DNA from: Sphingobacteriales bacterium
GTDB taxonomy: Bacteria > Bacteroidota > Bacteroidia > Chitinophagales > Chitinophagaceae
Direction: 5' to 3'
Assembly (NCBI GenBank): GCA_004295245.1
Contig: REAR01000060.1
Span: 1 to 64,000 of the forward strand
DNA: 64,000 bases
Under the pieces are notes generated by a model. The model searched no databases. It worked only from the letters and a program-made list of their open reading frames with translations, and had not been told where the DNA came from. This document shows positions 1-64,000 of this stretch, in pieces (the stretch's first letter is position 1; each line of letters begins with the position of its first letter). A program made the position numbers and the translations under genes.

Positions 1-173
1 CATCCATTGTGTGTTAACAGCATTTGGGTCTTTCTTTTTTATAAACAAATATTCTGCCAGCTGGTTAAAAACGCCCTTTGCCATAATAGTTGGTTTATGC
101 TATAAAATTAAAAATCCGTAATAGGAATTACAATTACAAATTTAAAACGCTTTTGTTCTTTCAATCGGCCATC

Positions 174-1454
174 TTATTTTTTTACATATACCAGGTATTC
201 CCAGGGGCGCAGGGCAAAATTTTTCTGGTGGGTAAAATCGGTTTCGTTGCCGCTAAACAGGTTGGTGAATTTTCCTTTCAGGCGGTCATCTGTAATAGCA
301 AAAAACGATTTATCGGCATCGCTCATATTTAAAAGTACCAGCACTTCCCGGTCATCTTTTTTTCGCAGGTAGCTCAGTACAAATTTATCGGCTTCGTTTT
401 TTAATACAATGGTTGTGGTGCTGCTATCTGCCCCCAATGCAGGGTAAATACTGTGCAGTTTTAGCAGGCGTTTGTAAAAATCATGCAACTCATAACGGCC
501 ATTCCATTCTATGGCATCTTTATCAAAAAATTTCAGTCGTTTGTGATTGGGCATTTCCTGACCACTGTATAGCATCGGTATACCTTGCCAGGTGCAATTA
601 AAAACAGCCAATAGTTTTACGGCATCTCCGTATTTTTCAAACTCAGTTCCCGTCCAGCTATTTTCATCGTGGTTGCTGGTAAAAAAAACGCGTTGTGCCT
701 GCGGCGGAAAATCTGTATGATATCTTTCTAATACCTGCATCAGTTGCTGCAGGTTAATATGTTTTCTGTAAAACTGCATGCTCTCATGCATCCAATGCCA
801 GGTGTAGGTAGCATCAAAAGCTTCATGATAATTAGCTTCTTCGCACTCTGCCAGCCAAAATAATTTTTTTATACTGTCTAAATGCGTGCGGGCCTGTTTC
901 CAAAAGTCTAAAGTAACCAGGTGTGCCATATCGCAGCGAAAGCCATCAATATTACATTCACGCACCCAAAACTCCATGGCCGCAATCATGGCCAGGCGCA
1001 TGCGTTTATTATTAAAATCAAGTTTAATGGTGTCTTCCCAGTTTTCTACCGGTGGCACAAACTGGCCTTTATCGTTCTGCACAAAAAAATCGGGGTTAGT
1101 GGTGGTCCATTCATGATCCCATCCCGTGTGGTTGGCCACCCAATCAATAATTACTTTAAAACCCAGGCGGTGTGCTTCTTCTACCAGCTTTTTAAAGTCT
1201 TTAATGCTGCCAAATTCTTTATTGGTATTTACATAACTGCTGCAGGCATAATAACTGCCCAGAGTGCCTTTTTTATTTAGTTCACTAATGGGGGTAATGG
1301 GCATAAACCAAAGTGTTTCCACACCCATGTCTCGCAGGCGGTACAGTTCTTTACTAAACGCAACAAATGTTCCTTCGGTAGTGTACTGCCGCAGGTTTAC
1401 TTCATAAATATTCGTATGCACACTCCAGCTTACTGGCGTAAAAAATGATCTCAT
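174..1454 (-). CDS. alpha-amylase family glycosyl hydrolase (GH13)
   Basis: GH13 motifs DWVANHTGWDHEW, GFRCDMAHL, TSNHDENSW. ORF opens at 1565 inside a repeat; ATG at 1454 (MRSFFTPVSW) is the more plausible start. Confidence 0.85.
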   Translation of the reverse strand: MRSFFTPVSWSVHTNIYEVNLRQYTTEGTFVAFSKELYRLRDMGVETLWFMPITPISELNKKGTLGSYYACSSYVNTNKEFGSIKDFKKLVEEAHRLGFKVIIDWVANHTGWDHEWTTTNPDFFVQNDKGQFVPPVENWEDTIKLDFNNKRMRLAMIAAMEFWVRECNIDGFRCDMAHLVTLDFWKQARTHLDSIKKLFWLAECEEANYHEAFDATYTWHWMHESMQFYRKHINLQQLMQVLERYHTDFPPQAQRVFFTSNHDENSWTGTEFEKYGDAVKLLAVFNCTWQGIPMLYSGQEMPNHKRLKFFDKDAIEWNGRYELHDFYKRLLKLHSIYPALGADSSTTTIVLKNEADKFVLSYLRKKDDREVLVLLNMSDADKSFFAITDDRLKGKFTNLFSGNETDFTHQKNFALRPWEYLVYVKK

Positions 1455-1521
1455 AGCAAATGATTGATTCAAAAATAAGGCAGGCGTCGTTACAGAAGAA
1501 GCACAAGATAGTATTTTTTGT

Positions 1522-1682
1522 GTAGCCAGCTTTTGCAGTGCTATTGGGCAGCCGTTGCGTCGCACACTTCAGCATTTGAAAATTTGATGTTTCTGATATG
1601 AAATTTTAAATCTCAAATCAGTAATACAATAGCTGAAGTGTGCGACGCAACAAAAGTTACATTGAAAAACAACTGCTGGGTT
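1522..1682. repeat. paired intergenic element R1
   Basis: 20-bp perfect IR GTTGCGTCGCACACTTCAGC (1554-1573) / GCTGAAGTGTGCGACGCAAC (1632-1651); outer GTAGCCAGC and GCTGGGTTC. Confidence 0.93.
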
Positions 1683-1733
1683 CATAAAAAACAATCCATA
1701 TTAAATGGCTAACTTTAAGAAAACGATATTGCC

Positions 1734-1985
1734 ATGCCCCACTCACGCAGCCGCCACAAACACCCACACCAAGCGGCAGGTGCACATAACCAAACCAATG
1801 CTGCTGGTAAAAGCAAAACAAAAAGAAGTGCTGCCGTTTTATTAGCCATTAGCTTAGCTATTATGGCCGTGGTAGTTGTATTATTGGCTAAAGGTTTTGC
1901 TATTGTTTGGCTGCTTGCCGCATTGTTCTTAGGTGCCGGCGCAGGATATATGCTGGGTGCCCAAATAGATAAAGCGGCTAAATAG
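1734..1985 (+). CDS. small membrane protein, hypothetical
   Basis: 83-aa ORF, basic N-terminus then two hydrophobic segments. Confidence 0.6.
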   Translation: MPHSRSRHKHPHQAAGAHNQTNAAGKSKTKRSAAVLLAISLAIMAVVVVLLAKGFAIVWLLAALFLGAGAGYMLGAQIDKAAK

Positions 1986-2696
1986 TTACCATTTTTTGCG
2001 TGGAAAAACCAGGCGGATGCCTGCTTTAATATCTATTAATACTTCGGCATTATTGGTATTGCCATCAGCATCTGTAATAGCAGTTATTAAATTAATATCG
2101 CTGTAAATACCGCCGCCTTCTAAGGGCATTGGAAAAGTTTTATAGCGCAGGCCGCAACCCACATAATATTCAATAATTGTTTTGCCTTTGGTGTTTAAAA
2201 GGTGCTGCGTGCCAGCAATGAAATTTGCATTTAAAACAATTTTTTTAAGCGTAAAGGTTTCATAAGATTGGTAAGCAGGCACGCCGTTTACAAGGTCTTT
2301 ATCTACCCAGTCTGTAATGGTATACCAAACTTGTTTTATGCCACCGCGTAGTTCCCAAAAATTACTTTTGGTGCTGGTTGTTTTATTGTATTTACGGTAT
2401 GCGGGCCTAAAGTAATAACCATAAGGCTGTGCCGCCCGTTTTGATGTGTGATAAACGGATGTAAAAATATAACCCGCATCTAGGTGCAGGGCTTTATTAT
2501 TGTTTCTGTATTCAACACCGCCGCTAATATTGGGGTCGCCAATATCTGCTAGTGCTAAGGGGTTAAAATGCAGTTTCCATGGGGTGGTGAAAACAGTATC
2601 TGTTGGTGTGCTTTTATTAAACTGTGCATGGCTTAAAAGGCAGCACATAACAAAACAACTGGTGATGGCTGCTTTTGGCAGGCTGTTAATGTGCAT
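1986..2696 (-). CDS. hypothetical secreted/outer-membrane protein
   Basis: 236-aa ORF with signal peptide-like N-terminus ending ...LLSHAQ. Confidence 0.65.
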   Translation of the reverse strand: MHINSLPKAAITSCFVMCCLLSHAQFNKSTPTDTVFTTPWKLHFNPLALADIGDPNISGGVEYRNNNKALHLDAGYIFTSVYHTSKRAAQPYGYYFRPAYRKYNKTTSTKSNFWELRGGIKQVWYTITDWVDKDLVNGVPAYQSYETFTLKKIVLNANFIAGTQHLLNTKGKTIIEYYVGCGLRYKTFPMPLEGGGIYSDINLITAITDADGNTNNAEVLIDIKAGIRLVFPRKKW

Positions 2697-2698
2697 AT

Positions 2699-3445
2699 TT
2701 AATTAATAGAAGAAAGTAAAGTTGGTTGAAAACGGTTGGTGATGTTATATACACTCATTCCGCTTTTGGTCCAGCAAATTAATAAATCATTGTAGGGTAT
2801 AACATCAATAAAAGACTGGCCGTTTACTATTGCTGTTTTAAAAACAGGGTTATATGCCTTGCTGATATTAAAAACCACAAGGCCTTTTTGAGCATCGCAC
2901 ACATACAAGGCGCTATCCTGGTAGCCAAGGCCTAATGGTTCAGATAAATTGTAACTGTCTACCTGTACTGGCTTGGTTACATCTTTTATATTGTAAACGG
3001 CCAATATGCTTTGTATGCCACCGCCACAGGCTTCGTTCGTTCTCAGTGTGGCATAGGCAACAGTGTCTTTAGCTACTACGGGGTCGCAGCGGCGTATTAC
3101 TGTCGGAGAAATTGCTTCGCTGAGTTTAACCGGGTTATCGGGCATATCAAGAGAAAAAATATGCACCACACTTGTAGAACCAATAAACAATTTGTCTTTA
3201 AACGGAAATATGGTTTCAATTTCAAAACCAACCGGTATTGTTTTTACTTTTTGCGGGTTAGCGGCATCGCTAATGTTAAATACGTTCAGGTTTTGTTTGT
3301 CTACCGAATAGAGATAGTTATTTACAATAGTAAACCGGGCCAAACTGCCCCCGCTGCCCGTGGTGGTTTTAACGCCGTTGCTGGCATCTTTACTGCAACT
3401 TAAATAGAGGCCTGCAACTAATACTAACAATAGTAACTGCTTCAT
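2699..3445 (-). CDS. LVIVD-repeat lipoprotein
   Basis: Lipobox GLYLSCS; repeated 'VFNISDAANPQKV', 'VYNIKDVTKPVQV' beta-propeller-like units. Confidence 0.75.
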   Translation of the reverse strand: MKQLLLLVLVAGLYLSCSKDASNGVKTTTGSGGSLARFTIVNNYLYSVDKQNLNVFNISDAANPQKVKTIPVGFEIETIFPFKDKLFIGSTSVVHIFSLDMPDNPVKLSEAISPTVIRRCDPVVAKDTVAYATLRTNEACGGGIQSILAVYNIKDVTKPVQVDSYNLSEPLGLGYQDSALYVCDAQKGLVVFNISKAYNPVFKTAIVNGQSFIDVIPYNDLLICWTKSGMSVYNITNRFQPTLLSSIN

Positions 3446-3463
3446 GATGGATAGATTTTATAG

Positions 3464-3988
3464 TTAACGGCGGCAGGTAGCTTTAATATTTGTTTTTAAT
3501 TCCCAATCAACCACTATGCCCTTTGACGGATCGGGGCATACAAAGGCACCGTTAAATGGCGGGTAGTTTGTTTGCACTACCGGAAAGGCATCTTTTATTC
3601 TTTTTACTAAACTGGCATTGGCGGGGTTGGCCAGGTTTAGCACTACAAGGTCGGGCCCGTTATTAGTATAGAGGTAGCCATTTTTTATAGCAATTTCTGT
3701 ACAAAGGGGTATTTGCAAGAAGGCAATTTTTTTAGGGACAGCCGGGTTGCTGTTATCAACCACATGAATGCCGGTACCAAGATCGTTTTGAAAGAGATAA
3801 CTGTTGTATGCATAAATTTTACCTGCCCGACTGGTGGCGGAAGGGCCATTAATGCTTATGTCTGTAAAGTCTTTTACCTGTGCATACACCGGCACCCATG
3901 CCTGTGTGTCTGATAAGGGCGGTTCTGAAGTGGTACAGCTAAAAGCCATAGAGGCAGCCAGCAAGAAAAAATAGTGGTGCATTTTCAT
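3464..3988 (-). CDS. LVIVD-repeat lipoprotein (shorter neighbour)
   Basis: Lipobox ASMAFSCT; 'IHVVDNSNPAVPKKI', 'LVVLNLANPANASLV' units; start reassigned to ATG at 3988. Confidence 0.7.
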   Translation of the reverse strand: MKMHHYFFLLAASMAFSCTTSEPPLSDTQAWVPVYAQVKDFTDISINGPSATSRAGKIYAYNSYLFQNDLGTGIHVVDNSNPAVPKKIAFLQIPLCTEIAIKNGYLYTNNGPDLVVLNLANPANASLVKRIKDAFPVVQTNYPPFNGAFVCPDPSKGIVVDWELKTNIKATCRR

Positions 3989-4210
3989 ACGCAGTTGGCT
4001 TATTGGTTGTATTGCTTGACAGCGGCCTGCCGGCTTTTGCTGCAACTACTTTGATATATTTTAAAGTTGACTTTTAAATGGCCATCTCAATTTTTCCACA
4101 ACCGTTAATAACTATACTTTACCCCCTGCAATGGGCAAGCATTATATTTGCCCGGTTTAGCTTGTTGCAGGCGTACACAAAAAATGGGGTTTGCCCGGCT
4201 TTACATTATT

Positions 4211-4261
4211 GCTGAAGGGTGCGACGCAACGGCTGCTGAATATTTTGCTACCGCTGGTAAC
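4211..4261. repeat. half element R2
   Basis: Core GTGCGACGCAAC 4219-4230; outer GCTGGTAAC. Confidence 0.9.
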
Positions 4262-4284
4262 AACAAAAAATAGTGCATTAAAAC

Positions 4285-6174
4285 ATGGCAGAAAAAGAAA
4301 AGAACCTGTTTGATTATAACGAAGACAGTATTAAAACCCTGGAGTGGCGGGAGCATATACGCCTGCGCCCCGGTATGTATATTGGTAAGCTGGGTGATGG
4401 CAGCAGTGCCGATGATGGTATTTATGTGCTGCTGAAAGAGGTGGTGGATAACTGTATTGATGAACACACTATGGGCCACGGCAAGCAGGTTGAAATTACC
4501 ATTGAAAAAGGAACCGTTACGGTACGGGATTATGGGCGTGGTATACCATTGGGTAAGGTGGTGGATGTGGTGAGTAAGATTAATACCGGTGCCAAGTACG
4601 ATAGCAGAGTGTTTCAAAAAGCGGTGGGCTTAAACGGTGTGGGTACTAAAGCCGTAAATGCACTGAGCAGTTATTTTAAAGTAACCGCTTTTAGAGAAGG
4701 CAAAGAAAAAACAGCGGAGTTTGAAAAAGGCATATTGGTAAAAGATCATAAAGAAACCAAAACAACAGAGGGTAATGGTACGCTGGTAAGTTTTATACCA
4801 GATGAAACGGTGTTTAAAAATTTTCATTTTATACACGAGTACCTGGATAACCAGTTGTGGAATTACTGTTACCTGAATGCCGGACTTATTATTAATTACA
4901 ACGGCAAAAAATACGTTTCTAAAAATGGCCTGCTGGATTTGTTGCAACGCAAAACCAATGAAGATGAGTTACGCTATCCCATCATTCACCTGAAGGGAGA
5001 AGATATTGAAGTGGCCATAACCCACGAGAATCAATACGGCGAAGAATATTATGCTTTTGTAAACGGACAGTTTACCACGCAAGGCGGCACACATCTGCAG
5101 GCTTTTAAAGAAGGTTTTGTAAAAACCATTCGCGACTTTTATAAGAAAGATTATGAAGCCAGCGATATACGCGGCAGCATTAGTGCGGCCATTTCTGTAA
5201 GAGTGCAAGAGCCGGTATTTGAAAGCCAGACCAAAACAAAACTGGGCTCACAAGTGGTGTATGAAGGCGGGCCAACCATGAAAAACTTTATAGGAGATTT
5301 TTTGGGTAGAGACCTGGATATGTTCTTACATAAAAACCCCGCAGTAGCAGAGGCATTAAAGAAAAGAATTGAGCAGAACGAACGGGAGCGAAAAGAATTA
5401 GCTGGTATTAAAAAGCTAGCCAACGAAAGAGCTAAAAAAGCCAACCTGCATAACCGCAAGCTGAGAGATTGCCGCTATCATTACAACGATGAACCCACCG
5501 GTAAAGAAAAAGATACCATTATAGAAATGGCCAAAGAAAGTACCATTTTTATAACTGAAGGAGACAGTGCCAGCGGCTCTATTACTAAGGCCCGAAAAGT
5601 AGAAACACAAGCCGTATTTAGTTTGCGGGGTAAGCCGCTTAACTGTTTTGGCCTAACCAAAAAGGTGGTATACGAAAACGAAGAGTTTAACCTGCTGCAA
5701 CATGCACTGAATATTGAAGAAGGCTACGAAGGCTTACGCTTTAACAACATTGTAATTGCAACCGATGCAGATGTGGATGGCATGCACATCCGTTTGTTGT
5801 TAATGACTTTCTTTCTGCAATTTTTTCCAGACCTTGTAAAAAACGGCCACGTGTATGTGTTAGAAACACCACTTTTTAGAGTACGCAATAAACAAGAAAC
5901 AATTTATTGCTACGATGAATCTGAAAAGCAGGCAGCCGTAAAAAAACTGGGTAACAAACCAGAGATTACCCGCTTTAAAGGGTTGGGAGAAATTTCTCCG
6001 GATGAGTTTGCCCGCTTTATTGGAGAGCAGATGCGCCTGCAGCCTGTAATGTTATTGCCAGAAACACATATACAACAGTTGCTGGAATATTATATGGGTA
6101 AAAACACACAAGAGCGGCAAGAGTTTATTATAGATAATTTAAAAGTAGAATTGGATTTGGTAGAAGAAGGGTAG
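4285..6174 (+). CDS. parE: DNA topoisomerase IV subunit B
   Basis: Type IIA topoisomerase B features: [35 protein letters not shown]. Confidence 0.9.
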
Positions 6175-6224
6175 GATACCGGCAGCTGTGCCAGCAGCAA
6201 CATTGTTGCGTCGCACACTTGTGC
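6175..6224. repeat. half element R3
   Basis: Core GTTGCGTCGCAC 6205-6216; outer GATACCGGC. Confidence 0.88.
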
Positions 6225-6298
6225 TATAACCCATAAGGCAGCATCTATAAAGTAACACAACAGGGTATGAATTTTTAATTTTTAATTATCAACTACAA

Positions 6299-7129
6299 AT
6301 GATACATATTGTTTTTAACGAAGCCGATGTAGAAGTTATACAAAAAGCCATTGAATTGGATGAAAGCCTGCAAGGCACCATAGTGCAGATTAAGGATGAT
6401 TATGCAGTAGGTCCGCTGGCAAACATTTATGTGGGAGAAGGTATTGAAGCCCGTAAAATTTTTTGGAAGGAAGTATTAGCGGGCACAGATATGGAAGGCA
6501 AAGTAGATAGTGGTGAAGTAGATGATTATAAAACAGTAGCAGAGCTAGTGGGCTGCTTGCGCAGGAATGAAGAAGAAAAAGTATGGATATGGGCTGCGCA
6601 AAACAAGCACGATGTAAGCGGCTATTACTGGATGCTGCATTATATGAAAGAGTTTCAGGGAAGGGTATATATTTTATATTTAAACAACCTGCCTTTTATA
6701 AATGAAAAGGGGTTTATATTTTACCCGGAGTGGCTATCTGCCATACCGCCGAAAGAGTTTTTAAAAGCCCGTAAACTGGCCCGCCCAATTACACTAAGTG
6801 AGTTTGAAGTAGACCCCGATGAATGGACAAAAATTTGCAACGAAGAAAAAGGTGTGCGCATTTTAGAAGGTGGCAAAAAACTGGCGCAATATGATTATGA
6901 TTTTTATGATGCCGATTTGAAAAAATATATTACCACCGATTGGCAAAAGGGCAGTAAAATAATTAACCAGTTTTTAAGTAAGAATAAAAACACAACAGGC
7001 GATATGTTTATGTTGTGGCGCTTAAAGAAAATGGTGGCGGCAGGTTTGCTGGATGTGCAGGGAGAACAGAAGAATATGAAAGATTTTGAAGTAAAGCAAA
7101 AACAAACCGAACCTGCAACAGCAGAATGA
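6299..7129 (+). CDS. DUF1835 domain-containing protein
   Basis: N-terminus MIHIVFNEADVEVIQKAI typical of DUF1835 proteins. Confidence 0.7.
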   Translation: MIHIVFNEADVEVIQKAIELDESLQGTIVQIKDDYAVGPLANIYVGEGIEARKIFWKEVLAGTDMEGKVDSGEVDDYKTVAELVGCLRRNEEEKVWIWAAQNKHDVSGYYWMLHYMKEFQGRVYILYLNNLPFINEKGFIFYPEWLSAIPPKEFLKARKLARPITLSEFEVDPDEWTKICNEEKGVRILEGGKKLAQYDYDFYDADLKKYITTDWQKGSKIINQFLSKNKNTTGDMFMLWRLKKMVAAGLLDVQGEQKNMKDFEVKQKQTEPATAE

Positions 7130-7482
7130 AAATAGCTTTAAAATTAGAAGAACTGGGCATACTGCTTTTGGCCATTGCGGGGTTATATTATTTGCAGGCA
7201 ACCTGGTGGGTGTACTTAATTTTAGTGTTGGGGCCAGATATTAGTATGCTGGGCTATTTAGCTGGTAATAAAGTTGGGGCATACAGTTATAACCTGTTTC
7301 ATCACAAAGGAGTTGGGGTATTGGTGCTTTTAGCAGGGTGGTATAGCCATAATTATTGGCTACAAATATTTGGTATCGTTTTATTAGGTCATTCCAGCAT
7401 GGATCGCTTTTTTGGTTATGGCCTTAAATATGAACAGGGTTTTAAGTTTACCCATTTGGGCGAAATAGGAAAAGAAAAATAG
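7126..7482 (+). CDS. DUF4260 family membrane protein
   Basis: GPDISMLGYLAGNKVGAYSYNLFHHKG; overlaps the upstream stop by 4 bp. Confidence 0.75.
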   Translation: MKIALKLEELGILLLAIAGLYYLQATWWVYLILVLGPDISMLGYLAGNKVGAYSYNLFHHKGVGVLVLLAGWYSHNYWLQIFGIVLLGHSSMDRFFGYGLKYEQGFKFTHLGEIGKEK

Positions 7483-7497
7483 TTGAGTAAAGCGTTG

Positions 7498-7551
7498 CTG
7501 TTGAAGAGTGCGACGCAACAATGTTTAATAGTAGTACAAAAGATAAGTACC
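7498..7551. repeat. half element R4 (outer motif degraded)
   Basis: Core GTGCGACGCAAC 7508-7519. Confidence 0.85.
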
Positions 7552-7570
7552 ATAATAAGATACGATTGAA

Positions 7571-10128
7571 ATGAGTGCAGCCAAAAAAAAGGAAAATGTT
7601 TTTGAACAGGAGGGAGGCATACAAGGCCAGTTTAAAAATTGGTTTCTTGATTATTCTTCTTACGTAATATTAGAACGTGCCGTGCCTGCGGTAGAAGACG
7701 GTTTAAAACCGGTGCAACGCCGCATTTTGCATGCCATGAAAGAAATGGATGATGGCCGCTTTAATAAAGTAGCAAATATTATTGGACAAGCCATGCAATA
7801 TCACCCGCATGGAGATGCCAGTATTGGTGATGCGTTGGTAAACCTTGGGCAGAAAGATTTATTGATAGAAACCCAGGGTAACTGGGGCGATGTGCGAACG
7901 GGTGATGATGCGGCAGCGGCCCGTTATATTGAAGCACGACTTTCTAAATTTGCGTTAGAGGTTGCTTTTAATAGCAAAACTACTGAGTGGCAATTGAGCT
8001 ATGATGGTCGTAAAAACGAACCGGTAGTATTGCCTATGAAATTTCCTTTGCTGCTGGCACAAGGGGCCGATGGTATTGCGGTAGGATTATCCACAAAAAT
8101 TTTACCTCATAATTTTTGCGAGCTGATTGATGCTTCCATAAAATACCTGCGTGGTAAAAAGTTTGAATTGTTTCCCGACTTTCAGACCGGCGGTATGATT
8201 GATACCACCAATTACAATGAAGGGAAGCGGGGTGGAAAAGTTAGGGTAAGGGCCCATATAGAAGAGTTAGACAAAAAAACACTGGTGATAAAAGATGTGC
8301 CGTATAGTGTTACCACCACGCAATTGATGGATAGCATTGTGAAGGCCAACGACCAGGGAAAAATAAAAATTAAAAAAGTTACAGATAACACGGCCGCCAA
8401 TGTAGAAGTACAGATAGATCTGGCACCCGGCATTTCTCCGGATATTACCATTGATGCGCTGTATGCGTTTACCGATTGTGAAATTAGCATCTCTCCCAAC
8501 GCATGTGTTATTGTAGCTCATAAACCACAGTTTTTAGGGGTACAGGAATTGTTGCGGGTGAGTGCCGATAATACCAAAGAGCTACTACAGCGTGAATTGG
8601 AAATTAAACTGAGCGAACTGCAGGAAAAATGGCACTATACTTCTTTAGAAAAAATATTTTTTGAAGAAAAGATTTATAAAGAGCTGGAGAAAAAGCATGC
8701 CACCTGGGATAAAGTGCTGGAAGCAATTGCTGACGCTTTTGCACCTTTTAGAAAACAACTCCGCCGGGATATAACAAGAGAAGACATCATCAAACTAACA
8801 GAAAAACCCGTTAGGCGCATTTATAAATTAGATATTGATGAACTGAACGACCAGATTAAAGGCCTGGAAGCTGATATTAAACAGGTAAAATACCACTTGG
8901 CCAATCTGGTAGATTATGCAGTTGCTTATTATGAAGGTTTGCTGAGTAAATACGGTAAAGGGAGAGAACGCAAAACAGAAATAAAACAATTTGAAGCCAT
9001 ACAGGCAAAGCAAGTGGCTATTGCTAATACCAAATTATATGTAAATAGAGAAGATGGTTTTGTGGGCGCCAGTCTGAAGAAAGACGAGTTTGTGGCAGAC
9101 TGTTCTAACCTGGATGATGTGATAGTGTTTACCAAACGGGGTATTATGAAGGTGGTAAAAGTATCTGATAAAGCTTATATAGGTAAAGACATTATTCATG
9201 TGGCTATCTTTCAAAAAAATGATGAGCGCACCACGTATAATATGATTTATGCAGATGGTAAAACCGGTATCAGCTATGCCAAGCGCTTTAATGTAACGGG
9301 CATTACCAGAGATAAAGAGTATGATCTTACCAAAGGAGATGATAAAAGTAAAGTGCATTACTTTTCGGTAAATGCCAATGGCGAAGCAGAAATGGTGAAA
9401 GTGGTATTAACTCCATCAAGCACGGCACGTATAAAAGAATTTGAGTTTTATTTTGAAGAGTTAGAGATAAAAGGCCGCAGCAGTATGGGTACCAGGTTAC
9501 TAAGTATGCAATTAAATCGGTTAAGTTTAAAGAAGCAGGCCGCTCTACATTAAGTGCAAAAAAATTATGGTTTGATACCCAGTTTGGACGATTAAACAGC
9601 GAACAGAAGGGACAATACCTTGGTAGTTTTGACCCCGAGGATAAAGTGCTGGTTTTTTACAACGATGGTAATTATGAAATAACCGATCAGGAACTGACGC
9701 AAAAAATTGACGGTAATTATGAAATAACCGATCAGGAACTGACGCAAAAAATTGACGCCGAAAAAGTATTACTGATTGAAAAGTTTAGTGCAGAAAAAAT
9801 TGTATCTGCCATCTATCTTGATAAAAAAAATCTGCAATACAATGCAAAACGGTTTAAAATAGAAACCACCACATTGCGCAATAAATTTCTGTTTATAAAA
9901 GAAGGCGAGGGCAATGTGCTAGAAGCTGTAACAACCGATGCTGAACCTATTTTAGCGGTGCAGCAGGGCCGTGGCGACCAAGTGCGAAAAGGCAAATTTA
10001 AAATTGCCAAAGTGGTGGAAGTAATGGGCTGGAAAGCCGTTGGTGCCAAGCTGCTCGATTTTAGTAAAAGTGTAAAAATGGAGTGGGAGAAAAAAGCCGG
10101 TACCGATAATCAGCCAGAGCTGTTTTAA
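7571..10128 (+). pseudogene. parC: DNA topoisomerase IV subunit A, frameshifted (ORFs 7571..9553 and the reading frame containing 9646..10128)
   Basis: GyrA/ParC features (YVILERAVPAVEDGLKPVQRRILHAM, ARYIEARLSKFA). Frame 2 reads IKGRSSMG, then frame 1 continues QVTKYAIKSVKFKEAGRSTLSAKKLWFD...; one extra A near 9491 restores a single ORF. Confidence 0.85.
9667..9756 (+). repeat. 45-bp exact tandem duplication in the parC C-terminal region
   Basis: GGTAATTATGAAATAACCGATCAGGAACTGACGCAAAAAATTGAC at 9667-9711 and 9712-9756 (GNYEITDQELTQKID twice). Confidence 0.97.
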
Positions 10129-10137
10129 TATTTTTAT

Positions 10138-10297
10138 GTAGCCAGCAGTGTTACAAACATCGGCTGCGGTTGCGTCGCACACTTGTACATTTGTAATTGG
10201 ATGCATCTATGGTTTAATTGCAGATATCAGACCAGCGCTACTACCGTTGACGTGTGCGACGCAACAATGCAAAACCGGAGTTACCGATGCTGGTTAC
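10138..10297. repeat. paired element R5
   Basis: Cores 10169-10180 and 10254-10265; outer GTAGCCAGC / GCTGGTTAC. Confidence 0.93.
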
Positions 10298-10336
10298 CCA
10301 TAAAAACAACACTTTATTATAAGTGGGCTGTTATTA

Positions 10337-10714
10337 TTAATCTTCTCCGTTTAAAAGTTCTCGTTCTATTTCTTCCATTTGCACAATATCCCAAGCCTCA
10401 CTTTCTGTGGGGGTGGTGTTCATAATTTCTAAAAGCCCCTGTTCATCTAACTGCGCTTCGGTTTTGGCGGGCAAATGGCAAATTACAAAAGAGTGATTGG
10501 CTTCATAAAAAGCTTGCTGGCAATTAACCAATGCTTCTGCCGCAGCATCGTCAATGGTTTCAATGTCTTTACAATTCAGAATTACGTTTTTGACATCTTT
10601 TTGAAGATAGGAGCCCAGTAATTGCTCCAGTTCTGCTGTCATATTAGCAGAGATGTTCTTTTCTTGAATGGTTATGACATGGAATTTTTCTTTGGTATCT
10701 GTTTTGACATTCAT
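10337..10714 (-). CDS. STAS-domain protein (anti-sigma factor antagonist-like)
   Basis: 'VKNVILNCKDIETIDDAAAEALVNCQQAF' STAS-like; likely start MNVKTDTKEKF at 10714. Confidence 0.65.
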   Translation of the reverse strand: MNVKTDTKEKFHVITIQEKNISANMTAELEQLLGSYLQKDVKNVILNCKDIETIDDAAAEALVNCQQAFYEANHSFVICHLPAKTEAQLDEQGLLEIMNTTPTESEAWDIVQMEEIERELLNGED

Positions 10715-10869
10715 GTTACTTACAATTAAAGGCCTGTTAATTCGTTCCGGTTTGAGAAACTTTTTCACATTTGATACGTACCTGTTGATAACGGTGCAGG
10801 GCTTCAACAGCCTGCAACTATTCTCAAAAATATTCGTTATTATTGTATTACCCATAAATCCTTGAAAAC

Positions 10870-13398
10870 ATGGATAATAATTTTTCAGCACAGGTAAAAG
10901 AAATCATATCGTACAGCAGAGAAGAAGCCCTTCGGCTAGGTAATGATTTTATAGGTACAGAGCATCTTTTGTTAGGCATGATACGCGAAGGCGACAATAC
11001 CGCCGTTAAAATACTCAAAAGTTTTAATGTGGATTTGTATGAGCTGCGAAAGGAGATAGAGTTGGCTGTTAAAGACAAGACTGGTAAAAACATTGCCAAT
11101 ATTAACAGCCTACCCTTAACCAAGCAGGCCGAAAAAGTAATACGTGTAACTGTTTTAGAAGCCAAGGCACTTAAAAGCCAAACGGTGGAAACAGAACACC
11201 TGATGCTGTCTATTTTAAAGAACAAAGAAAATATTGCTACTCAAATATTAAATCAGTTTGATGTGGATTATGATTTATTCAGAAACGAATTGAGTACCGT
11301 AAAAGGGAACGATGTACGTAGTGAATACAACGAGGAAAATGAAGACGATTTTGATGAGGAGAAGAAATTTTCTCAGCAACAAAAGTCAAAATCTGCGGGA
11401 GCTGTAAAAAGTAAAACACCCGTACTGGACAATTTTGGAAGAGACATAACCCGCTTAGCCGAATCTGGTTCATTAGACCCCATTGTTGGCAGAGAGGCAG
11501 AAATTGAAAGAGTATCTCAGATATTAAGTAGAAGAAAAAAGAATAACCCCATTTTAATTGGAGAGCCCGGTGTGGGTAAAACAGCCATTGTAGAAGGCTT
11601 GGCTTTAAGAATTGTACAGCGTAAAGTAAGCAGGGTGTTATTTGATAAACGGGTGGTTAGTTTAGACCTTGCAGCCCTGGTAGCAGGTACCAAATACCGT
11701 GGCCAGTTTGAAGAACGCATGAAGGCTATTATGAATGAGCTGGAGAAGAACAGGGATGTGATTTTGTTTATTGATGAAATACATACCATTGTTGGTGCAG
11801 GTGGTGCCAGCGGTTCTTTAGATGCTTCTAATATTTTTAAACCGGCATTGGCACGCGGAGAGTTGCAATGTATTGGCGCCTCTACTTTAGATGAGTATAG
11901 AATGTACATTGAAAAAGATGGTGCCTTAGACCGTCGTTTTCAAAAAGTAATGGTAGAACCACCAAGTGTGGATGAAACCATACAGATATTGACCAATATA
12001 CAGAGCAAGTATGAAGATTACCACAATGTTTCTTATAGCAAAGACGCAATCGATGCCTGTGTAAAATTAAGCGACCGGTATATGACGGATCGTTTACTGC
12101 CAGATAAAGCTATTGATGTGCTGGATGAAGTGGGTGCAAGGGTGCATTTAAAAAACATCAACGTGCCTCAGGAGATTGTAGAGCTGGAAAAAAAGATAGA
12201 AGACGTAAAGAATGAGAAGAACAAGGTGGTAAAAAGCCAGAAGTTTGAGGAAGCAGCGTCTTTGCGTGATACAGAAAAAAGACTGCAGGAAGAACTGGAA
12301 GCGGCAAAAGCAAAATGGGAAGAAGAAAGTAAACATAAACGTTACCCTATTGATGAAGAGGCAATTGCTGAAGTAGTAAGTATGATGACGGGCATTCCGG
12401 TAAAGCGGATGGTGCAGGCAGAAACAGAGAAGTTGCGGAAGATGAGTGAGGATATGAAAGGAATGGTAGTTGGGCAGGATGAAGCTATTTTAAAAGTGGT
12501 AAAAGCGATACAGCGTAACCGCGTAGGTTTGAAAGACCCTAAAAAACCCATTGGCTCATTTATATTTTTAGGTCCTACTGGTGTGGGTAAAACAGAATTA
12601 GCCCGTGCATTGGCCCGTCATATGTTTGATTCAGAAGAAGCATTGATTCGCATTGATATGAGCGAATACATGGAGAAGTTTACCGTAAGCCGTTTAATTG
12701 GTGCCCCTCCGGGGTATGTGGGTTATGAAGAAGGTGGCCAGTTAACAGAAAAGGTACGCCGCAAACCATACAGTGTTATTTTGTTAGATGAAATAGAAAA
12801 AGCACACCCGGACATTTATAATATTCTGTTACAGGTGTTAGATGATGGACAATTAACCGATGGCCTGGGGCGTAAGGTTGATTTTAAAAATTCGCTTATT
12901 ATAATGACTTCAAACATAGGCGTTCGGCAGTTAAAAGACTTTGGAGATGGTGTTGGGTTTGCAACCGCGTCTCGTACATTAAATGCTGAAGAGAATAATA
13001 AGGCAGTGATAGAAAAAGCGTTAAAACGCACCTTCTCTCCTGAGTTTTTAAATCGTATTGATGATGTGATCATATTTAACTCATTGGAGAAAAAACATAT
13101 TTTTGAGATTATTGATATTCTGATGAAAGGGGTTGTTAAACGCCTTAATAATTTAGGATTTTCGTTGGAGCTTACTGAAGATGCAAAAACTTTTATTGCA
13201 GATAAGGGATACGATCAGCAGTTTGGAGCAAGACCACTGCACCGTGCTATTCAAAAATATTTAGAAGACCCATTAGCCGAAGAAATTCTCAACTTAAAGA
13301 TAAAAGAAGGAGATGTGCTGGTGGCAGATTTAGATAAAGAAAATGCCCGCATACGGTTTACTTTTAAAGAAAAAGCTAAAGAAATATCTGAAGCATAA
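10870..13398 (+). CDS. clpC: ATP-dependent Clp protease ATP-binding subunit ClpC
   Basis: Clp N-domain, two AAA+ modules ([26 protein letters not shown]), UVR-like middle region. Confidence 0.93.
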
Positions 13399-13421
13399 AA
13401 TAGCTGGGTTTTAAAAATAAA

Positions 13422-13448
13422 AAGGAGTGCAACGGCACTCCTTTTTTA
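13422..13448 (+). terminator. Rho-independent terminator after clpC
   Basis: aaggagtgc-aacg-gcactcctttttt. Confidence 0.85.
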
Positions 13449-13568
13449 TTGCAACTAAAACTTTTTAATTGCAGGGGCTTCTTAACGTGTAGTAAACAAA
13501 TACTTCCTATTTTTACCCGCATCTAAACAACCGGTTTCAGCACTCAAAAGAAAATTACGGTAAAAGGC

Positions 13569-14243
13569 ATGAGCAGAATTATCATTACTATAGATGGATG
13601 GAGCAGTTGTGGCAAAAGCACTCTTGCCAAACAATTGGCAAAAGAGCTAGGCTATACCTATATTGATAGCGGCGCTATGTACCGGGCCATTACTTTATAT
13701 TTTTTAAGAAATCATATAGACTGGACAGAAGACAAAGAAGTAATAACTGCTTTGGAAAATATTCTATTAGAGTTTAAAGCCAATCATAAAAACGGGCAAA
13801 GTGAAATGTATCTGAATGGTGAGAATGTAGAATATGTAATCAGAGATCTGGTGGTGGCAGAAAAAGTAAGCGATGTGGCTGCAATAAAAGTAGTAAGAGA
13901 TTTTGCAGTGGCACAGCAACAATTAATGGGCGAAAAAAAAGGGATTGTAATGGATGGCAGAGATATAGGTACCGTGGTATTTCCGGCGGCAGCATTAAAA
14001 ATATTTATGACTGCCGATAATGCGGTACGGGTTGAGCGCCGATTTAAAGAATTGTATGAGAAAAACCCCAATATTACCATTGAAGAAGTAAAAGCTAATT
14101 TGGAAATGAGAGATTATATTGACTCTCATAGAGAAGTAAGTCCTTTGCGTAAAGCGGCAGATGCCATAGAGTTAGATAATACCCACCTTACCATGAAAGA
14201 GCAGCTAGAGCTGGCCATGCAATGGGCGCAGCAAAAATTGTAA
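13569..14243 (+). CDS. cmk: cytidylate kinase
   Basis: ITIDGWSSCGKSTLAKQLA, IDSGAMYRA, VMDGRDIGTVVFP. Confidence 0.93.
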   Translation: MSRIIITIDGWSSCGKSTLAKQLAKELGYTYIDSGAMYRAITLYFLRNHIDWTEDKEVITALENILLEFKANHKNGQSEMYLNGENVEYVIRDLVVAEKVSDVAAIKVVRDFAVAQQQLMGEKKGIVMDGRDIGTVVFPAAALKIFMTADNAVRVERRFKELYEKNPNITIEEVKANLEMRDYIDSHREVSPLRKAADAIELDNTHLTMKEQLELAMQWAQQKL

Positions 14244-14341
14244 AAAAAGCTGTTTATAAATACAATAACAAAATGCTTGCTTTTAAAAAAGCAGCTTTGT
14301 ATTTTGTTGGGCATTTATTAACGTACCCAAAAAAATACCTT

Positions 14342-14839
14342 ATGAAAACCTTACATCGCTTAGGGCTTCTTGCTATTATGTCTGTTGTATTATTCTCCTG
14401 CAAAAAAGAAACAGTTGCAGACCCTGTACCGGATACTATTTTCAGAGACCCGGTAATTACTTCAAAAATTTACCCGTTTATAAATCAGCCGGCACCAATG
14501 GATTTGGGCACTACCAATACCACCTTGCATGCCGGAGATGAGGTAACTGTTTACATGCCATATGGTGTTTTTAACGACAATATTGTTACCTCAACCCTTA
14601 CCTTAACAGATGATGTGAATGGCAGTGTGTTGGGTATCTACAACTGGGTTCCATCTACTGATGCCTCAGCAGCAACCCTTAATGTGCCAATAGACTTAAG
14701 AGAAGTTCCGTTTATGTTTGTAACTTTTACGGTAGATGCTTCTATGACGGGGTATAATGTAAATTTAGCCTCAAGCATTGTAGGTAAAAAAACACAGTCT
14801 GAAGACGCTATTGCCAATGCATTTAAAGTTGATCCATAA
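14342..14839 (+). CDS. hypothetical lipoprotein
   Basis: MKTLHRLGLLAIMSVVLFSCKKE lipobox; start reassigned from 14222. Confidence 0.65.
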   Translation: MKTLHRLGLLAIMSVVLFSCKKETVADPVPDTIFRDPVITSKIYPFINQPAPMDLGTTNTTLHAGDEVTVYMPYGVFNDNIVTSTLTLTDDVNGSVLGIYNWVPSTDASAATLNVPIDLREVPFMFVTFTVDASMTGYNVNLASSIVGKKTQSEDAIANAFKVDP

Positions 14840-14859
14840 TTACAAGTTCGCTATTAATG

Positions 14860-14886
14860 AAGCCCCGCCTATGGCGGGGCTTTTTT
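14860..14886 (+). terminator. Rho-independent terminator
   Basis: aagccccgcc-tat-ggcggggcttttttat. Confidence 0.9.
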
Positions 14887-14888
14887 AT

Positions 14889-15096
14889 GTTACCGGCAGC
14901 AGTAACAATTTTCAGCTTCGGTTGCGTCGCACACTTGTGCAGTTAAATATAAAGCAGCAAGTCAGATGTCAGAACGTCTTAAAGTAATGTAAACCAAAAT
15001 CATTTACTTTCAGACTTTCCGTTTTGCCGACTTACGGACTTCCTGCACAAGTGTGCGACGCAACGATGCCTAACCGGAGTGGCCCATGCTGGTAAC
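14889..15096. repeat. paired element R6
   Basis: 22-bp perfect IR 14921-14942 / 15043-15064; outer GTTACCGGC / GCTGGTAAC. Confidence 0.95.
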
Positions 15097-15212
15097 ACAC
15101 AATAAACCCTGCCAAAACCGGCACTGGCATTATACTTGAACCAATAGCCCTTTACCCTTAAAACCTTGTACTTTTGGGGAAGTACTGTTAAATTGTCACC
15201 GAAATTTATAGA

Positions 15213-17615
15213 ATGAAAGAAAGAAATATATTATTCAGAACCGAAGACGAGATGGATTTTATGCCGATAATTCCGTTGAACGAAAGTGATAACGACGAAA
15301 CGCAGGATCTTGATATTCCGGAAGAGTTACCAATATTACCATTAAGAAATACTGTATTATTTCCGGGGGTGGTGCTGCCTATAACTGTTGGCCGAGATAA
15401 AAGTATTAAAGCTGTTTTAGAAGCGTATAAAGGCAATAAGCTTATTGGGGTGGTAGCGCAAAAAGACAGCAATATAGAAGAGCCAGCCATGGATGATTTG
15501 GAAGATATTGGAACGGTTGCTAAAATTATTAAGCAAATTAAAATGCCTGATGGCGGCACTACGGTGATTATACAGGGAAAGCGACGCTTTAAAATGGGAG
15601 TGCTTACTTCCGACGATCCATATTTTAAAGCAAAAATTCATTTGCTGGAAGAAGAAGAAGCCCCCAAAGACCAGGATTTTGAAGCATATGTAGCCAATAT
15701 AAAAGAACTGGCCACACAAATTATTCAGCTATCGCCTAACATTCCTTCAGAAGCTTCTATTATTTTAAAAAATATAGAAAACCCTGCTTTTTTAATACAC
15801 TTTGTTAGTAGTAACCTGAATACTGGTTTGGGAGATAAACAGCATATATTGGAGATAAACCATATTAAAAGCCGTGCTGATGTATTAATGCAACTACTAC
15901 AAAAAGAATTGCAGTTTGCAGAGCTGAAAAATAAGGTTACCAATAAAACCCGCACCGAGTTAGATAAGCAGCAACGGGAGTATTTTTTGCAGCAGCAATT
16001 AAAAAGTATTAAAGAAGAACTGGGTGGAGATACCAACGAGCGGGAAATAAAAGAAATGCAAAAAAAGGCCGAACAAAAAAAGTGGCCAAAATCTGCTAAA
16101 GAATTATTTCAAAAAGATATTGAGAAGCTGGAGCGTATGCACCCCAGTACGCCTGATTATTCAGTGGTATATAACCACTGCGATCTGTTGCTGGATTTGC
16201 CATGGGATGAATACACAGAGGATTCTTATGATTTAAAGAAAGCAAAAAAAGTGTTAGATGCGGATCATTACAGTATGGATAAAATAAAAGAACGCATACT
16301 GGAATATTTAGCAGTGCTAAAACTAAAGGGAGATATGAAGAGCCCGATACTTTGTTTTGTAGGCCCTCCTGGTATTGGTAAAACCTCTTTAGGCAGAAGT
16401 ATTGCCAATGCTATTGGCCGTAAATATGTGCGGTTAAGTTTAGGTGGTTTGCACGATGAAAGCGAAATACGGGGTCATCGAAAAACATATATTGGTGCTA
16501 TGCCGGGGCGCATTTTGCAATCGCTGCGAAAAGTAAAGTCTGGCAACCCTGTAATGATTTTAGATGAAATAGATAAAGTAGGCGCCGATCAACGCGGCGA
16601 CCCATCATCTGCATTATTAGAAGTGCTGGACCCCGAGCAAAACAATACTTTTTATGATAATTACCTGGAGCTGGAATATGATTTAAGCAAAGTATTATTT
16701 ATAGCCACTGCAAATAATATTGCTAACATACAACCGGCGTTAAGAGACCGGCTTGAAATAATTGATTTAAGTGGGTATGCTATTGAAGAAAAAGTTGAAA
16801 TTGCCAAACGCCATTTGGTGCCCAAGCAAAAAGAAGCACACGGTTTAAAAAACATTTCATTTAAAATAAACGATAATGTTTTAGAGAAAGTGGTGGAAGA
16901 ATACACCCGTGAAAGTGGTGTAAGAGAGTTAGACCGGCAATTGGCTGCTATTATGCGAAACCTTGCTAAAGAATATGCCACAAATGAAAAAGTAAAATCT
17001 GTAATTACAGAAGCTGCTATTGAAGACATATTGGGTAAGCCGCGGTACAGTAATGAAATTTATAAAACCGTGGGAATGCCCGGTGTGGCTGTAGGCCTTG
17101 CATGGACTTATGTAGGTGGTGATATTCTCTTTATTGAAACATCATTAAGCGATGGAAAAGGAGAATTGCGTTTAACAGGTAATCTTGGCAACGTAATGAA
17201 AGAAAGTGCCAGCACAGCACTTACTTATTTGCAAGCAAACACAAAAAAACTGGCACTTGATAAGGAAATTTTTCAGAAAAAAAATATTCATATACATGTG
17301 CCGGAAGGGGCTGTGCCAAAGGATGGTCCCAGTGCAGGCGTTACCATGCTTACTGCCTTGTATTCTGCAATAACCGGCAAAAAAGTAAAGCCTTATCTGG
17401 CAATGACAGGAGAAATAACGCTACGCGGACAAGTGCTGCCAGTTGGAGGTATAAAAGAAAAAGTACTGGCCGCAAAAAGAGCCGGCTTAAAGGAAATTAT
17501 ACTCTGCTGGCAAAACGAGAAAGATGTACAAGAAATAGAATCCTCATTTATTAAGGGCTTAAAGTTTAATTATGTTAAAACAATGCAGCAGGTGCTTGAT
17601 CTTGCCATTGTATAG
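15213..17615 (+). CDS. lon: ATP-dependent protease La (Lon)
   Basis: LPILPLRNTVLFPG, GPPGIGKTSLGRS, catalytic PKDGPSAGVTM. Confidence 0.95.
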   Translation: MKERNILFRTEDEMDFMPIIPLNESDNDETQDLDIPEELPILPLRNTVLFPGVVLPITVGRDKSIKAVLEAYKGNKLIGVVAQKDSNIEEPAMDDLEDIGTVAKIIKQIKMPDGGTTVIIQGKRRFKMGVLTSDDPYFKAKIHLLEEEEAPKDQDFEAYVANIKELATQIIQLSPNIPSEASIILKNIENPAFLIHFVSSNLNTGLGDKQHILEINHIKSRADVLMQLLQKELQFAELKNKVTNKTRTELDKQQREYFLQQQLKSIKEELGGDTNEREIKEMQKKAEQKKWPKSAKELFQKDIEKLERMHPSTPDYSVVYNHCDLLLDLPWDEYTEDSYDLKKAKKVLDADHYSMDKIKERILEYLAVLKLKGDMKSPILCFVGPPGIGKTSLGRSIANAIGRKYVRLSLGGLHDESEIRGHRKTYIGAMPGRILQSLRKVKSGNPVMILDEIDKVGADQRGDPSSALLEVLDPEQNNTFYDNYLELEYDLSKVLFIATANNIANIQPALRDRLEIIDLSGYAIEEKVEIAKRHLVPKQKEAHGLKNISFKINDNVLEKVVEEYTRESGVRELDRQLAAIMRNLAKEYATNEKVKSVITEAAIEDILGKPRYSNEIYKTVGMPGVAVGLAWTYVGGDILFIETSLSDGKGELRLTGNLGNVMKESASTALTYLQANTKKLALDKEIFQKKNIHIHVPEGAVPKDGPSAGVTMLTALYSAITGKKVKPYLAMTGEITLRGQVLPVGGIKEKVLAAKRAGLKEIILCWQNEKDVQEIESSFIKGLKFNYVKTMQQVLDLAIV

Positions 17616-17735
17616 CCAAAAGCTATAAGAAGATTTGATGATTTTACTGTTTGTAATAAACTAATCATTTCCTTTACTGTTATATTAATATGAAAATTTT
17701 TTTCATGTTGGTTGTTTTAAGGGTTAAAGAAAAAA

Positions 17736-17766
17736 TCCTCCATTTTTATGGAGGATTTATTTTTTA
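17736..17766 (+). terminator. Rho-independent terminator after lon
   Basis: atcctcc-atttttat-ggaggatttatttttt. Confidence 0.8.
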
Positions 17767-17813
17767 GCCGGCAGTAGCAAAAACTCAGCTACTGTTGTGT
17801 CACTCACTTGTAC
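17764..17813. repeat. decayed half element
   Basis: GTTGTGTCACTCACTTGTAC vs GTTGCGTCGCACACTTGTAC (17/20); outer TTAGCCGGC about 30 nt upstream. Confidence 0.7.
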
Positions 17814-18186
17814 TATAGAATAAATATGAACAGCGCTGCACCACCCGCATTAACAGCGTTGCCCCGCTACTGTATTTTGCTTTTTATGCTAACCAATTAA
17901 ATAGTCGCTACATATATTCATCATTTTTTTAAAAAAAGGATGAATGTTTTGTACTGTGCCGCAATAACTTATAAAAAAAGGCTCTAAACTCTTTGTAAAA
18001 AAATAGGCAGGGCTTTTAGGTTTCAAAAAAACTTTCTATTTTGTTCGCATCTATCCATTCCTCTGATCATTCCACAGCTCCTCTAAGCTTACTTCTTATT
18101 TCCTTTTAAAGACCGTAAAGAATCATTTCCATCCGTGTTTAACCGGAACAGCAATACCTGTTTCTAAACCACAAAAATGATCCCTT

Positions 18187-18993
18187 ATGGAAATTATTTT
18201 TATATGTATTCTGGTATTTTGCATTGTTTCATTATACAGTGTATTACACGCCCCGGCAGAGCGTTGGTTAATGCGTCGCCATTACAAATCATTTATAAAG
18301 GTGGAAGCGTATTACAGAAATATCATCTGTCAGCACCTTGCTTATTTTCATCGCTTAAATAAAGAAGAGCAACATCGTATGTTGTTCAGAACCTTTCTTA
18401 TTCATAGAGGTAAAAAGTTTCACTATGTGGGTGTTGAGAAAAAGGATGAAATGCCTGTATTAATAAGTGCTGTTGCTGCACAACTTACACTTGGCCTAGA
18501 AAGCTTTTCTTTAGACTATTTCAGAGATATTTATGTTTTGAAGCACGACTACCATTACGGCTATTATTCACTTCCCTTTATGGGCCATGTAGATAGTACG
18601 GGTATTTATTTAAGCTGGGATAATTTTTTACAAGGCATCCACCGTGCAGCAGATAATAGTAATGTTGGTTTACATGAAATGGCACATGCGCTGGCATATG
18701 TAAACTTCATTACCAAAACAGAACAAGACAAACATTTTTCTGCAGAGTTTAGAAATTTCTCGGAAGTGGCCCGCCCTGTATTTATGGAAATGCAAAAAGG
18801 CCGTAAAACCTTATTGGGCGATTATGCCGCCACGAACTACCATGAATTTTGGGCGGTAAGCGTGGAAATGTTTTTTGAAAACCCTTTTAGGTTTAAGTAT
18901 GAGTTGCCAGAATTATATGCAGCAATGGTAAACTTGTTACGACAAGACCCGTATGAACTAATTGTAAATAGAAAAGCAGCGGCCGTTGCTTAA
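18187..18993 (+). CDS. MtfA-like zinc-dependent peptidase
   Basis: HEMAHALAYVNF motif in MtfA-like context (FRTFLIHRGKKFHYVG). Confidence 0.75.
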   Translation: MEIIFICILVFCIVSLYSVLHAPAERWLMRRHYKSFIKVEAYYRNIICQHLAYFHRLNKEEQHRMLFRTFLIHRGKKFHYVGVEKKDEMPVLISAVAAQLTLGLESFSLDYFRDIYVLKHDYHYGYYSLPFMGHVDSTGIYLSWDNFLQGIHRAADNSNVGLHEMAHALAYVNFITKTEQDKHFSAEFRNFSEVARPVFMEMQKGRKTLLGDYAATNYHEFWAVSVEMFFENPFRFKYELPELYAAMVNLLRQDPYELIVNRKAAAVA

Positions 18994-19020
18994 TATATAT
19001 CATTTGCTGAATGATTTGAT

Positions 19021-19075
19021 GCTGTTGAAGGGTGCGACGCAACGACTGTTGAAAAGAGAGCAGTAAGCTTGTTTA
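19021..19075. repeat. half element R7 (outer motif degraded)
   Basis: Core GTGCGACGCAAC 19032-19043. Confidence 0.85.
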
Positions 19076-19078
19076 CAC

Positions 19079-19999
19079 CTATTTCTTTATTAGATTACCC
19101 AAGAAACCGCCTGCTTCCATTAACCATGCAATACCTAAATGCACGACCAAGCCTCCTGCAATTGACTGTGTGTTGCTGGCAACAATGCCTAATAGCATTC
19201 CTCCAAAAAAAGACGAGATACATTCTAATAAGGGCTTTCCGAAATGAATACTGCAATAAAAAGTAGCCATTGGAATAATGGCTGAAGGTCCGGCATACTT
19301 TACAAAAGCAAACACCAGAAAGCCGCGAAAGAAAAGTTCTATACTTATAAAATCAATGCCATAGCTTATCTCATACAACAACTTATACCACCACATATTT
19401 TTTGTATGCGGTTGTATAAATGCTATCTGCTTTAGTTTTGGATAGGTGGCTAAAAAGTCAGCTTGTGAACTGGCAAATGCAATTAGTGGTAACATGAACA
19501 GCAACATTAAAAAGTAGGGCTGCCATTTAAAATTAGTGGTAGTTAACCCCCAGAAATGTGTTTGCCCGGGTGTAAGCCAATACAAAATAAATAGTGGTAC
19601 TAAAAGTATTAAAAGCTTAAAAGGTAAGTTGGTTACTATTGCAATAAAACGATTGACTGCTGAAGCCGGCAGTAAGTTAAAAGGGTTAGGCACAGTTACT
19701 TTTAAGGCAAATAAGGCAGGTGCAATTAATAATAATATCCAAAAAAAAGAGGGTGAAGTAATTTGGTGTGGCCTAAAAAAATATATAAATAAATAGGGTA
19801 TTATAAAGGCTGTTGCATAAACAAGATAGAAGCCAATAAACTTATCCCAACGTGAGTTAAGATTGCTAATAATTTTTGTTTCTAAACCAAACCTGTAATT
19901 AATTACAATAAATACGCCAATAAAAATGATGCTAAAAATCAAAAGCCATTTATCTATTGAAGTGGCGTATTCTCGCAGATACGATAGAATCTGAGTCAT
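19079..19999 (-). CDS. CPBP-like intramembrane metalloprotease
   Basis: SIELFFRGFLVF and CSIHFGKPLLE motifs in a multi-TM protein. Confidence 0.65.
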   Translation of the reverse strand: MTQILSYLREYATSIDKWLLIFSIIFIGVFIVINYRFGLETKIISNLNSRWDKFIGFYLVYATAFIIPYLFIYFFRPHQITSPSFFWILLLIAPALFALKVTVPNPFNLLPASAVNRFIAIVTNLPFKLLILLVPLFILYWLTPGQTHFWGLTTTNFKWQPYFLMLLFMLPLIAFASSQADFLATYPKLKQIAFIQPHTKNMWWYKLLYEISYGIDFISIELFFRGFLVFAFVKYAGPSAIIPMATFYCSIHFGKPLLECISSFFGGMLLGIVASNTQSIAGGLVVHLGIAWLMEAGGFLGNLIKK

Positions 20000-20023
20000 G
20001 TGATTGATAAAACGGAAAGGTAG

Positions 20024-20968
20024 TTATTTGCTGGTGAAAGAGTCTTTCATTTTTTCCATCAGATTGGCTTCAATCATTTTTTTTGCTAAAGCAATCATGT
20101 TTTTAAAAGCTTTAGCATGAGAAATGCCATGGCCTATTATTACAGGTTTTGAAACACCTAGTACCGGGGTGCCGCCGTAATTTTCAAAGTTGAATCGTTC
20201 AAGGTAAGGATCCTGAATATTCTTGCGGTGAGTGATTTCGTACAGAGATTCTGCCAGTTTTAAAATAATGTTGCCTGTAAACCCCTCACAAACCATAACA
20301 TCTGCTTTATTGGTAAGTACATCTCTGCCTTCTACATTGCCAATAAAATTAATAGCGTTATTTTCTTTCAACAGGGGGTAGGTAGCCTGGGCTAATAAAT
20401 TGCCTTTTCCTTCCTCTTCACCTACATTCATTAAACCCACTTTTGGGTTGTCTATGCCCAGTATATGTTTAGCATATAAAGAACCTAGTAATGCAAACTG
20501 GTTCAAATTTTCAGGTTTGCAATCTGCATTCAAGCCTACGTCTAGCAATAGGCCATTGCTGCCATCTTCTTTGGGTATAATGGTAGAAATAGTGGGCCTT
20601 AACACACCTTCTATTGCTTTAATGCTAAATAAAGCGCCTACCAACATAGCACCTGTATTTCCGGCACTGATGAATGCGTCAATTTTTCCGGTAGCCAAGA
20701 AATGAAAACCAATTGCAATGGAAGATTGCTGTTTTTCTTTCAGCGCTTTAGTTGGGTGTTCGTGCATTTCTATTACCTGGGGGGCATGCACAACAGTGAT
20801 GCTCGAAGCAGGAATATTATATTCCTGCAAGAGGGGCATTATCTGGCTTTCATTGCCAAATAAGAAAAAATGAGCCGGAGTGGTGTGTTCCGATAAAAAA
20901 TTTTGAAGACCCTTCACCACTTCAAGCGGTGCATAGTCTCCTCCCATAATATCTAAACCAATATTCAT
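20024..20968 (-). CDS. plsX: phosphate acyltransferase PlsX
   Basis: MNIGLDIMGGDYAP, SAGNTGAML, CEGFTGNIILK. Confidence 0.93.
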   Translation of the reverse strand: MNIGLDIMGGDYAPLEVVKGLQNFLSEHTTPAHFFLFGNESQIMPLLQEYNIPASSITVVHAPQVIEMHEHPTKALKEKQQSSIAIGFHFLATGKIDAFISAGNTGAMLVGALFSIKAIEGVLRPTISTIIPKEDGSNGLLLDVGLNADCKPENLNQFALLGSLYAKHILGIDNPKVGLMNVGEEEGKGNLLAQATYPLLKENNAINFIGNVEGRDVLTNKADVMVCEGFTGNIILKLAESLYEITHRKNIQDPYLERFNFENYGGTPVLGVSKPVIIGHGISHAKAFKNMIALAKKMIEANLMEKMKDSFTSK

Positions 20969-21000
20969 CTCCGCAAAACTAGCTATGTGAGTGAGTGAAA

Positions 21001-21192
21001 TTATTTGATAGGTGCTTTTTCAGCAACTACTTGTCCTTTGTAGTACAATTTTCCCTCACTAACATGCGCACGGTGGCGAACATGAATTTCACCAGTAGTG
21101 GTGTCTTTGCTTAATGTTACAGTTTCAGCTTTGTAGTGTGTTCTGCGTTTTGCACTGCGTTGCTGAGAATGTCTGCGTTTCGGATTTGGCAT
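21001..21192 (-). CDS. rpmF: 50S ribosomal protein L32
   Basis: MPNPKRRHSQQRSAKRRTHYK; adjacent to plsX and a DUF177 gene. Confidence 0.93.
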   Translation of the reverse strand: MPNPKRRHSQQRSAKRRTHYKAETVTLSKDTTTGEIHVRHRAHVSEGKLYYKGQVVAEKAPIK

Positions 21193-21231
21193 AACTCAAC
21201 TTTTAAAAGTTCTGATAAATATATTTACGGG

Positions 21232-21780
21232 TTATTCACCCAAATTCTTCTTCAATTTTTCAAGATCTTTCCAAATAGGGTTTTCTTGTTGCTCGGGCAT
21301 ATCATCCATCTTTTTTAAAATGTCTAATGCCTCTTTACTACAAAATTCACTTCCTATTTCGGCTTCATCGCACATTTTCTGCATTGGAATGCTTAAGTTA
21401 ATAAACTCATATATCCAATCGGCAATATGTAAATGGCTTTCTCCACGGTTTATATAATAAACATCCGGGTCTTCTTCCTGGTTATTCATTACATCGGGGT
21501 CATCCACCAACTTTACCACAATATTAAATTCATCCCATAATTGCAGCGGTAAAGCCGGGCTACCACATCGGTCACAGGTTACATGTAATGCTCCCCCAAT
21601 TTCAAATTTTAGCAATATAAACCCACTTTTTTTATCTAGGGTTAGCTTAATTTGAGCATTACAGTTTTTAAAATCCTGCTCCTGGTAAGCCTCAAAGAAC
21701 TGATCTGTTATTGCGTATTCATATTCATGAATGCCGGGTCTCAATCCCACAAATGCTATGTCATAATCCCTGCGACCCAT
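21232..21780 (-). CDS. DUF177/YceD family protein
   Basis: CDRCGSPALPLQ plus position upstream of rpmF. Confidence 0.85.
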   Translation of the reverse strand: MGRRDYDIAFVGLRPGIHEYEYAITDQFFEAYQEQDFKNCNAQIKLTLDKKSGFILLKFEIGGALHVTCDRCGSPALPLQLWDEFNIVVKLVDDPDVMNNQEEDPDVYYINRGESHLHIADWIYEFINLSIPMQKMCDEAEIGSEFCSKEALDILKKMDDMPEQQENPIWKDLEKLKKNLGE

Positions 21781-21985
21781 GAATAAATACTTTTTAGGGT
21801 GGGCAAAGGTAAGGCAAAATAGCTAAAAATCAGAGTTTCATTTGTAATAATTTATAGATAGTAAGCTACTGGCTTTCAGCTTGTTATTTTTTTTCCTCTT
21901 TTTCAATGTCCGGCTACGCTAAACTTTGTTATTGGGCATCCTTCAAAACATAGCTACTTAGAAAGGTTAATGTAAAATGCATTTT

Positions 21986-22378
21986 ATGAAGCAATTGATA
22001 CCCCTTTTATGGATGTTTTTTATAGTCATATTTTTCTGGCAACGGGCAAATTCTCAAACTAATACAGCTTCAAATAGGTATTGTGGTTGTCAGATAATTA
22101 CTATAAATGATGGTATGCACTCTGACGAACTTGCTGTTTTTGCAGAAAGAAGTGCGGACTATAATAGTAAAATAACATTTAGGTGGATTGAAACCTATAT
22201 AAAGAAGGAGCTAACCTATCTGCAAAAAGGATTTATTATAAAAATAATACCGGTGGCTTTCTATCAAATTAAAGCAGATTGTACTTCTTTAGCAGAAAAT
22301 TTAAAACTAAAGGGTATAACATTTAAAAAAGTAACTGTTTTAAATGTAGATGCTTTGCAATGGGTAGCCCGTAATTAA
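21986..22378 (+). CDS. hypothetical exported protein
   Basis: Signal peptide-like MKQLIPLLWMFFIVIFFWQRANSQ. Confidence 0.55.
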   Translation: MKQLIPLLWMFFIVIFFWQRANSQTNTASNRYCGCQIITINDGMHSDELAVFAERSADYNSKITFRWIETYIKKELTYLQKGFIIKIIPVAFYQIKADCTSLAENLKLKGITFKKVTVLNVDALQWVARN

Positions 22379-22384
22379 AAGCTG

Positions 22385-23194
22385 CTAATACTGTTCCTGC
22401 TCGTTTGGAAATGTTTTGTCTTTTACATCTTTAATATAATGTTGCACAGCACCAGTTATTTGTTCTTGCAAATTCAGGTATTGTCGAAGAAAACGTGGTT
22501 TAAATTCTGTAGTAATGCCCAGCAAATCGTGCATTACTAATACCTGGCCATCGCAATGCCTACCGCCGCCAATACCAATAGTTGGTATGTGTAAGCTTTC
22601 AGAAACCTCTTTGGCAAGCATTGCCGGAATTTTTTCTAATACAATACCAAAGCAACCTGCTTCCTGCAGTAGCAGCGCATCTCTTCTAAGTTTATCAGCC
22701 TCTTCCTCTTCTTTTGCTCTTACATTATAAGTGCCAAATTTGTATATAGATTGCGGCGTTAAGCCTAAATGCCCCATTACAGGTATGCCTGCCGATACTA
22801 TTTTTTTTATACTATCCACTACTTCTTCTCCACCTTCCAGCTTTATACTATGCCCACCGGTTTCTTTCATAATTCTAACAGCAGAGGCTAAAGCAATTTC
22901 TGTGTTAGATTGGTAAGTACCAAACGGCAGGTCTACCACTACCAAACAACGGTTAATGCCTCTTACCACGCTTTGTGCATGATAAATCATTTGCTCTAGG
23001 GTTATAGGCACTGTTGTTTCATGCCCGGCCATTACATTGCTGGCGCTATCACCTACTAAAATAATATCAACACCAGCGGCATCAAAAATTTTTGCAAAAG
23101 AAAAATCATAAGCGGTTATCATGGCAATTTTTTCGCCATTGGCTTTCATTTTCTGTAGGGTATGCGTGGTTATTTTTTTTACCTCTTTTTGCAT
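22385..23194 (-). CDS. panB: 3-methyl-2-oxobutanoate hydroxymethyltransferase
   Basis: [52 protein letters not shown]. Confidence 0.93.
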
Positions 23195-23258
23195 AGTGGT
23201 TCAGTTAAATAGAAAAAGCAAATTAAAACATAATCTGTTGCGGGGGAGAAAATATTAT

Positions 23259-23369
23259 GAAGCCAGCAGCGGTGCAGGTGGCATCTCCGGTTGCGTCGCA
23301 CCCTTCAGCTGAAGGGTGCGACGCAACGATGGGCTATGATCCCGAACGTTCGGGACTACTGCTGGTAAC
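23259..23369. repeat. collapsed paired element R8
   Basis: 38-bp perfect palindrome GTTGCGTCGCACCCTTCAGCTGAAGGGTGCGACGCAAC 23290-23327; outer GAAGCCAGC / GCTGGTAAC. Confidence 0.95.
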
Positions 23370-23373
23370 ACTA

Positions 23374-24270
23374 TTAAATTATTATTTCTTTCAACCGCAC
23401 TTCTTCATATAACGTATGAATAAGGCCATCTGCCAAACCAATTTTTGGTACAAAAATTTCATCAATTTCTGCCCAGCGCATTACATTCAGGTAAATTTGA
23501 AGTGCGGGTACAATCACATCAGCACGGTCTTCACGCAGGTTATAACGCTGCATGCGTTCATATACCGGAAAGCTGCTTAACTCACGATGATAGTCCTTTA
23601 ATAAATCCAATGAAAGTGGCTTGCCATCTTTTCTTTTACTTAAAGAAAAAACTTTATTGATATTGCCGCCGCTGCCTATTGCCACAATTTTTTTGTAGCC
23701 TTTTGTTTTTTCTTTGATAAAAACTTTTATAGCATCCCATTGCGCATCAACCACCTGATTTTTTAATAGACGAATAGTACCCACATTAAAAGATTCTTTA
23801 AACACTAATTGGTTGTCGTTAAAAAAAGTAAGCTCAGTGCTGCCGCCTCCAACATCTATGTATAAGTAGCTGTGTTCTTTGTCAAGGTTTTCTGCAATAT
23901 GATTCTCGTAAATAACAGAGGCTTCTTCATCGCCGCTGATAACTTTTATTTCAATGCCTGTTTCAAACTTAACCCTTTGTATGATGTGTTGGCTATTGTG
24001 TGCATCCCGCATGGCAGATGTGGCGCAGGCTTTAATATATTTTACATCGTAAATATCTATCAGGTATTTATAGGCCTTAATGGTTTTTACAATCATCTCT
24101 TCTTTGTCTTTAGAGATTTCTTTGTTTTCAAACACATCAAATCCCAATCGTAAGGGTACTCTTACCAGGTTTAACTTATTAAAGTCGGGTTTGCCATTAC
24201 TGTTTTTAACCACATTACTAATTAAAAGCCGTGCTGCATTACTACCAATATCTATTGCTGCCAGTCTCAA
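23374..24270 (-). CDS. Ppx/GppA-family exopolyphosphatase
   Basis: AAIDIGSNAARLLI, YIDVGGGSTEL; adjacent to ppk1. Confidence 0.88.
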   Translation of the reverse strand: MRLAAIDIGSNAARLLISNVVKNSNGKPDFNKLNLVRVPLRLGFDVFENKEISKDKEEMIVKTIKAYKYLIDIYDVKYIKACATSAMRDAHNSQHIIQRVKFETGIEIKVISGDEEASVIYENHIAENLDKEHSYLYIDVGGGSTELTFFNDNQLVFKESFNVGTIRLLKNQVVDAQWDAIKVFIKEKTKGYKKIVAIGSGGNINKVFSLSKRKDGKPLSLDLLKDYHRELSSFPVYERMQRYNLREDRADVIVPALQIYLNVMRWAEIDEIFVPKIGLADGLIHTLYEEVRLKEIII

Positions 24271-24289
24271 GTTTTATATTTTGAGTAGG

Positions 24290-26446
24290 TTATAAAAGCC
24301 CGGCAGGTGCGTCAGTTTCAGCAGGCGTTTTTGTAAGGGTTTCTGTTTCTTCTGTTCTTACTTTACGAAACAGGTAATTATAAACTTCTACCTGAGAGCG
24401 TATTTTGCGGATGCCTTTACCTTTTACGTACCGGTTGTTTAAATCGTTGTCCAAAATTCTGGCTTTCACGTTATCCTCCAACTGAATGTGCAATATATTT
24501 TTCAACACTTTTTTAATACCATTATCAAAAATGGGGCAAGTTACCTCTACACGATGGTCCAGGTTGCGCACCATCCAGTCTGCCGATGATATAAAAACTT
24601 TCTCTTTACCGCCGTTATTAAACACAAATACACGGGCATGTTCCAAATACTCATCAATAATACTAATGGCTGTTATAGGTGCTGTAAATTTGTGGTTTTG
24701 TGTTATCATGCAAAAAATACCTCTTATAATAACTCTAATTACCACGCCGGCTTTAGCTGCTTCATACAATTTTTCAATCAACTGTTCATCCGCCAGCGAA
24801 TTCATTTTTAAAGTAATCGTAGCTGGCTTCTTTTTACGGGCTATCTTAATTTCATTCTCAATTAGCTTTATTACTTCTTTGCGCAGGTTTAGCGGGCAGG
24901 GTATTAGTGTGGTACAACGTTTTATTAACTCTGTGTTTTGTTTGGGTTTTTCTAAAAACAAAAAAAGCTTGGCCACATCAGCCATTATTCTTTGGTTAGA
25001 AGTAAGTAAACAATGGTCTCCGTAAACGCGGGCAGTTTTTTCATTTAAATTTCCGGTACTTACAAAACCATAATGCAATGTTTTAGAGGGCGTCTTTTTT
25101 CTTATAAGGCATAGTTTGGCATGCACTTTCATATTGGGCAACCCAATTAAAACCTTTACGCCTTCCTCTTCCAGGCGTTCTTTCCATTCCAGATTTGCTT
25201 CTTCATCAAAGCGGGCCCGCAGTTCCATCATTACCACTACTTCTTTACCGTTTCTTACCGCATTAATAAGTGCATTAATCACTTTAGATTGAGAAGCCAG
25301 CCTGTAACAGGTTATTTTAATAGTGGTTACTTCGGGGTCAAAAGCAGCCTCACGCAATAAATCAATTACAGATGTAAATGCATGGTAGGGAAAGTTCAGC
25401 ATAATATCCCGGGTAAGAATAATATCTGATACACGTTTAGTTTTAGCCAGTAGTGGGTGTAAAAAAGGTTTTTTACGGTTACTTTTCCTTGCAAACACAT
25501 CCGGAAAATCCATAAAATGCTTAAAGTTATGAATGCGCCCACCCGGTATCAGGTTGTCTCTTTTACTCAGGTTCAGGCGGCGCATGAGGTAGTCTAAAAA
25601 GGCAGGGTTCATGTCTTTGTCATATACAAAACGAACTGGCTTGCCTTTGCGCCGGTTTTTTAAACCCTTTTCTATTTTATCTTTTACAGAAACCGCAATA
25701 TCGCCGTTGTCTTCAATATCCATTTCTGCATCTTTGGTTATTTTAAATACCCAACTTTCGTACTTATCGTATCCAAAATAAGAGAACACAGAAGGCAGGT
25801 TAAACCGTATCATGTCTTCCAGCAGCATAATATGATGCTCACCGGCTGGCGCTGGTAATTTTATAAACCGCCCCAGCACACGGCTGGGAATTTCTATCAT
25901 GGCATACCGGGCAGGTAACGAGTTATCTCTCTTACTCATCAACACCCCCAGGTAAATAGATTTTTCGCGGATGTAAGGAAACTGGTGAATGCTTTCAATC
26001 ATCAGCGGTATTACATTGTCTTCTATCTCTTCTTCAAAGTACTGCTGCACAAATTTTTGCTGATCTCGGTTTAGCCGTTTTTCTGGCACCAAAAAAATCC
26101 GCTCCAGCTCCATTTCTTTTCTAAGCTGCTCCCAAATACGGTTAAATTCGTTTTGCTGCTCCAATACAATCCGCTGAATTTGCCCTAAAATCATTTCCGG
26201 AGACTGCTCCAGATGCATATTCAATTTTTTCTTGCCTCCCTTTACATATTCAATCATCCGTTTTAAGGTAGCCACCCGCACCCTAAAAAACTCATCCATA
26301 TTATTTGAAAAAATGCCTAAAAATTTAACCCGCTCTTTTAAAGGCACATTAGGGTCGGCAGCCTCTTGCAGCACCCGTGCATTAAACGATAACCAGCTGA
26401 TATCTCTTGCAATTGTTTTGCGCTTCATAGTTTCCATTTCTGTCAT
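24290..26446 (-). CDS. ppk1: polyphosphate kinase 1
   Basis: RDISWLSFNARVLQEA, VHAKLCLI, HYGFVSTGNLNEKTARVY. Confidence 0.93.
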   Translation of the reverse strand: MTEMETMKRKTIARDISWLSFNARVLQEAADPNVPLKERVKFLGIFSNNMDEFFRVRVATLKRMIEYVKGGKKKLNMHLEQSPEMILGQIQRIVLEQQNEFNRIWEQLRKEMELERIFLVPEKRLNRDQQKFVQQYFEEEIEDNVIPLMIESIHQFPYIREKSIYLGVLMSKRDNSLPARYAMIEIPSRVLGRFIKLPAPAGEHHIMLLEDMIRFNLPSVFSYFGYDKYESWVFKITKDAEMDIEDNGDIAVSVKDKIEKGLKNRRKGKPVRFVYDKDMNPAFLDYLMRRLNLSKRDNLIPGGRIHNFKHFMDFPDVFARKSNRKKPFLHPLLAKTKRVSDIILTRDIMLNFPYHAFTSVIDLLREAAFDPEVTTIKITCYRLASQSKVINALINAVRNGKEVVVMMELRARFDEEANLEWKERLEEEGVKVLIGLPNMKVHAKLCLIRKKTPSKTLHYGFVSTGNLNEKTARVYGDHCLLTSNQRIMADVAKLFLFLEKPKQNTELIKRCTTLIPCPLNLRKEVIKLIENEIKIARKKKPATITLKMNSLADEQLIEKLYEAAKAGVVIRVIIRGIFCMITQNHKFTAPITAISIIDEYLEHARVFVFNNGGKEKVFISSADWMVRNLDHRVEVTCPIFDNGIKKVLKNILHIQLEDNVKARILDNDLNNRYVKGKGIRKIRSQVEVYNYLFRKVRTEETETLTKTPAETDAPAGLL

Positions 26447-26533
26447 ACAAACCCTTTTACCCGAAGGTAAAGGCGCTTTAACTGCTTGAAATTAAATAAT
26501 TATTAAATCTTTTAGGCACAAAAGACAAATTAT

Positions 26534-26695
26534 GATACCAGCATTTGTAACTCCGGTAGGGCATCGTTGCGTCGCACACTTCAGCTTTTGATATTTTGAT
26601 GTTTCTGGTTTTAATTCTCATTTCTTAAAATAGAAATACTACTGTTGAAGGGTGCGACGCAACCGGCGCTGCGCAAGGTTTTGCTGCTGGTTACC
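26534..26695. repeat. paired element R9
   Basis: Cores 26566-26577 and 26652-26663; outer GATACCAGC / GCTGGTTAC. Confidence 0.93.
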
Positions 26696-26809
26696 ATAAA
26701 GAAAAGGCTTATCCACAGCGGGGTTTAATAAATAGTTTTAAAAACTTCAATTTAATTTTTGATAATTCGCTGCCAATCCCGACCTTTGCCGTCCTAAATT
26801 TTGTACGTC

Positions 26810-27046
26810 ATGGCAAGAGTATGTCAGGTAACGGGTAAGGTGCCGGTGGGTGGAAACAAAGTTTCTCACTCTAATATTAAAACAAAACGCAGATTTTTAC
26901 CCAATTTGCAAACCAAGCGCTTTTTCTTAGCAGAAGAAGATAAGTGGATTACTTTAAAGCTTTCAACAGATGCTATCCGCACCATTAATAAAAATGGTTT
27001 GTATAGTGTAGTAAAAGCGCTAAGGGCTAAAGGTCAACATATTTAA
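26810..27046 (+). CDS. rpmB: 50S ribosomal protein L28
   Basis: MARVCQVTGKVPVGGNKVSHSNIKTKRRFLPNLQ; start corrected from 26801. Confidence 0.95.
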   Translation: MARVCQVTGKVPVGGNKVSHSNIKTKRRFLPNLQTKRFFLAEEDKWITLKLSTDAIRTINKNGLYSVVKALRAKGQHI

Positions 27047-27067
27047 TAGTTTTTAAATTGCATAACA

Positions 27068-27250
27068 ATGGCAAAGAAAGGTAACAGGGTTCAGGTTATT
27101 TTAGAATGCACTGAGCATAAAACCAGTGGTAAGCCCGGCACCAGCCGTTATATTACTACTAAGAATAAGAAAAATACACCTGAGCGTATTGAATTGAAAA
27201 AGTTCAACGCAATTCTTAAAAAAGTAACTGTTCACAAAGAAATCAAGTAA
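27068..27250 (+). CDS. rpmG: 50S ribosomal protein L33
   Basis: [48 protein letters not shown]. Confidence 0.95.
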
Positions 27251-27304
27251 TTGGTATAAGCACAGTGTTCCTGTTGTTTTCTAACTACTTCAAATTACAG
27301 ATAT

Positions 27305-27478
27305 ATGGCAAAATCAGCATCAAAAAACGCGAAGATTAAAGACGCTAAGGCTTCAGCAGAAGCTAAAAACTGGACAAAGGTTATTAAAGCCGTTCGCAGT
27401 CCTAAAACGGGTGCTTACACCTTTAAAGAGCAAATTGTGCATAAGGATAAAGTGAAAGACTTTTTGGCTCAGAAATAA
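27305..27478 (+). CDS. DUF4295 family protein (57 aa; absent from the ORF track)
   Basis: Direct translation MAKSASKNAKIKDAKASAEAKNWTKVIKAVRSPKTGAYTFKEQIVHKDKVKDFLAQK; between rpmG and ftsY. Confidence 0.88.
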   Translation: MAKSASKNAKIKDAKASAEAKNWTKVIKAVRSPKTGAYTFKEQIVHKDKVKDFLAQK

Positions 27479-27501
27479 TGAATTCATCTTTGATTGATAA
27501 T

Positions 27502-27537
27502 GAAGCTGTCTTGGTATTAACCACGACAGCTTTTTCT
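27502..27537 (+). terminator. Rho-independent terminator-like hairpin upstream of ftsY
   Basis: aagctgtcttgg-tattaa-ccacgacagctttttc. Confidence 0.75.
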
Positions 27538-27569
27538 GTTTTAATATACTTTAGCATAAAATTGCGCAC

Positions 27570-28529
27570 ATGGGATTTTTAAATAAACTGTTTGGTAAAA
27601 AGGAGAAAGAAACCTTAGACCAGGGTTTGCAAAAAACCAAGGAAGGCTTTTTATCTAAACTTACCAAAGCAATTGCTGGCAAAAGCACGGTAGACACAGA
27701 AGTATTGGATAATTTAGAAGAAGCATTGGTAAGTGCTGATGTAGGTGTAGATACAACTGTGAAGCTGATTGAACGTATTGAAAAAAGAGTGGCAAAAGAC
27801 AAGTACCTGAATACTTCAGAGCTGAATGGCATTTTAAAAGAAGAAATAGAAGGTTTGCTGGTAGATGCCACTGCACATAATCAGTATTCATTTGAATCTG
27901 CGTTGCCGGCTAAACCATTTGTGTTGCTGGTAGTAGGTGTAAACGGTGTAGGCAAAACCACTACCATTGGTAAATTGGCATATAATTTTAAAAAAGCAGG
28001 TAAGAGTGTATTGTTAGGCGCCGCAGACACCTTTCGGGCAGCAGCAGTAGACCAACTAACCATTTGGAGCGAAAGGGTAGGTGTACCAATAGTAAAGCAA
28101 GATATGGGCTCAGACCCTGCCGCAGTTGCATTTGATACTGTACAGAGCGGAGTTGCCAGAGGGGCTGAAGTAATTATTATTGATACTGCTGGCCGATTGC
28201 ATAATAAAGCACACCTGATGGAGGAGTTGAGTAAAATTAAAAGAGTTATACAAAAAGTTATACCTAATGCACCACATGAAGTAATGCTGGTGTTGGATGG
28301 ATCTACCGGGCAAAATGCATTAGAGCAGGCAAAACAATTTACGGCTGCCACAGAAGTATCGGCACTTACTATTACAAAATTAGACGGTACTGCCAAAGGT
28401 GGTGTAGTACTGGCAATAGCCAATCAATTTAAAATACCGGTTAAATTTATAGGTGTGGGTGAAAAGATGGAAGATTTATTGGTATTTGATAAGCATGAAT
28501 TTGTAGATAGCCTTTTTAGTATTAAATAA
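27570..28529 (+). CDS. ftsY: signal recognition particle receptor FtsY
   Basis: VNGVGKTTTIGKLA, DTFRAAAVDQL, DTAGRLHNK, TKLDGTAKGG. Confidence 0.95.
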   Translation: MGFLNKLFGKKEKETLDQGLQKTKEGFLSKLTKAIAGKSTVDTEVLDNLEEALVSADVGVDTTVKLIERIEKRVAKDKYLNTSELNGILKEEIEGLLVDATAHNQYSFESALPAKPFVLLVVGVNGVGKTTTIGKLAYNFKKAGKSVLLGAADTFRAAAVDQLTIWSERVGVPIVKQDMGSDPAAVAFDTVQSGVARGAEVIIIDTAGRLHNKAHLMEELSKIKRVIQKVIPNAPHEVMLVLDGSTGQNALEQAKQFTAATEVSALTITKLDGTAKGGVVLAIANQFKIPVKFIGVGEKMEDLLVFDKHEFVDSLFSIK

Positions 28530-28554
28530 AAAACCTGTACCGGATTGATACAGG
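28527..28554 (-). terminator. probable terminator for the minus-strand gene 28580..29068
   Basis: aaaaaacctgtaccggattgatacagg: hairpin followed by T-tract on the minus strand. Confidence 0.55.
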
Positions 28555-28579
28555 TGGTATTAAGATACTTTTTATGCAT

Positions 28580-29068
28580 TTATTTAAAGGTGTATCGTAT
28601 ACCCAAGCCCCCCCAAACATCAAAATAAGTGTAGCCAACAATATTAAAACTGGGTTGTACATCTAAGCTTAAGTTAATAGGGGCATCTTTAATTTTATAA
28701 TCAATACCCAACACGCCATCAACGCCAATCATTATACCGTTGGCACGGCCGGGGTAACGATCTTTCCAATCGCTGTTCCAAAAACCTACATGGGCTCCGG
28801 GTCCCACATACCATTTTAACCCTGCAGCATTTTTAAAATCGCCGTGGTATTCATACAAGCCGGTAAACCGAAACCCATAATTCCAGAAAGAAGCCAAACC
28901 TTCTAAAGCAACATCTTTACTGGTAAAATGCTTTACACTAATGGCACCGGGGTAAAATTTAACGCCGGCTGCTGTTTTGTAGTTACTGCCTAAAGCCTGT
29001 GCCTGAGCCGCTGTGGTAACAAGTGCAAAAAAAACAAACAATACAAATGCAACTAACTGCTTTTTCAT
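28580..29068 (-). CDS. outer-membrane beta-barrel-like protein
   Basis: Signal peptide MKKQLVAFVLFVFFALVTTAAQAQA; alternating pattern; terminal GLGIRYTFK. Confidence 0.65.
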   Translation of the reverse strand: MKKQLVAFVLFVFFALVTTAAQAQALGSNYKTAAGVKFYPGAISVKHFTSKDVALEGLASFWNYGFRFTGLYEYHGDFKNAAGLKWYVGPGAHVGFWNSDWKDRYPGRANGIMIGVDGVLGIDYKIKDAPINLSLDVQPSFNIVGYTYFDVWGGLGIRYTFK

Positions 29069-29201
29069 ACTTAAAAATTTTGTGAATGCCTGAAAAAATG
29101 ATGCCACAAAATTACTTGCCACAATACAGCAGCTAAAACCTTTTAAATAATTTGTTGGTTGCCCTAAAGGTTTAGTAAATTAGAAATACTAAAACTAATG
29201 T

Positions 29202-30530
29202 ATGAAAAAACTATTACCGCTTTTACTGCTGCTTGTTGGATTACTGCCTGCTTTTGCGCAACAGAAAAAAGCTTTAGTGGGTGGCACTTTAATAGATGGT
29301 TATGGCGGCGAGCCATTAAAAAATTCTGTTATTATTATTGAAGGAAATAAAATTGTAAAAATTGGGCAGGTAGGTGGTGTAGACATACCCAAAGACGCAA
29401 AAATTATTTCAACAGAAGGTATGAGTGTATTACCCGGTTTGTGGGACATGCATGTGCATCTGATGATCAACGGGCACTCTGATTATGGGTATTGGGATAA
29501 GAAATATCCACCGCTTTTTAAATCGGTAATAATGCCTGCTTCTGCCAAGCAATTACTAATGGCAGGTATTACCAGTGCCCGAGATTTGGGAGCACCGCTG
29601 GATGATATTATAGGGGTTAGAGATGCTATTAACGCAGGTAAAATGGATGGCCCTACTTTGTATGTAAGTGGTCCATTTATTCAGCATGAAGCATACCCCG
29701 GCACAGAACAATTCAGATGGGGCGTAAAAGGGGTTGCCGATGCAAGGGCCAAAGTACAACTGCTTGCAAAAGCAGGTGTGGATTGTATCAAACTGATTGA
29801 CCAGGACCAAATGACCATGGAAGAAGTAATGGCGGTTGTGGATGAAGCACATAAACACAAATTGAAAGTAGTGGCACATGCACACCGACCCGAAGAAATA
29901 AGAAGAGGATTGAAAGCTGGTGCAGATTGTTTTGAACATACCGGGTTAGCTACTGCACCAGAATACCCTGAAGATATTATGCAGCTTATAAAAGAACGCA
30001 CTGCAAACAGCGGTAATAAATTATTTTGGTGCCCTACTGTAGAAGGATTGTTTAATTACGAGTACACCATTAACTATCGTGAAAATCTGGATGACCCTTC
30101 CTGGAAATTGGGCTTGCCAGACAGTATTATAAACGATATTAAGCAGTCTATTTCTAAACCGGCACAGCTAGCCTATTTTCAGGCAACACCTTACCGTAAA
30201 CCAACTTTAACACGCAAGTTTAACCAGTTAAAAGAAAGCGGTGTAATAATGTTGATTGGTACAGATAGCGGCATACCCATGAAATTTCACAGCCAAAGTA
30301 CCTGGAACGAATTAGATATATGGGTGCGGGAAATGGGCGTAGATGCCATGAAAACCATTCGGGCTGCTACATACTGGCCCGCCGTATTTCAGGGCGTTGA
30401 TGATAAGATAGGCACTGTTACAGAAGGTAAAATTGCAGATATTATAGCCGTTAAAGGGGATGTGTTACGTTATATTAATTTATTACAACGGGTAGACATT
30501 GTTATTAAAGGTGGTAAACAGGTTAAATAA
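29202..30530 (+). CDS. amidohydrolase family protein, secreted
   Basis: LPGLWDMHVHL, VVAHAHRPEEIRRGLKAGADCFEHTG, IGTDSG. Confidence 0.85.
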   Translation: MKKLLPLLLLLVGLLPAFAQQKKALVGGTLIDGYGGEPLKNSVIIIEGNKIVKIGQVGGVDIPKDAKIISTEGMSVLPGLWDMHVHLMINGHSDYGYWDKKYPPLFKSVIMPASAKQLLMAGITSARDLGAPLDDIIGVRDAINAGKMDGPTLYVSGPFIQHEAYPGTEQFRWGVKGVADARAKVQLLAKAGVDCIKLIDQDQMTMEEVMAVVDEAHKHKLKVVAHAHRPEEIRRGLKAGADCFEHTGLATAPEYPEDIMQLIKERTANSGNKLFWCPTVEGLFNYEYTINYRENLDDPSWKLGLPDSIINDIKQSISKPAQLAYFQATPYRKPTLTRKFNQLKESGVIMLIGTDSGIPMKFHSQSTWNELDIWVREMGVDAMKTIRAATYWPAVFQGVDDKIGTVTEGKIADIIAVKGDVLRYINLLQRVDIVIKGGKQVK

Positions 30531-30553
30531 TAAATATAATAGAAGCAGGCGGG

Positions 30554-30973
30554 TTAATCATATGCTTCTAAATCATCCACCAATTCGTTGTAGTTAATTA
30601 ATAACTCTTCACCTTCTTTGATGGCCCTCAATGTTTCAAAATAAACCCCGTCATTAACTGATTTAATATTGGGCGTGGCAGAATGGTTAAGGTATAACAC
30701 AAGGTCCATCAGTTTAAACCCATAATCTGGAATAAAGTAGTTTTTGTCATCGTATAAACAATAAGTTTCTACCAGTTGCCTGGTATGCGCCGGTAATGCA
30801 TCTATTTTGTCAATGGCAATTTTTTTCCATTTGCCAATGCCTTCAGAAAAAATGGTTTTGCAACCCTTGGGTATATTGGCTATAGCAAATACACCAATGC
30901 CGTGTAAGGGCGATGGCTTTAGCATTACCCAGGTATCTTGTTGCAATTGCTTTAATAATTTTTTACGGGTCAT
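30554..30973 (-). CDS. SET-domain protein
   Basis: SPLHGIGVFA, YLNHSATPN, EELLINYNEL. Confidence 0.85.
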   Translation of the reverse strand: MTRKKLLKQLQQDTWVMLKPSPLHGIGVFAIANIPKGCKTIFSEGIGKWKKIAIDKIDALPAHTRQLVETYCLYDDKNYFIPDYGFKLMDLVLYLNHSATPNIKSVNDGVYFETLRAIKEGEELLINYNELVDDLEAYD

Positions 30974-30975
30974 TT

Positions 30976-31434
30976 TTACGGGGTATTTTTTACAAGATCT
31001 GCCACCACCTTGTCAATAGGAAGGGTTACAGCAGCAGCAGAAAAATCATTCCAATCTATAAACCGAAAGGTTTCTGTTTCACCGGTTTTATCATATACAT
31101 CCATTTGGTGTGCATCAAAATCAAAAACACGGGTGCGAATAGGTGCTTTAATGAGCTCCAGTGCCTCTACATAATAATAAATAGAAATTATCTGGTGGCT
31201 GGGGTTAAACGCACTCATCTGAAAAAAATCGGTAGTATACAAATGCGCTTTAACCAATACTTCCAAATCCATTTCTTCTTTAAACTCACGTTTCAAACAA
31301 TCACGGGTACCTTCTCCAAACTCTAAGCCGCCGCCGGGAAATTTGGTGTAATAATTACCACGTATATATTCATCGCTAACCAATACTCTTTTGTCAGTAT
31401 CTATTAACAGTCCATATACCCTTACGTTAAACAT
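30976..31434 (-). CDS. NUDIX hydrolase
   Basis: Nudix box GGLEFGEGTRDCLKREFKEEMDL. Confidence 0.85.
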   Translation of the reverse strand: MFNVRVYGLLIDTDKRVLVSDEYIRGNYYTKFPGGGLEFGEGTRDCLKREFKEEMDLEVLVKAHLYTTDFFQMSAFNPSHQIISIYYYVEALELIKAPIRTRVFDFDAHQMDVYDKTGETETFRFIDWNDFSAAAVTLPIDKVVADLVKNTP

Positions 31435-31479
31435 GCTTTTATTTTTTTTCTTTTAAAGAACAGTAGCCCGCAAGCGTTG

Positions 31480-32427
31480 TCAGAATATTTTTTTTCTCAG
31501 AAAGAACCAACCAATAACTAAAGAAATAGCCATAGATAAAAACACTGGTATATAAAACGCATAAGGAGAATTAGCATAAGGGATGGGTACATTCATACCA
31601 TAAATACTTGCTACCAGTACGGGCAGTGTAAGCACAATGGTAATTACCGATAGACGCTTTAATACCTGGTTTTGATTGTTGGCAATAATACTGGCAAATG
31701 CATCCAGCGTACTACTTAAGATATTGGTGTAAATATTCGCCATTTCAAGGGCCTGAGAGTTATCTACCACCAGGTCGTTTAAAAATTCCCGTTCATCTTC
31801 ATTCAGGCTTAAAAAATTGGTGCGTTCCAGTTTCATTAGCAGCATTTCATTACTGCGCAGGGCAGTTACAAAATATACCAGGCTTTTTTGAATACGCATC
31901 AATTGCAACAGTTGCTCATTCTCGCTGCTGTCGTATAATTTTTGTTCAATGCTGTTACGTTTAATATTAATTTCTTTCAAAAATTCCATATAGGTCTGAA
32001 TGATTTTTTCAAAAATCTTCAGCACCATCATATTCTTTTTATCGGGGTGCCGGTTTTGAAACGTATTCAGAAACTTTTTTATAGCACCGTTTTCAAAAGA
32101 ATTTACGGTTACAATCTGGTTATGGGTAAGAATAATACAAATAGGAATTGTTATATAAAGCGCATCACTATCGTTAAACGAGTTGTTTTCTGTAGGTGTT
32201 TTAATAACCACCAGCTTCACATTATCGTCTTCTTCAAAACGGCTGCGTTCGTCTATATCTAATGAGTCGGTTAAAAAATCCAGCGGTATCTCTAAGCCGG
32301 TAGAAAGCTCAGAAAACTCTTCCTGCTTCAGTGGGGGCAATATATTAACCCAAGAGCCATCTTCGGGCCTGTCTATAGCAACAGTTTGATGATTGATATT
32401 TTTAAAGTACTGAATCATGCGGCGCAA
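31480..32427 (-). CDS. CorA-family magnesium transporter
   Basis: C-terminal YGMNVP signature with two TM segments. Confidence 0.88.
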   Translation of the reverse strand: MRRMIQYFKNINHQTVAIDRPEDGSWVNILPPLKQEEFSELSTGLEIPLDFLTDSLDIDERSRFEEDDNVKLVVIKTPTENNSFNDSDALYITIPICIILTHNQIVTVNSFENGAIKKFLNTFQNRHPDKKNMMVLKIFEKIIQTYMEFLKEINIKRNSIEQKLYDSSENEQLLQLMRIQKSLVYFVTALRSNEMLLMKLERTNFLSLNEDEREFLNDLVVDNSQALEMANIYTNILSSTLDAFASIIANNQNQVLKRLSVITIVLTLPVLVASIYGMNVPIPYANSPYAFYIPVFLSMAISLVIGWFFLRKKIF

Positions 32428-32467
32428 AGATAACGGATTGGCTTTTTGAGTAAAGGGTTATTTTTTG

Positions 32468-32540
32468 GTAATCAGCTTCATCGCGTTGGGCAGCTTTACT
32501 TGCGTCGCACTGTTTAACAGCAACGCTTTGTTCAACAGTG
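32468..32540. repeat. half element R10
   Basis: Core CTTGCGTCGCAC 32499-32510; outer GTAATCAGC; CACTGTT...AACAGTG local IR. Confidence 0.85.
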
Positions 32541-32551
32541 TATATAAAAAA

Positions 32552-32580
32552 AACCAAAGCAAGACGGGCTTGCTTTGGTT
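32552..32580. terminator. strong hairpin, likely terminator (A/T-tracts on both sides)
   Basis: AACCAAAGCAAG-acggg-CTTGCTTTGGTT perfect 12-bp stem. Confidence 0.75.
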
Positions 32581-32710
32581 GGTTATTTCTTACACTGAAA
32601 GTGGTGGTCGGGGTTTTACTGCCAGTGCAGGCATTTAAAATTGCTGGTTAACTATTGCTTCAATTTATTATTTTAAAAAACTGTTGCACACCGTTCAAAT
32701 TAATAACCTG

Positions 32711-32763
32711 CCGTTGAACTGAGCGTAGCAACAATGCTGCCCCGGGTTGATTTGGTTGGTATC
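32711..32763. repeat. half element, GAGCGT subfamily
   Basis: GTTGAACTGAGCGTAGCAAC, core 32721-32732; outer GTTGGTATC ends 31 nt after core. Confidence 0.8.
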
Positions 32764-32777
32764 AACCTCAAAACAAA

Positions 32778-34097
32778 TTATTCTATAATACTCTTGCACA
32801 TGCTAAAAGCAAGAATAATTTCATCAAGAATGTATTTGTTATGAGCAGCGGTTACACAAAGGCGCAGCCTGTCTTCGCCCGGGGGTACTGCCGGAAATAT
32901 TACCGGATTGGCAATAATACCCAAAGCATAAAGACGAGCAGATAAGCGCAACGTAATTTCTTTATTACCGCCAATAACAGGTATTATAGGCGATTGGGTT
33001 TTGCCAATATTATAGCCTAGCCGTTTTAAATTTCTTTTAAGATAGGCGGTGTTTGTAAATGTTTTTTTAATTCTTTCGGGGCCTTCTGTTTCTAATACTT
33101 CTAAAGCAGCTAATGCAGCTGCAGTATTGGCCGGAGACATGGCACCAGAAAATACAAAAGGCGATGCCGCATGCTGTAAGAATATTACCGTTTGTTGAGA
33201 AGTGGCAATAAACCCACCTCCACTCGGAATTGCTTTAGAAAGAGCGCTGGTATAAATGTCTATATCGTTTGGGTCTATACCAAAATGTTCATCCACACCT
33301 CGCCCATTTTCTCCAAACACGCCAAAAGAATGGCTTTCATCTAAAATAAGATAGGCGCCAAATTCTTTTTTAAGGGCTACAATTTCAGGCAATGGGCATA
33401 GGTCTCCTTCCATTGAATAAATACCTTCTGCAATGATGAAAGTTTTTTTGTGGTCTGTTTTACTTTCTAATAATTGCTGCAGGTGTTGCATATCATTATG
33501 CCTGAATTTTTCATAATTCAATTGTGCCATATGCAGTGCATCATACAAACTTCTGTGTATCATTTCATCTACAATAATCCGATCTGCTTTTTGCAGCACG
33601 CCATTTACTACAGCAAGGTTAGCCATATAACCCGATGAAAAAGTAATTGCTGCTTCCTTGCGTTTGAAGCTGGCTAATTTATCTTCCAGTCTGCGGTGTA
33701 ATTGGTTGGTGCCTGCAAGCATACGTGCCCCACCGGTTGCGGTGCCAAAATTTTTAATACCATTAATGGCCGCATTCTCAATATACGGATGCCCCAGTAA
33801 ACCCAGGTAATCGTATGAAGAAAGCATGTACATTTCCCGGTTATTAGAAAATACTTCCGGGCCCGATTTTCCCTGCATGGTTTGCTGAAAAGCGTATACA
33901 TTTTCTTTAACCATACCATGTATGTCTCGTATCCAACGAGAGGCAATGCGTGATTGAATCATAGGCTCAACTGCGGGTGAATGATCGTAATGTGAAAAGT
34001 GGTTTCCAAACGGCGCCAAAGGCGTGCTGGTCTCATCAATAATTTTACTAAATTTTATTTGAGACAGCAATGCTGATAACTCATTATTAAGTTTCAT
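32778..34097 (-). CDS. PLP-dependent alpha-oxoamine-synthase-like enzyme (BioF/KBL/SPT superfamily)
   Basis: YLGLLGHPYI, GGARMLAGT, DESHSFGVFGENGRG, SALSKAIPSGGGF. Confidence 0.8.
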   Translation of the reverse strand: MKLNNELSALLSQIKFSKIIDETSTPLAPFGNHFSHYDHSPAVEPMIQSRIASRWIRDIHGMVKENVYAFQQTMQGKSGPEVFSNNREMYMLSSYDYLGLLGHPYIENAAINGIKNFGTATGGARMLAGTNQLHRRLEDKLASFKRKEAAITFSSGYMANLAVVNGVLQKADRIIVDEMIHRSLYDALHMAQLNYEKFRHNDMQHLQQLLESKTDHKKTFIIAEGIYSMEGDLCPLPEIVALKKEFGAYLILDESHSFGVFGENGRGVDEHFGIDPNDIDIYTSALSKAIPSGGGFIATSQQTVIFLQHAASPFVFSGAMSPANTAAALAALEVLETEGPERIKKTFTNTAYLKRNLKRLGYNIGKTQSPIIPVIGGNKEITLRLSARLYALGIIANPVIFPAVPPGEDRLRLCVTAAHNKYILDEIILAFSMCKSIIE

Positions 34098-34522
34098 TGT
34101 TTAATAGGTTTTGTGGTTGAACAAATAGTTCCTTACCCGACTAAAGCCGGCCAATTTGAGGTGTGCATTAAAATAATCAAGAGTGTACGGGAGAAAGGGG
34201 TACAAAAAATGTACGTGGTTTAACTTGTATCTGATACTTACTAACGGAAGAATACTGGATGATTACTGAACTTCAGTTTAACATGTTGATACAAATAAAA
34301 ATAAAACCTGCAATTGACAAGAAAATAAACCATTTTGTTTTTTCTACTAAGTATTAACAAAATTTAGATGCTACACAAATACACTTAGAGCGAAATTTTT
34401 TTAATTGCTTTTTAATAAGTAGTTACATTAGTTTTTATGTAAAAACATCGTACTATTACGATGGGCAAATAGCTGAAGCCCCATGTGGGTGCGTATTTCA
34501 GGCAATGAAGTATTTAGATTTT

Positions 34523-35305
34523 TTATAAAGAGATTGACCCGCCAAATACTTTTACGGCAGGTCCGCATAGCCAGATATTAGTATACAACTGTGGTCCGTT
34601 TTTTTCATACTCAACAGATAGTTTACCGCCTTTTGTAAAAACGGTAACGTTATTAAAGCCAAGTTCGTTGTGATAATTAACCAGCGCTGCAGCTGTTACA
34701 CCGGTACCACAACTATAAGTTTCATCTTCTACACCACGCTCATAGGTGCGTACAAAAATCTCATCAATTGTTTTTGGCTCAACAAAATTCACATTAATAC
34801 CTTCTTTTTTAAAGGTATCGTTATAGCGAATTTCACGCCCTTTGTTAAAAACATCCAACGCATCTAAATTGGTAACACGCTTTATATAATGTGGAGACCC
34901 TGTGTTTAAAATACTATCACCCCGCCAGTCGTCTACCTCAAAAACATCTTTCATTTTTAATTTTACAATACCCTTGTCGTCTATACTGGCTTCATGTGCA
35001 CCGTCTGTGGCAATAAAAAAATACTTGTCTTTATGAATACCCTTGTCAAACGCAAATTTCACCAGACAACGCCCTCCGTTGCCACACATGCTGCCTTCAT
35101 TTCCATCGGCGTTATAATACTTCATTTCAAAATCATACCCTTGTTGCAGGTTTAAAAGCATTAAACCATCGGCGCCAATACCAAAACGGCGGTCACATAA
35201 AAAATGAATTTGCTTTGTGGTTAGGCCATTATATTGTTCGTTCCGGTTATCCAATACCACAAAATCATTTCCAGTACCCTGATATTTATAAAAGTCAATA
35301 ATCAT
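34523..35305 (-). CDS. dapF: diaminopimelate epimerase
   Basis: YQGTGNDFVV, NADGNEGSMCGNGGRC, ETYSCGTGVTA. Confidence 0.95.
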   Translation of the reverse strand: MIIDFYKYQGTGNDFVVLDNRNEQYNGLTTKQIHFLCDRRFGIGADGLMLLNLQQGYDFEMKYYNADGNEGSMCGNGGRCLVKFAFDKGIHKDKYFFIATDGAHEASIDDKGIVKLKMKDVFEVDDWRGDSILNTGSPHYIKRVTNLDALDVFNKGREIRYNDTFKKEGINVNFVEPKTIDEIFVRTYERGVEDETYSCGTGVTAAALVNYHNELGFNNVTVFTKGGKLSVEYEKNGPQLYTNIWLCGPAVKVFGGSISL

Positions 35306-35384
35306 TTACTTTGCTGTTCTATTTAGCGTAAAAATACAACCCTTTCGTTTAAAATGCAGGAGGCCTTGCCAAGGGGGTAAAAGA

Positions 35385-35408
35385 AAAGGACTGCTTACGC
35401 AATCCTTT
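35385..35408 (-). terminator. hairpin downstream of tRNA-Cys
   Basis: AAAGGACTGC-ttac-GCAATCCTTT (one mismatch). Confidence 0.6.
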
Positions 35409-35417
35409 CATTTGTAG

Positions 35418-35488
35418 AGGTCCCGAGCGGATTCGAACCGCTGTACGAGCTTTTGCAGAGCTCTGCCTAGCCACTCGGCCACAGGACC
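35418..35488 (-). tRNA. tRNA-Cys(GCA)
   Basis: Reverse complement GGTCCTGTGGCCGAGTGGCTAGGCAGAGCTCTGCAAAAGCTCGTACAGCGGTTCGAATCCGCTCGGGACCT folds as a cloverleaf; anticodon loop CTGCAAA. Confidence 0.95.
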
Positions 35489-35572
35489 ATTTTTGCAGGC
35501 TGCGAAAATAGGATATTTTTGATAACTGTTTACAACAAAAGCAGCCTATATTTTAACTTTTAAAGAAAAATT

Positions 35573-36448
35573 ATGCAGCCAATTGCCGCTTCAGAACTAA
35601 TTATTAATGACCGGGGTGCTATTTACCATTTAGATGTAAGACCCGAAGAAATAGCTCCTACTATCATAACAGTGGGAGACCCCGACCGAGTACGGGAAGT
35701 GAGTAAACATTTCGACCGCTTTGAACATCGTAGCCACCACCGCGAGTTTGTAACTCATACTGGCTACATTGGTAACAAAAGAATTTCTGTTGTTTCAACA
35801 GGCATTGGCACCGATAATATTGATATTATATTAAACGAGTTAGATGCATTGGTAAATATTGATTTTGAAACCCGCCTTATAAAAGAACAACATACCACAT
35901 TAACCATCATCCGAGTGGGTACCTCTGGTTCTTTGCAGCAAGATATATCTGTAGATGAACTAGTTGTTTCCAGCCACGGGCTGGGTATAGATAACCTGCT
36001 CAATTTTTACCAGTCGCAGCAAAGTGATGATGAAATACAGTTACTTCATTCATTTACCACGCATACACAAATGCACCAATCAATCTCACAGCCTTATATT
36101 AATCGTGCCAGCACGGCATTACTTAAACACTTTACAGAAGGGTTTAAGCAGGGCATAACGGTAACCTGCCCTGGGTTTTATGGGCCACAGGGGCGGGTGT
36201 TGCGCCTTGGGTTAAAAAATCCGCAGCTCATAAACCGGTTAACAGATTTTAGGTTTGGCCCGCACCGCATTACTAATTTTGAAATGGAGACAGCCGGCAT
36301 TTATGGTTTGGGTAAACTATTGGGGCATCATTGCCTAAGCCTCAGTGCAATTGTAGCCAACCGTATTAGTAAAGAGTTTTCAAAAAAAGGGCAAGCAACT
36401 GTTGAGGGGCTTATACAAAAAACACTACAGATAGTAGCAGGTATTTAA
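35573..36448 (+). CDS. uridine phosphorylase-like nucleoside phosphorylase
   Basis: TVGDPDRVREVSKHFD, GTSGSLQQDI, NFEMETAGIYGL. Confidence 0.85.
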   Translation: MQPIAASELIINDRGAIYHLDVRPEEIAPTIITVGDPDRVREVSKHFDRFEHRSHHREFVTHTGYIGNKRISVVSTGIGTDNIDIILNELDALVNIDFETRLIKEQHTTLTIIRVGTSGSLQQDISVDELVVSSHGLGIDNLLNFYQSQQSDDEIQLLHSFTTHTQMHQSISQPYINRASTALLKHFTEGFKQGITVTCPGFYGPQGRVLRLGLKNPQLINRLTDFRFGPHRITNFEMETAGIYGLGKLLGHHCLSLSAIVANRISKEFSKKGQATVEGLIQKTLQIVAGI

Positions 36449-36461
36449 TTAAAAAATTAAG

Positions 36462-36515
36462 GGGTAGTGGGCATTAGCACTTTGGTCAGCATTGTTGCGT
36501 CGCACTCTTGTGCCA
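36462..36515. repeat. half element R11 (outer motif degraded)
   Basis: Core GTTGCGTCGCAC 36494-36505. Confidence 0.85.
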
Positions 36516-36553
36516 CATAATACAAATAAGCTTTTTGTGGATTGTTATTGTTG

Positions 36554-37249
36554 CTAACTACGGGCACCAAAAAGTAAACTACCAATGCGCAACATGTTGC
36601 TCCCTTCTTCAACAGCAATCTGGTAATCGCCACTCATACCCATAGATAAATATTGCAATTGAAAATTGGGTTTATTTAACTGCTTGTATTTATCAAACAG
36701 TTTTTTTAAGCTGTTAAATTCTTTACGCACCACATTTGTATCGTTACTAAACGAAGCCATACCCATAAAGCCGGCAATGTTTATATGTGTTAATGGTTCC
36801 AGTGCTTCAATTATTTTAGTAAGCTCTTCCTCATCCAGCCCAAACTTAGTTTCTTCTTTTGCTATATAAATTTGCAAAAGGCAGGGTATTATCCGGCTGT
36901 TTTTTTGTGCCTGCTTATTAATTTCCTGTAGCAATTTTAAGCTATCTACGCCGTGTATAAGATGCACAAAAGGTGCAATGAATTTTACTTTGTTGCTTTG
37001 CAGGTGGCCAATAAAATGCCAGCGTATATCTGCTGGTAACTGTGTTTGTTTTTCTGTAAGTTCTTGCACATAGTTTTCGCCAAAATCTTTTTGCCCAAGT
37101 TGGTACATTGCTTCTATAGCTGAAGTTGGTTTTGTTTTAGATACGGCAACCAATGTTGCTTTACAGGTATCTGCCAGTTGTAAAATTTGTTTGTATTGCG
37201 CTGTATTAATTACCACTTCAAAAGAGTTTATAACTAAAAATGGATACAA
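36554..37249 (-). CDS. YggS/PLPBP-family PLP homeostasis protein
   Basis: LVAVSKTKP, FGENYVQEL, WHFIGHLQSNK, LSMGMSGDYQIAVEEGSNMLRIGSLLFGAR. Confidence 0.93.
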   Translation of the reverse strand: MYPFLVINSFEVVINTAQYKQILQLADTCKATLVAVSKTKPTSAIEAMYQLGQKDFGENYVQELTEKQTQLPADIRWHFIGHLQSNKVKFIAPFVHLIHGVDSLKLLQEINKQAQKNSRIIPCLLQIYIAKEETKFGLDEEELTKIIEALEPLTHINIAGFMGMASFSNDTNVVRKEFNSLKKLFDKYKQLNKPNFQLQYLSMGMSGDYQIAVEEGSNMLRIGSLLFGARS

Positions 37250-37323
37250 AACTATGTATCCATTTTTAATGTGAGTATTTTATTATAAGGCTTATTTATT
37301 GTTAACTGCTGCCATTAGCAATA

Positions 37324-37377
37324 CCGATGAACCGAGCGTGGCAACGGCTGCACAATTGAAAAACAATGGCTGGTTAC
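37324..37377. repeat. half element, GAGCGT subfamily
   Basis: Core GAGCGTGGCAAC 37334-37345; outer GCTGGTTAC ends 32 nt after core. Confidence 0.8.
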
Positions 37378-37381
37378 ATTA

Positions 37382-38536
37382 TTATTTTAAAATGCTACGG
37401 CTTATTACAATGCGTTGTACTTCGCTGGTGCCTTCGTATATCTGTGTAATTTTTGCATCACGCATTAATCGCTCTACATGAAATTCTTTTACAAAGCCGT
37501 ATCCACCGTGTATTTGCACTGCTTCAACAGTGGTCCACATGGCAGTTTCTGAGGCAAACACCTTTGCCATAGAACTGCTGAGTGTATAATCTTGATGCTG
37601 ATCTTTATCCCATGCTGCTTTTAAACAGAGCAACCGGGCAGCTTCTATTTTAGTAGCCATATCAGCCAGTTTAAATGCTATTACCTGGTGGTTCATTATT
37701 TCTGTACCAAATGCTTTTCTTTCTTTTGAATATTTTAATGCCAGTTCGTACGCACCACTGGCAATGCCCAATGCCTGTGAAGCAATGCCAATACGGCCGC
37801 CTGCAAGCGTTTTCATAGCAAAGGTGAAACCAAATCCATCGGCTCCTATGCGGTGGGTTTTGGGCACTTTTACGTCTTGAAAAGAAATACTGTGTGTATC
37901 GCTGCCACGAATACCTAATTTATTTTCTTTAGCGCCTACTGTTACGCCGGGCCAGCTTTTTTCTACTATAAAAGTGTTGATGCCGCGGCTGCCTTTACTG
38001 ATATCTGTTTGTGCCATTACCAAATACACGCTGGCGCTGCTGCCATTGGTAATCCAGTTTTTGGTGCCGTTTAATAAATAATAATCGCCTTTATCTTCGG
38101 CCGTGGTGCGTTGAGAAGTGGCATCACTGCCAGCCTCTGGCTCGCTTAAAAGAAAAGCGCCAATATAAAGTTCTCCATCTTTTTTTCCTTGTGCCAGTGG
38201 TGTAAGGTATTGTTGCTTTTGTGCTTCGCTGCCAAACTCCTGCAGGCCGTAACAAACCAAGCTATTATTTACGCTCATGGCCACGCTAACGCTGGCATCT
38301 ATTTTACTAATTTCTTCCATGGCCAGCACATAACTCACGGTGTCCATGCCGGCTCCACCATACTCAGGCTTCACCATCATGCCCATAAAACCAAGGTCGG
38401 CCAGTTTTAAAATCTGTTCTTTAGGAAATTTCTGGTGCTCATCTCTTTCAATTACGCCGGGCAAACATTCTGTTTGGGCAAAATCCCGGGCGGCTTTTTG
38501 AATCATTAAATGTTCCTCGTTCAGTTGAAAATGCAT
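37382..38536 (-). CDS. acyl-CoA dehydrogenase
   Basis: LSEPEAGSDA, QALGIASGAYELALKYSKERKAFG, QIHGGYGF, QIYEGTSEVQRIVISR. Confidence 0.93.
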   Translation of the reverse strand: MHFQLNEEHLMIQKAARDFAQTECLPGVIERDEHQKFPKEQILKLADLGFMGMMVKPEYGGAGMDTVSYVLAMEEISKIDASVSVAMSVNNSLVCYGLQEFGSEAQKQQYLTPLAQGKKDGELYIGAFLLSEPEAGSDATSQRTTAEDKGDYYLLNGTKNWITNGSSASVYLVMAQTDISKGSRGINTFIVEKSWPGVTVGAKENKLGIRGSDTHSISFQDVKVPKTHRIGADGFGFTFAMKTLAGGRIGIASQALGIASGAYELALKYSKERKAFGTEIMNHQVIAFKLADMATKIEAARLLCLKAAWDKDQHQDYTLSSSMAKVFASETAMWTTVEAVQIHGGYGFVKEFHVERLMRDAKITQIYEGTSEVQRIVISRSILK

Positions 38537-38811
38537 ACTGCAGGTATTTAGGCCGCAAATATAATTGAAACTCTGATTAAAACTAACAGGTGTTTTTGAG
38601 ATGATGTTGCCTGCTTAAGGAGTTTACCTGTAGCTGGTTTATGTTTTTTTTGAGTTTCTTTTTTAAGGGAAGCTTAAATGACTAGCTAAATAAAACATTT
38701 AGATGCTGAAAAAAAACAATGTGTTTAGATGCCTGTTGTGGTATTTGCGCTATTTTAATTGAAGAATAAAGAATATCCTAATAACCATAAATTTTTTAAA
38801 ATCCAATATGT

Positions 38812-39009
38812 ATGAACAAGCTTATTCAATTTACTACGCACCTATCTAACAAGGTTATGCAGCTGCCAGATGTTATAAAAAGTATGGTACCATCACCCCC
38901 TGAAGGCGATAAAAGGCCTGCAGAGATGACGGTTGTTTACAGCATTTTTACAAATCAGGAGGAAGATGAAGACAACGAGAGTACATTATATACACCGCAG
39001 CTTGCCTGA
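38812..39009 (+). CDS. small hypothetical protein (65 aa)
   Basis: ORF facing pafA with no competing ORF. Confidence 0.4.
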   Translation: MNKLIQFTTHLSNKVMQLPDVIKSMVPSPPEGDKRPAEMTVVYSIFTNQEEDEDNESTLYTPQLA

Positions 39010-39010
39010 T

Positions 39011-40660
39011 TTACTTTAATACTTCTTCAATTACTTTACCTACAGCACCATTGGGCATTTGTATTTTTAGTAAGGCTGCCATGGTAGGGGCAATATCTGT
39101 CATATAAGTTTCTCGGTTTAGTTTTCCTTTCTTTATACCATAGCCATACCATAACAATGGTATATGACTGTCGTAGGGGTTCCATAAACCATGTGTGGTG
39201 CCGGTTGCACCGCCATCTATGTATCCGGGTTTTAAAATAATCTGTATATCACCACTTCTTTTAGGAAAGTAACCATTGGCAAGCATTTGCTTTAATTGGT
39301 TATTTAATGGAGCTTCCATCAATTCAGCTATCTCTATTACCTGAGCCACACAGTCTTGTTTCATAAGGTATTTGATGATGTGTTTGCTAATAGCTTCTTC
39401 ATCTGCTTTTAAAGAGTCTATAAGAAGATGATTTAAATGCACCTGATAATTGTATAAGCTTACAATCCCTTTTTCAATACCAAATTGTTCTTTTAGCTGA
39501 CTGTTTAATTCTTTTAGAAAAACATCGTCTGCCATTAAGCCACCGGGTAATTTATTTTCTTTTAAAAAGCCAGGTATATGCGCCACTCCATGATCTGCAG
39601 TTAAAAAGACTGTGTATTGATTTTTTCCAACTTTCTTATCCAGATAATCTAACAAAGCACCCATGTCTTTGTCCAGACGCAGGTAGGCATCTTCTGTTTC
39701 TATAGAATTAGGTCCAAAAACATGACCGATAGCATCAGGCGATGAAAAACTTACTGCCAGAAAATCTGTAACGGCATCTTGCCCCAATGCCTCTCCTTCA
39801 ATAGCTGCTTTTGCCATTTCCAAAGTAAAACTGCTTCCGTATGGCGTGGTATAAATAGTGCCATAATTTGTGCCAATTGATTTACTGAAGTTGTAAGGAA
39901 AGCCTGTTTGATCTGCACCAAAAGGTTTGCCTTCATATGTTTTTATATCTGCAGTACTTTGAGTGTACGTGTTAATAGGGTATAAGGTATTCCATCCTTT
40001 GGTATAAAAGGTATCTGCTAATTTTTTATTGTTGAACTGTATAACCCAATTAGGCAGCGCATCTATATAATAGGTGGATGTAATCCAATTGCCATTCTTG
40101 GTGTCGTACCAGTAAGCAGCATTGGCACTGTGTCCGGCCGGCAAAATACTACCTCTGTCTTTAAAGGCAACACCAATAACCTTGCTTTTAAAGTTAGTAG
40201 CAAGGCGCAATTCATCACAAATAGTGGTAGTAAGCATATTGCGGGGGCTCATTTTGCCAGCGGTAGAATTGCTGCCTACTGTATTTACTGATTTATCTTC
40301 TGCACAATAAACAGCACGTTGCAATTCACTATCCCACCAGCTATTGCCAGTAATGCCATGTATAGAAGGCACAGAACCGGTATACACGCAAGTATGACCA
40401 CAAGCGGTAACGGTAGGGGTGTACGGTATAAAAGTGTTCTCGCAGCTAAAGCCTTCTTGCAACATTCTTTTAAAACCACCATTTGTGGCAAAACGATCAT
40501 TAAAGCGATAGAGATAATCCCAGCGCATTTGATCTACCATAATACCTACAACTAATTTGGGCCTGTTTATCTGGCTATTTGCAGCAATTTTTTGCTGGGC
40601 TTGCAGGGTAATGCTAAAAATACTTATAAAAAAAAGTAGTACAACAGATAGTGTACGCAT
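39011..40660 (-). CDS. pafA: PafA-type alkaline phosphatase
   Basis: VDQMRWDYLYRF, TVTACGHTCVYTGSVPSIHGITGNSWWD, GVAFKDRGSILPAGH, TADHGVAHIPG. Confidence 0.85.
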   Translation of the reverse strand: MRTLSVVLLFFISIFSITLQAQQKIAANSQINRPKLVVGIMVDQMRWDYLYRFNDRFATNGGFKRMLQEGFSCENTFIPYTPTVTACGHTCVYTGSVPSIHGITGNSWWDSELQRAVYCAEDKSVNTVGSNSTAGKMSPRNMLTTTICDELRLATNFKSKVIGVAFKDRGSILPAGHSANAAYWYDTKNGNWITSTYYIDALPNWVIQFNNKKLADTFYTKGWNTLYPINTYTQSTADIKTYEGKPFGADQTGFPYNFSKSIGTNYGTIYTTPYGSSFTLEMAKAAIEGEALGQDAVTDFLAVSFSSPDAIGHVFGPNSIETEDAYLRLDKDMGALLDYLDKKVGKNQYTVFLTADHGVAHIPGFLKENKLPGGLMADDVFLKELNSQLKEQFGIEKGIVSLYNYQVHLNHLLIDSLKADEEAISKHIIKYLMKQDCVAQVIEIAELMEAPLNNQLKQMLANGYFPKRSGDIQIILKPGYIDGGATGTTHGLWNPYDSHIPLLWYGYGIKKGKLNRETYMTDIAPTMAALLKIQMPNGAVGKVIEEVLK

Positions 40661-40746
40661 GTAAAATAATTTTAGCAAATGTAAAACGAAAGCCTTGTTT
40701 ATGTATATTAAAAAATTAACACCCAGCAGTTATATTTGTGTAATAC

Positions 40747-41301
40747 GTGTGTATGCAAATTATACTTAGTAATAATAAGTCTATAGTAGTAAGCCTGGCA
40801 ACATTAGTTGAAGCAGGGGCACTGCACAATTACTTTTTAAAACTATCTCCGCTAACACAAAGCCGCTATGCGCCACATTCTTTTGATAGCAAAAATGTAA
40901 CAGGCATTTGCCGTAACAATGGTAAGGGCTACGCTGCTTACATAGCTACTGATACTACCAACAAAACGGTGGTGGCTTATATGCTATTAAAGCAAGGCTT
41001 GTTATTAGATGATTTTAACCGCTATGCCAGCCGCAACCAGTTTTACCTGTATACTGAAACAGTAAGTTTTGCCCCTTCGGTGGCAGATGATTGGCAAAGT
41101 AGTGGCCTAGGCAGAGAAATGAACCAATATATAGAGTTACAATTGAGATTGCAACAGCAGCGGCACATTATTTTATGGGGTGGTGTGCAAGCCGCAAATG
41201 AAAAGGCCCTTAACTTTTATAAAAAACAGGGCTACCAACAGAGGGGTGATTTCTGGCTAAACGGGGTGCAAAATTTAGACATGATTAAAACGTTGTATTA
41301 A
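40747..41301 (+). CDS. GNAT-family acetyltransferase
   Basis: DDWQSSGLGREMNQYIE, GGVQAANEKALNFYKKQGYQ. Confidence 0.75.
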   Translation: MCMQIILSNNKSIVVSLATLVEAGALHNYFLKLSPLTQSRYAPHSFDSKNVTGICRNNGKGYAAYIATDTTNKTVVAYMLLKQGLLLDDFNRYASRNQFYLYTETVSFAPSVADDWQSSGLGREMNQYIELQLRLQQQRHIILWGGVQAANEKALNFYKKQGYQQRGDFWLNGVQNLDMIKTLY

Positions 41302-41318
41302 TCTAAAAATACCGCTGC

Positions 41319-42197
41319 ATGCAAAATAGTAACTACAGTAGCTTTATAGGTGTTTGTCTTTTTTGTGTACTTGCTACCAGTAGCTGTAAAAAAAATAGTG
41401 CTATACAGCTTCCGTTTGGCAATTCACCAAGCGCCGCAGTATTAAGCACCGTAATAAAAGAAGCATCTGGCATTGCAGACAGCAAGGTAAATGCAGGTAT
41501 GTTATGGGTACAAGAAGATGGCGGCAACAACACACAACTCTATTTAATTAGCAGGGCCGCACAGCTCAATAAAAAAATATTTCTAAAAAATAGTATTAAC
41601 CGTGATTGGGAAGATATTGCAATTTCCACTGGCCCGGTTGCAGGAAAAAATTATATATACCTGGCCGATATTGGTGATAACAATGCGGCTTACAGCACTG
41701 CTTGCTTTTACCGCTTTGAAGAACCTGATCAAACAAAAGATACCATTACTGCATTTGATAAAATTGAATTTGTTTATAGTGATGGCCCCCGAGATGCAGA
41801 AGCATTTTTAGTAGATGCGGCTACAAAAGATATTTTTATTATTACTAAAAGAGACACTAAAAGCCTTGTATATAAACTTGCTTACCCGCAAAGCACCAGC
41901 ACAATTAATACAGCCATATTAGTTACAACTCTGGCATATACTGGAGTGGTAAGCGCAGCCATAAATACCAGTGGCACAGAAATAATAATTAAAACCTATG
42001 CCAATTTATATTATTATACAAAGACTGCAAATGTTGCGATAGATAAAGCGTTACAAACAAACTATACTTTGTTAAGTTACCAGCAAGAGCCCCAGGGTGA
42101 GGCTATAAGTTTTGCTAACGATAATACTGGTTTTTTTACATTGAGTGAACAGTTTGGTACTATACCACAACAATTATTTTTTTATAACAGGCAGTAA
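41319..42197 (+). CDS. hypothetical lipoprotein, possibly beta-propeller
   Basis: Lipobox ATSSCKK; YIYLADIGDNNA, GPRDAEAFLVD. Confidence 0.6.
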   Translation: MQNSNYSSFIGVCLFCVLATSSCKKNSAIQLPFGNSPSAAVLSTVIKEASGIADSKVNAGMLWVQEDGGNNTQLYLISRAAQLNKKIFLKNSINRDWEDIAISTGPVAGKNYIYLADIGDNNAAYSTACFYRFEEPDQTKDTITAFDKIEFVYSDGPRDAEAFLVDAATKDIFIITKRDTKSLVYKLAYPQSTSTINTAILVTTLAYTGVVSAAINTSGTEIIIKTYANLYYYTKTANVAIDKALQTNYTLLSYQQEPQGEAISFANDNTGFFTLSEQFGTIPQQLFFYNRQ

Positions 42198-42204
42198 TAA
42201 TTAT

Positions 42205-42258
42205 GTTACAGGCATTGTTATTTCATGGCAACAACTGTTGCGTCGCACCTGTTAGCTA
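42205..42258. repeat. half element R12
   Basis: Core GTTGCGTCGCAC 42237-42248; outer GTTACAGGC 32 nt upstream. Confidence 0.88.
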
Positions 42259-42295
42259 CAGAATAAGTATGAGGCTTTAAAGAGAAAGTAAAAAC

Positions 42296-42628
42296 TTAAG
42301 CCGCCACCTGCTCTTCTATATCATCCATATTAATACCGCTATGACTTTCGGTGTACACACAAACGCCATTTTTTATTACCAATATCTGTGGCGACTCGTG
42401 GTGCACATGAAAGTGTTCAGCAATTTTATCTGATAAATCACGATAGCGCAATAGATCGAGATAAAAGAAATTGGCACTAATGGGCTGGTAAGTACGTTCT
42501 AAGCGGGCTTTGGCCATGGTGCTGATAGAACAGCGGGTAGAATGTTTAAAAATTACCTGAGGCTGTTGCTGCGATGCTGTAATTAAAGCATCCAGTGCTG
42601 CATGGGTGGTTAGTTCAATCCAATTCAT
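42296..42628 (-). CDS. YtxJ-like bacillithiol-system thioredoxin-fold protein
   Basis: VIFKHSTRCSISTMAKARLE, YLDLLRYRDLSDKIAEHFHVHHESPQILVI; start moved to ATG 42628. Confidence 0.8.
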   Translation of the reverse strand: MNWIELTTHAALDALITASQQQPQVIFKHSTRCSISTMAKARLERTYQPISANFFYLDLLRYRDLSDKIAEHFHVHHESPQILVIKNGVCVYTESHSGINMDDIEEQVAA

Positions 42629-42717
42629 ACCACAAAAATAAAAAAGGTTACCTGTATAACCATACATGGTAACCTGCTATTTGAGATATGTTGATTGTTT
42701 TTTAAAACAAATCTTTA

Positions 42718-42840
42718 TTATCTGCCACCGTAACCTACATAACCTGAGGTAGCTTTACAGCCACTTCTTGAAGAAGTACATGAGCTTAAAGACATGCCAG
42801 CGGCAATTACCAGGATTACAATTAACAATTTAGCTTTCAT
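42718..42840 (-). CDS. small lipoprotein, 40 aa (absent from the ORF track)
   Basis: MKAKLLIVILVIAAGMSLSSCTSSRSGCKATSGYVGYGGR*: signal peptide plus lipobox. Confidence 0.65.
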   Translation of the reverse strand: MKAKLLIVILVIAAGMSLSSCTSSRSGCKATSGYVGYGGR

Positions 42841-43130
42841 TTTGTGGTATTTAAAGTTTAAGAATACAAACAGTGTGGTTGTAATGCGGATACTGTTTGG
42901 TCTGTTTCTAAAGGAAGAAGGATGCGGAGTAAGCTAACTTGTTTTCAGGGGATAGTGAGATGAGGCCATAAAGAAACAATTTAAAATTGGGTTGTGCAAT
43001 AGGTGGTTGTTAGATTTTTTGTAAAAAATTGAGCAGTGTTAGCTTAAATACTTTCTGCTGCAATGGGTTAGGCCCGTTTAGAATACCTACATTTGCAGCC
43101 TGCCGGCATAAAAAAGTTGATTAGTGTTAT

Positions 43131-43184
43131 GGGGTTAACGGGTGCGACGCAACAGTTGCTGCTACTACCACCAATGCTGGCAAC
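43131..43184. repeat. half element R13
   Basis: Core GTGCGACGCAAC 43142-43153; outer GCTGGCAAC. Confidence 0.88.
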
Positions 43185-43214
43185 ACCCTAAAAAAGTTTG
43201 TAAACAAATTATTT

Positions 43215-43982
43215 ATGTTACAGTTAACGCGTCCTTTAGCCTTTATTGATTTAGAAACTACTGGTATTAACCTGAGTGCCGACCGTATTGTGGAGATTGC
43301 TATTGTAAAATTACTTTCAGATGGTAGCCGCAAAGTGTATCGTAAGTTAGTAAACCCCGAAATGGCAATTCCAGCTGGTAGTACCGAAGTGCATGGTATT
43401 ACGGATGAAATGGTGAAAGATGCGCCAACATTTAAAAAAATTGCCGGTGAGATAAAGCAGTTTTTAGATACCTGCGATTTAGGGGGCTATAATTCAAACC
43501 GTTTTGATGTGCCCTTATTAATGGAAGAGTTTTTAAGAGTAGGTGTGGAGTTAGATATGAAGGGCCGTAAAATGGTGGATGTGCAAAAAGTGTTTCATAT
43601 GATGGAACAACGAACGTTGGGGGCAGCATATAAGTTTTATTGCCAGAAAGAATTAACGGATGCGCATAGTGCTGAAGCAGATGCAACGGCAACGCTTGAA
43701 ATTTTAGAAGCGCAGGTAGAGCGTTATCCTAATTTGGGCAATAATATAGACAGCATATTGAAATTTACTGGAGACGATATGATTGTTGATTTTGCCCGCC
43801 GTTTTATAATGGAAAAAGGGATAGAGGTGTTTAATTTTGGCAAGCACAAGGGCCGCCCTGTAACAGAAGTACTAAAGGCCGAGCCGCAATATTACGACTG
43901 GATGATGAAGGGCGATTTTCCTTTACACACCAAGCAAAAACTAACAGAAATATTAAACCGCACCTTGTTAAAAAAGGGCTAA
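43215..43982 (+). CDS. DnaQ-like 3'-5' exonuclease
   Basis: FIDLETTGINLSADRIVEIAIVK, HGITDEMVKDAPTF, DAHSAEADATATLEI; C-terminal FNFGKHKGRPV DUF3820-like. Confidence 0.88.
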   Translation: MLQLTRPLAFIDLETTGINLSADRIVEIAIVKLLSDGSRKVYRKLVNPEMAIPAGSTEVHGITDEMVKDAPTFKKIAGEIKQFLDTCDLGGYNSNRFDVPLLMEEFLRVGVELDMKGRKMVDVQKVFHMMEQRTLGAAYKFYCQKELTDAHSAEADATATLEILEAQVERYPNLGNNIDSILKFTGDDMIVDFARRFIMEKGIEVFNFGKHKGRPVTEVLKAEPQYYDWMMKGDFPLHTKQKLTEILNRTLLKKG

Positions 43983-44864
43983 TTGTATACCGTGGAAATA
44001 CAGTGCAAAAACAAGCCACTAAAAACTGTATTTTCGCAAACTAACAGATTTATACCAGCCGGTTTGGAAAAGATTGTAATTATACCCACCTATAACGAAA
44101 AGGAAAATATTGCAGCCATTTTAGCTGCTGTATTTGGTTTGCAAAAAGGTTTTCATGTGCTGGTAATTGATGATGGTTCTCCGGACGGAACCGCACAAAT
44201 AGTGAAAGACCTGCAACAGCAGTTTACTGGCCAACTTTTTATTGAAGAGCGTAAAGGAAAGCTGGGGCTTGGCACTGCTTATATACACGGGTTTAAATGG
44301 TCTATTAACCGAGGATACAAATATATTTTTGAAATGGATGCCGATTTTTCTCACAACCCCAATGATCTTGACAGGTTGTACAAAGCCTGTGCAATAGAAG
44401 GTGCCGGGCTGGCTGTTGGATCGAGATATGTAAAAGGAGGCGGCACCATTAACTGGACCTGGGATCGCAAGCTACTTTCTAAAGGCGCTTCTATTTATAC
44501 ACAACTAATAACCTGGATACCGGTTAAAGATGCAACTGCTGGTTTTGTTTGTTATACCCGGGAAGTATTGGAGGCCATTAACCTGGATGAAATAAAATTT
44601 GTGGGCTATGCTTTTCAGATAGAAATGAAATTTGCTACCTGGAAACTGGGCTTTAAAATAAAAGAAGTGCCTATTCTTTTTCAAGATAGAAAACTGGGCA
44701 ACTCAAAAATGCATAAGGGTATTATTAAAGAAGGGGTATTGGGTGTTTTAAACCTGCGCTGGCAAAGCCTGTTTAAAAACTACCGCAACAGGGTTAAGAA
44801 TGCTGCTGAAGATGGCATCTTTCCTTCTATAAATAAAGAAGTATACGCCAAAACCCGCCAATAA
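43983..44864 (+). CDS. polyprenol monophosphomannose synthase-like GT2
   Basis: IIPTYNEKENI, IDDGSPDGTAQIV, MDADFSHNP; exact start uncertain (TTG start in track). Confidence 0.8.
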   Translation: MYTVEIQCKNKPLKTVFSQTNRFIPAGLEKIVIIPTYNEKENIAAILAAVFGLQKGFHVLVIDDGSPDGTAQIVKDLQQQFTGQLFIEERKGKLGLGTAYIHGFKWSINRGYKYIFEMDADFSHNPNDLDRLYKACAIEGAGLAVGSRYVKGGGTINWTWDRKLLSKGASIYTQLITWIPVKDATAGFVCYTREVLEAINLDEIKFVGYAFQIEMKFATWKLGFKIKEVPILFQDRKLGNSKMHKGIIKEGVLGVLNLRWQSLFKNYRNRVKNAAEDGIFPSINKEVYAKTRQ

Positions 44865-44890
44865 CTGCATCTTTGCTTTCTTAGTATGAT

Positions 44891-45763
44891 ATGAAGAAGG
44901 CTTTTCTACAATTACATATTGCTGTTTTTTTAGCAGGCTTTACTGGTTTGCTGGGGCGTTTAATAACCCTTAATGAAGCCATGCTGGTATGGTATCGTTT
45001 ATTACTGAGCGCAGTTACCATGTGGTGCTTGTTTAGCTATCAGAGAAAAATACAAGCCATCAGCAAAAAAGAAATTGCATCCATCGTAGCTGTGGGCGGT
45101 ATAGCTGCACTGCACTGGTTAAGTTTTTACGGCAGCATTAAGTACGCTAATATATCAGTAGCACTGGTTTGTTTTTCTGCTGTAGGTTTTTTTACAGCGC
45201 TGTTTGAACCCTTAATAAATAAACACCGGTTTAATAAAACCAATTTATTATTGGGTGTATTAGTAATGATTGGCATCTATATCGTTTTCCAGTTTGATCC
45301 TTCTTACAAAGTTGGTATAGCTGTAGGCTTGGTATCCGCATTGTTAGGTGCTTTATTTCCGGTATACAACCGGCGGTTTATGCAGCGCATGAATGCAGAA
45401 ACATTATTAACCTGGCAAATGAGTGGCGGCTTTTTAGTTTTAACTGCTTTGTTGCCCTTATATCTTTATCTTTTCCCCACGCAGTATTTTATACCCGTTT
45501 TAAGCGATTGGTTTTGGTTGCTGGTATTAAGCTGGATCTGTTCAGTGTGGGCCTTTCATTTATCAGCCAATGCGCTTAAAAAAATATCAGCGTTTACGGT
45601 AAACCTTACCTATAACCTTGAGCCTGTTTATGGTATTTTATTGGCTTTTGTGGTATACCACGAAAACAAAGAATTAAAGAACAGCTTTTATATTGGGCTG
45701 GTTATTATTTTACTGGCAGTATTGCTTCAAACGGCACGTATTTACAAACAACATAAGAAATAG
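44891..45763 (+). CDS. DMT/EamA-family transporter
   Basis: About 10 TM segments, EamA-like repeats. Confidence 0.8.
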   Translation: MKKAFLQLHIAVFLAGFTGLLGRLITLNEAMLVWYRLLLSAVTMWCLFSYQRKIQAISKKEIASIVAVGGIAALHWLSFYGSIKYANISVALVCFSAVGFFTALFEPLINKHRFNKTNLLLGVLVMIGIYIVFQFDPSYKVGIAVGLVSALLGALFPVYNRRFMQRMNAETLLTWQMSGGFLVLTALLPLYLYLFPTQYFIPVLSDWFWLLVLSWICSVWAFHLSANALKKISAFTVNLTYNLEPVYGILLAFVVYHENKELKNSFYIGLVIILLAVLLQTARIYKQHKK

Positions 45764-45850
45764 GGGCCGGCTGTGGTACAAATGGCAACATCTTTGTCCC
45801 GATATACCGGCATAGAGTTTCGCACCGCTCAGCATTTATTTGGGGCAGCA

Positions 45851-46654
45851 TTATTTTTTCTGATACACCCGCACATAATCCACTTCCATTGTTTGTGGCC
45901 AAATGGTTTCATCCACCCCCTTTGCGCCACCCCAGTTGCCACCCACTGCTATGTTAAGCAGTAAATGCATATTGTTACCAAAGGGCCAGGCATTGTAGCC
46001 GCTTTTTTCATTGGTAAATACAAAAAAATCTACACCGTCTACGGCTATAATTATTTTTTCTGCTGTGTATTCAATACTGTAAATATGAAAAGCTTCACTG
46101 CAATCTGGCACCATGGTATTGGCTGTTTTTTGCGTACCAATACTATGGTAATATTTTTTGCAATGTACACTACCGTGTACCCGACCCTGATCGTAACCCA
46201 CATGTTCCATAATATCAATTTCCCCATCATCGGGCCAATTAAATGGGTTGGTGCTGGCCAGCATCCAAATGGCGGGCCATGTGCCACGGCCTTTTGGTAA
46301 TTTGGCCCGCACTTCTATTCTGGCATATTGCCAATCGCCTTTGCCTTTTGTAACTAACCTTGCAGATGTATATTCTTTACCCGCCCATTTTTCTTTAATG
46401 GCTTCAATAATCAGGTGACCGTTTTCTACTCTTGCGTTTTCAGTACGAGCATTGGTATAAAACTGCCACTCATTATTACCCCAACCATGGCCCCCCACAT
46501 CATACTTCCATTTATTGGTATCCGGCAAACCAATGCCGCTAAATTCATCACTCCATACAAGGGTGTATAGTGGGGGTACAACAGGTTTTACCACATTGGG
46601 TTTATACAGTTTACCCAGGGTAGTAAAAGCCAATAACGCAATTAGGTATTTCAT
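45851..46654 (-). CDS. glycoside hydrolase family 16 protein
   Basis: WSDEFSG, WPAIWML, GEIDIMEHVG catalytic motif, terminal DYVRVYQK. Confidence 0.9.
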   Translation of the reverse strand: MKYLIALLAFTTLGKLYKPNVVKPVVPPLYTLVWSDEFSGIGLPDTNKWKYDVGGHGWGNNEWQFYTNARTENARVENGHLIIEAIKEKWAGKEYTSARLVTKGKGDWQYARIEVRAKLPKGRGTWPAIWMLASTNPFNWPDDGEIDIMEHVGYDQGRVHGSVHCKKYYHSIGTQKTANTMVPDCSEAFHIYSIEYTAEKIIIAVDGVDFFVFTNEKSGYNAWPFGNNMHLLLNIAVGGNWGGAKGVDETIWPQTMEVDYVRVYQKK

Positions 46655-46812
46655 TGGTAAAACTGTTTGCTGGTAAGTTAATCAGAAAATATGGGCACAT
46701 AAAAAAATTATTGTACGCAAACGTTTTAGTTTTTACCCGGCACCTATTAGTATTGTTTAGAGTGGTATATTTAAATGCAAAACTTTTTTTTCTATTTCTT
46801 CAACTTGCTTAT

Positions 46813-48138
46813 ATGAATAATAATAAACTCTTTTTCTGGTCGCTTACTATTGCATTGGGCGGCTTTTTGTTTGGTATGGATGTAGCAGTTATTTCTGGTG
46901 CAGAACAAACAATACAAAAATTATGGGCACTGAGTGATACCATGCATGGCCTGGCTATTTCTATTGCATTATACGGTACTGTATTTGGCGCTTTATCTGG
47001 CGGTTTTTTTGCAGATAAACTGGGCCGTAAAAAAAGTTTGTTTTGGGTAGGCCTATTATTTTTTGTTTCTGCCTTGGGCTCTGCTATTGCACAAGATGTT
47101 TATACGTTTATGATTTTTAGGTTTGCCGGCGGCTTCACCATTGGTGCATCATCGGTGGTGGCGCCCATGTATATTTCTGAAATAGCACCTGCCAAAAAGC
47201 GAGGCAGATTGGTAGCCCTGTTTCAGTTTAATATAGTGTTTGGTATTATGATGGCGTATGTATGCAATTATTTTTTGCAGGGTATTAATAACGATTGGCG
47301 CTGGATGCTGGGTATTGTGGGTATACCTGCCTTGCTTTTTACAGCCCTTACTTTTCTGTTAGAAGAAAGTCCCCGTTGGCTGGTATTAAAAAAGAACGAT
47401 ACCGCAGCAGCCTTGCGTGTATTACACCAAGTAGACCCTGTAAATGCAGCTACCACTTTAGCCGCTATAGAAACCTCAAAAACAAAAACAGCTAAAATTT
47501 CAATAGCACAGTTTTTTTCTAAAAAATACAGCTGGCTTATTTTATTGGCATTTTTAATTGCTTTTTTCAATCAGGTATCGGGTATTAATGCTATTATTTA
47601 TTACGCCCCAAGAGTGTTTGAGTTAACCGGCTTGGGTAAATCTGCTGCCTTTCTATCATCGGCGGGTGTGGGTTTAATTAATCTGTTGTTTACCATGCTG
47701 GGCTTGGCTTTAATTGATAAACTGGGCCGCCGCTTACTCATGTATATTGGTTCTGTTGGCTATATTATTTCGCTGGGGCTACTGGCATATGCTTTTAAAA
47801 CGCAGCATTTTGATAATACTGTTATTTGGGTATTTGTTTTTATAGCTTCTCATGCCATTGGGCAGGGCACGGTTATATGGGTGTTCATTAGCGAAATTTT
47901 TCCGAACGAAGCCCGTGCCAACGGACAAAGTTTAGGCAGCACCACGCATTGGTTATTTGCCGCTATTGTTGCACAGGTGTTTCCATTATTTGCTTCTGGC
48001 GATAACCCCAACGGACCATTTTATATTTTTGGTTTTTTTACGGTAATGATGGTGTTGCAATTACTGTTTGTTCGTTTTATGATGCCTGAAACAAAGGGCG
48101 TTGAACTGGAAGATATGGATGTGCGCATTGGTCATTAA
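46813..48138 (+). CDS. sugar porter MFS transporter
   Basis: DKLGRKKS, PMYISEIAPAKKRG, PETKGVELED; start moved to ATG 46813. Confidence 0.9.
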   Translation: MNNNKLFFWSLTIALGGFLFGMDVAVISGAEQTIQKLWALSDTMHGLAISIALYGTVFGALSGGFFADKLGRKKSLFWVGLLFFVSALGSAIAQDVYTFMIFRFAGGFTIGASSVVAPMYISEIAPAKKRGRLVALFQFNIVFGIMMAYVCNYFLQGINNDWRWMLGIVGIPALLFTALTFLLEESPRWLVLKKNDTAAALRVLHQVDPVNAATTLAAIETSKTKTAKISIAQFFSKKYSWLILLAFLIAFFNQVSGINAIIYYAPRVFELTGLGKSAAFLSSAGVGLINLLFTMLGLALIDKLGRRLLMYIGSVGYIISLGLLAYAFKTQHFDNTVIWVFVFIASHAIGQGTVIWVFISEIFPNEARANGQSLGSTTHWLFAAIVAQVFPLFASGDNPNGPFYIFGFFTVMMVLQLLFVRFMMPETKGVELEDMDVRIGH

Positions 48139-48161
48139 AGAATCTTCATAAATTTTTTTGG

Positions 48162-48262
48162 GTAGCCAGCTATGGCACTACTATTAAGCATCGTTGCGTC
48201 GCACTCTTCAGCTGAAGGGTGCGACGCAACAGTTGCTCAGCAGCATTACTACAGCTGGCAAC
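48162..48262. repeat. collapsed paired element R14
   Basis: 38-bp palindrome with one mismatch 48193-48230; outer GTAGCCAGC / GCTGGCAAC. Confidence 0.95.
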
Positions 48263-48353
48263 CAAAAATTCTTCTGAAATAGTAAGATATGACTGTAAAA
48301 ACCAGCTTTTTTAAAATGCGGTTTGCCTTATCTTCGCACAAATTTTATAAAAT

Positions 48354-49565
48354 ATGAACCTACACGAATACCAGGCCAAAGAACTGCTAAAAAAATACAA
48401 TGTGCCGGTTCAGGAAGGCATTCCTGTTGAAACGGCTGGCGCTGCTGAAGAAGCATACAAACAAATTAAAGTGCAAACAGGCAACAGCTTTGCCGTGGTT
48501 AAAGCACAAATTCATGCCGGTGGTCGTGGTAAGGGTAAGATAGTTGGTACAGAGCAACGCGGTGTGGCCGTAGGTAAAAGTGCTGATGATGTTAAACAAA
48601 TTGCCACTAATATTTTAGGCGGCACATTGGTTACCATTCAAACCGGGCCTGCTGGTAAAGTGGTAAATAAAATTTTAGTGGCGCAGGATGTTTATTATCC
48701 CGGCCCCAACCCCGTAAAAGAATATTATCTGAGTATTTTATTAGATCGATCAAAGGGAATGAATGTTATAATGTACAGTACCGAAGGCGGTATGAACATT
48801 GAAGATGTGGCGCACGATACCCCTGAGAAAATTTTTAAAGAGTGGGTTCACCCCGGTGGTGGTTTGCAAGGTTTTCAGGCACGTAAAATTGCTTTTAATT
48901 TTGGTTTAAGTGGCGAAGCATTTAAGAACTGCGTAAAGTTTGTTACCAATTTATACAATGCATATGTGGGTTTAGATTGCAGCATGCTGGAGATTAATCC
49001 GCTATTTAAAACCAGCGATGAGAAAATTATTGCAGTTGACTGTAAGATGAACCTGGATGACAACGCCCTGATGCGCCATGCAGATTTAGAAGCCTTGCGT
49101 GATATTAGCGAAGAAGATGCTACAGAAGTAGAAGCTGGTAAATACAACCTTAATTTTGTGAAGCTGGATGGCAACGTAGGTTGCATGGTGAACGGTGCCG
49201 GTTTGGCAATGGCAACTATGGATATGATTAAACTGGCTGGTGGAGAACCTGCTAACTTTTTAGATGTAGGTGGTACAGCCAATGCACAAACAGTAGAAGC
49301 GGGCTTTAAAATTATTTTAAAAGACCCCAATGTAAAAGCTATTCTAATTAATATTTTTGGTGGTATTGTACGTTGCGACCGGGTGGCGCAGGGTGTAATT
49401 GATGCCTACAAAAACTTAGGTAATATTACTGTGCCCATTATTGTTCGTTTACAGGGCACCAATGCTACAGAAGCTAAAAAGCTGATAGATGAAAGTGGCT
49501 TAAAAGTAGAAAGCGCTATTTTGTTAAGCGAGGCGGCAGACCTGGTAAAGAAAGCGGTAGCTTAA
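48354..49565 (+). CDS. sucC: succinyl-CoA ligase beta subunit
   Basis: MNLHEYQAKELLKKYNVPV, KAQIHAGGRGKG, NGAGLAMATMD, NIFGGIVRCD. Confidence 0.95.
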   Translation: MNLHEYQAKELLKKYNVPVQEGIPVETAGAAEEAYKQIKVQTGNSFAVVKAQIHAGGRGKGKIVGTEQRGVAVGKSADDVKQIATNILGGTLVTIQTGPAGKVVNKILVAQDVYYPGPNPVKEYYLSILLDRSKGMNVIMYSTEGGMNIEDVAHDTPEKIFKEWVHPGGGLQGFQARKIAFNFGLSGEAFKNCVKFVTNLYNAYVGLDCSMLEINPLFKTSDEKIIAVDCKMNLDDNALMRHADLEALRDISEEDATEVEAGKYNLNFVKLDGNVGCMVNGAGLAMATMDMIKLAGGEPANFLDVGGTANAQTVEAGFKIILKDPNVKAILINIFGGIVRCDRVAQGVIDAYKNLGNITVPIIVRLQGTNATEAKKLIDESGLKVESAILLSEAADLVKKAVA

Positions 49566-49590
49566 AAATAAAATGGATTTACAATATTGC

Positions 49591-49620
49591 ATCCCGCTGT
49601 TTTTAACAGCGGGATTTTTT
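49591..49620 (+). terminator. Rho-independent terminator after sucC
   Basis: atcccgctg-tttttaa-cagcgggatttttt. Confidence 0.9.
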
Positions 49621-49633
49621 TAAATAGAAAAGT

Positions 49634-50173
49634 ATGAACACAATTGACGAAAGTAAAATAGAATTGGTAACAGCTACCACTTATTACCTTGAAATGGTTA
49701 ACCCGCCTGCGCTGCAAATTGAAGAAAAAAATGGGGTGGTATTTGCTGTTTTGTCAAAACCTATTGCAGCTGCTTTGTACCGCAGCTATTATTACGGTGT
49801 TGGTAAAGAATATAACTGGCTTGACAGGATGATACTGACAGATGATGCATTGTGTGCGTTAGTAAATGCTGATGCCACTACTATTTATATTATGAAGATA
49901 AAAGGGGTTGATGCAGGCTTTGCCGAGTTTGTGATTACTCCTGAATTTGTAGAGATACAGTATTTTGGGTTGATGCCGGCTTTTGTGGGCAAGGGCTGGG
50001 GTCAGTTCTTTTTGCAATGGGTAATTGCAAAAGCAGCAAGTTTTGGTAAGCCCAAAATACAACTCAATACCTGCACGCTTGATCATAAAAAAGCTTTGCC
50101 TAATTACCAGCAAGCGGGTTTTAATATAGTACGGCAAGAGCAACAACAAAGAAGGCAATTGCGGCAGGCATAG
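49634..50173 (+). CDS. GNAT-family acetyltransferase
   Basis: GLMPAFVGKGWGQFFLQWVI. Confidence 0.75.
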   Translation: MNTIDESKIELVTATTYYLEMVNPPALQIEEKNGVVFAVLSKPIAAALYRSYYYGVGKEYNWLDRMILTDDALCALVNADATTIYIMKIKGVDAGFAEFVITPEFVEIQYFGLMPAFVGKGWGQFFLQWVIAKAASFGKPKIQLNTCTLDHKKALPNYQQAGFNIVRQEQQQRRQLRQA

Positions 50174-50260
50174 AAAAAAAAGCTAATGTTTAAATACTAA
50201 TACCAGTATGGTTGGCGTTATTTTTGTGCTATACTTCTAAACCAACCAATTGTTTGCACT

Positions 50261-50344
50261 ATGAAAAACGCTTCTAAAACTTTCTTATTTATTATTGCCA
50301 TTACCTATGCGGTATTTTATACAGTTGCCGCTTTATTGGGGTAA
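50261..50344 (+). CDS. 27-aa single-TM peptide (absent from the ORF track)
   Basis: ATG...TAA: MKNASKTFLFIIAITYAVFYTVAALLG*; isolated between two genes. Confidence 0.4.
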   Translation: MKNASKTFLFIIAITYAVFYTVAALLG

Positions 50345-50390
50345 TAATCATTCTACAATTTACAATAGTTAAACCTGTTACCTTCGCCGC

Positions 50391-50876
50391 ATGGAAGGTA
50401 TTGTAATCAGGCAAATTCAGCAACAGGATAATGCAGCCATCGCAAATATTATACGCAACTCATTAGCTGAGTTTGGGGCCAATAAACCGGGTACTGTTTA
50501 TTACGATGATACTACCGATGATTTATACCAACTCTTTCAAACCCCGGGCAGCATTTATTTTATTGCAGAAGAAAATGGCGTAATGCTGGGCGGTGCTGGT
50601 ATTTTTCCAACCAAGGGGTTACCCAATGGGGTAGTAGAGTTGGTGAAGATGTATCTGTCGCCGGCTTCAAGAGGTAAAGGGCTGGGGCGGTTATTAATTA
50701 GTAAATGTTTACAGGCAGCTAAAACTATGGACAATAAAAAAGTGTATTTAGAAACCATGCCCGAATTAAAAAAGGCCGTAAGTGTATATGAAAAATTTGG
50801 GTTTGAGTTTTTGAAAGGCCCCATGGGAAATACCGGGCACTTTAGCTGCGATGTATGGATGATAAAAGAATTATAA
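50391..50876 (+). CDS. GNAT-family acetyltransferase
   Basis: VKMYLSPASRGKGLGRLLISKCL. Confidence 0.88.
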   Translation: MEGIVIRQIQQQDNAAIANIIRNSLAEFGANKPGTVYYDDTTDDLYQLFQTPGSIYFIAEENGVMLGGAGIFPTKGLPNGVVELVKMYLSPASRGKGLGRLLISKCLQAAKTMDNKKVYLETMPELKKAVSVYEKFGFEFLKGPMGNTGHFSCDVWMIKEL

Positions 50877-50877
50877 A

Positions 50878-50907
50878 TAATAAAGCCGGTAGCATTACCG
50901 GCCTTAT
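50878..50907. terminator. bidirectional terminator between convergent genes
   Basis: aataaagccggta-gcat-taccggccttatt. Confidence 0.75.
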
Positions 50908-50928
50908 TATTTATACTATAGGAAGTGT

Positions 50929-51480
50929 TTATTTTTTTAAAGTCTCTCTTACTTCATTACCCAATAAATGTACCTGAAAACCTATGCGGAATGAAAAACC
51001 ACCGCTGGCATCAAAATTTTTGTTTTTGCTTCTATCGTAACCAGCTATAATATCCATTGCAACATTTTTATTGATGAAATAGGCACCGCCACCGCCAATA
51101 AAAAAATTGGTAAAAGTTGTTGTGATATTCGGTAGGGTTGGATTTTTGGTGGATGTGGATGAAATTCCAAAACTAGATTGAATTAAGGGCTTAAAATGAT
51201 CTTCTTTCAAATCAAAATACAGGCGGGCAAAGGGGCTAACACCAACGGTTGAAAATTTTGTATTACCATTTTTACCAAACGATAAATCTATTTGTGCGCC
51301 GGCAGCAAAATTCTTTGCAAAGAAATAACCTGCAGAAGGGTATAAGCTAAACTGGCTGTTATTTTTGGTAGTGTTAATGCTAAAATTGCCTCCTACCATC
51401 CAATCGTCTTTGTCGGTTTGTGCTTGTGCAGCAAAGCCGGTTAACAGTGCAGTAAGGATGAAGGTTGAAATTTTTTTCAT
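50929..51480 (-). CDS. outer-membrane beta-barrel protein
   Basis: Signal peptide MKKISTFILTALLTGFAAQAQ; beta-barrel pattern. Confidence 0.8.
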   Translation of the reverse strand: MKKISTFILTALLTGFAAQAQTDKDDWMVGGNFSINTTKNNSQFSLYPSAGYFFAKNFAAGAQIDLSFGKNGNTKFSTVGVSPFARLYFDLKEDHFKPLIQSSFGISSTSTKNPTLPNITTTFTNFFIGGGGAYFINKNVAMDIIAGYDRSKNKNFDASGGFSFRIGFQVHLLGNEVRETLKK

Positions 51481-51553
51481 AAATAGTTTTTTGTTTATTT
51501 AAATACTAAGGTGCAAATCTAAGACCGAAACGGTTTTAAACAAGTTGCATTGG

Positions 51554-52174
51554 TTAAGAAACCATTTTTACTTCATAAACCGGGCTAAACAAGTATAGTT
51601 TGCCGGTATTAACCGCCACACATTGTATGCGTTTGCGCAGTTTTTTACCTTTTTTAAAAACCTGGCCATCTGCCAATGCAAAAAGGCTGCCTTCGGGTAA
51701 TTCTTCTACCAGGTACATACCGGCTTCTTTTGCATCATAGTTTCTCAATACCCGCATCAGCCCTTCATCGGCGCAACTGCTGGCAGGCAGGTTGTGCAGA
51801 GAGCTTTCTAAAGCCTGTTGTATATCTGCCGGAAAAATAGCCTGCGGCAAAAACAATAACAGTAATTGTCTGTAATTGTTTTTCCATTCTTTACCGTGTG
51901 CAGCCACGCGGTTATGATACTGGGTAAAAGTTACCAGGTGTGCCACCTCATGCACCAGTGTAATTAAGAAAGCATATTTATTAAGGTTGCCATTTACGCT
52001 AATACGATGCCCAAGGTGCTGATGGGCGTGGCGGTAATCTCCCAGCACCGATTTTCGCTCCCGGGTAATGGTAAGGTGCACATTGTATTGGTGCAGTAGT
52101 TGCAGCACGGTAGCCGCAGCACCCGTTGGTAAATAAGTGGCCAAATAATTAATGGGGTATTCTTGCTTAGCCAT
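51554..52174 (-). CDS. SprT-like zinc metallopeptidase-domain protein
   Basis: VHEVAHLVTFTQYHNRVAAHGKEWKNNYRQLL. Confidence 0.8.
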   Translation of the reverse strand: MAKQEYPINYLATYLPTGAAATVLQLLHQYNVHLTITRERKSVLGDYRHAHQHLGHRISVNGNLNKYAFLITLVHEVAHLVTFTQYHNRVAAHGKEWKNNYRQLLLLFLPQAIFPADIQQALESSLHNLPASSCADEGLMRVLRNYDAKEAGMYLVEELPEGSLFALADGQVFKKGKKLRKRIQCVAVNTGKLYLFSPVYEVKMVS

Positions 52175-52574
52175 TGCTGCGTTCTTTGTTCCACTTTAAG
52201 AGACTACGCATTTCTAAAACAGTGTAAACAAAATATAGAAATACGCAACTAAACACTGCTGGTTTATTAATTGCTTTACGGGCTATAAAAGCATATATGC
52301 CAAATGCCGCAATACAAACAAACATTTTTAGCATCATACCACCCAGCGCATTACTCATAAACCCCGTTGTTTTTTGATGCAACATAGCATTTCGATACAG
52401 GTATAATGAAACAATGGTTACCATAAACAAGATAACATTGCCACCCATTAAAACGGGCTGACTAAAACCCCATTTAAGTAATAGCGATTTTGCTGAAAAT
52501 ATGAAGGTATTAATAAGCAAAAAGAAAATCAGTACAGGTAAAAACAGTTTATTATTGGTTTTATTTATTGTCAT
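52167..52574 (-). CDS. hypothetical membrane protein
   Basis: Four predicted TM segments; overlaps the downstream gene by 8 bp. Confidence 0.6.
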   Translation of the reverse strand: MTINKTNNKLFLPVLIFFLLINTFIFSAKSLLLKWGFSQPVLMGGNVILFMVTIVSLYLYRNAMLHQKTTGFMSNALGGMMLKMFVCIAAFGIYAFIARKAINKPAVFSCVFLYFVYTVLEMRSLLKWNKERSNG

Positions 52575-52685
52575 TTTTACTGGCGGTTGGGTTCTTAAAT
52601 AAAATAAACTAATGCCAGTAAAGGTACTGCCCAGTTAAACACCGCAAAAGAAAGCTTTATCCACCATCAAAGGTTTTCCTATCAA

Positions 52686-52718
52686 TAATAAAGCCCGGAA
52701 TATCCCGGGCTTTATTAT
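52686..52718 (-). terminator. terminator downstream of bactofilin
   Basis: aataaagcccgg-aatat-cccgggctttatt. Confidence 0.85.
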
Positions 52719-52736
52719 AAAAATATGCAGTTGGCA

Positions 52737-53174
52737 TCAGGCAACTAATGTGGTAGCTTTTTCTGGTTTGGTAAATTTGGCATCTTGTACAGCTTTGTCG
52801 CTGGCAACACCATTCATATGGCAATTGCCATTAAAGGTGGCTGTAGGTTCCACCTGCAGTTTACCAGCTTTAATAGTGCCGTTAATAATACTGCTGCCTT
52901 TAATTTGTAATAATTCTTTAACTGTTACCGTGCCGGTAACCTTACCTAAAATATCGGCCTGCTGGCCAATAATATCTCCTTCAACAGAACCGTTGGCGCC
53001 AATAATAATTTTGGCCGTACTGTTAATATTGCCAATTAAAGTGCCATCAATTCTAAGGTCTGCGTTGGAGGTTATATCTCCTTTAAGTGTAGTGCCTGCA
53101 CTAATAAGGCTGGCAGCGTTAGAACCACTGCTGAATTCAACAGGGTTGTCGGATTTGGATTTGCCGTTAAACAT
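52737..53174 (-). CDS. bactofilin (polymer-forming cytoskeletal protein)
   Basis: ISAGTTLKGDITSNADLRIDGTLIGNINSTAKIIIGANGSVEGDIIGQQADILGKVTGTV. Confidence 0.92.
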   Translation of the reverse strand: MFNGKSKSDNPVEFSSGSNAASLISAGTTLKGDITSNADLRIDGTLIGNINSTAKIIIGANGSVEGDIIGQQADILGKVTGTVTVKELLQIKGSSIINGTIKAGKLQVEPTATFNGNCHMNGVASDKAVQDAKFTKPEKATTLVA

Positions 53175-53185
53175 AGTATCAGATT

Positions 53186-53584
53186 TTAGTCGTTTATTTT
53201 TTCCGTTGCCGGAATATTTAAAGAAGTCGTATCTAATTTCACGGTCACATCGCCCTGCAAAACCTTTTTAATATTATCCAGGTACAGGTCCTTATCTTTC
53301 ATTACACCCTCTAACGAATCGGTACGTATTTTTAGTTCACGCAGCTCTCTTGTATTATTCACATCTCCGTAACCGGGTATATACAGCTTTAACGGGGTAA
53401 ATACCAGTAAAGCCACCGTAAGCCCGGTTAGTACAACAAATATTGTGCTCAATAATATGTACACACTCAACCGGCTTAGCTTAAAGGTTACCACTTCCTC
53501 ATAGGTATCATCATTCATTATTACCAGCCGGTAGCGGTTGCGCAGTCTTTTTAATGTGGTATTGGCATCAAATATTTTTGCCAT
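53186..53584 (-). CDS. membrane-anchored protein resembling the N-terminus of M23 peptidases, without a peptidase domain
   Basis: RYRLVIMNDDTYEEVVTFKLSRLSVYILL...FTPLKLYIPGYGD; stops at 132 aa, 11 bp before bactofilin. Confidence 0.65.
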   Translation of the reverse strand: MAKIFDANTTLKRLRNRYRLVIMNDDTYEEVVTFKLSRLSVYILLSTIFVVLTGLTVALLVFTPLKLYIPGYGDVNNTRELRELKIRTDSLEGVMKDKDLYLDNIKKVLQGDVTVKLDTTSLNIPATEKIND

Positions 53585-53614
53585 ATGGGTTCAATTTCAA
53601 AATGTTATTTTTAT

Positions 53615-53765
53615 GTTACCAGCAGCGGTTTTCATAGCGGCACCGCTTGCGTCGCACACTTGTACTGTAGTATGTACTTTGGTTAACAGTTACTGGCCCA
53701 TTGAGCAGCTATAGTACAAGTGTGCGACGCAACACTGTTTAACCGGAGTTACCGGCGCTGGTATC
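53615..53765. repeat. paired element R15
   Basis: Cores 53646-53657 and 53722-53733 with extended arms (TTGCGTCGCACACTTGTAC / GTACAAGTGTGCGACGCAA); outer GTTACCAGC / GCTGGTATC. Confidence 0.95.
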
Positions 53766-53919
53766 ACAAAAAATAATGCCAGCATTAAACGGTGGTTTAA
53801 AACAAATAAAGCTATTAAAATTAGCCAAAGCCGTTGAAACGCCCCCATAATTTTTGGGGGAAAATAAATGCGTTTTTTTTATAATAAATTTCTTGAAAAT
53901 CAGTTATTAAGGGTTTAGT

Positions 53920-56901
53920 TTGCGGTTTACGATGAATAGAAAATTTTTCAGTTTTGTGGTTGTAATGGTTTGCATTTTAAAAACCGGGGTATTGCCTGCG
54001 CAAATACCTGCGCTTACTTTTGACCTTAAGAAACCACAGAAATTTGAAAACCGCAAATTGGGCAGCGAGAAAAACGTGGATAAGAAGTTTACGGCCCCCC
54101 GCCGGTTTATGCAAAACACCATTACCCATTACAATTACTATTTTAACGCCAATGAAAAAATTAAAGAAATTGTAGCCCGTGCCAAAACGGAGTTTAAAGA
54201 CGATTATACTCAATTGCTGCCTTTTTATAACTACACCTTAGATGCTACCAGCAAACAAAAACAAGAGATAGATTCTGTTTTATACAAAGCCACCGCTGGC
54301 ATTTTACTGCATGATTTGCGCAATAGCTGGATTGATAATTTATACTTGCTAATGGGGCAGGCCTATCATTACCGTAAAGACTTTGACTCGGCCCTGCAAA
54401 CTTTTCAGTTTGTAAACTATGCGTTCTCTCCAAAAGAAAAAGATGGTTACGATAAAGTAATTGGCAGCAACTCTAATGAGAAGGGCAATGTTTTTTCTAT
54501 TGCCACTAAAGAAAAAAATGGCGTGGTGCAAAAAGTATTCAGCACCCCACCCAGCCGCAATGAGTCTTTTATATGGCAAATAAAAAATTATCTGGCCAAT
54601 AATGAAATAGCAGAAGCCGCGGGTATGATTCAAACCCTTAAAACCGATCCTGTTTTTCCGGCAAGGCTTTATACCGATTTAGAAGAAGTGCAAGCCTATT
54701 ATTTTTACAAGCAAGAAATGTATGATAGTGCTGCTGTGCATTTAGAAAAAGCATTACCCAACGCAACAGACCAGCAAGAACGTGCCCGTTGGGAATACCT
54801 GATTGCGCAACTACACGAACGAAGCAAAAACAAAGAAGCCGCCAAAGAGTTTTATGGCAAAGCCATTAGGCATACCATTGACCCTGTATTAGAAGTGTAT
54901 GCCCTGCTTAACAATATACGGCAAGATCAGGGCAATGATGCAAAAGCGTTGCAAAATGCCATTGACGATTTGTTGAAAATGGGCCGCCGCGATAAATATT
55001 TAAACTACCGCGATATTATTTACTACACGGCCGCACAAATGGAGTTGGATAGAAATAATAAAGAAGCGGCCCGTGGCTATTTGGCAAAAAGTGTAAAGTA
55101 TAGCATTAATAACCCACCGCAAAAATCAGCTTCGTTTTTACAATTAGGTAATATGGCCTTTACAGAAAAAGAATTTCTGCTGGCAAAAAATTATTACGAT
55201 AGTGTGGATGCAAGCCTGGTAGCAGATACTAATAAAGCTGTTTTTACCAATAGAAAAGAAGCCTTGGGCGGCATAGCCTTGCAACAGGGTGTTATTACAA
55301 GGCAAGACAGCCTACAAACCCTGGCGCGGCTGCCACAAACAGAACGGGATGTTATTATAAAGAAAACCCTAAAGCAGTTGCGCAAAGCACAGGGTTTAAA
55401 AGATGAAGAACCTTCTTTAGGTGCCGTAAACCCTGCATTTACAGGTAATAACAATATTGCTCCGGCAGATATATTTAATACCAACGATAAAGGCGATTGG
55501 TATTTTTATAACAACGCATTAAAAAGCCGGGGTGCTACTGAGTTTAAAGCAAAATGGGGCAGCAGGCCTAATGTAGATAATTGGAGGCGCAGCAGTTTAA
55601 TGGCTCAGCAGCAACTGGCACAAGGTGGCAAGGCCGATGATAATATTGGGCTTAACCCTGCACTTATAAGCAATAACCAGTTAAAAGAACTTTCTTTTGA
55701 AAGCTTGTTGAGTAATTTGCCATTAACCGAAGCGCAATTAAAAACTTCTAACGACTCTATACTACAAGCGCAGTTTAATTTAGGCATGGCTTTTCAGGAA
55801 GGGCTGGAAGATTATAACAGTGCGGTAGCCGCTTATGAAAAATTATTGCAACGTTTTCCTGGCGCACCGGTTGAAGAAGCCACCTTATTTAATCTTTATT
55901 ACTGCTATAAAAAGTTGGGCGATGTGCAACGCATGGCACAAATAAAACGCATTTTAGAAACCAGGTACAGTAATGGTAAATTAACGGCTATTATAAAAAA
56001 TCCGGCAGCAGCTGATACCTTGAACAAAGAAAAAGGAGCCCGCCTGTACGATGAAATTTACACACAGTTTATAGAAGGCAATTTTGAAGCAGCTATTGCC
56101 AAAAAGAAATTGGCAGATAGCCTTTACGGCAAAAGTTATTGGACGCCGCAACTATTATACATACAAGCAGTTTACCACATAAAGGAAAGAGACGATGTAA
56201 GCGCCACAGATGTGTTAGGCAAACTTGTTAATAATTTTCAAGGCACACCCATGAGCACCAAAGCTCAAAATCTTTTAAACGTACTCAGCCGCCGGCAAGA
56301 GATAGAAGACTATCTCACTAAACTGCAAATAGAACGTCCTAAAGAAGATTCTATAAACACATTGCTTGATACTGTGTCAGTAGTTAAGAAACCTGTTGTT
56401 ACGCCTCAACCACCAACGGTAATAGCCAATAAGCAAGCAGAGAATAAACCGGTAACAGTAGTGCCACCTGTAGCAGTTATAAAAAAGGATACGATACAAA
56501 ATAAAACAGCATTTGCATTGGCCTATAACCACAATGCAGCACAGCAACATTTAGCTGTATTGGTAATGGACAAAGTAGACCCCGTGTATGTAAACGAAGC
56601 TAAAAACGCCTTTGTACGCTATCACAGAGAGCGGTATTATAACCAGGGTTTAGAAACCACACCGCTGATGTTAACAGATGATATTCGGTTTTTAACCATC
56701 GGTAAGTTTGCAGATGCCACCGCCGCTGCAGATTACGTTGATAAAACAAAAAAATTAACGGCCACCGATATCATTCCCTGGATGCCTGCCGCTAAATACA
56801 GTTTTGTTATTATTACCGAGGCTAATTTAGAACTGTTAAAAAACCGGAAAGACCTGCCCGATTATAAAAAATTCATTCAGCAATATTACCCGGGTTTATA
56901 G
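53920..56901 (+). CDS. TPR protein resembling SprE/PorW (type IX secretion/gliding)
   Basis: 993 aa with TPR-like segments, signal peptide, C-terminal LAVLVMDKVDPVYVNEAKNAFVRYHRERY...FIQQYYPGL. Confidence 0.75.
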   Translation: MRFTMNRKFFSFVVVMVCILKTGVLPAQIPALTFDLKKPQKFENRKLGSEKNVDKKFTAPRRFMQNTITHYNYYFNANEKIKEIVARAKTEFKDDYTQLLPFYNYTLDATSKQKQEIDSVLYKATAGILLHDLRNSWIDNLYLLMGQAYHYRKDFDSALQTFQFVNYAFSPKEKDGYDKVIGSNSNEKGNVFSIATKEKNGVVQKVFSTPPSRNESFIWQIKNYLANNEIAEAAGMIQTLKTDPVFPARLYTDLEEVQAYYFYKQEMYDSAAVHLEKALPNATDQQERARWEYLIAQLHERSKNKEAAKEFYGKAIRHTIDPVLEVYALLNNIRQDQGNDAKALQNAIDDLLKMGRRDKYLNYRDIIYYTAAQMELDRNNKEAARGYLAKSVKYSINNPPQKSASFLQLGNMAFTEKEFLLAKNYYDSVDASLVADTNKAVFTNRKEALGGIALQQGVITRQDSLQTLARLPQTERDVIIKKTLKQLRKAQGLKDEEPSLGAVNPAFTGNNNIAPADIFNTNDKGDWYFYNNALKSRGATEFKAKWGSRPNVDNWRRSSLMAQQQLAQGGKADDNIGLNPALISNNQLKELSFESLLSNLPLTEAQLKTSNDSILQAQFNLGMAFQEGLEDYNSAVAAYEKLLQRFPGAPVEEATLFNLYYCYKKLGDVQRMAQIKRILETRYSNGKLTAIIKNPAAADTLNKEKGARLYDEIYTQFIEGNFEAAIAKKKLADSLYGKSYWTPQLLYIQAVYHIKERDDVSATDVLGKLVNNFQGTPMSTKAQNLLNVLSRRQEIEDYLTKLQIERPKEDSINTLLDTVSVVKKPVVTPQPPTVIANKQAENKPVTVVPPVAVIKKDTIQNKTAFALAYNHNAAQQHLAVLVMDKVDPVYVNEAKNAFVRYHRERYYNQGLETTPLMLTDDIRFLTIGKFADATAAADYVDKTKKLTATDIIPWMPAAKYSFVIITEANLELLKNRKDLPDYKKFIQQYYPGL

Positions 56902-56904
56902 TTA

Positions 56905-56960
56905 GGTACCAGCATTTGTTTTTTATGGCGCCATCCTTGCGTCGCACACTTCAGCAGCAT
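56905..56960. repeat. half element R16
   Basis: Core CTTGCGTCGCAC 56936-56947; outer GGTACCAGC. Confidence 0.88.
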
Positions 56961-57074
56961 TTATCTGTAGCAGCAATACAAAGCCCGCACTAACAAAACT
57001 TTAATTACAGAAAACTGCTTATTTATTACTTTCGGGTAAGATTTTTGCATACCTCAATACCTCAACTCAATTTT

Positions 57075-59507
57075 ATGAGCAAGCCTGTTAAAATTTTCTG
57101 GAAGATAGCTGCCTGGGGCACTGGGCTATTTGTATTGCTTTTAATACTCATCAACTTTGGCGTGTTTGGAGAAATGCCTTCTTTAAAAGAATTAGAAAAC
57201 CCTTCTGTTTTGCAAGCCACAGAAATATATGCCGCTGATGGTACGCTTATGGGTAAATTCTACCGAGACCGTGGTAACCGCAGTAATGTAGATTTTAAAG
57301 ATATCTCAACCAATGCAATTAACGCACTGGTGGCAACAGAGGATGAACGCTTTTACGAGCACTCAGGCATTGATGGTAAAAGTGTTTTACGGGCAGTAGC
57401 TTTTTTAGGCACTAAAGGTGGCGGAAGCACTATCACGCAGCAGTTAGCGCTAAATATGTTTGATGAAAGATCGTCTAACCCTATTGCAAGAGTCATTCAA
57501 AAATTAAAAGAATGGATTATAGCCATTAAATTAGAACGCAATTTTACCAAAGAAGAAATACTGGCGCTATATCTTAACGTAGTTCCATTTAGTGATAATG
57601 TATATGGCATCAGAAATGCCTCACTCACCTTTTTTCAAAAAGAACCCTACCGCTTAAATATTGAAGAAGCCGCAGTATTAATTGGTATGGTAAACGGCCC
57701 CTCTCTTTTTAACCCACGCAGAAATCCTAAATCTGCATTGGATAGAAGAAATCATGTTATTAATAAAATGAGTGAAAACAGGTATATCTCAGATGTTGAG
57801 GCTAAAAAAATTAAGATAAAACCTATTACACTTAATTACAAAAAGCAAGATGAAAATGCCGGGCTGGCTCCTTATTTCAGAGAAGAACTACGTGATGAAA
57901 TAAAGAAATGGTGCAAAGAACATGAAAACCCTGTTACCGGAAAACCCTACGATATTTACAAAGATGGTTTACGCATTTACACAACCATCAATCCCCGCAT
58001 GCAATTATATGCAGAAGAAGCAGTGGCTCGCCACATGCCCACACTTCAAAAAGTATTAAGCAGTCAGTCTTCTGTAAAAAGCGGCCGCGTTTGGGAAGAT
58101 TATAAAAAGGTATTAGACGCCGCCATGAAAAATAGCGATCGCTGGAAGAATATGAAAGAAGACGGCATCAGCGAAGCAGAAATACGACAGTCTTTTACAA
58201 AAAAAACTTCCATGAAGGTATTTGCATGGAATAGTCGTCGCGAAAAAGATACCGTAATGACACCGCTGGATTCAATCAAATACCACAAGCAAATGCTGCA
58301 AACATCTTTTATGGTAATGGATCCTATTACCGGCGAAGTAAAAGCATGGGTAGGCGGCATCGATTTTAAAAACTTTAAATACGATCACGTTAATCTAAAC
58401 ACGAAACGGCAGGTTGGTTCTTCCATCAAACCATTTTTATATTGCCAGGCTATTGAAGAAGCCGGGTTTTCTCCAGAAACACCCTGCGAACGGGTAGCTC
58501 AAAATTTTCCCGGTTACGGAATGGTACCTGCTAAGGCCGTTTGCAAAGGTGGTAGCATGACCATGGCTTCTGCCATAACCTATTCTGATAACTGCGCCAC
58601 CGCTTATATTATGAAGCAGGTAACACCCAAACGCTTTGCCGATTTTCTGCAACAAATAAATATTCAAACCAAGGTAGAACCCTATCCTTCTATTTGTTTA
58701 GGCTCTTGTGATTTAAGTATGTTTGAAATGCTATGGGGGTATACCATGTTTGCCAATCGCGGCATTAGCACCAAACCCATTTATATTACGCGTATTGAAG
58801 ATAGAAATGGAAATGTGTTACAAAGTTTTCAAACAAAAATGGGTCAGGTAATCAGCGAGCCCGCTGCCTATACAATGACCCGCATGTTACAAGGCCCGGT
58901 TGATTATGGTACTGCTAAAGGATTGCGTGCCCGTTTAGGTGCTTTAGAAATGTGTGGTAAAACAGGTACCACCAATGATAACAGCGATGCCTGGTTTATG
59001 GGCTTTACACCACAATTATTAGGCGGCACCTGGATAGGTTGCGATGATCGGTTTATACGTTTAGAAAGTGGCTTGGGTTATGGCGGACAAGCAGCCCGTC
59101 CCATTTGGGAATATTTTTTTGAAAAAGTATACAACGATAAAACATTGGGCATAACAAGAGACGCAACTTTTATGAAGCCCGAAAATTTAACCAACGAAAT
59201 GTTGATGGATTATGATCCGCTGATTGATAAAACACCACCTCCGGGTGCTGAAGGAACCGATCAAATGGGCGGCAATGCCGATGATTATATTAATTTTAAT
59301 CAAGACACTAATAATGTTCCGGTAGAGTCTCAGTTAAGCAACGAAGAGAAAAAAATTCTGGAAGAAGCAAAAAAATCAGAACCTGTAAAAAAAGAAGAGA
59401 AACCTGTAGATAAAGCAGCACCAGTTGCTCCAAAAAAAGATGAAAAAAAGAAAGGCCTGCTCAACCGCCTTTTTGGAAATAAAGATGCCAAAAAAACTGG
59501 TAATTAA
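57075..59507 (+). CDS. penicillin-binding protein 1A (transglycosylase/transpeptidase)
   Basis: ATEDERFYEHSGID, GGSTITQQLALN, QVGSSIKPFLY, CGKTGTTNDNSDAWFMG; start moved to 57075. Confidence 0.92.
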   Translation: MSKPVKIFWKIAAWGTGLFVLLLILINFGVFGEMPSLKELENPSVLQATEIYAADGTLMGKFYRDRGNRSNVDFKDISTNAINALVATEDERFYEHSGIDGKSVLRAVAFLGTKGGGSTITQQLALNMFDERSSNPIARVIQKLKEWIIAIKLERNFTKEEILALYLNVVPFSDNVYGIRNASLTFFQKEPYRLNIEEAAVLIGMVNGPSLFNPRRNPKSALDRRNHVINKMSENRYISDVEAKKIKIKPITLNYKKQDENAGLAPYFREELRDEIKKWCKEHENPVTGKPYDIYKDGLRIYTTINPRMQLYAEEAVARHMPTLQKVLSSQSSVKSGRVWEDYKKVLDAAMKNSDRWKNMKEDGISEAEIRQSFTKKTSMKVFAWNSRREKDTVMTPLDSIKYHKQMLQTSFMVMDPITGEVKAWVGGIDFKNFKYDHVNLNTKRQVGSSIKPFLYCQAIEEAGFSPETPCERVAQNFPGYGMVPAKAVCKGGSMTMASAITYSDNCATAYIMKQVTPKRFADFLQQINIQTKVEPYPSICLGSCDLSMFEMLWGYTMFANRGISTKPIYITRIEDRNGNVLQSFQTKMGQVISEPAAYTMTRMLQGPVDYGTAKGLRARLGALEMCGKTGTTNDNSDAWFMGFTPQLLGGTWIGCDDRFIRLESGLGYGGQAARPIWEYFFEKVYNDKTLGITRDATFMKPENLTNEMLMDYDPLIDKTPPPGAEGTDQMGGNADDYINFNQDTNNVPVESQLSNEEKKILEEAKKSEPVKKEEKPVDKAAPVAPKKDEKKKGLLNRLFGNKDAKKTGN

Positions 59508-59511
59508 TTCT

Positions 59512-59538
59512 AAGCCCCGCCTTGCGGGGCTTTTTTTT
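59512..59538 (+). terminator. Rho-independent terminator after PBP1A gene
   Basis: aagccccgc-ctt-gcggggctttttttt. Confidence 0.9.
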
Positions 59539-59540
59539 AG

Positions 59541-59590
59541 GTTGCCGGCAATAGTATGCTGCTCAGCAACTGTTGCGTCGCACCCTTCAG
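59541..59590. repeat. half element R17
   Basis: Core GTTGCGTCGCAC 59572-59583; outer GTTGCCGGC, directly after a terminator T-tract. Confidence 0.9.
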
Positions 59591-59600
59591 CTTTTTGTTA

Positions 59601-60779
59601 TTAAGCAACCGTTGCCGGCAAAACAAAAAGTGCTGCAAACAAACTATCTGCTTTAATATGATAGCCAGTAAAAATTTGCTGTTTTATCAATTGCAGGTGG
59701 GTCTTTTGCAGTAAATGTGCAACCACCATTTCATTCTCTTGTTTAAAAACAGAACAGGTAATGTATAAGAAGTAGCCGCCGGGCGCCAATGCCGTTACCG
59801 CATTTAAAGCAATGCTCTTTTGCAACTGGCTATATTCACTAATGCAAGAGGGTTTGAAATAAAATAATTGTTCTGGTGTGCGGCTCCAGGTACCACTGCC
59901 ACTACAGGGAGCATCACAAATAATTAGCTGTTGTTGCTTTTGAGGAATGGTGCCACCCGGTTTAGAAAGATCTGTGATTAAAGCATGGTAATTTTTTATG
60001 CCTGCAGTCTCAAATCGTTTTTGCAGGTTCATTAAAATGCTTTGCCGTATATCTGAAACAGTTAATTGTAGTTGTTTTATAATATCAACAGCCATTATGC
60101 TTTTACCACCACTGGCTGCACAGCAATCCCAAACTTTTAAAGCACTATTACCTGCTTTTATTAATTGCAGTAAACTACCGGTTTGCTGAGAGCTGTAATC
60201 CTGTACAACAGCTTCTTTATTTATAGCAATAACAGTTTCTAATTTAGTAGTGGCAGGTAATGCAACGCAATTAGCCTCTAACTCTTTAAATGCAATGCCG
60301 GCTTTTTTTAGTTTTTCAATTACGGATTTATTATATCCCGGGCGTATGCGTATAAATAAATCTGGTTGTTGCAGGCAGGCTGCTGCAATAGCGGAAAGAT
60401 TAACATCAGCACTTAATTCATTCTCATAAGGAAAAATAGTGGCTAATGGTAGCGTAATGCCCAATTGCTGTAATTTATCAGCTATGGGTTGCTCTGTTGT
60501 TTCGTTGAGTGGTGGGGCTAAAGCAGCTAGTATTTCACTGGTTTGTTGCGAACAGATAAATAATGCCGCTACAAGATTGTCTGTGGTTACTGGTTGGGCT
60601 AACAAACGGGCCGCACGGTACCAGCAATAGCATAATTGCGAAATATGTTTACGATCTCTGCCGCCTATTTTTTTATTAGCAGCAAAGATTTTTTTTAAAT
60701 AATTAGCCAATGGTTCTGCACCATTGTATTGATTAATTACCTGTTGGGCAGTATTGCAATAAGAATAGTAACGACTCAC
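59601..60779 (-). CDS. RsmB/NOP-family rRNA (cytosine-C5)-methyltransferase
   Basis: WDCCAASGGKSI, CDAPCSGSGTWSRTPE, YITCSVFKQENE. Confidence 0.88.
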   Translation of the reverse strand: MSRYYSYCNTAQQVINQYNGAEPLANYLKKIFAANKKIGGRDRKHISQLCYCWYRAARLLAQPVTTDNLVAALFICSQQTSEILAALAPPLNETTEQPIADKLQQLGITLPLATIFPYENELSADVNLSAIAAACLQQPDLFIRIRPGYNKSVIEKLKKAGIAFKELEANCVALPATTKLETVIAINKEAVVQDYSSQQTGSLLQLIKAGNSALKVWDCCAASGGKSIMAVDIIKQLQLTVSDIRQSILMNLQKRFETAGIKNYHALITDLSKPGGTIPQKQQQLIICDAPCSGSGTWSRTPEQLFYFKPSCISEYSQLQKSIALNAVTALAPGGYFLYITCSVFKQENEMVVAHLLQKTHLQLIKQQIFTGYHIKADSLFAALFVLPATVA

Positions 60780-60853
60780 CCTGCAATATTAATAAGTAAT
60801 TATAAGAACAGCCTGTGTAATTATTGCAACAAGGGCAAAGCTGCTGTTTTAAT

Positions 60854-60881
60854 AAAAAAGCGGGTAGTAGAAACCACCCGC
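60854..60881 (-). terminator. terminator-like hairpin downstream of the IS1595-like gene
   Basis: aaaaaa-GCGGGT-agtagaaacc-ACCCGC: hairpin followed by T-tract on the minus strand. Confidence 0.65.
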
Positions 60882-60961
60882 GGTTGACATGAGAAAACTT
60901 GCTTTACTGCCTGCGAACACTTGTTGGTGGCGACAGTAAGAAACCACCAATATTATAAAGG

Positions 60962-61660
60962 TTAAGAAGCTTTTGAAAAGTGTAAGGGCCTCTTATTAAT
61001 TATTCCCATCAATACCTCGTTTATATTTTCGTTACGAAAATTGAAACGAAATTCAGATTCTTTTACATGCAGGGGTAAGGTGCTTTTGTTTAGTCCCCTG
61101 AATTTCAATAAACGATTTTTGGTATTGCTCCAAAAAGCAGTTACCTCATCAGCAGGTGCGGGGTTTTTTAAATTAACGGCTGTATCAATTCTAAAAAGGC
61201 GCCAATTATTAAAATCGGCAATAGCATGATAATGTGTGTAGGCATTTAAGTGAGACTGGTGCTCAGCTGTGGTATCGTGCAGCAATTTCATTCGTTGCAG
61301 TTCATGAATACTGTGTTTGTCAATATCGTTTAAGCGATCTGCGTAAACGTTGCCACCAGCTTTATAAAACCCGTAATACGGATGCAGCGCATCTACCGCT
61401 TCATCGCTTATACTTGTTTTAGCTTGTTTTAATACGGTGCTTTCATGCGCTTGTTGATGGCGATGGTAATGCGGATTTTTTTCTTCGCAAAAGCGGGCAA
61501 TTTGGGTGCGTATGAGCTTGAGGTAATTGTTAATAGTAACCCTGCTTACAAGGGTAATATTAGCAATTTGCGTGGCTGTTAGGTCTTCTGTAAACAGCTG
61601 AATAATTTCATGGCACTGTTTCTCACTTAGGTGAGATCTTTTAATAAGTCTGTTTTTCAT
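60962..61660 (-). CDS. IS1595/IS1016-like transposase-derived protein, DDE core apparently degenerate
   Basis: N-terminal HTH LTATQIANITLVSRVTINNYLKLIRTQIA and C-terminal FWSNTKNRLLKFRGLNKSTLPLHVKESEFRFNFRNE match IS1595-type organisation; central DDE landmarks not recognisable. Confidence 0.65.
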   Translation of the reverse strand: MKNRLIKRSHLSEKQCHEIIQLFTEDLTATQIANITLVSRVTINNYLKLIRTQIARFCEEKNPHYHRHQQAHESTVLKQAKTSISDEAVDALHPYYGFYKAGGNVYADRLNDIDKHSIHELQRMKLLHDTTAEHQSHLNAYTHYHAIADFNNWRLFRIDTAVNLKNPAPADEVTAFWSNTKNRLLKFRGLNKSTLPLHVKESEFRFNFRNENINEVLMGIINKRPLHFSKAS

Positions 61661-61965
61661 GGTGTGTTTAATAAGGTTTGCAGTTAAATAATCAGGCTGT
61701 TAAATTCTATCAGCAAACTGGCAGAGAAAATATAATATATATGTACGGGCATTAAAGCTGCTTAATGCCGTATACTAGATTATTTTATAAAATAAGCCAA
61801 TGATTGTTCCACGCAATGGTTGTTTAGGTTTGTATATAAAATCCTGTTTTCTGCAATAATGGACAGTCTGAGGTACTGAAATGTTACAAAAAAAGTAACA
61901 ACGTGCATTATTTAATATTAACGGTAATAAGCGGGTAAGCTGTATTGGGGCTAATTAATAAAAAA

Positions 61966-62041
61966 ACGCTCAGTTCAATAGTAGCACTACTGTTGAACTG
62001 AGCGTAGCAAGAATGTTGCTGGCAGATACCTTGCTGGTATC
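61966..62041. repeat. GAGCGT-subfamily element forming a terminator-like hairpin
   Basis: ACGCTCAGTTCAA (61966-61978) / TTGAACTGAGCGT (61993-62005) perfect IR; core GAGCGTAGCAAG 62000-62011; outer GCTGGTATC ends 30 nt after core; A-tract at 61961-61966. Confidence 0.85.
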
Positions 62042-62054
62042 CTACTGTTATTTA

Positions 62055-64000
62055 TTAAATACTAAAGGCGGTTTCAATTATTTCCTCCTGTTCTTGCTTG
62101 TGCACTTTTGCATAACCTGTGGCCGTAGCTGCAGAGGGCTGACGGCTAATAACACCGTAGTTAATACTTTTTAAATTCATTTGCAGAAAAGAAGCAGCAC
62201 CCATATTCAGTGGTTCTTCCTGCACCCAGAACCAGGTGGCTTTGCTATATTTTTTATACAGGCCTTCTAATTGTTTTACCGGCAGCGGATACAACTGTTC
62301 TACACGAACTATTGCTGTATCTATATGGTTGTTTTTTTGTTGGCGTTCTGCCAGATCGTAATAGATTTTACCAGAACAGAATAATACCTTTTTTACTTCT
62401 GCTGCGTTGCTTACAAAAGCATCATCAATCACTTCTTTAAAACCGCCGCTGGTAAATTCTTTTGTTGCTGAATAGGTGCCTGCGTGTCGCAGATTAGCTT
62501 TTGGCGCAAAATTAATTAATGGCTTACGGAAAGGCCAGGCTAACTGGCGGCGCAATGCATGAAAGAAATTTGCTGCTGTGGTAATATTGGTTATCACCAT
62601 ATTTAATTCAGCACACTGTTGTAAGAAACGTTCCAAACGGGCACTGCTATGTTCTGGTCCCTGGCCTTCATAACCGTGGGGTAGCAACATGGTTACACCG
62701 TTCATGCGATTCCATTTTTGTTCTCCGGCACTAATAAACTGGTCAATCATGGTTTGTGCACCGTTTACAAAATCACCAAACTGTGCTTCCCACAATACAA
62801 GGGCATTGGGGTTGGCCATTGCATATCCATATTCAAAACCTAAAACACCATATTCGCTTAACAATGAATTGTAAATTCTGAACTTGCCTTTTGCGCCATC
62901 AATACGGCTGAGGCGGCTGTATGCTTTTTGTGAAACTTCATCTTGTAAAATGGCATGGCGGTGAGAGAAGGTGCCTCTTCTTACGTCTTGTCCGCTCATT
63001 CTAACATTATTTCCATCCAGCAGAATACTGCCATAAGCCAATAGTTCGGCGGTAGCCCAATCTATCTTTCCTTCTGCTTCAAAAAGCTTTACTTTATCTT
63101 GTATAATTTTTTCAATTTTCTTTAATGGTTTAAAATCATCGGGCCATTGCATTAAAGCGTTGAAAATATTTTTAAAGTTATTTTCTGTTATAGCTGTAAC
63201 GGGGCTGTTATCAAAATCTTCTGTAGTAGCCGTTCTCAGGCTTTTCCATTTTATTTCTGGTTGCTGGTAATGATAGGGTAGTGGGTTTTGTTTTACTTCA
63301 TCCAGTCGTTCCTGTAAGTCGCCCCAAAACTTCTTCTCCATTGATATTGCCAGTTCTTTGGCATCTGCTTCTCCGTTTTCCAATAAAAAATTAGTGTAAA
63401 CTTCTCGTGGGTTGGGGTGCTTATCAATTAGTGCATATAAATGTGGCTGGGTAAATTTAGGATCATCGCCTTCGTTATGGCCATGCTTGCGGTAGCACAC
63501 CATATCAATAAACACATCGCTGTTAAATTCCTGGCGGTAGCGGGTGGCAATCTCCACACATTTAATCACAGCCTCCGGGTCGTCTCCGTTAACATGCATC
63601 ACCGGAGCCTGCACCATAGCTGCTAATGAGGTGCAATAGTCGGCACTGCGTGCTTCATCAAAGTCGGTGGTAAAGCCAATTTGGTTATTAATTACAATAT
63701 GCATGGTGCCACCGGTATAGTACCCCTTAAGATCACTCATTTGCAGTACTTCATACACCACACCTTGTCCCGCAATAGAGGCATCGCCATGTATCAGAAT
63801 AGGTAATATCTTATCAAAGTCACTTTCGTATAAAACATCTGCCTTTGCTCTGGCAAAGCCCACAACTACGGGGTTAACTGCTTCCAGATGCGATGGGTTG
63901 GGCATCAGTTTCAGGTGAATGGTCTTATTATTCAATGTTTGTACTTCGCTACCATAACCCATGTGGTATTTAACATCGCCACTGCCCATGGTCTGGTCTA
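62055..64000 (-). CDS. sucA: 2-oxoglutarate dehydrogenase E1 (partial, 5' end beyond window)
   Basis: SGDVKYHMGYGSEV, HGDASIAGQGVVYEVLQMS, RKHGHNEGDDP, EAQFGDFVNGAQ. Confidence 0.95.
   Translation of the reverse strand, partial: DQTMGSGDVKYHMGYGSEVQTLNNKTIHLKLMPNPSHLEAVNPVVVGFARAKADVLYESDFDKILPILIHGDASIAGQGVVYEVLQMSDLKGYYTGGTMHIVINNQIGFTTDFDEARSADYCTSLAAMVQAPVMHVNGDDPEAVIKCVEIATRYRQEFNSDVFIDMVCYRKHGHNEGDDPKFTQPHLYALIDKHPNPREVYTNFLLENGEADAKELAISMEKKFWGDLQERLDEVKQNPLPYHYQQPEIKWKSLRTATTEDFDNSPVTAITENNFKNIFNALMQWPDDFKPLKKIEKIIQDKVKLFEAEGKIDWATAELLAYGSILLDGNNVRMSGQDVRRGTFSHRHAILQDEVSQKAYSRLSRIDGAKGKFRIYNSLLSEYGVLGFEYGYAMANPNALVLWEAQFGDFVNGAQTMIDQFISAGEQKWNRMNGVTMLLPHGYEGQGPEHSSARLERFLQQCAELNMVITNITTAANFFHALRRQLAWPFRKPLINFAPKANLRHAGTYSATKEFTSGGFKEVIDDAFVSNAAEVKKVLFCSGKIYYDLAERQQKNNHIDTAIVRVEQLYPLPVKQLEGLYKKYSKATWFWVQEEPLNMGAASFLQMNLKSINYGVISRQPSAATATGYAKVHKQEQEEIIETAFSI

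Follow-up and report, generated by a model that had tools for sequence, protein, structure and literature searches.

A domesticated IS1595-type transposase gene in Chitinophagaceae and its adjacent pseudoknot RNA, a candidate small RNA antisense to SusC translation starts

INTRODUCTION

The FopS small RNAs (sRNAs) of Bacteroides block the translation of susC homologues, to whose start region they are antisense; they are about 65 to 70 nt long, carry a 5' seed, are bound by RbpB, and occur as several paralogues per genome, one member being derived from a 3' untranslated region (UTR) (PMC11697453). The enterobacterial sRNA RydC combines a pseudoknot with an exposed seed at its 5' end and a terminator hairpin and is bound by Hfq (PMC4337610). 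Among proteins of transposon origin, the TldR group comprises domesticated, nuclease-dead, RNA-guided transcription factors derived from TnpB, which use an adjacent RNA (PMC13418256).

Here, we describe a locus on the minus strand of a 64,000-nucleotide stretch of a Chitinophagaceae genome (the window), where a gene of transposase origin is followed by a structured RNA. Our preferred reading, to which we assign a probability of about 0.6 for the module as a whole, is a retained regulator gene with a 3' sRNA that would repress SusC translation.

RESULTS

The protein is a catalytically dead IS1595 transposase

The open reading frame (ORF) at positions 60962 to 61660 is intact and encodes 232 amino acids. 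The NCBIfam model for IS1595 transposases (NF033547) aligned with the protein over its full length (model positions 1 to 215 of 215; E = 1.1e-8), with a score of 35 bits that falls below the curated cutoff of 75 bits, and it was matched by all 35 homologues tested (best E = 1.2e-30). Together with the motifs FW, K.RL.KF.GL, and LH.KE.EFR.N.R, kept in this protein and its clade, the alignment bears out the IS1595-like ends proposed in the initial annotation. Pfam returned only weak helix-turn-helix (HTH) matches (HTH_11/GerE type). The domain PF12762 (DDE_Tnp_IS1595) was not matched by the protein, appeared in only 2 of the 35 homologues, and was not found anywhere in the window's genome.

Alignment with intact transposases (Hymenobacter and Acinetobacter plasmid copies, plus other members of the phylum) located the losses. 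The DESYFG...RGKRGRG block (D1) is missing from the whole family clade, the D2 position reads H, N, or another residue in place of [TS]DGW, and the catalytic Glu of GIESFW is T in the window's protein and D, S, A, T, or E in its relatives. The absence of the first block and the altered second Asp, both suspected from the single sequence, thus hold across the clade, and no intact DDE triad is present. DESYFG, [TS]DGW, and GIE are all kept by outgroup relatives; in the tree, which has some long branches, the dead proteins grouped together next to the live ones, and this grouping was moderately supported (72/79). The parts that remain nearly invariant in the family are the HTH and the C-terminal LHVKE.EFRYN.R.

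The AF2 model (pLDDT of 85 overall) contains an N-terminal HTH (residues 10 to 61; positions 61478 to 61633), the best conserved part of the family, with helices at residues 13 to 24, 29 to 36, and 40 to 61 that mostly exceed a pLDDT of 90. Residues 95 to 223 (positions 60992 to 61378) form a remnant that we take to be RNase H-like from the order of its structural elements and that is missing the first strand, the one with the first Asp. A fold search of the PDB with this model gave nothing significant; the matches were only short and partial, to HTH domains of the LuxR/Tc3 type.

Partial loss of the catalytic motifs was also seen in other IS1595 relatives. One in an Olavius symbiont (L010 4995-5672) keeps D2 and Glu and has no D1 block. 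Another (L231; genome G355 and further species of genus g179 in family f38) is partly degenerate in several species, with D1 kept and D2 lost, and is possibly an independent domestication.

Copy number, locus, and selection

The dead-transposase gene is present once in the window's genome, as the initial annotation had supposed, and usually once, at most twice, in relatives. Several copies are common in live insertion sequences (IS), though not strictly defining. Since the same search found seven copies of an intact-motif relative from elsewhere in the phylum, which looks live, in genome G473, the single copy of the window's gene is meaningful. Terminal inverted repeats (TIRs) were no better than chance (the best inverted match between the 300-bp flanks was equaled by 63 of 100 shuffles), and no element ends that would place an 8-bp target site duplication were found.

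Homologues, mostly 35 to 56% identical to the window's protein, were found in 45 of the 299 genomes sampled from this bacterial family (16 of 104 genera), nearly always as single genes. Values of dN/dS within genera ranged from 0.02 to 0.15, that is, strong purifying selection. In most of 20 neighborhoods, the gene stands at the end of the series radC-prs-rplY(L25)-pth-FAA hydrolase-E1 dehydrogenase, where radC, prs, rplY, and pth are names that we assigned from the sequences. Several of these neighborhoods have a SusC-SusD pair directly after the gene; in genus g8, the gene lies elsewhere than at the common locus, yet again directly upstream of SusC-SusD. In genome G300, a SusC-SusD operon lies between two paralogues of the dead transposase (L044 3908-10997). 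The window's copy also differs in locus from its relatives, with a 2-oxoglutarate dehydrogenase E1 gene upstream and an RsmB/F-type methyltransferase gene downstream on the same strand: it has moved to a new place, and its RNA (see below) has moved along with it.

This change of locus, like the live, multicopy relatives elsewhere in the phylum, is what one would expect if the ORF were an IS1595 insertion that is in decay or can still move. The single copy, the chance-level TIRs, the disappearance of the catalytic residues throughout the clade, and the strong purifying selection make that explanation extremely improbable. Because the catalytic residues have been lost clade-wide from a single-copy gene with conserved synteny and low dN/dS, the data support a domesticated, catalytically dead IS1595 transposase. 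Of the initial proposal of a transposase-derived DNA-binding protein kept for a host function, domestication is supported, and DNA binding is suggested by the nearly invariant HTH. The protein is most likely a DNA-binding regulator.

Upstream of the gene, we detected a conserved noncoding block (positions 61725 to 61785, minus strand) in which ATAATCTAGT is followed by CCGY.. about 35 bp on and then by TATATTTT. Order and spacing are the same upstream of homologues in several genera, the block being common to genera at about 45% protein identity, and it is likely a promoter or operator. Palindromes occur in the 5' UTRs of two subclades (CGAA-N4-TTCG in one and TACG-N8-CGTA in the other); neither, as a potential operator, is present in the window.

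An action of the gene on the GTTGCGTCGCAC elements, about which the initial annotation had speculated, was rejected. These REP-like sequences, often arranged as inverted pairs 26 to 130 bp apart in gene gaps, occur at 24 sites in the window (1554 to 59583; up to two mismatches) versus 2.4 expected, and 781 exact copies are found in the genome. Among relatives, gene and repeat fail to co-occur: carriers of the gene (G001, G002, G004, G009, and G011) have 0 to 1 copies, and G005, G007, G013, and G014, all without a homologue, have 61 to 320 (147 to 320 in G007 and G005). The window's genome also has one Y1-type (RAYT-like) transposase gene, with one GTTGCGTCGCAC element nearby.

A pseudoknot RNA behind the stop codon

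A comparison of the 3' flanks of the homologues brought out a conserved element that follows the stop codon and in the window spans about 100 nt (60851 to 60950, minus strand). The terminator-like hairpin noted earlier does exist; it is the 3' end of this larger structured RNA, a candidate sRNA, which the first reading had missed. From 5' to 3', the element consists of two crossing helices (an H-type pseudoknot) and, after a short linker, TTTTCTCATGT and then a hairpin plus T-run. In the window, all on the minus strand, helix S1 pairs TTGGTGGT (60943 to 60950) with GCCACCAA (60924 to 60931), and helix S2 pairs TTACTGTC (60932 to 60939) with GGCAGTAA (60904 to 60911). The unpaired core CAAGTTTTCTCATGTCA (60885 to 60901) and the terminator GCGGGTGGTTTCTACTACCCGC with its T-run (60853 to 60881; hairpin at 60860 to 60881) follow.

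The pseudoknot is kept by compensatory changes. Stem sequences are wholly different between lineages and pairing is retained: over 16 divergent RNAs, 257 of 266 helix cells were paired, with at least three pair types at most positions. As the helices in this count were registered by hand on stems found by search, the shuffle tests matter. In alignment A3, pairing reached 96.3% and six pairs had double-sided changes; none of 500 shuffles was as high on any measure, and a slid partner paired at 49% or less. The pseudoknot score of the window's RNA was reached by 0 of 100 shuffles. Over 13 representatives, 0 of 100 dinucleotide shuffles reached the score in nine and 2 of 100 did so in one, and three gave none. 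TTTTCTCATGT is invariant in 20 aligned RNAs, and the unpaired, invariant core reads UUUUCUCAUGU. In genus g10, core and terminator are kept and the pseudoknot is absent.

No Rfam family matched the RNA above its gathering score, and a hit to L20_leader at 60846 to 60978 was at chance level (E = 1.8). A riboswitch for the downstream gene is unlikely, given that the downstream genes vary between genomes, and an AUG-UGA minimal ORF within the core is not conserved among the aligned RNAs. Upstream of S1, no common motif indicative of an RNA promoter of its own was found. The limited set of papers searched contained no description of this RNA, so that the family is apparently undescribed in those sources.

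Distribution of the RNA and its linkage to the gene

A covariance model, built from gene-adjacent RNAs so that high scores beside the gene are expected, recovered the window's RNA (G000:C268:60852-60951; E = 8.8e-13), which is one of its training sequences. At E values of ≤0.05, matches were found in 107 of the 299 genomes, the weak end of this list being uncertain. In 32 of the 45 carriers, a match is found on the same strand no more than 1 kb beyond the 3' end of the gene; in G179 and G128, it lies 6 kb and 13 kb downstream, respectively. Strong matches also occur in genomes without the gene (G061 [1.4e-15], G102, G310, G188, G270, and G016); the converse, the gene without an RNA match, was seen in genus g8. 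The gene-free RNAs, independent members located in intergenic places distant from the gene, reveal a wider paralogous family. By eye, the gene-free copies L107, L108, L109, L111, and L118 adjoin apparent pairs of a LytTR regulator and a sensor histidine kinase. The window's genome itself contains a second AAGTTTTCTCATGT with a GC-rich terminator hairpin and no obvious pseudoknot (G000:C206:20387-20448; L072, L075).

Such close linkage, and the joint departure of the window's gene and RNA from the ancestral locus, could mean that the dead transposase is the protein partner of the RNA in one ribonucleoprotein, loosely like TldR. Each partner occurs without the other, however, no RNA-binding signature was found in the protein, and the exposed core is invariant, unlike a variable guide. 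We know of no IS1595 protein that binds RNA, and we consider such a particle very doubtful. That the two form one unit in which the protein binds or controls the RNA, setting which SusC transporters are translated, also seems improbable to us, even if protein and RNA may be functionally tied in some way.

Complementarity to SusC translation starts

The exposed core is antisense to the start-codon stretch (ACAUGAGAAAA) of SusC mRNAs. Its complement, ACATGAGAAAA, includes ATG AGA AAA, a start codon followed by Arg-Lys. In the window's genome, this complement has nine occurrences, among them this RNA, the second core-plus-terminator, and the starts of three long ORFs. One of these ORFs (G000:C77) encodes a SusC-type receptor whose start region is perfectly complementary to the core over 17 nt, genome-specific flanks included. 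In eight other genomes, CACATGAGAAAA occurred 63 times, compared with 4 occurrences of the reversed control. The genomes read gave 40 distinct start-codon sites in all, of which a profile classed 23 as SusC type; among the SusC-type sites checked with Pfam, 10 of 10 had CarboxypepD_reg and 9 of 10 the TonB plug. Two SusC starts match the RNA of their genus perfectly over 20 nt, and the RNA-target duplex had an energy of −29.5 kcal/mol versus a mean of −13.6 for shuffled targets. At the level of sequence, the core of the RNA is antisense to the region where susC translation begins.

Exported proteins commonly begin with M-R-K, and many SusC proteins do so anyway. Part of the enrichment of ATGAGAAAA at the starts of SusC genes is therefore to be expected, and this enrichment is by itself no proof; the long pairing extensions and the unvarying sequence of the core weigh more heavily. 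Pairing beyond the core was modest on average, and the difference between SusC and other sites, which was modest too, was set aside. The exact core complement was absent from the six SusC starts read near homologues, and no SusC target was found among the sites read in genus g126.

The frequency of M-R-K starts also lends itself to another explanation, by which the RNA has no function in trans: it would be an elaborate 3' UTR and terminator that stabilizes the regulator mRNA, and its SusC match would simply mirror a common start of exported proteins. In most carriers the RNA follows the stop codon directly, and it ends in a terminator; both fit such a role. Against it, the unpaired core is the part whose sequence does not vary, whereas the hairpin and the two stems of the pseudoknot do; paralogues occur in intergenic places far from the gene, and some SusC starts show complementarities of 17 to 20 nt. 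We find this explanation unlikely; most likely, the RNA is an sRNA by which the translation of SusC is blocked.

DISCUSSION

The module that we propose would work as follows. A protein descended from an IS1595 transposase and no longer able to cut DNA would be kept as a regulator through its HTH, with its own conserved upstream region as the likely site of action. The transcript of the gene would end in, or run beside, the presumably transcribed RNA, in which a stabilizing pseudoknot precedes the exposed core UUUUCUCAUGU and an intrinsic terminator. Acting as an sRNA, it would block the translation of some SusC/RagA outer-membrane transporter mRNAs, a subset of the whole, by pairing where their translation begins (ACAUGAGAAAA). 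If this is true, SusC would be controlled by an sRNA also in Bacteroidota of the Chitinophagaceae type, the architecture, in which a pseudoknot is combined with a core antisense to the start codon, being unlike that of FopS in gut Bacteroides, and repression of glycan importers at the start codon would be a recurrent strategy in the phylum. The domesticated DDE transposase described here has also remained under strong selection, at a stable locus and beside a structured RNA; to our knowledge, bacterial DDE transposases domesticated as regulators seem to have been little described.

With the IS1595 family (NF033547; PF12762; the type without an N-terminal zinc finger), the protein shares full-length alignment, the N-terminal HTH, and the C-terminal FW..K.RL.KF.GL...LH.KE.EFRFN.R. 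It differs in having no D1 block, D2, conserved Glu, or TIRs and in being a single copy at a conserved locus. As in TldR, a transposon protein has, we propose, been exapted for regulation with an RNA adjacent, but TldR is TnpB derived and RNA guided, and no guide was seen at this locus. The RNA resembles RydC in its pseudoknot, exposed core, and terminator hairpin, whereas RydC has its seed at the 5' end, is bound by Hfq, and has other targets; we do not claim homology between the two. The closest parallel is FopS, likewise antisense to susC starts and with paralogues. The FopS layout within the FopS/GibS family (about 65 to 70 nt, 5' seed) is not that of the RNA described here, which is about 100 nt long with a pseudoknot upstream of the core, occurs in another bacterial family, and is linked to a transposase-derived gene. 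The best reading is that this RNA is like FopS but unrelated to it.
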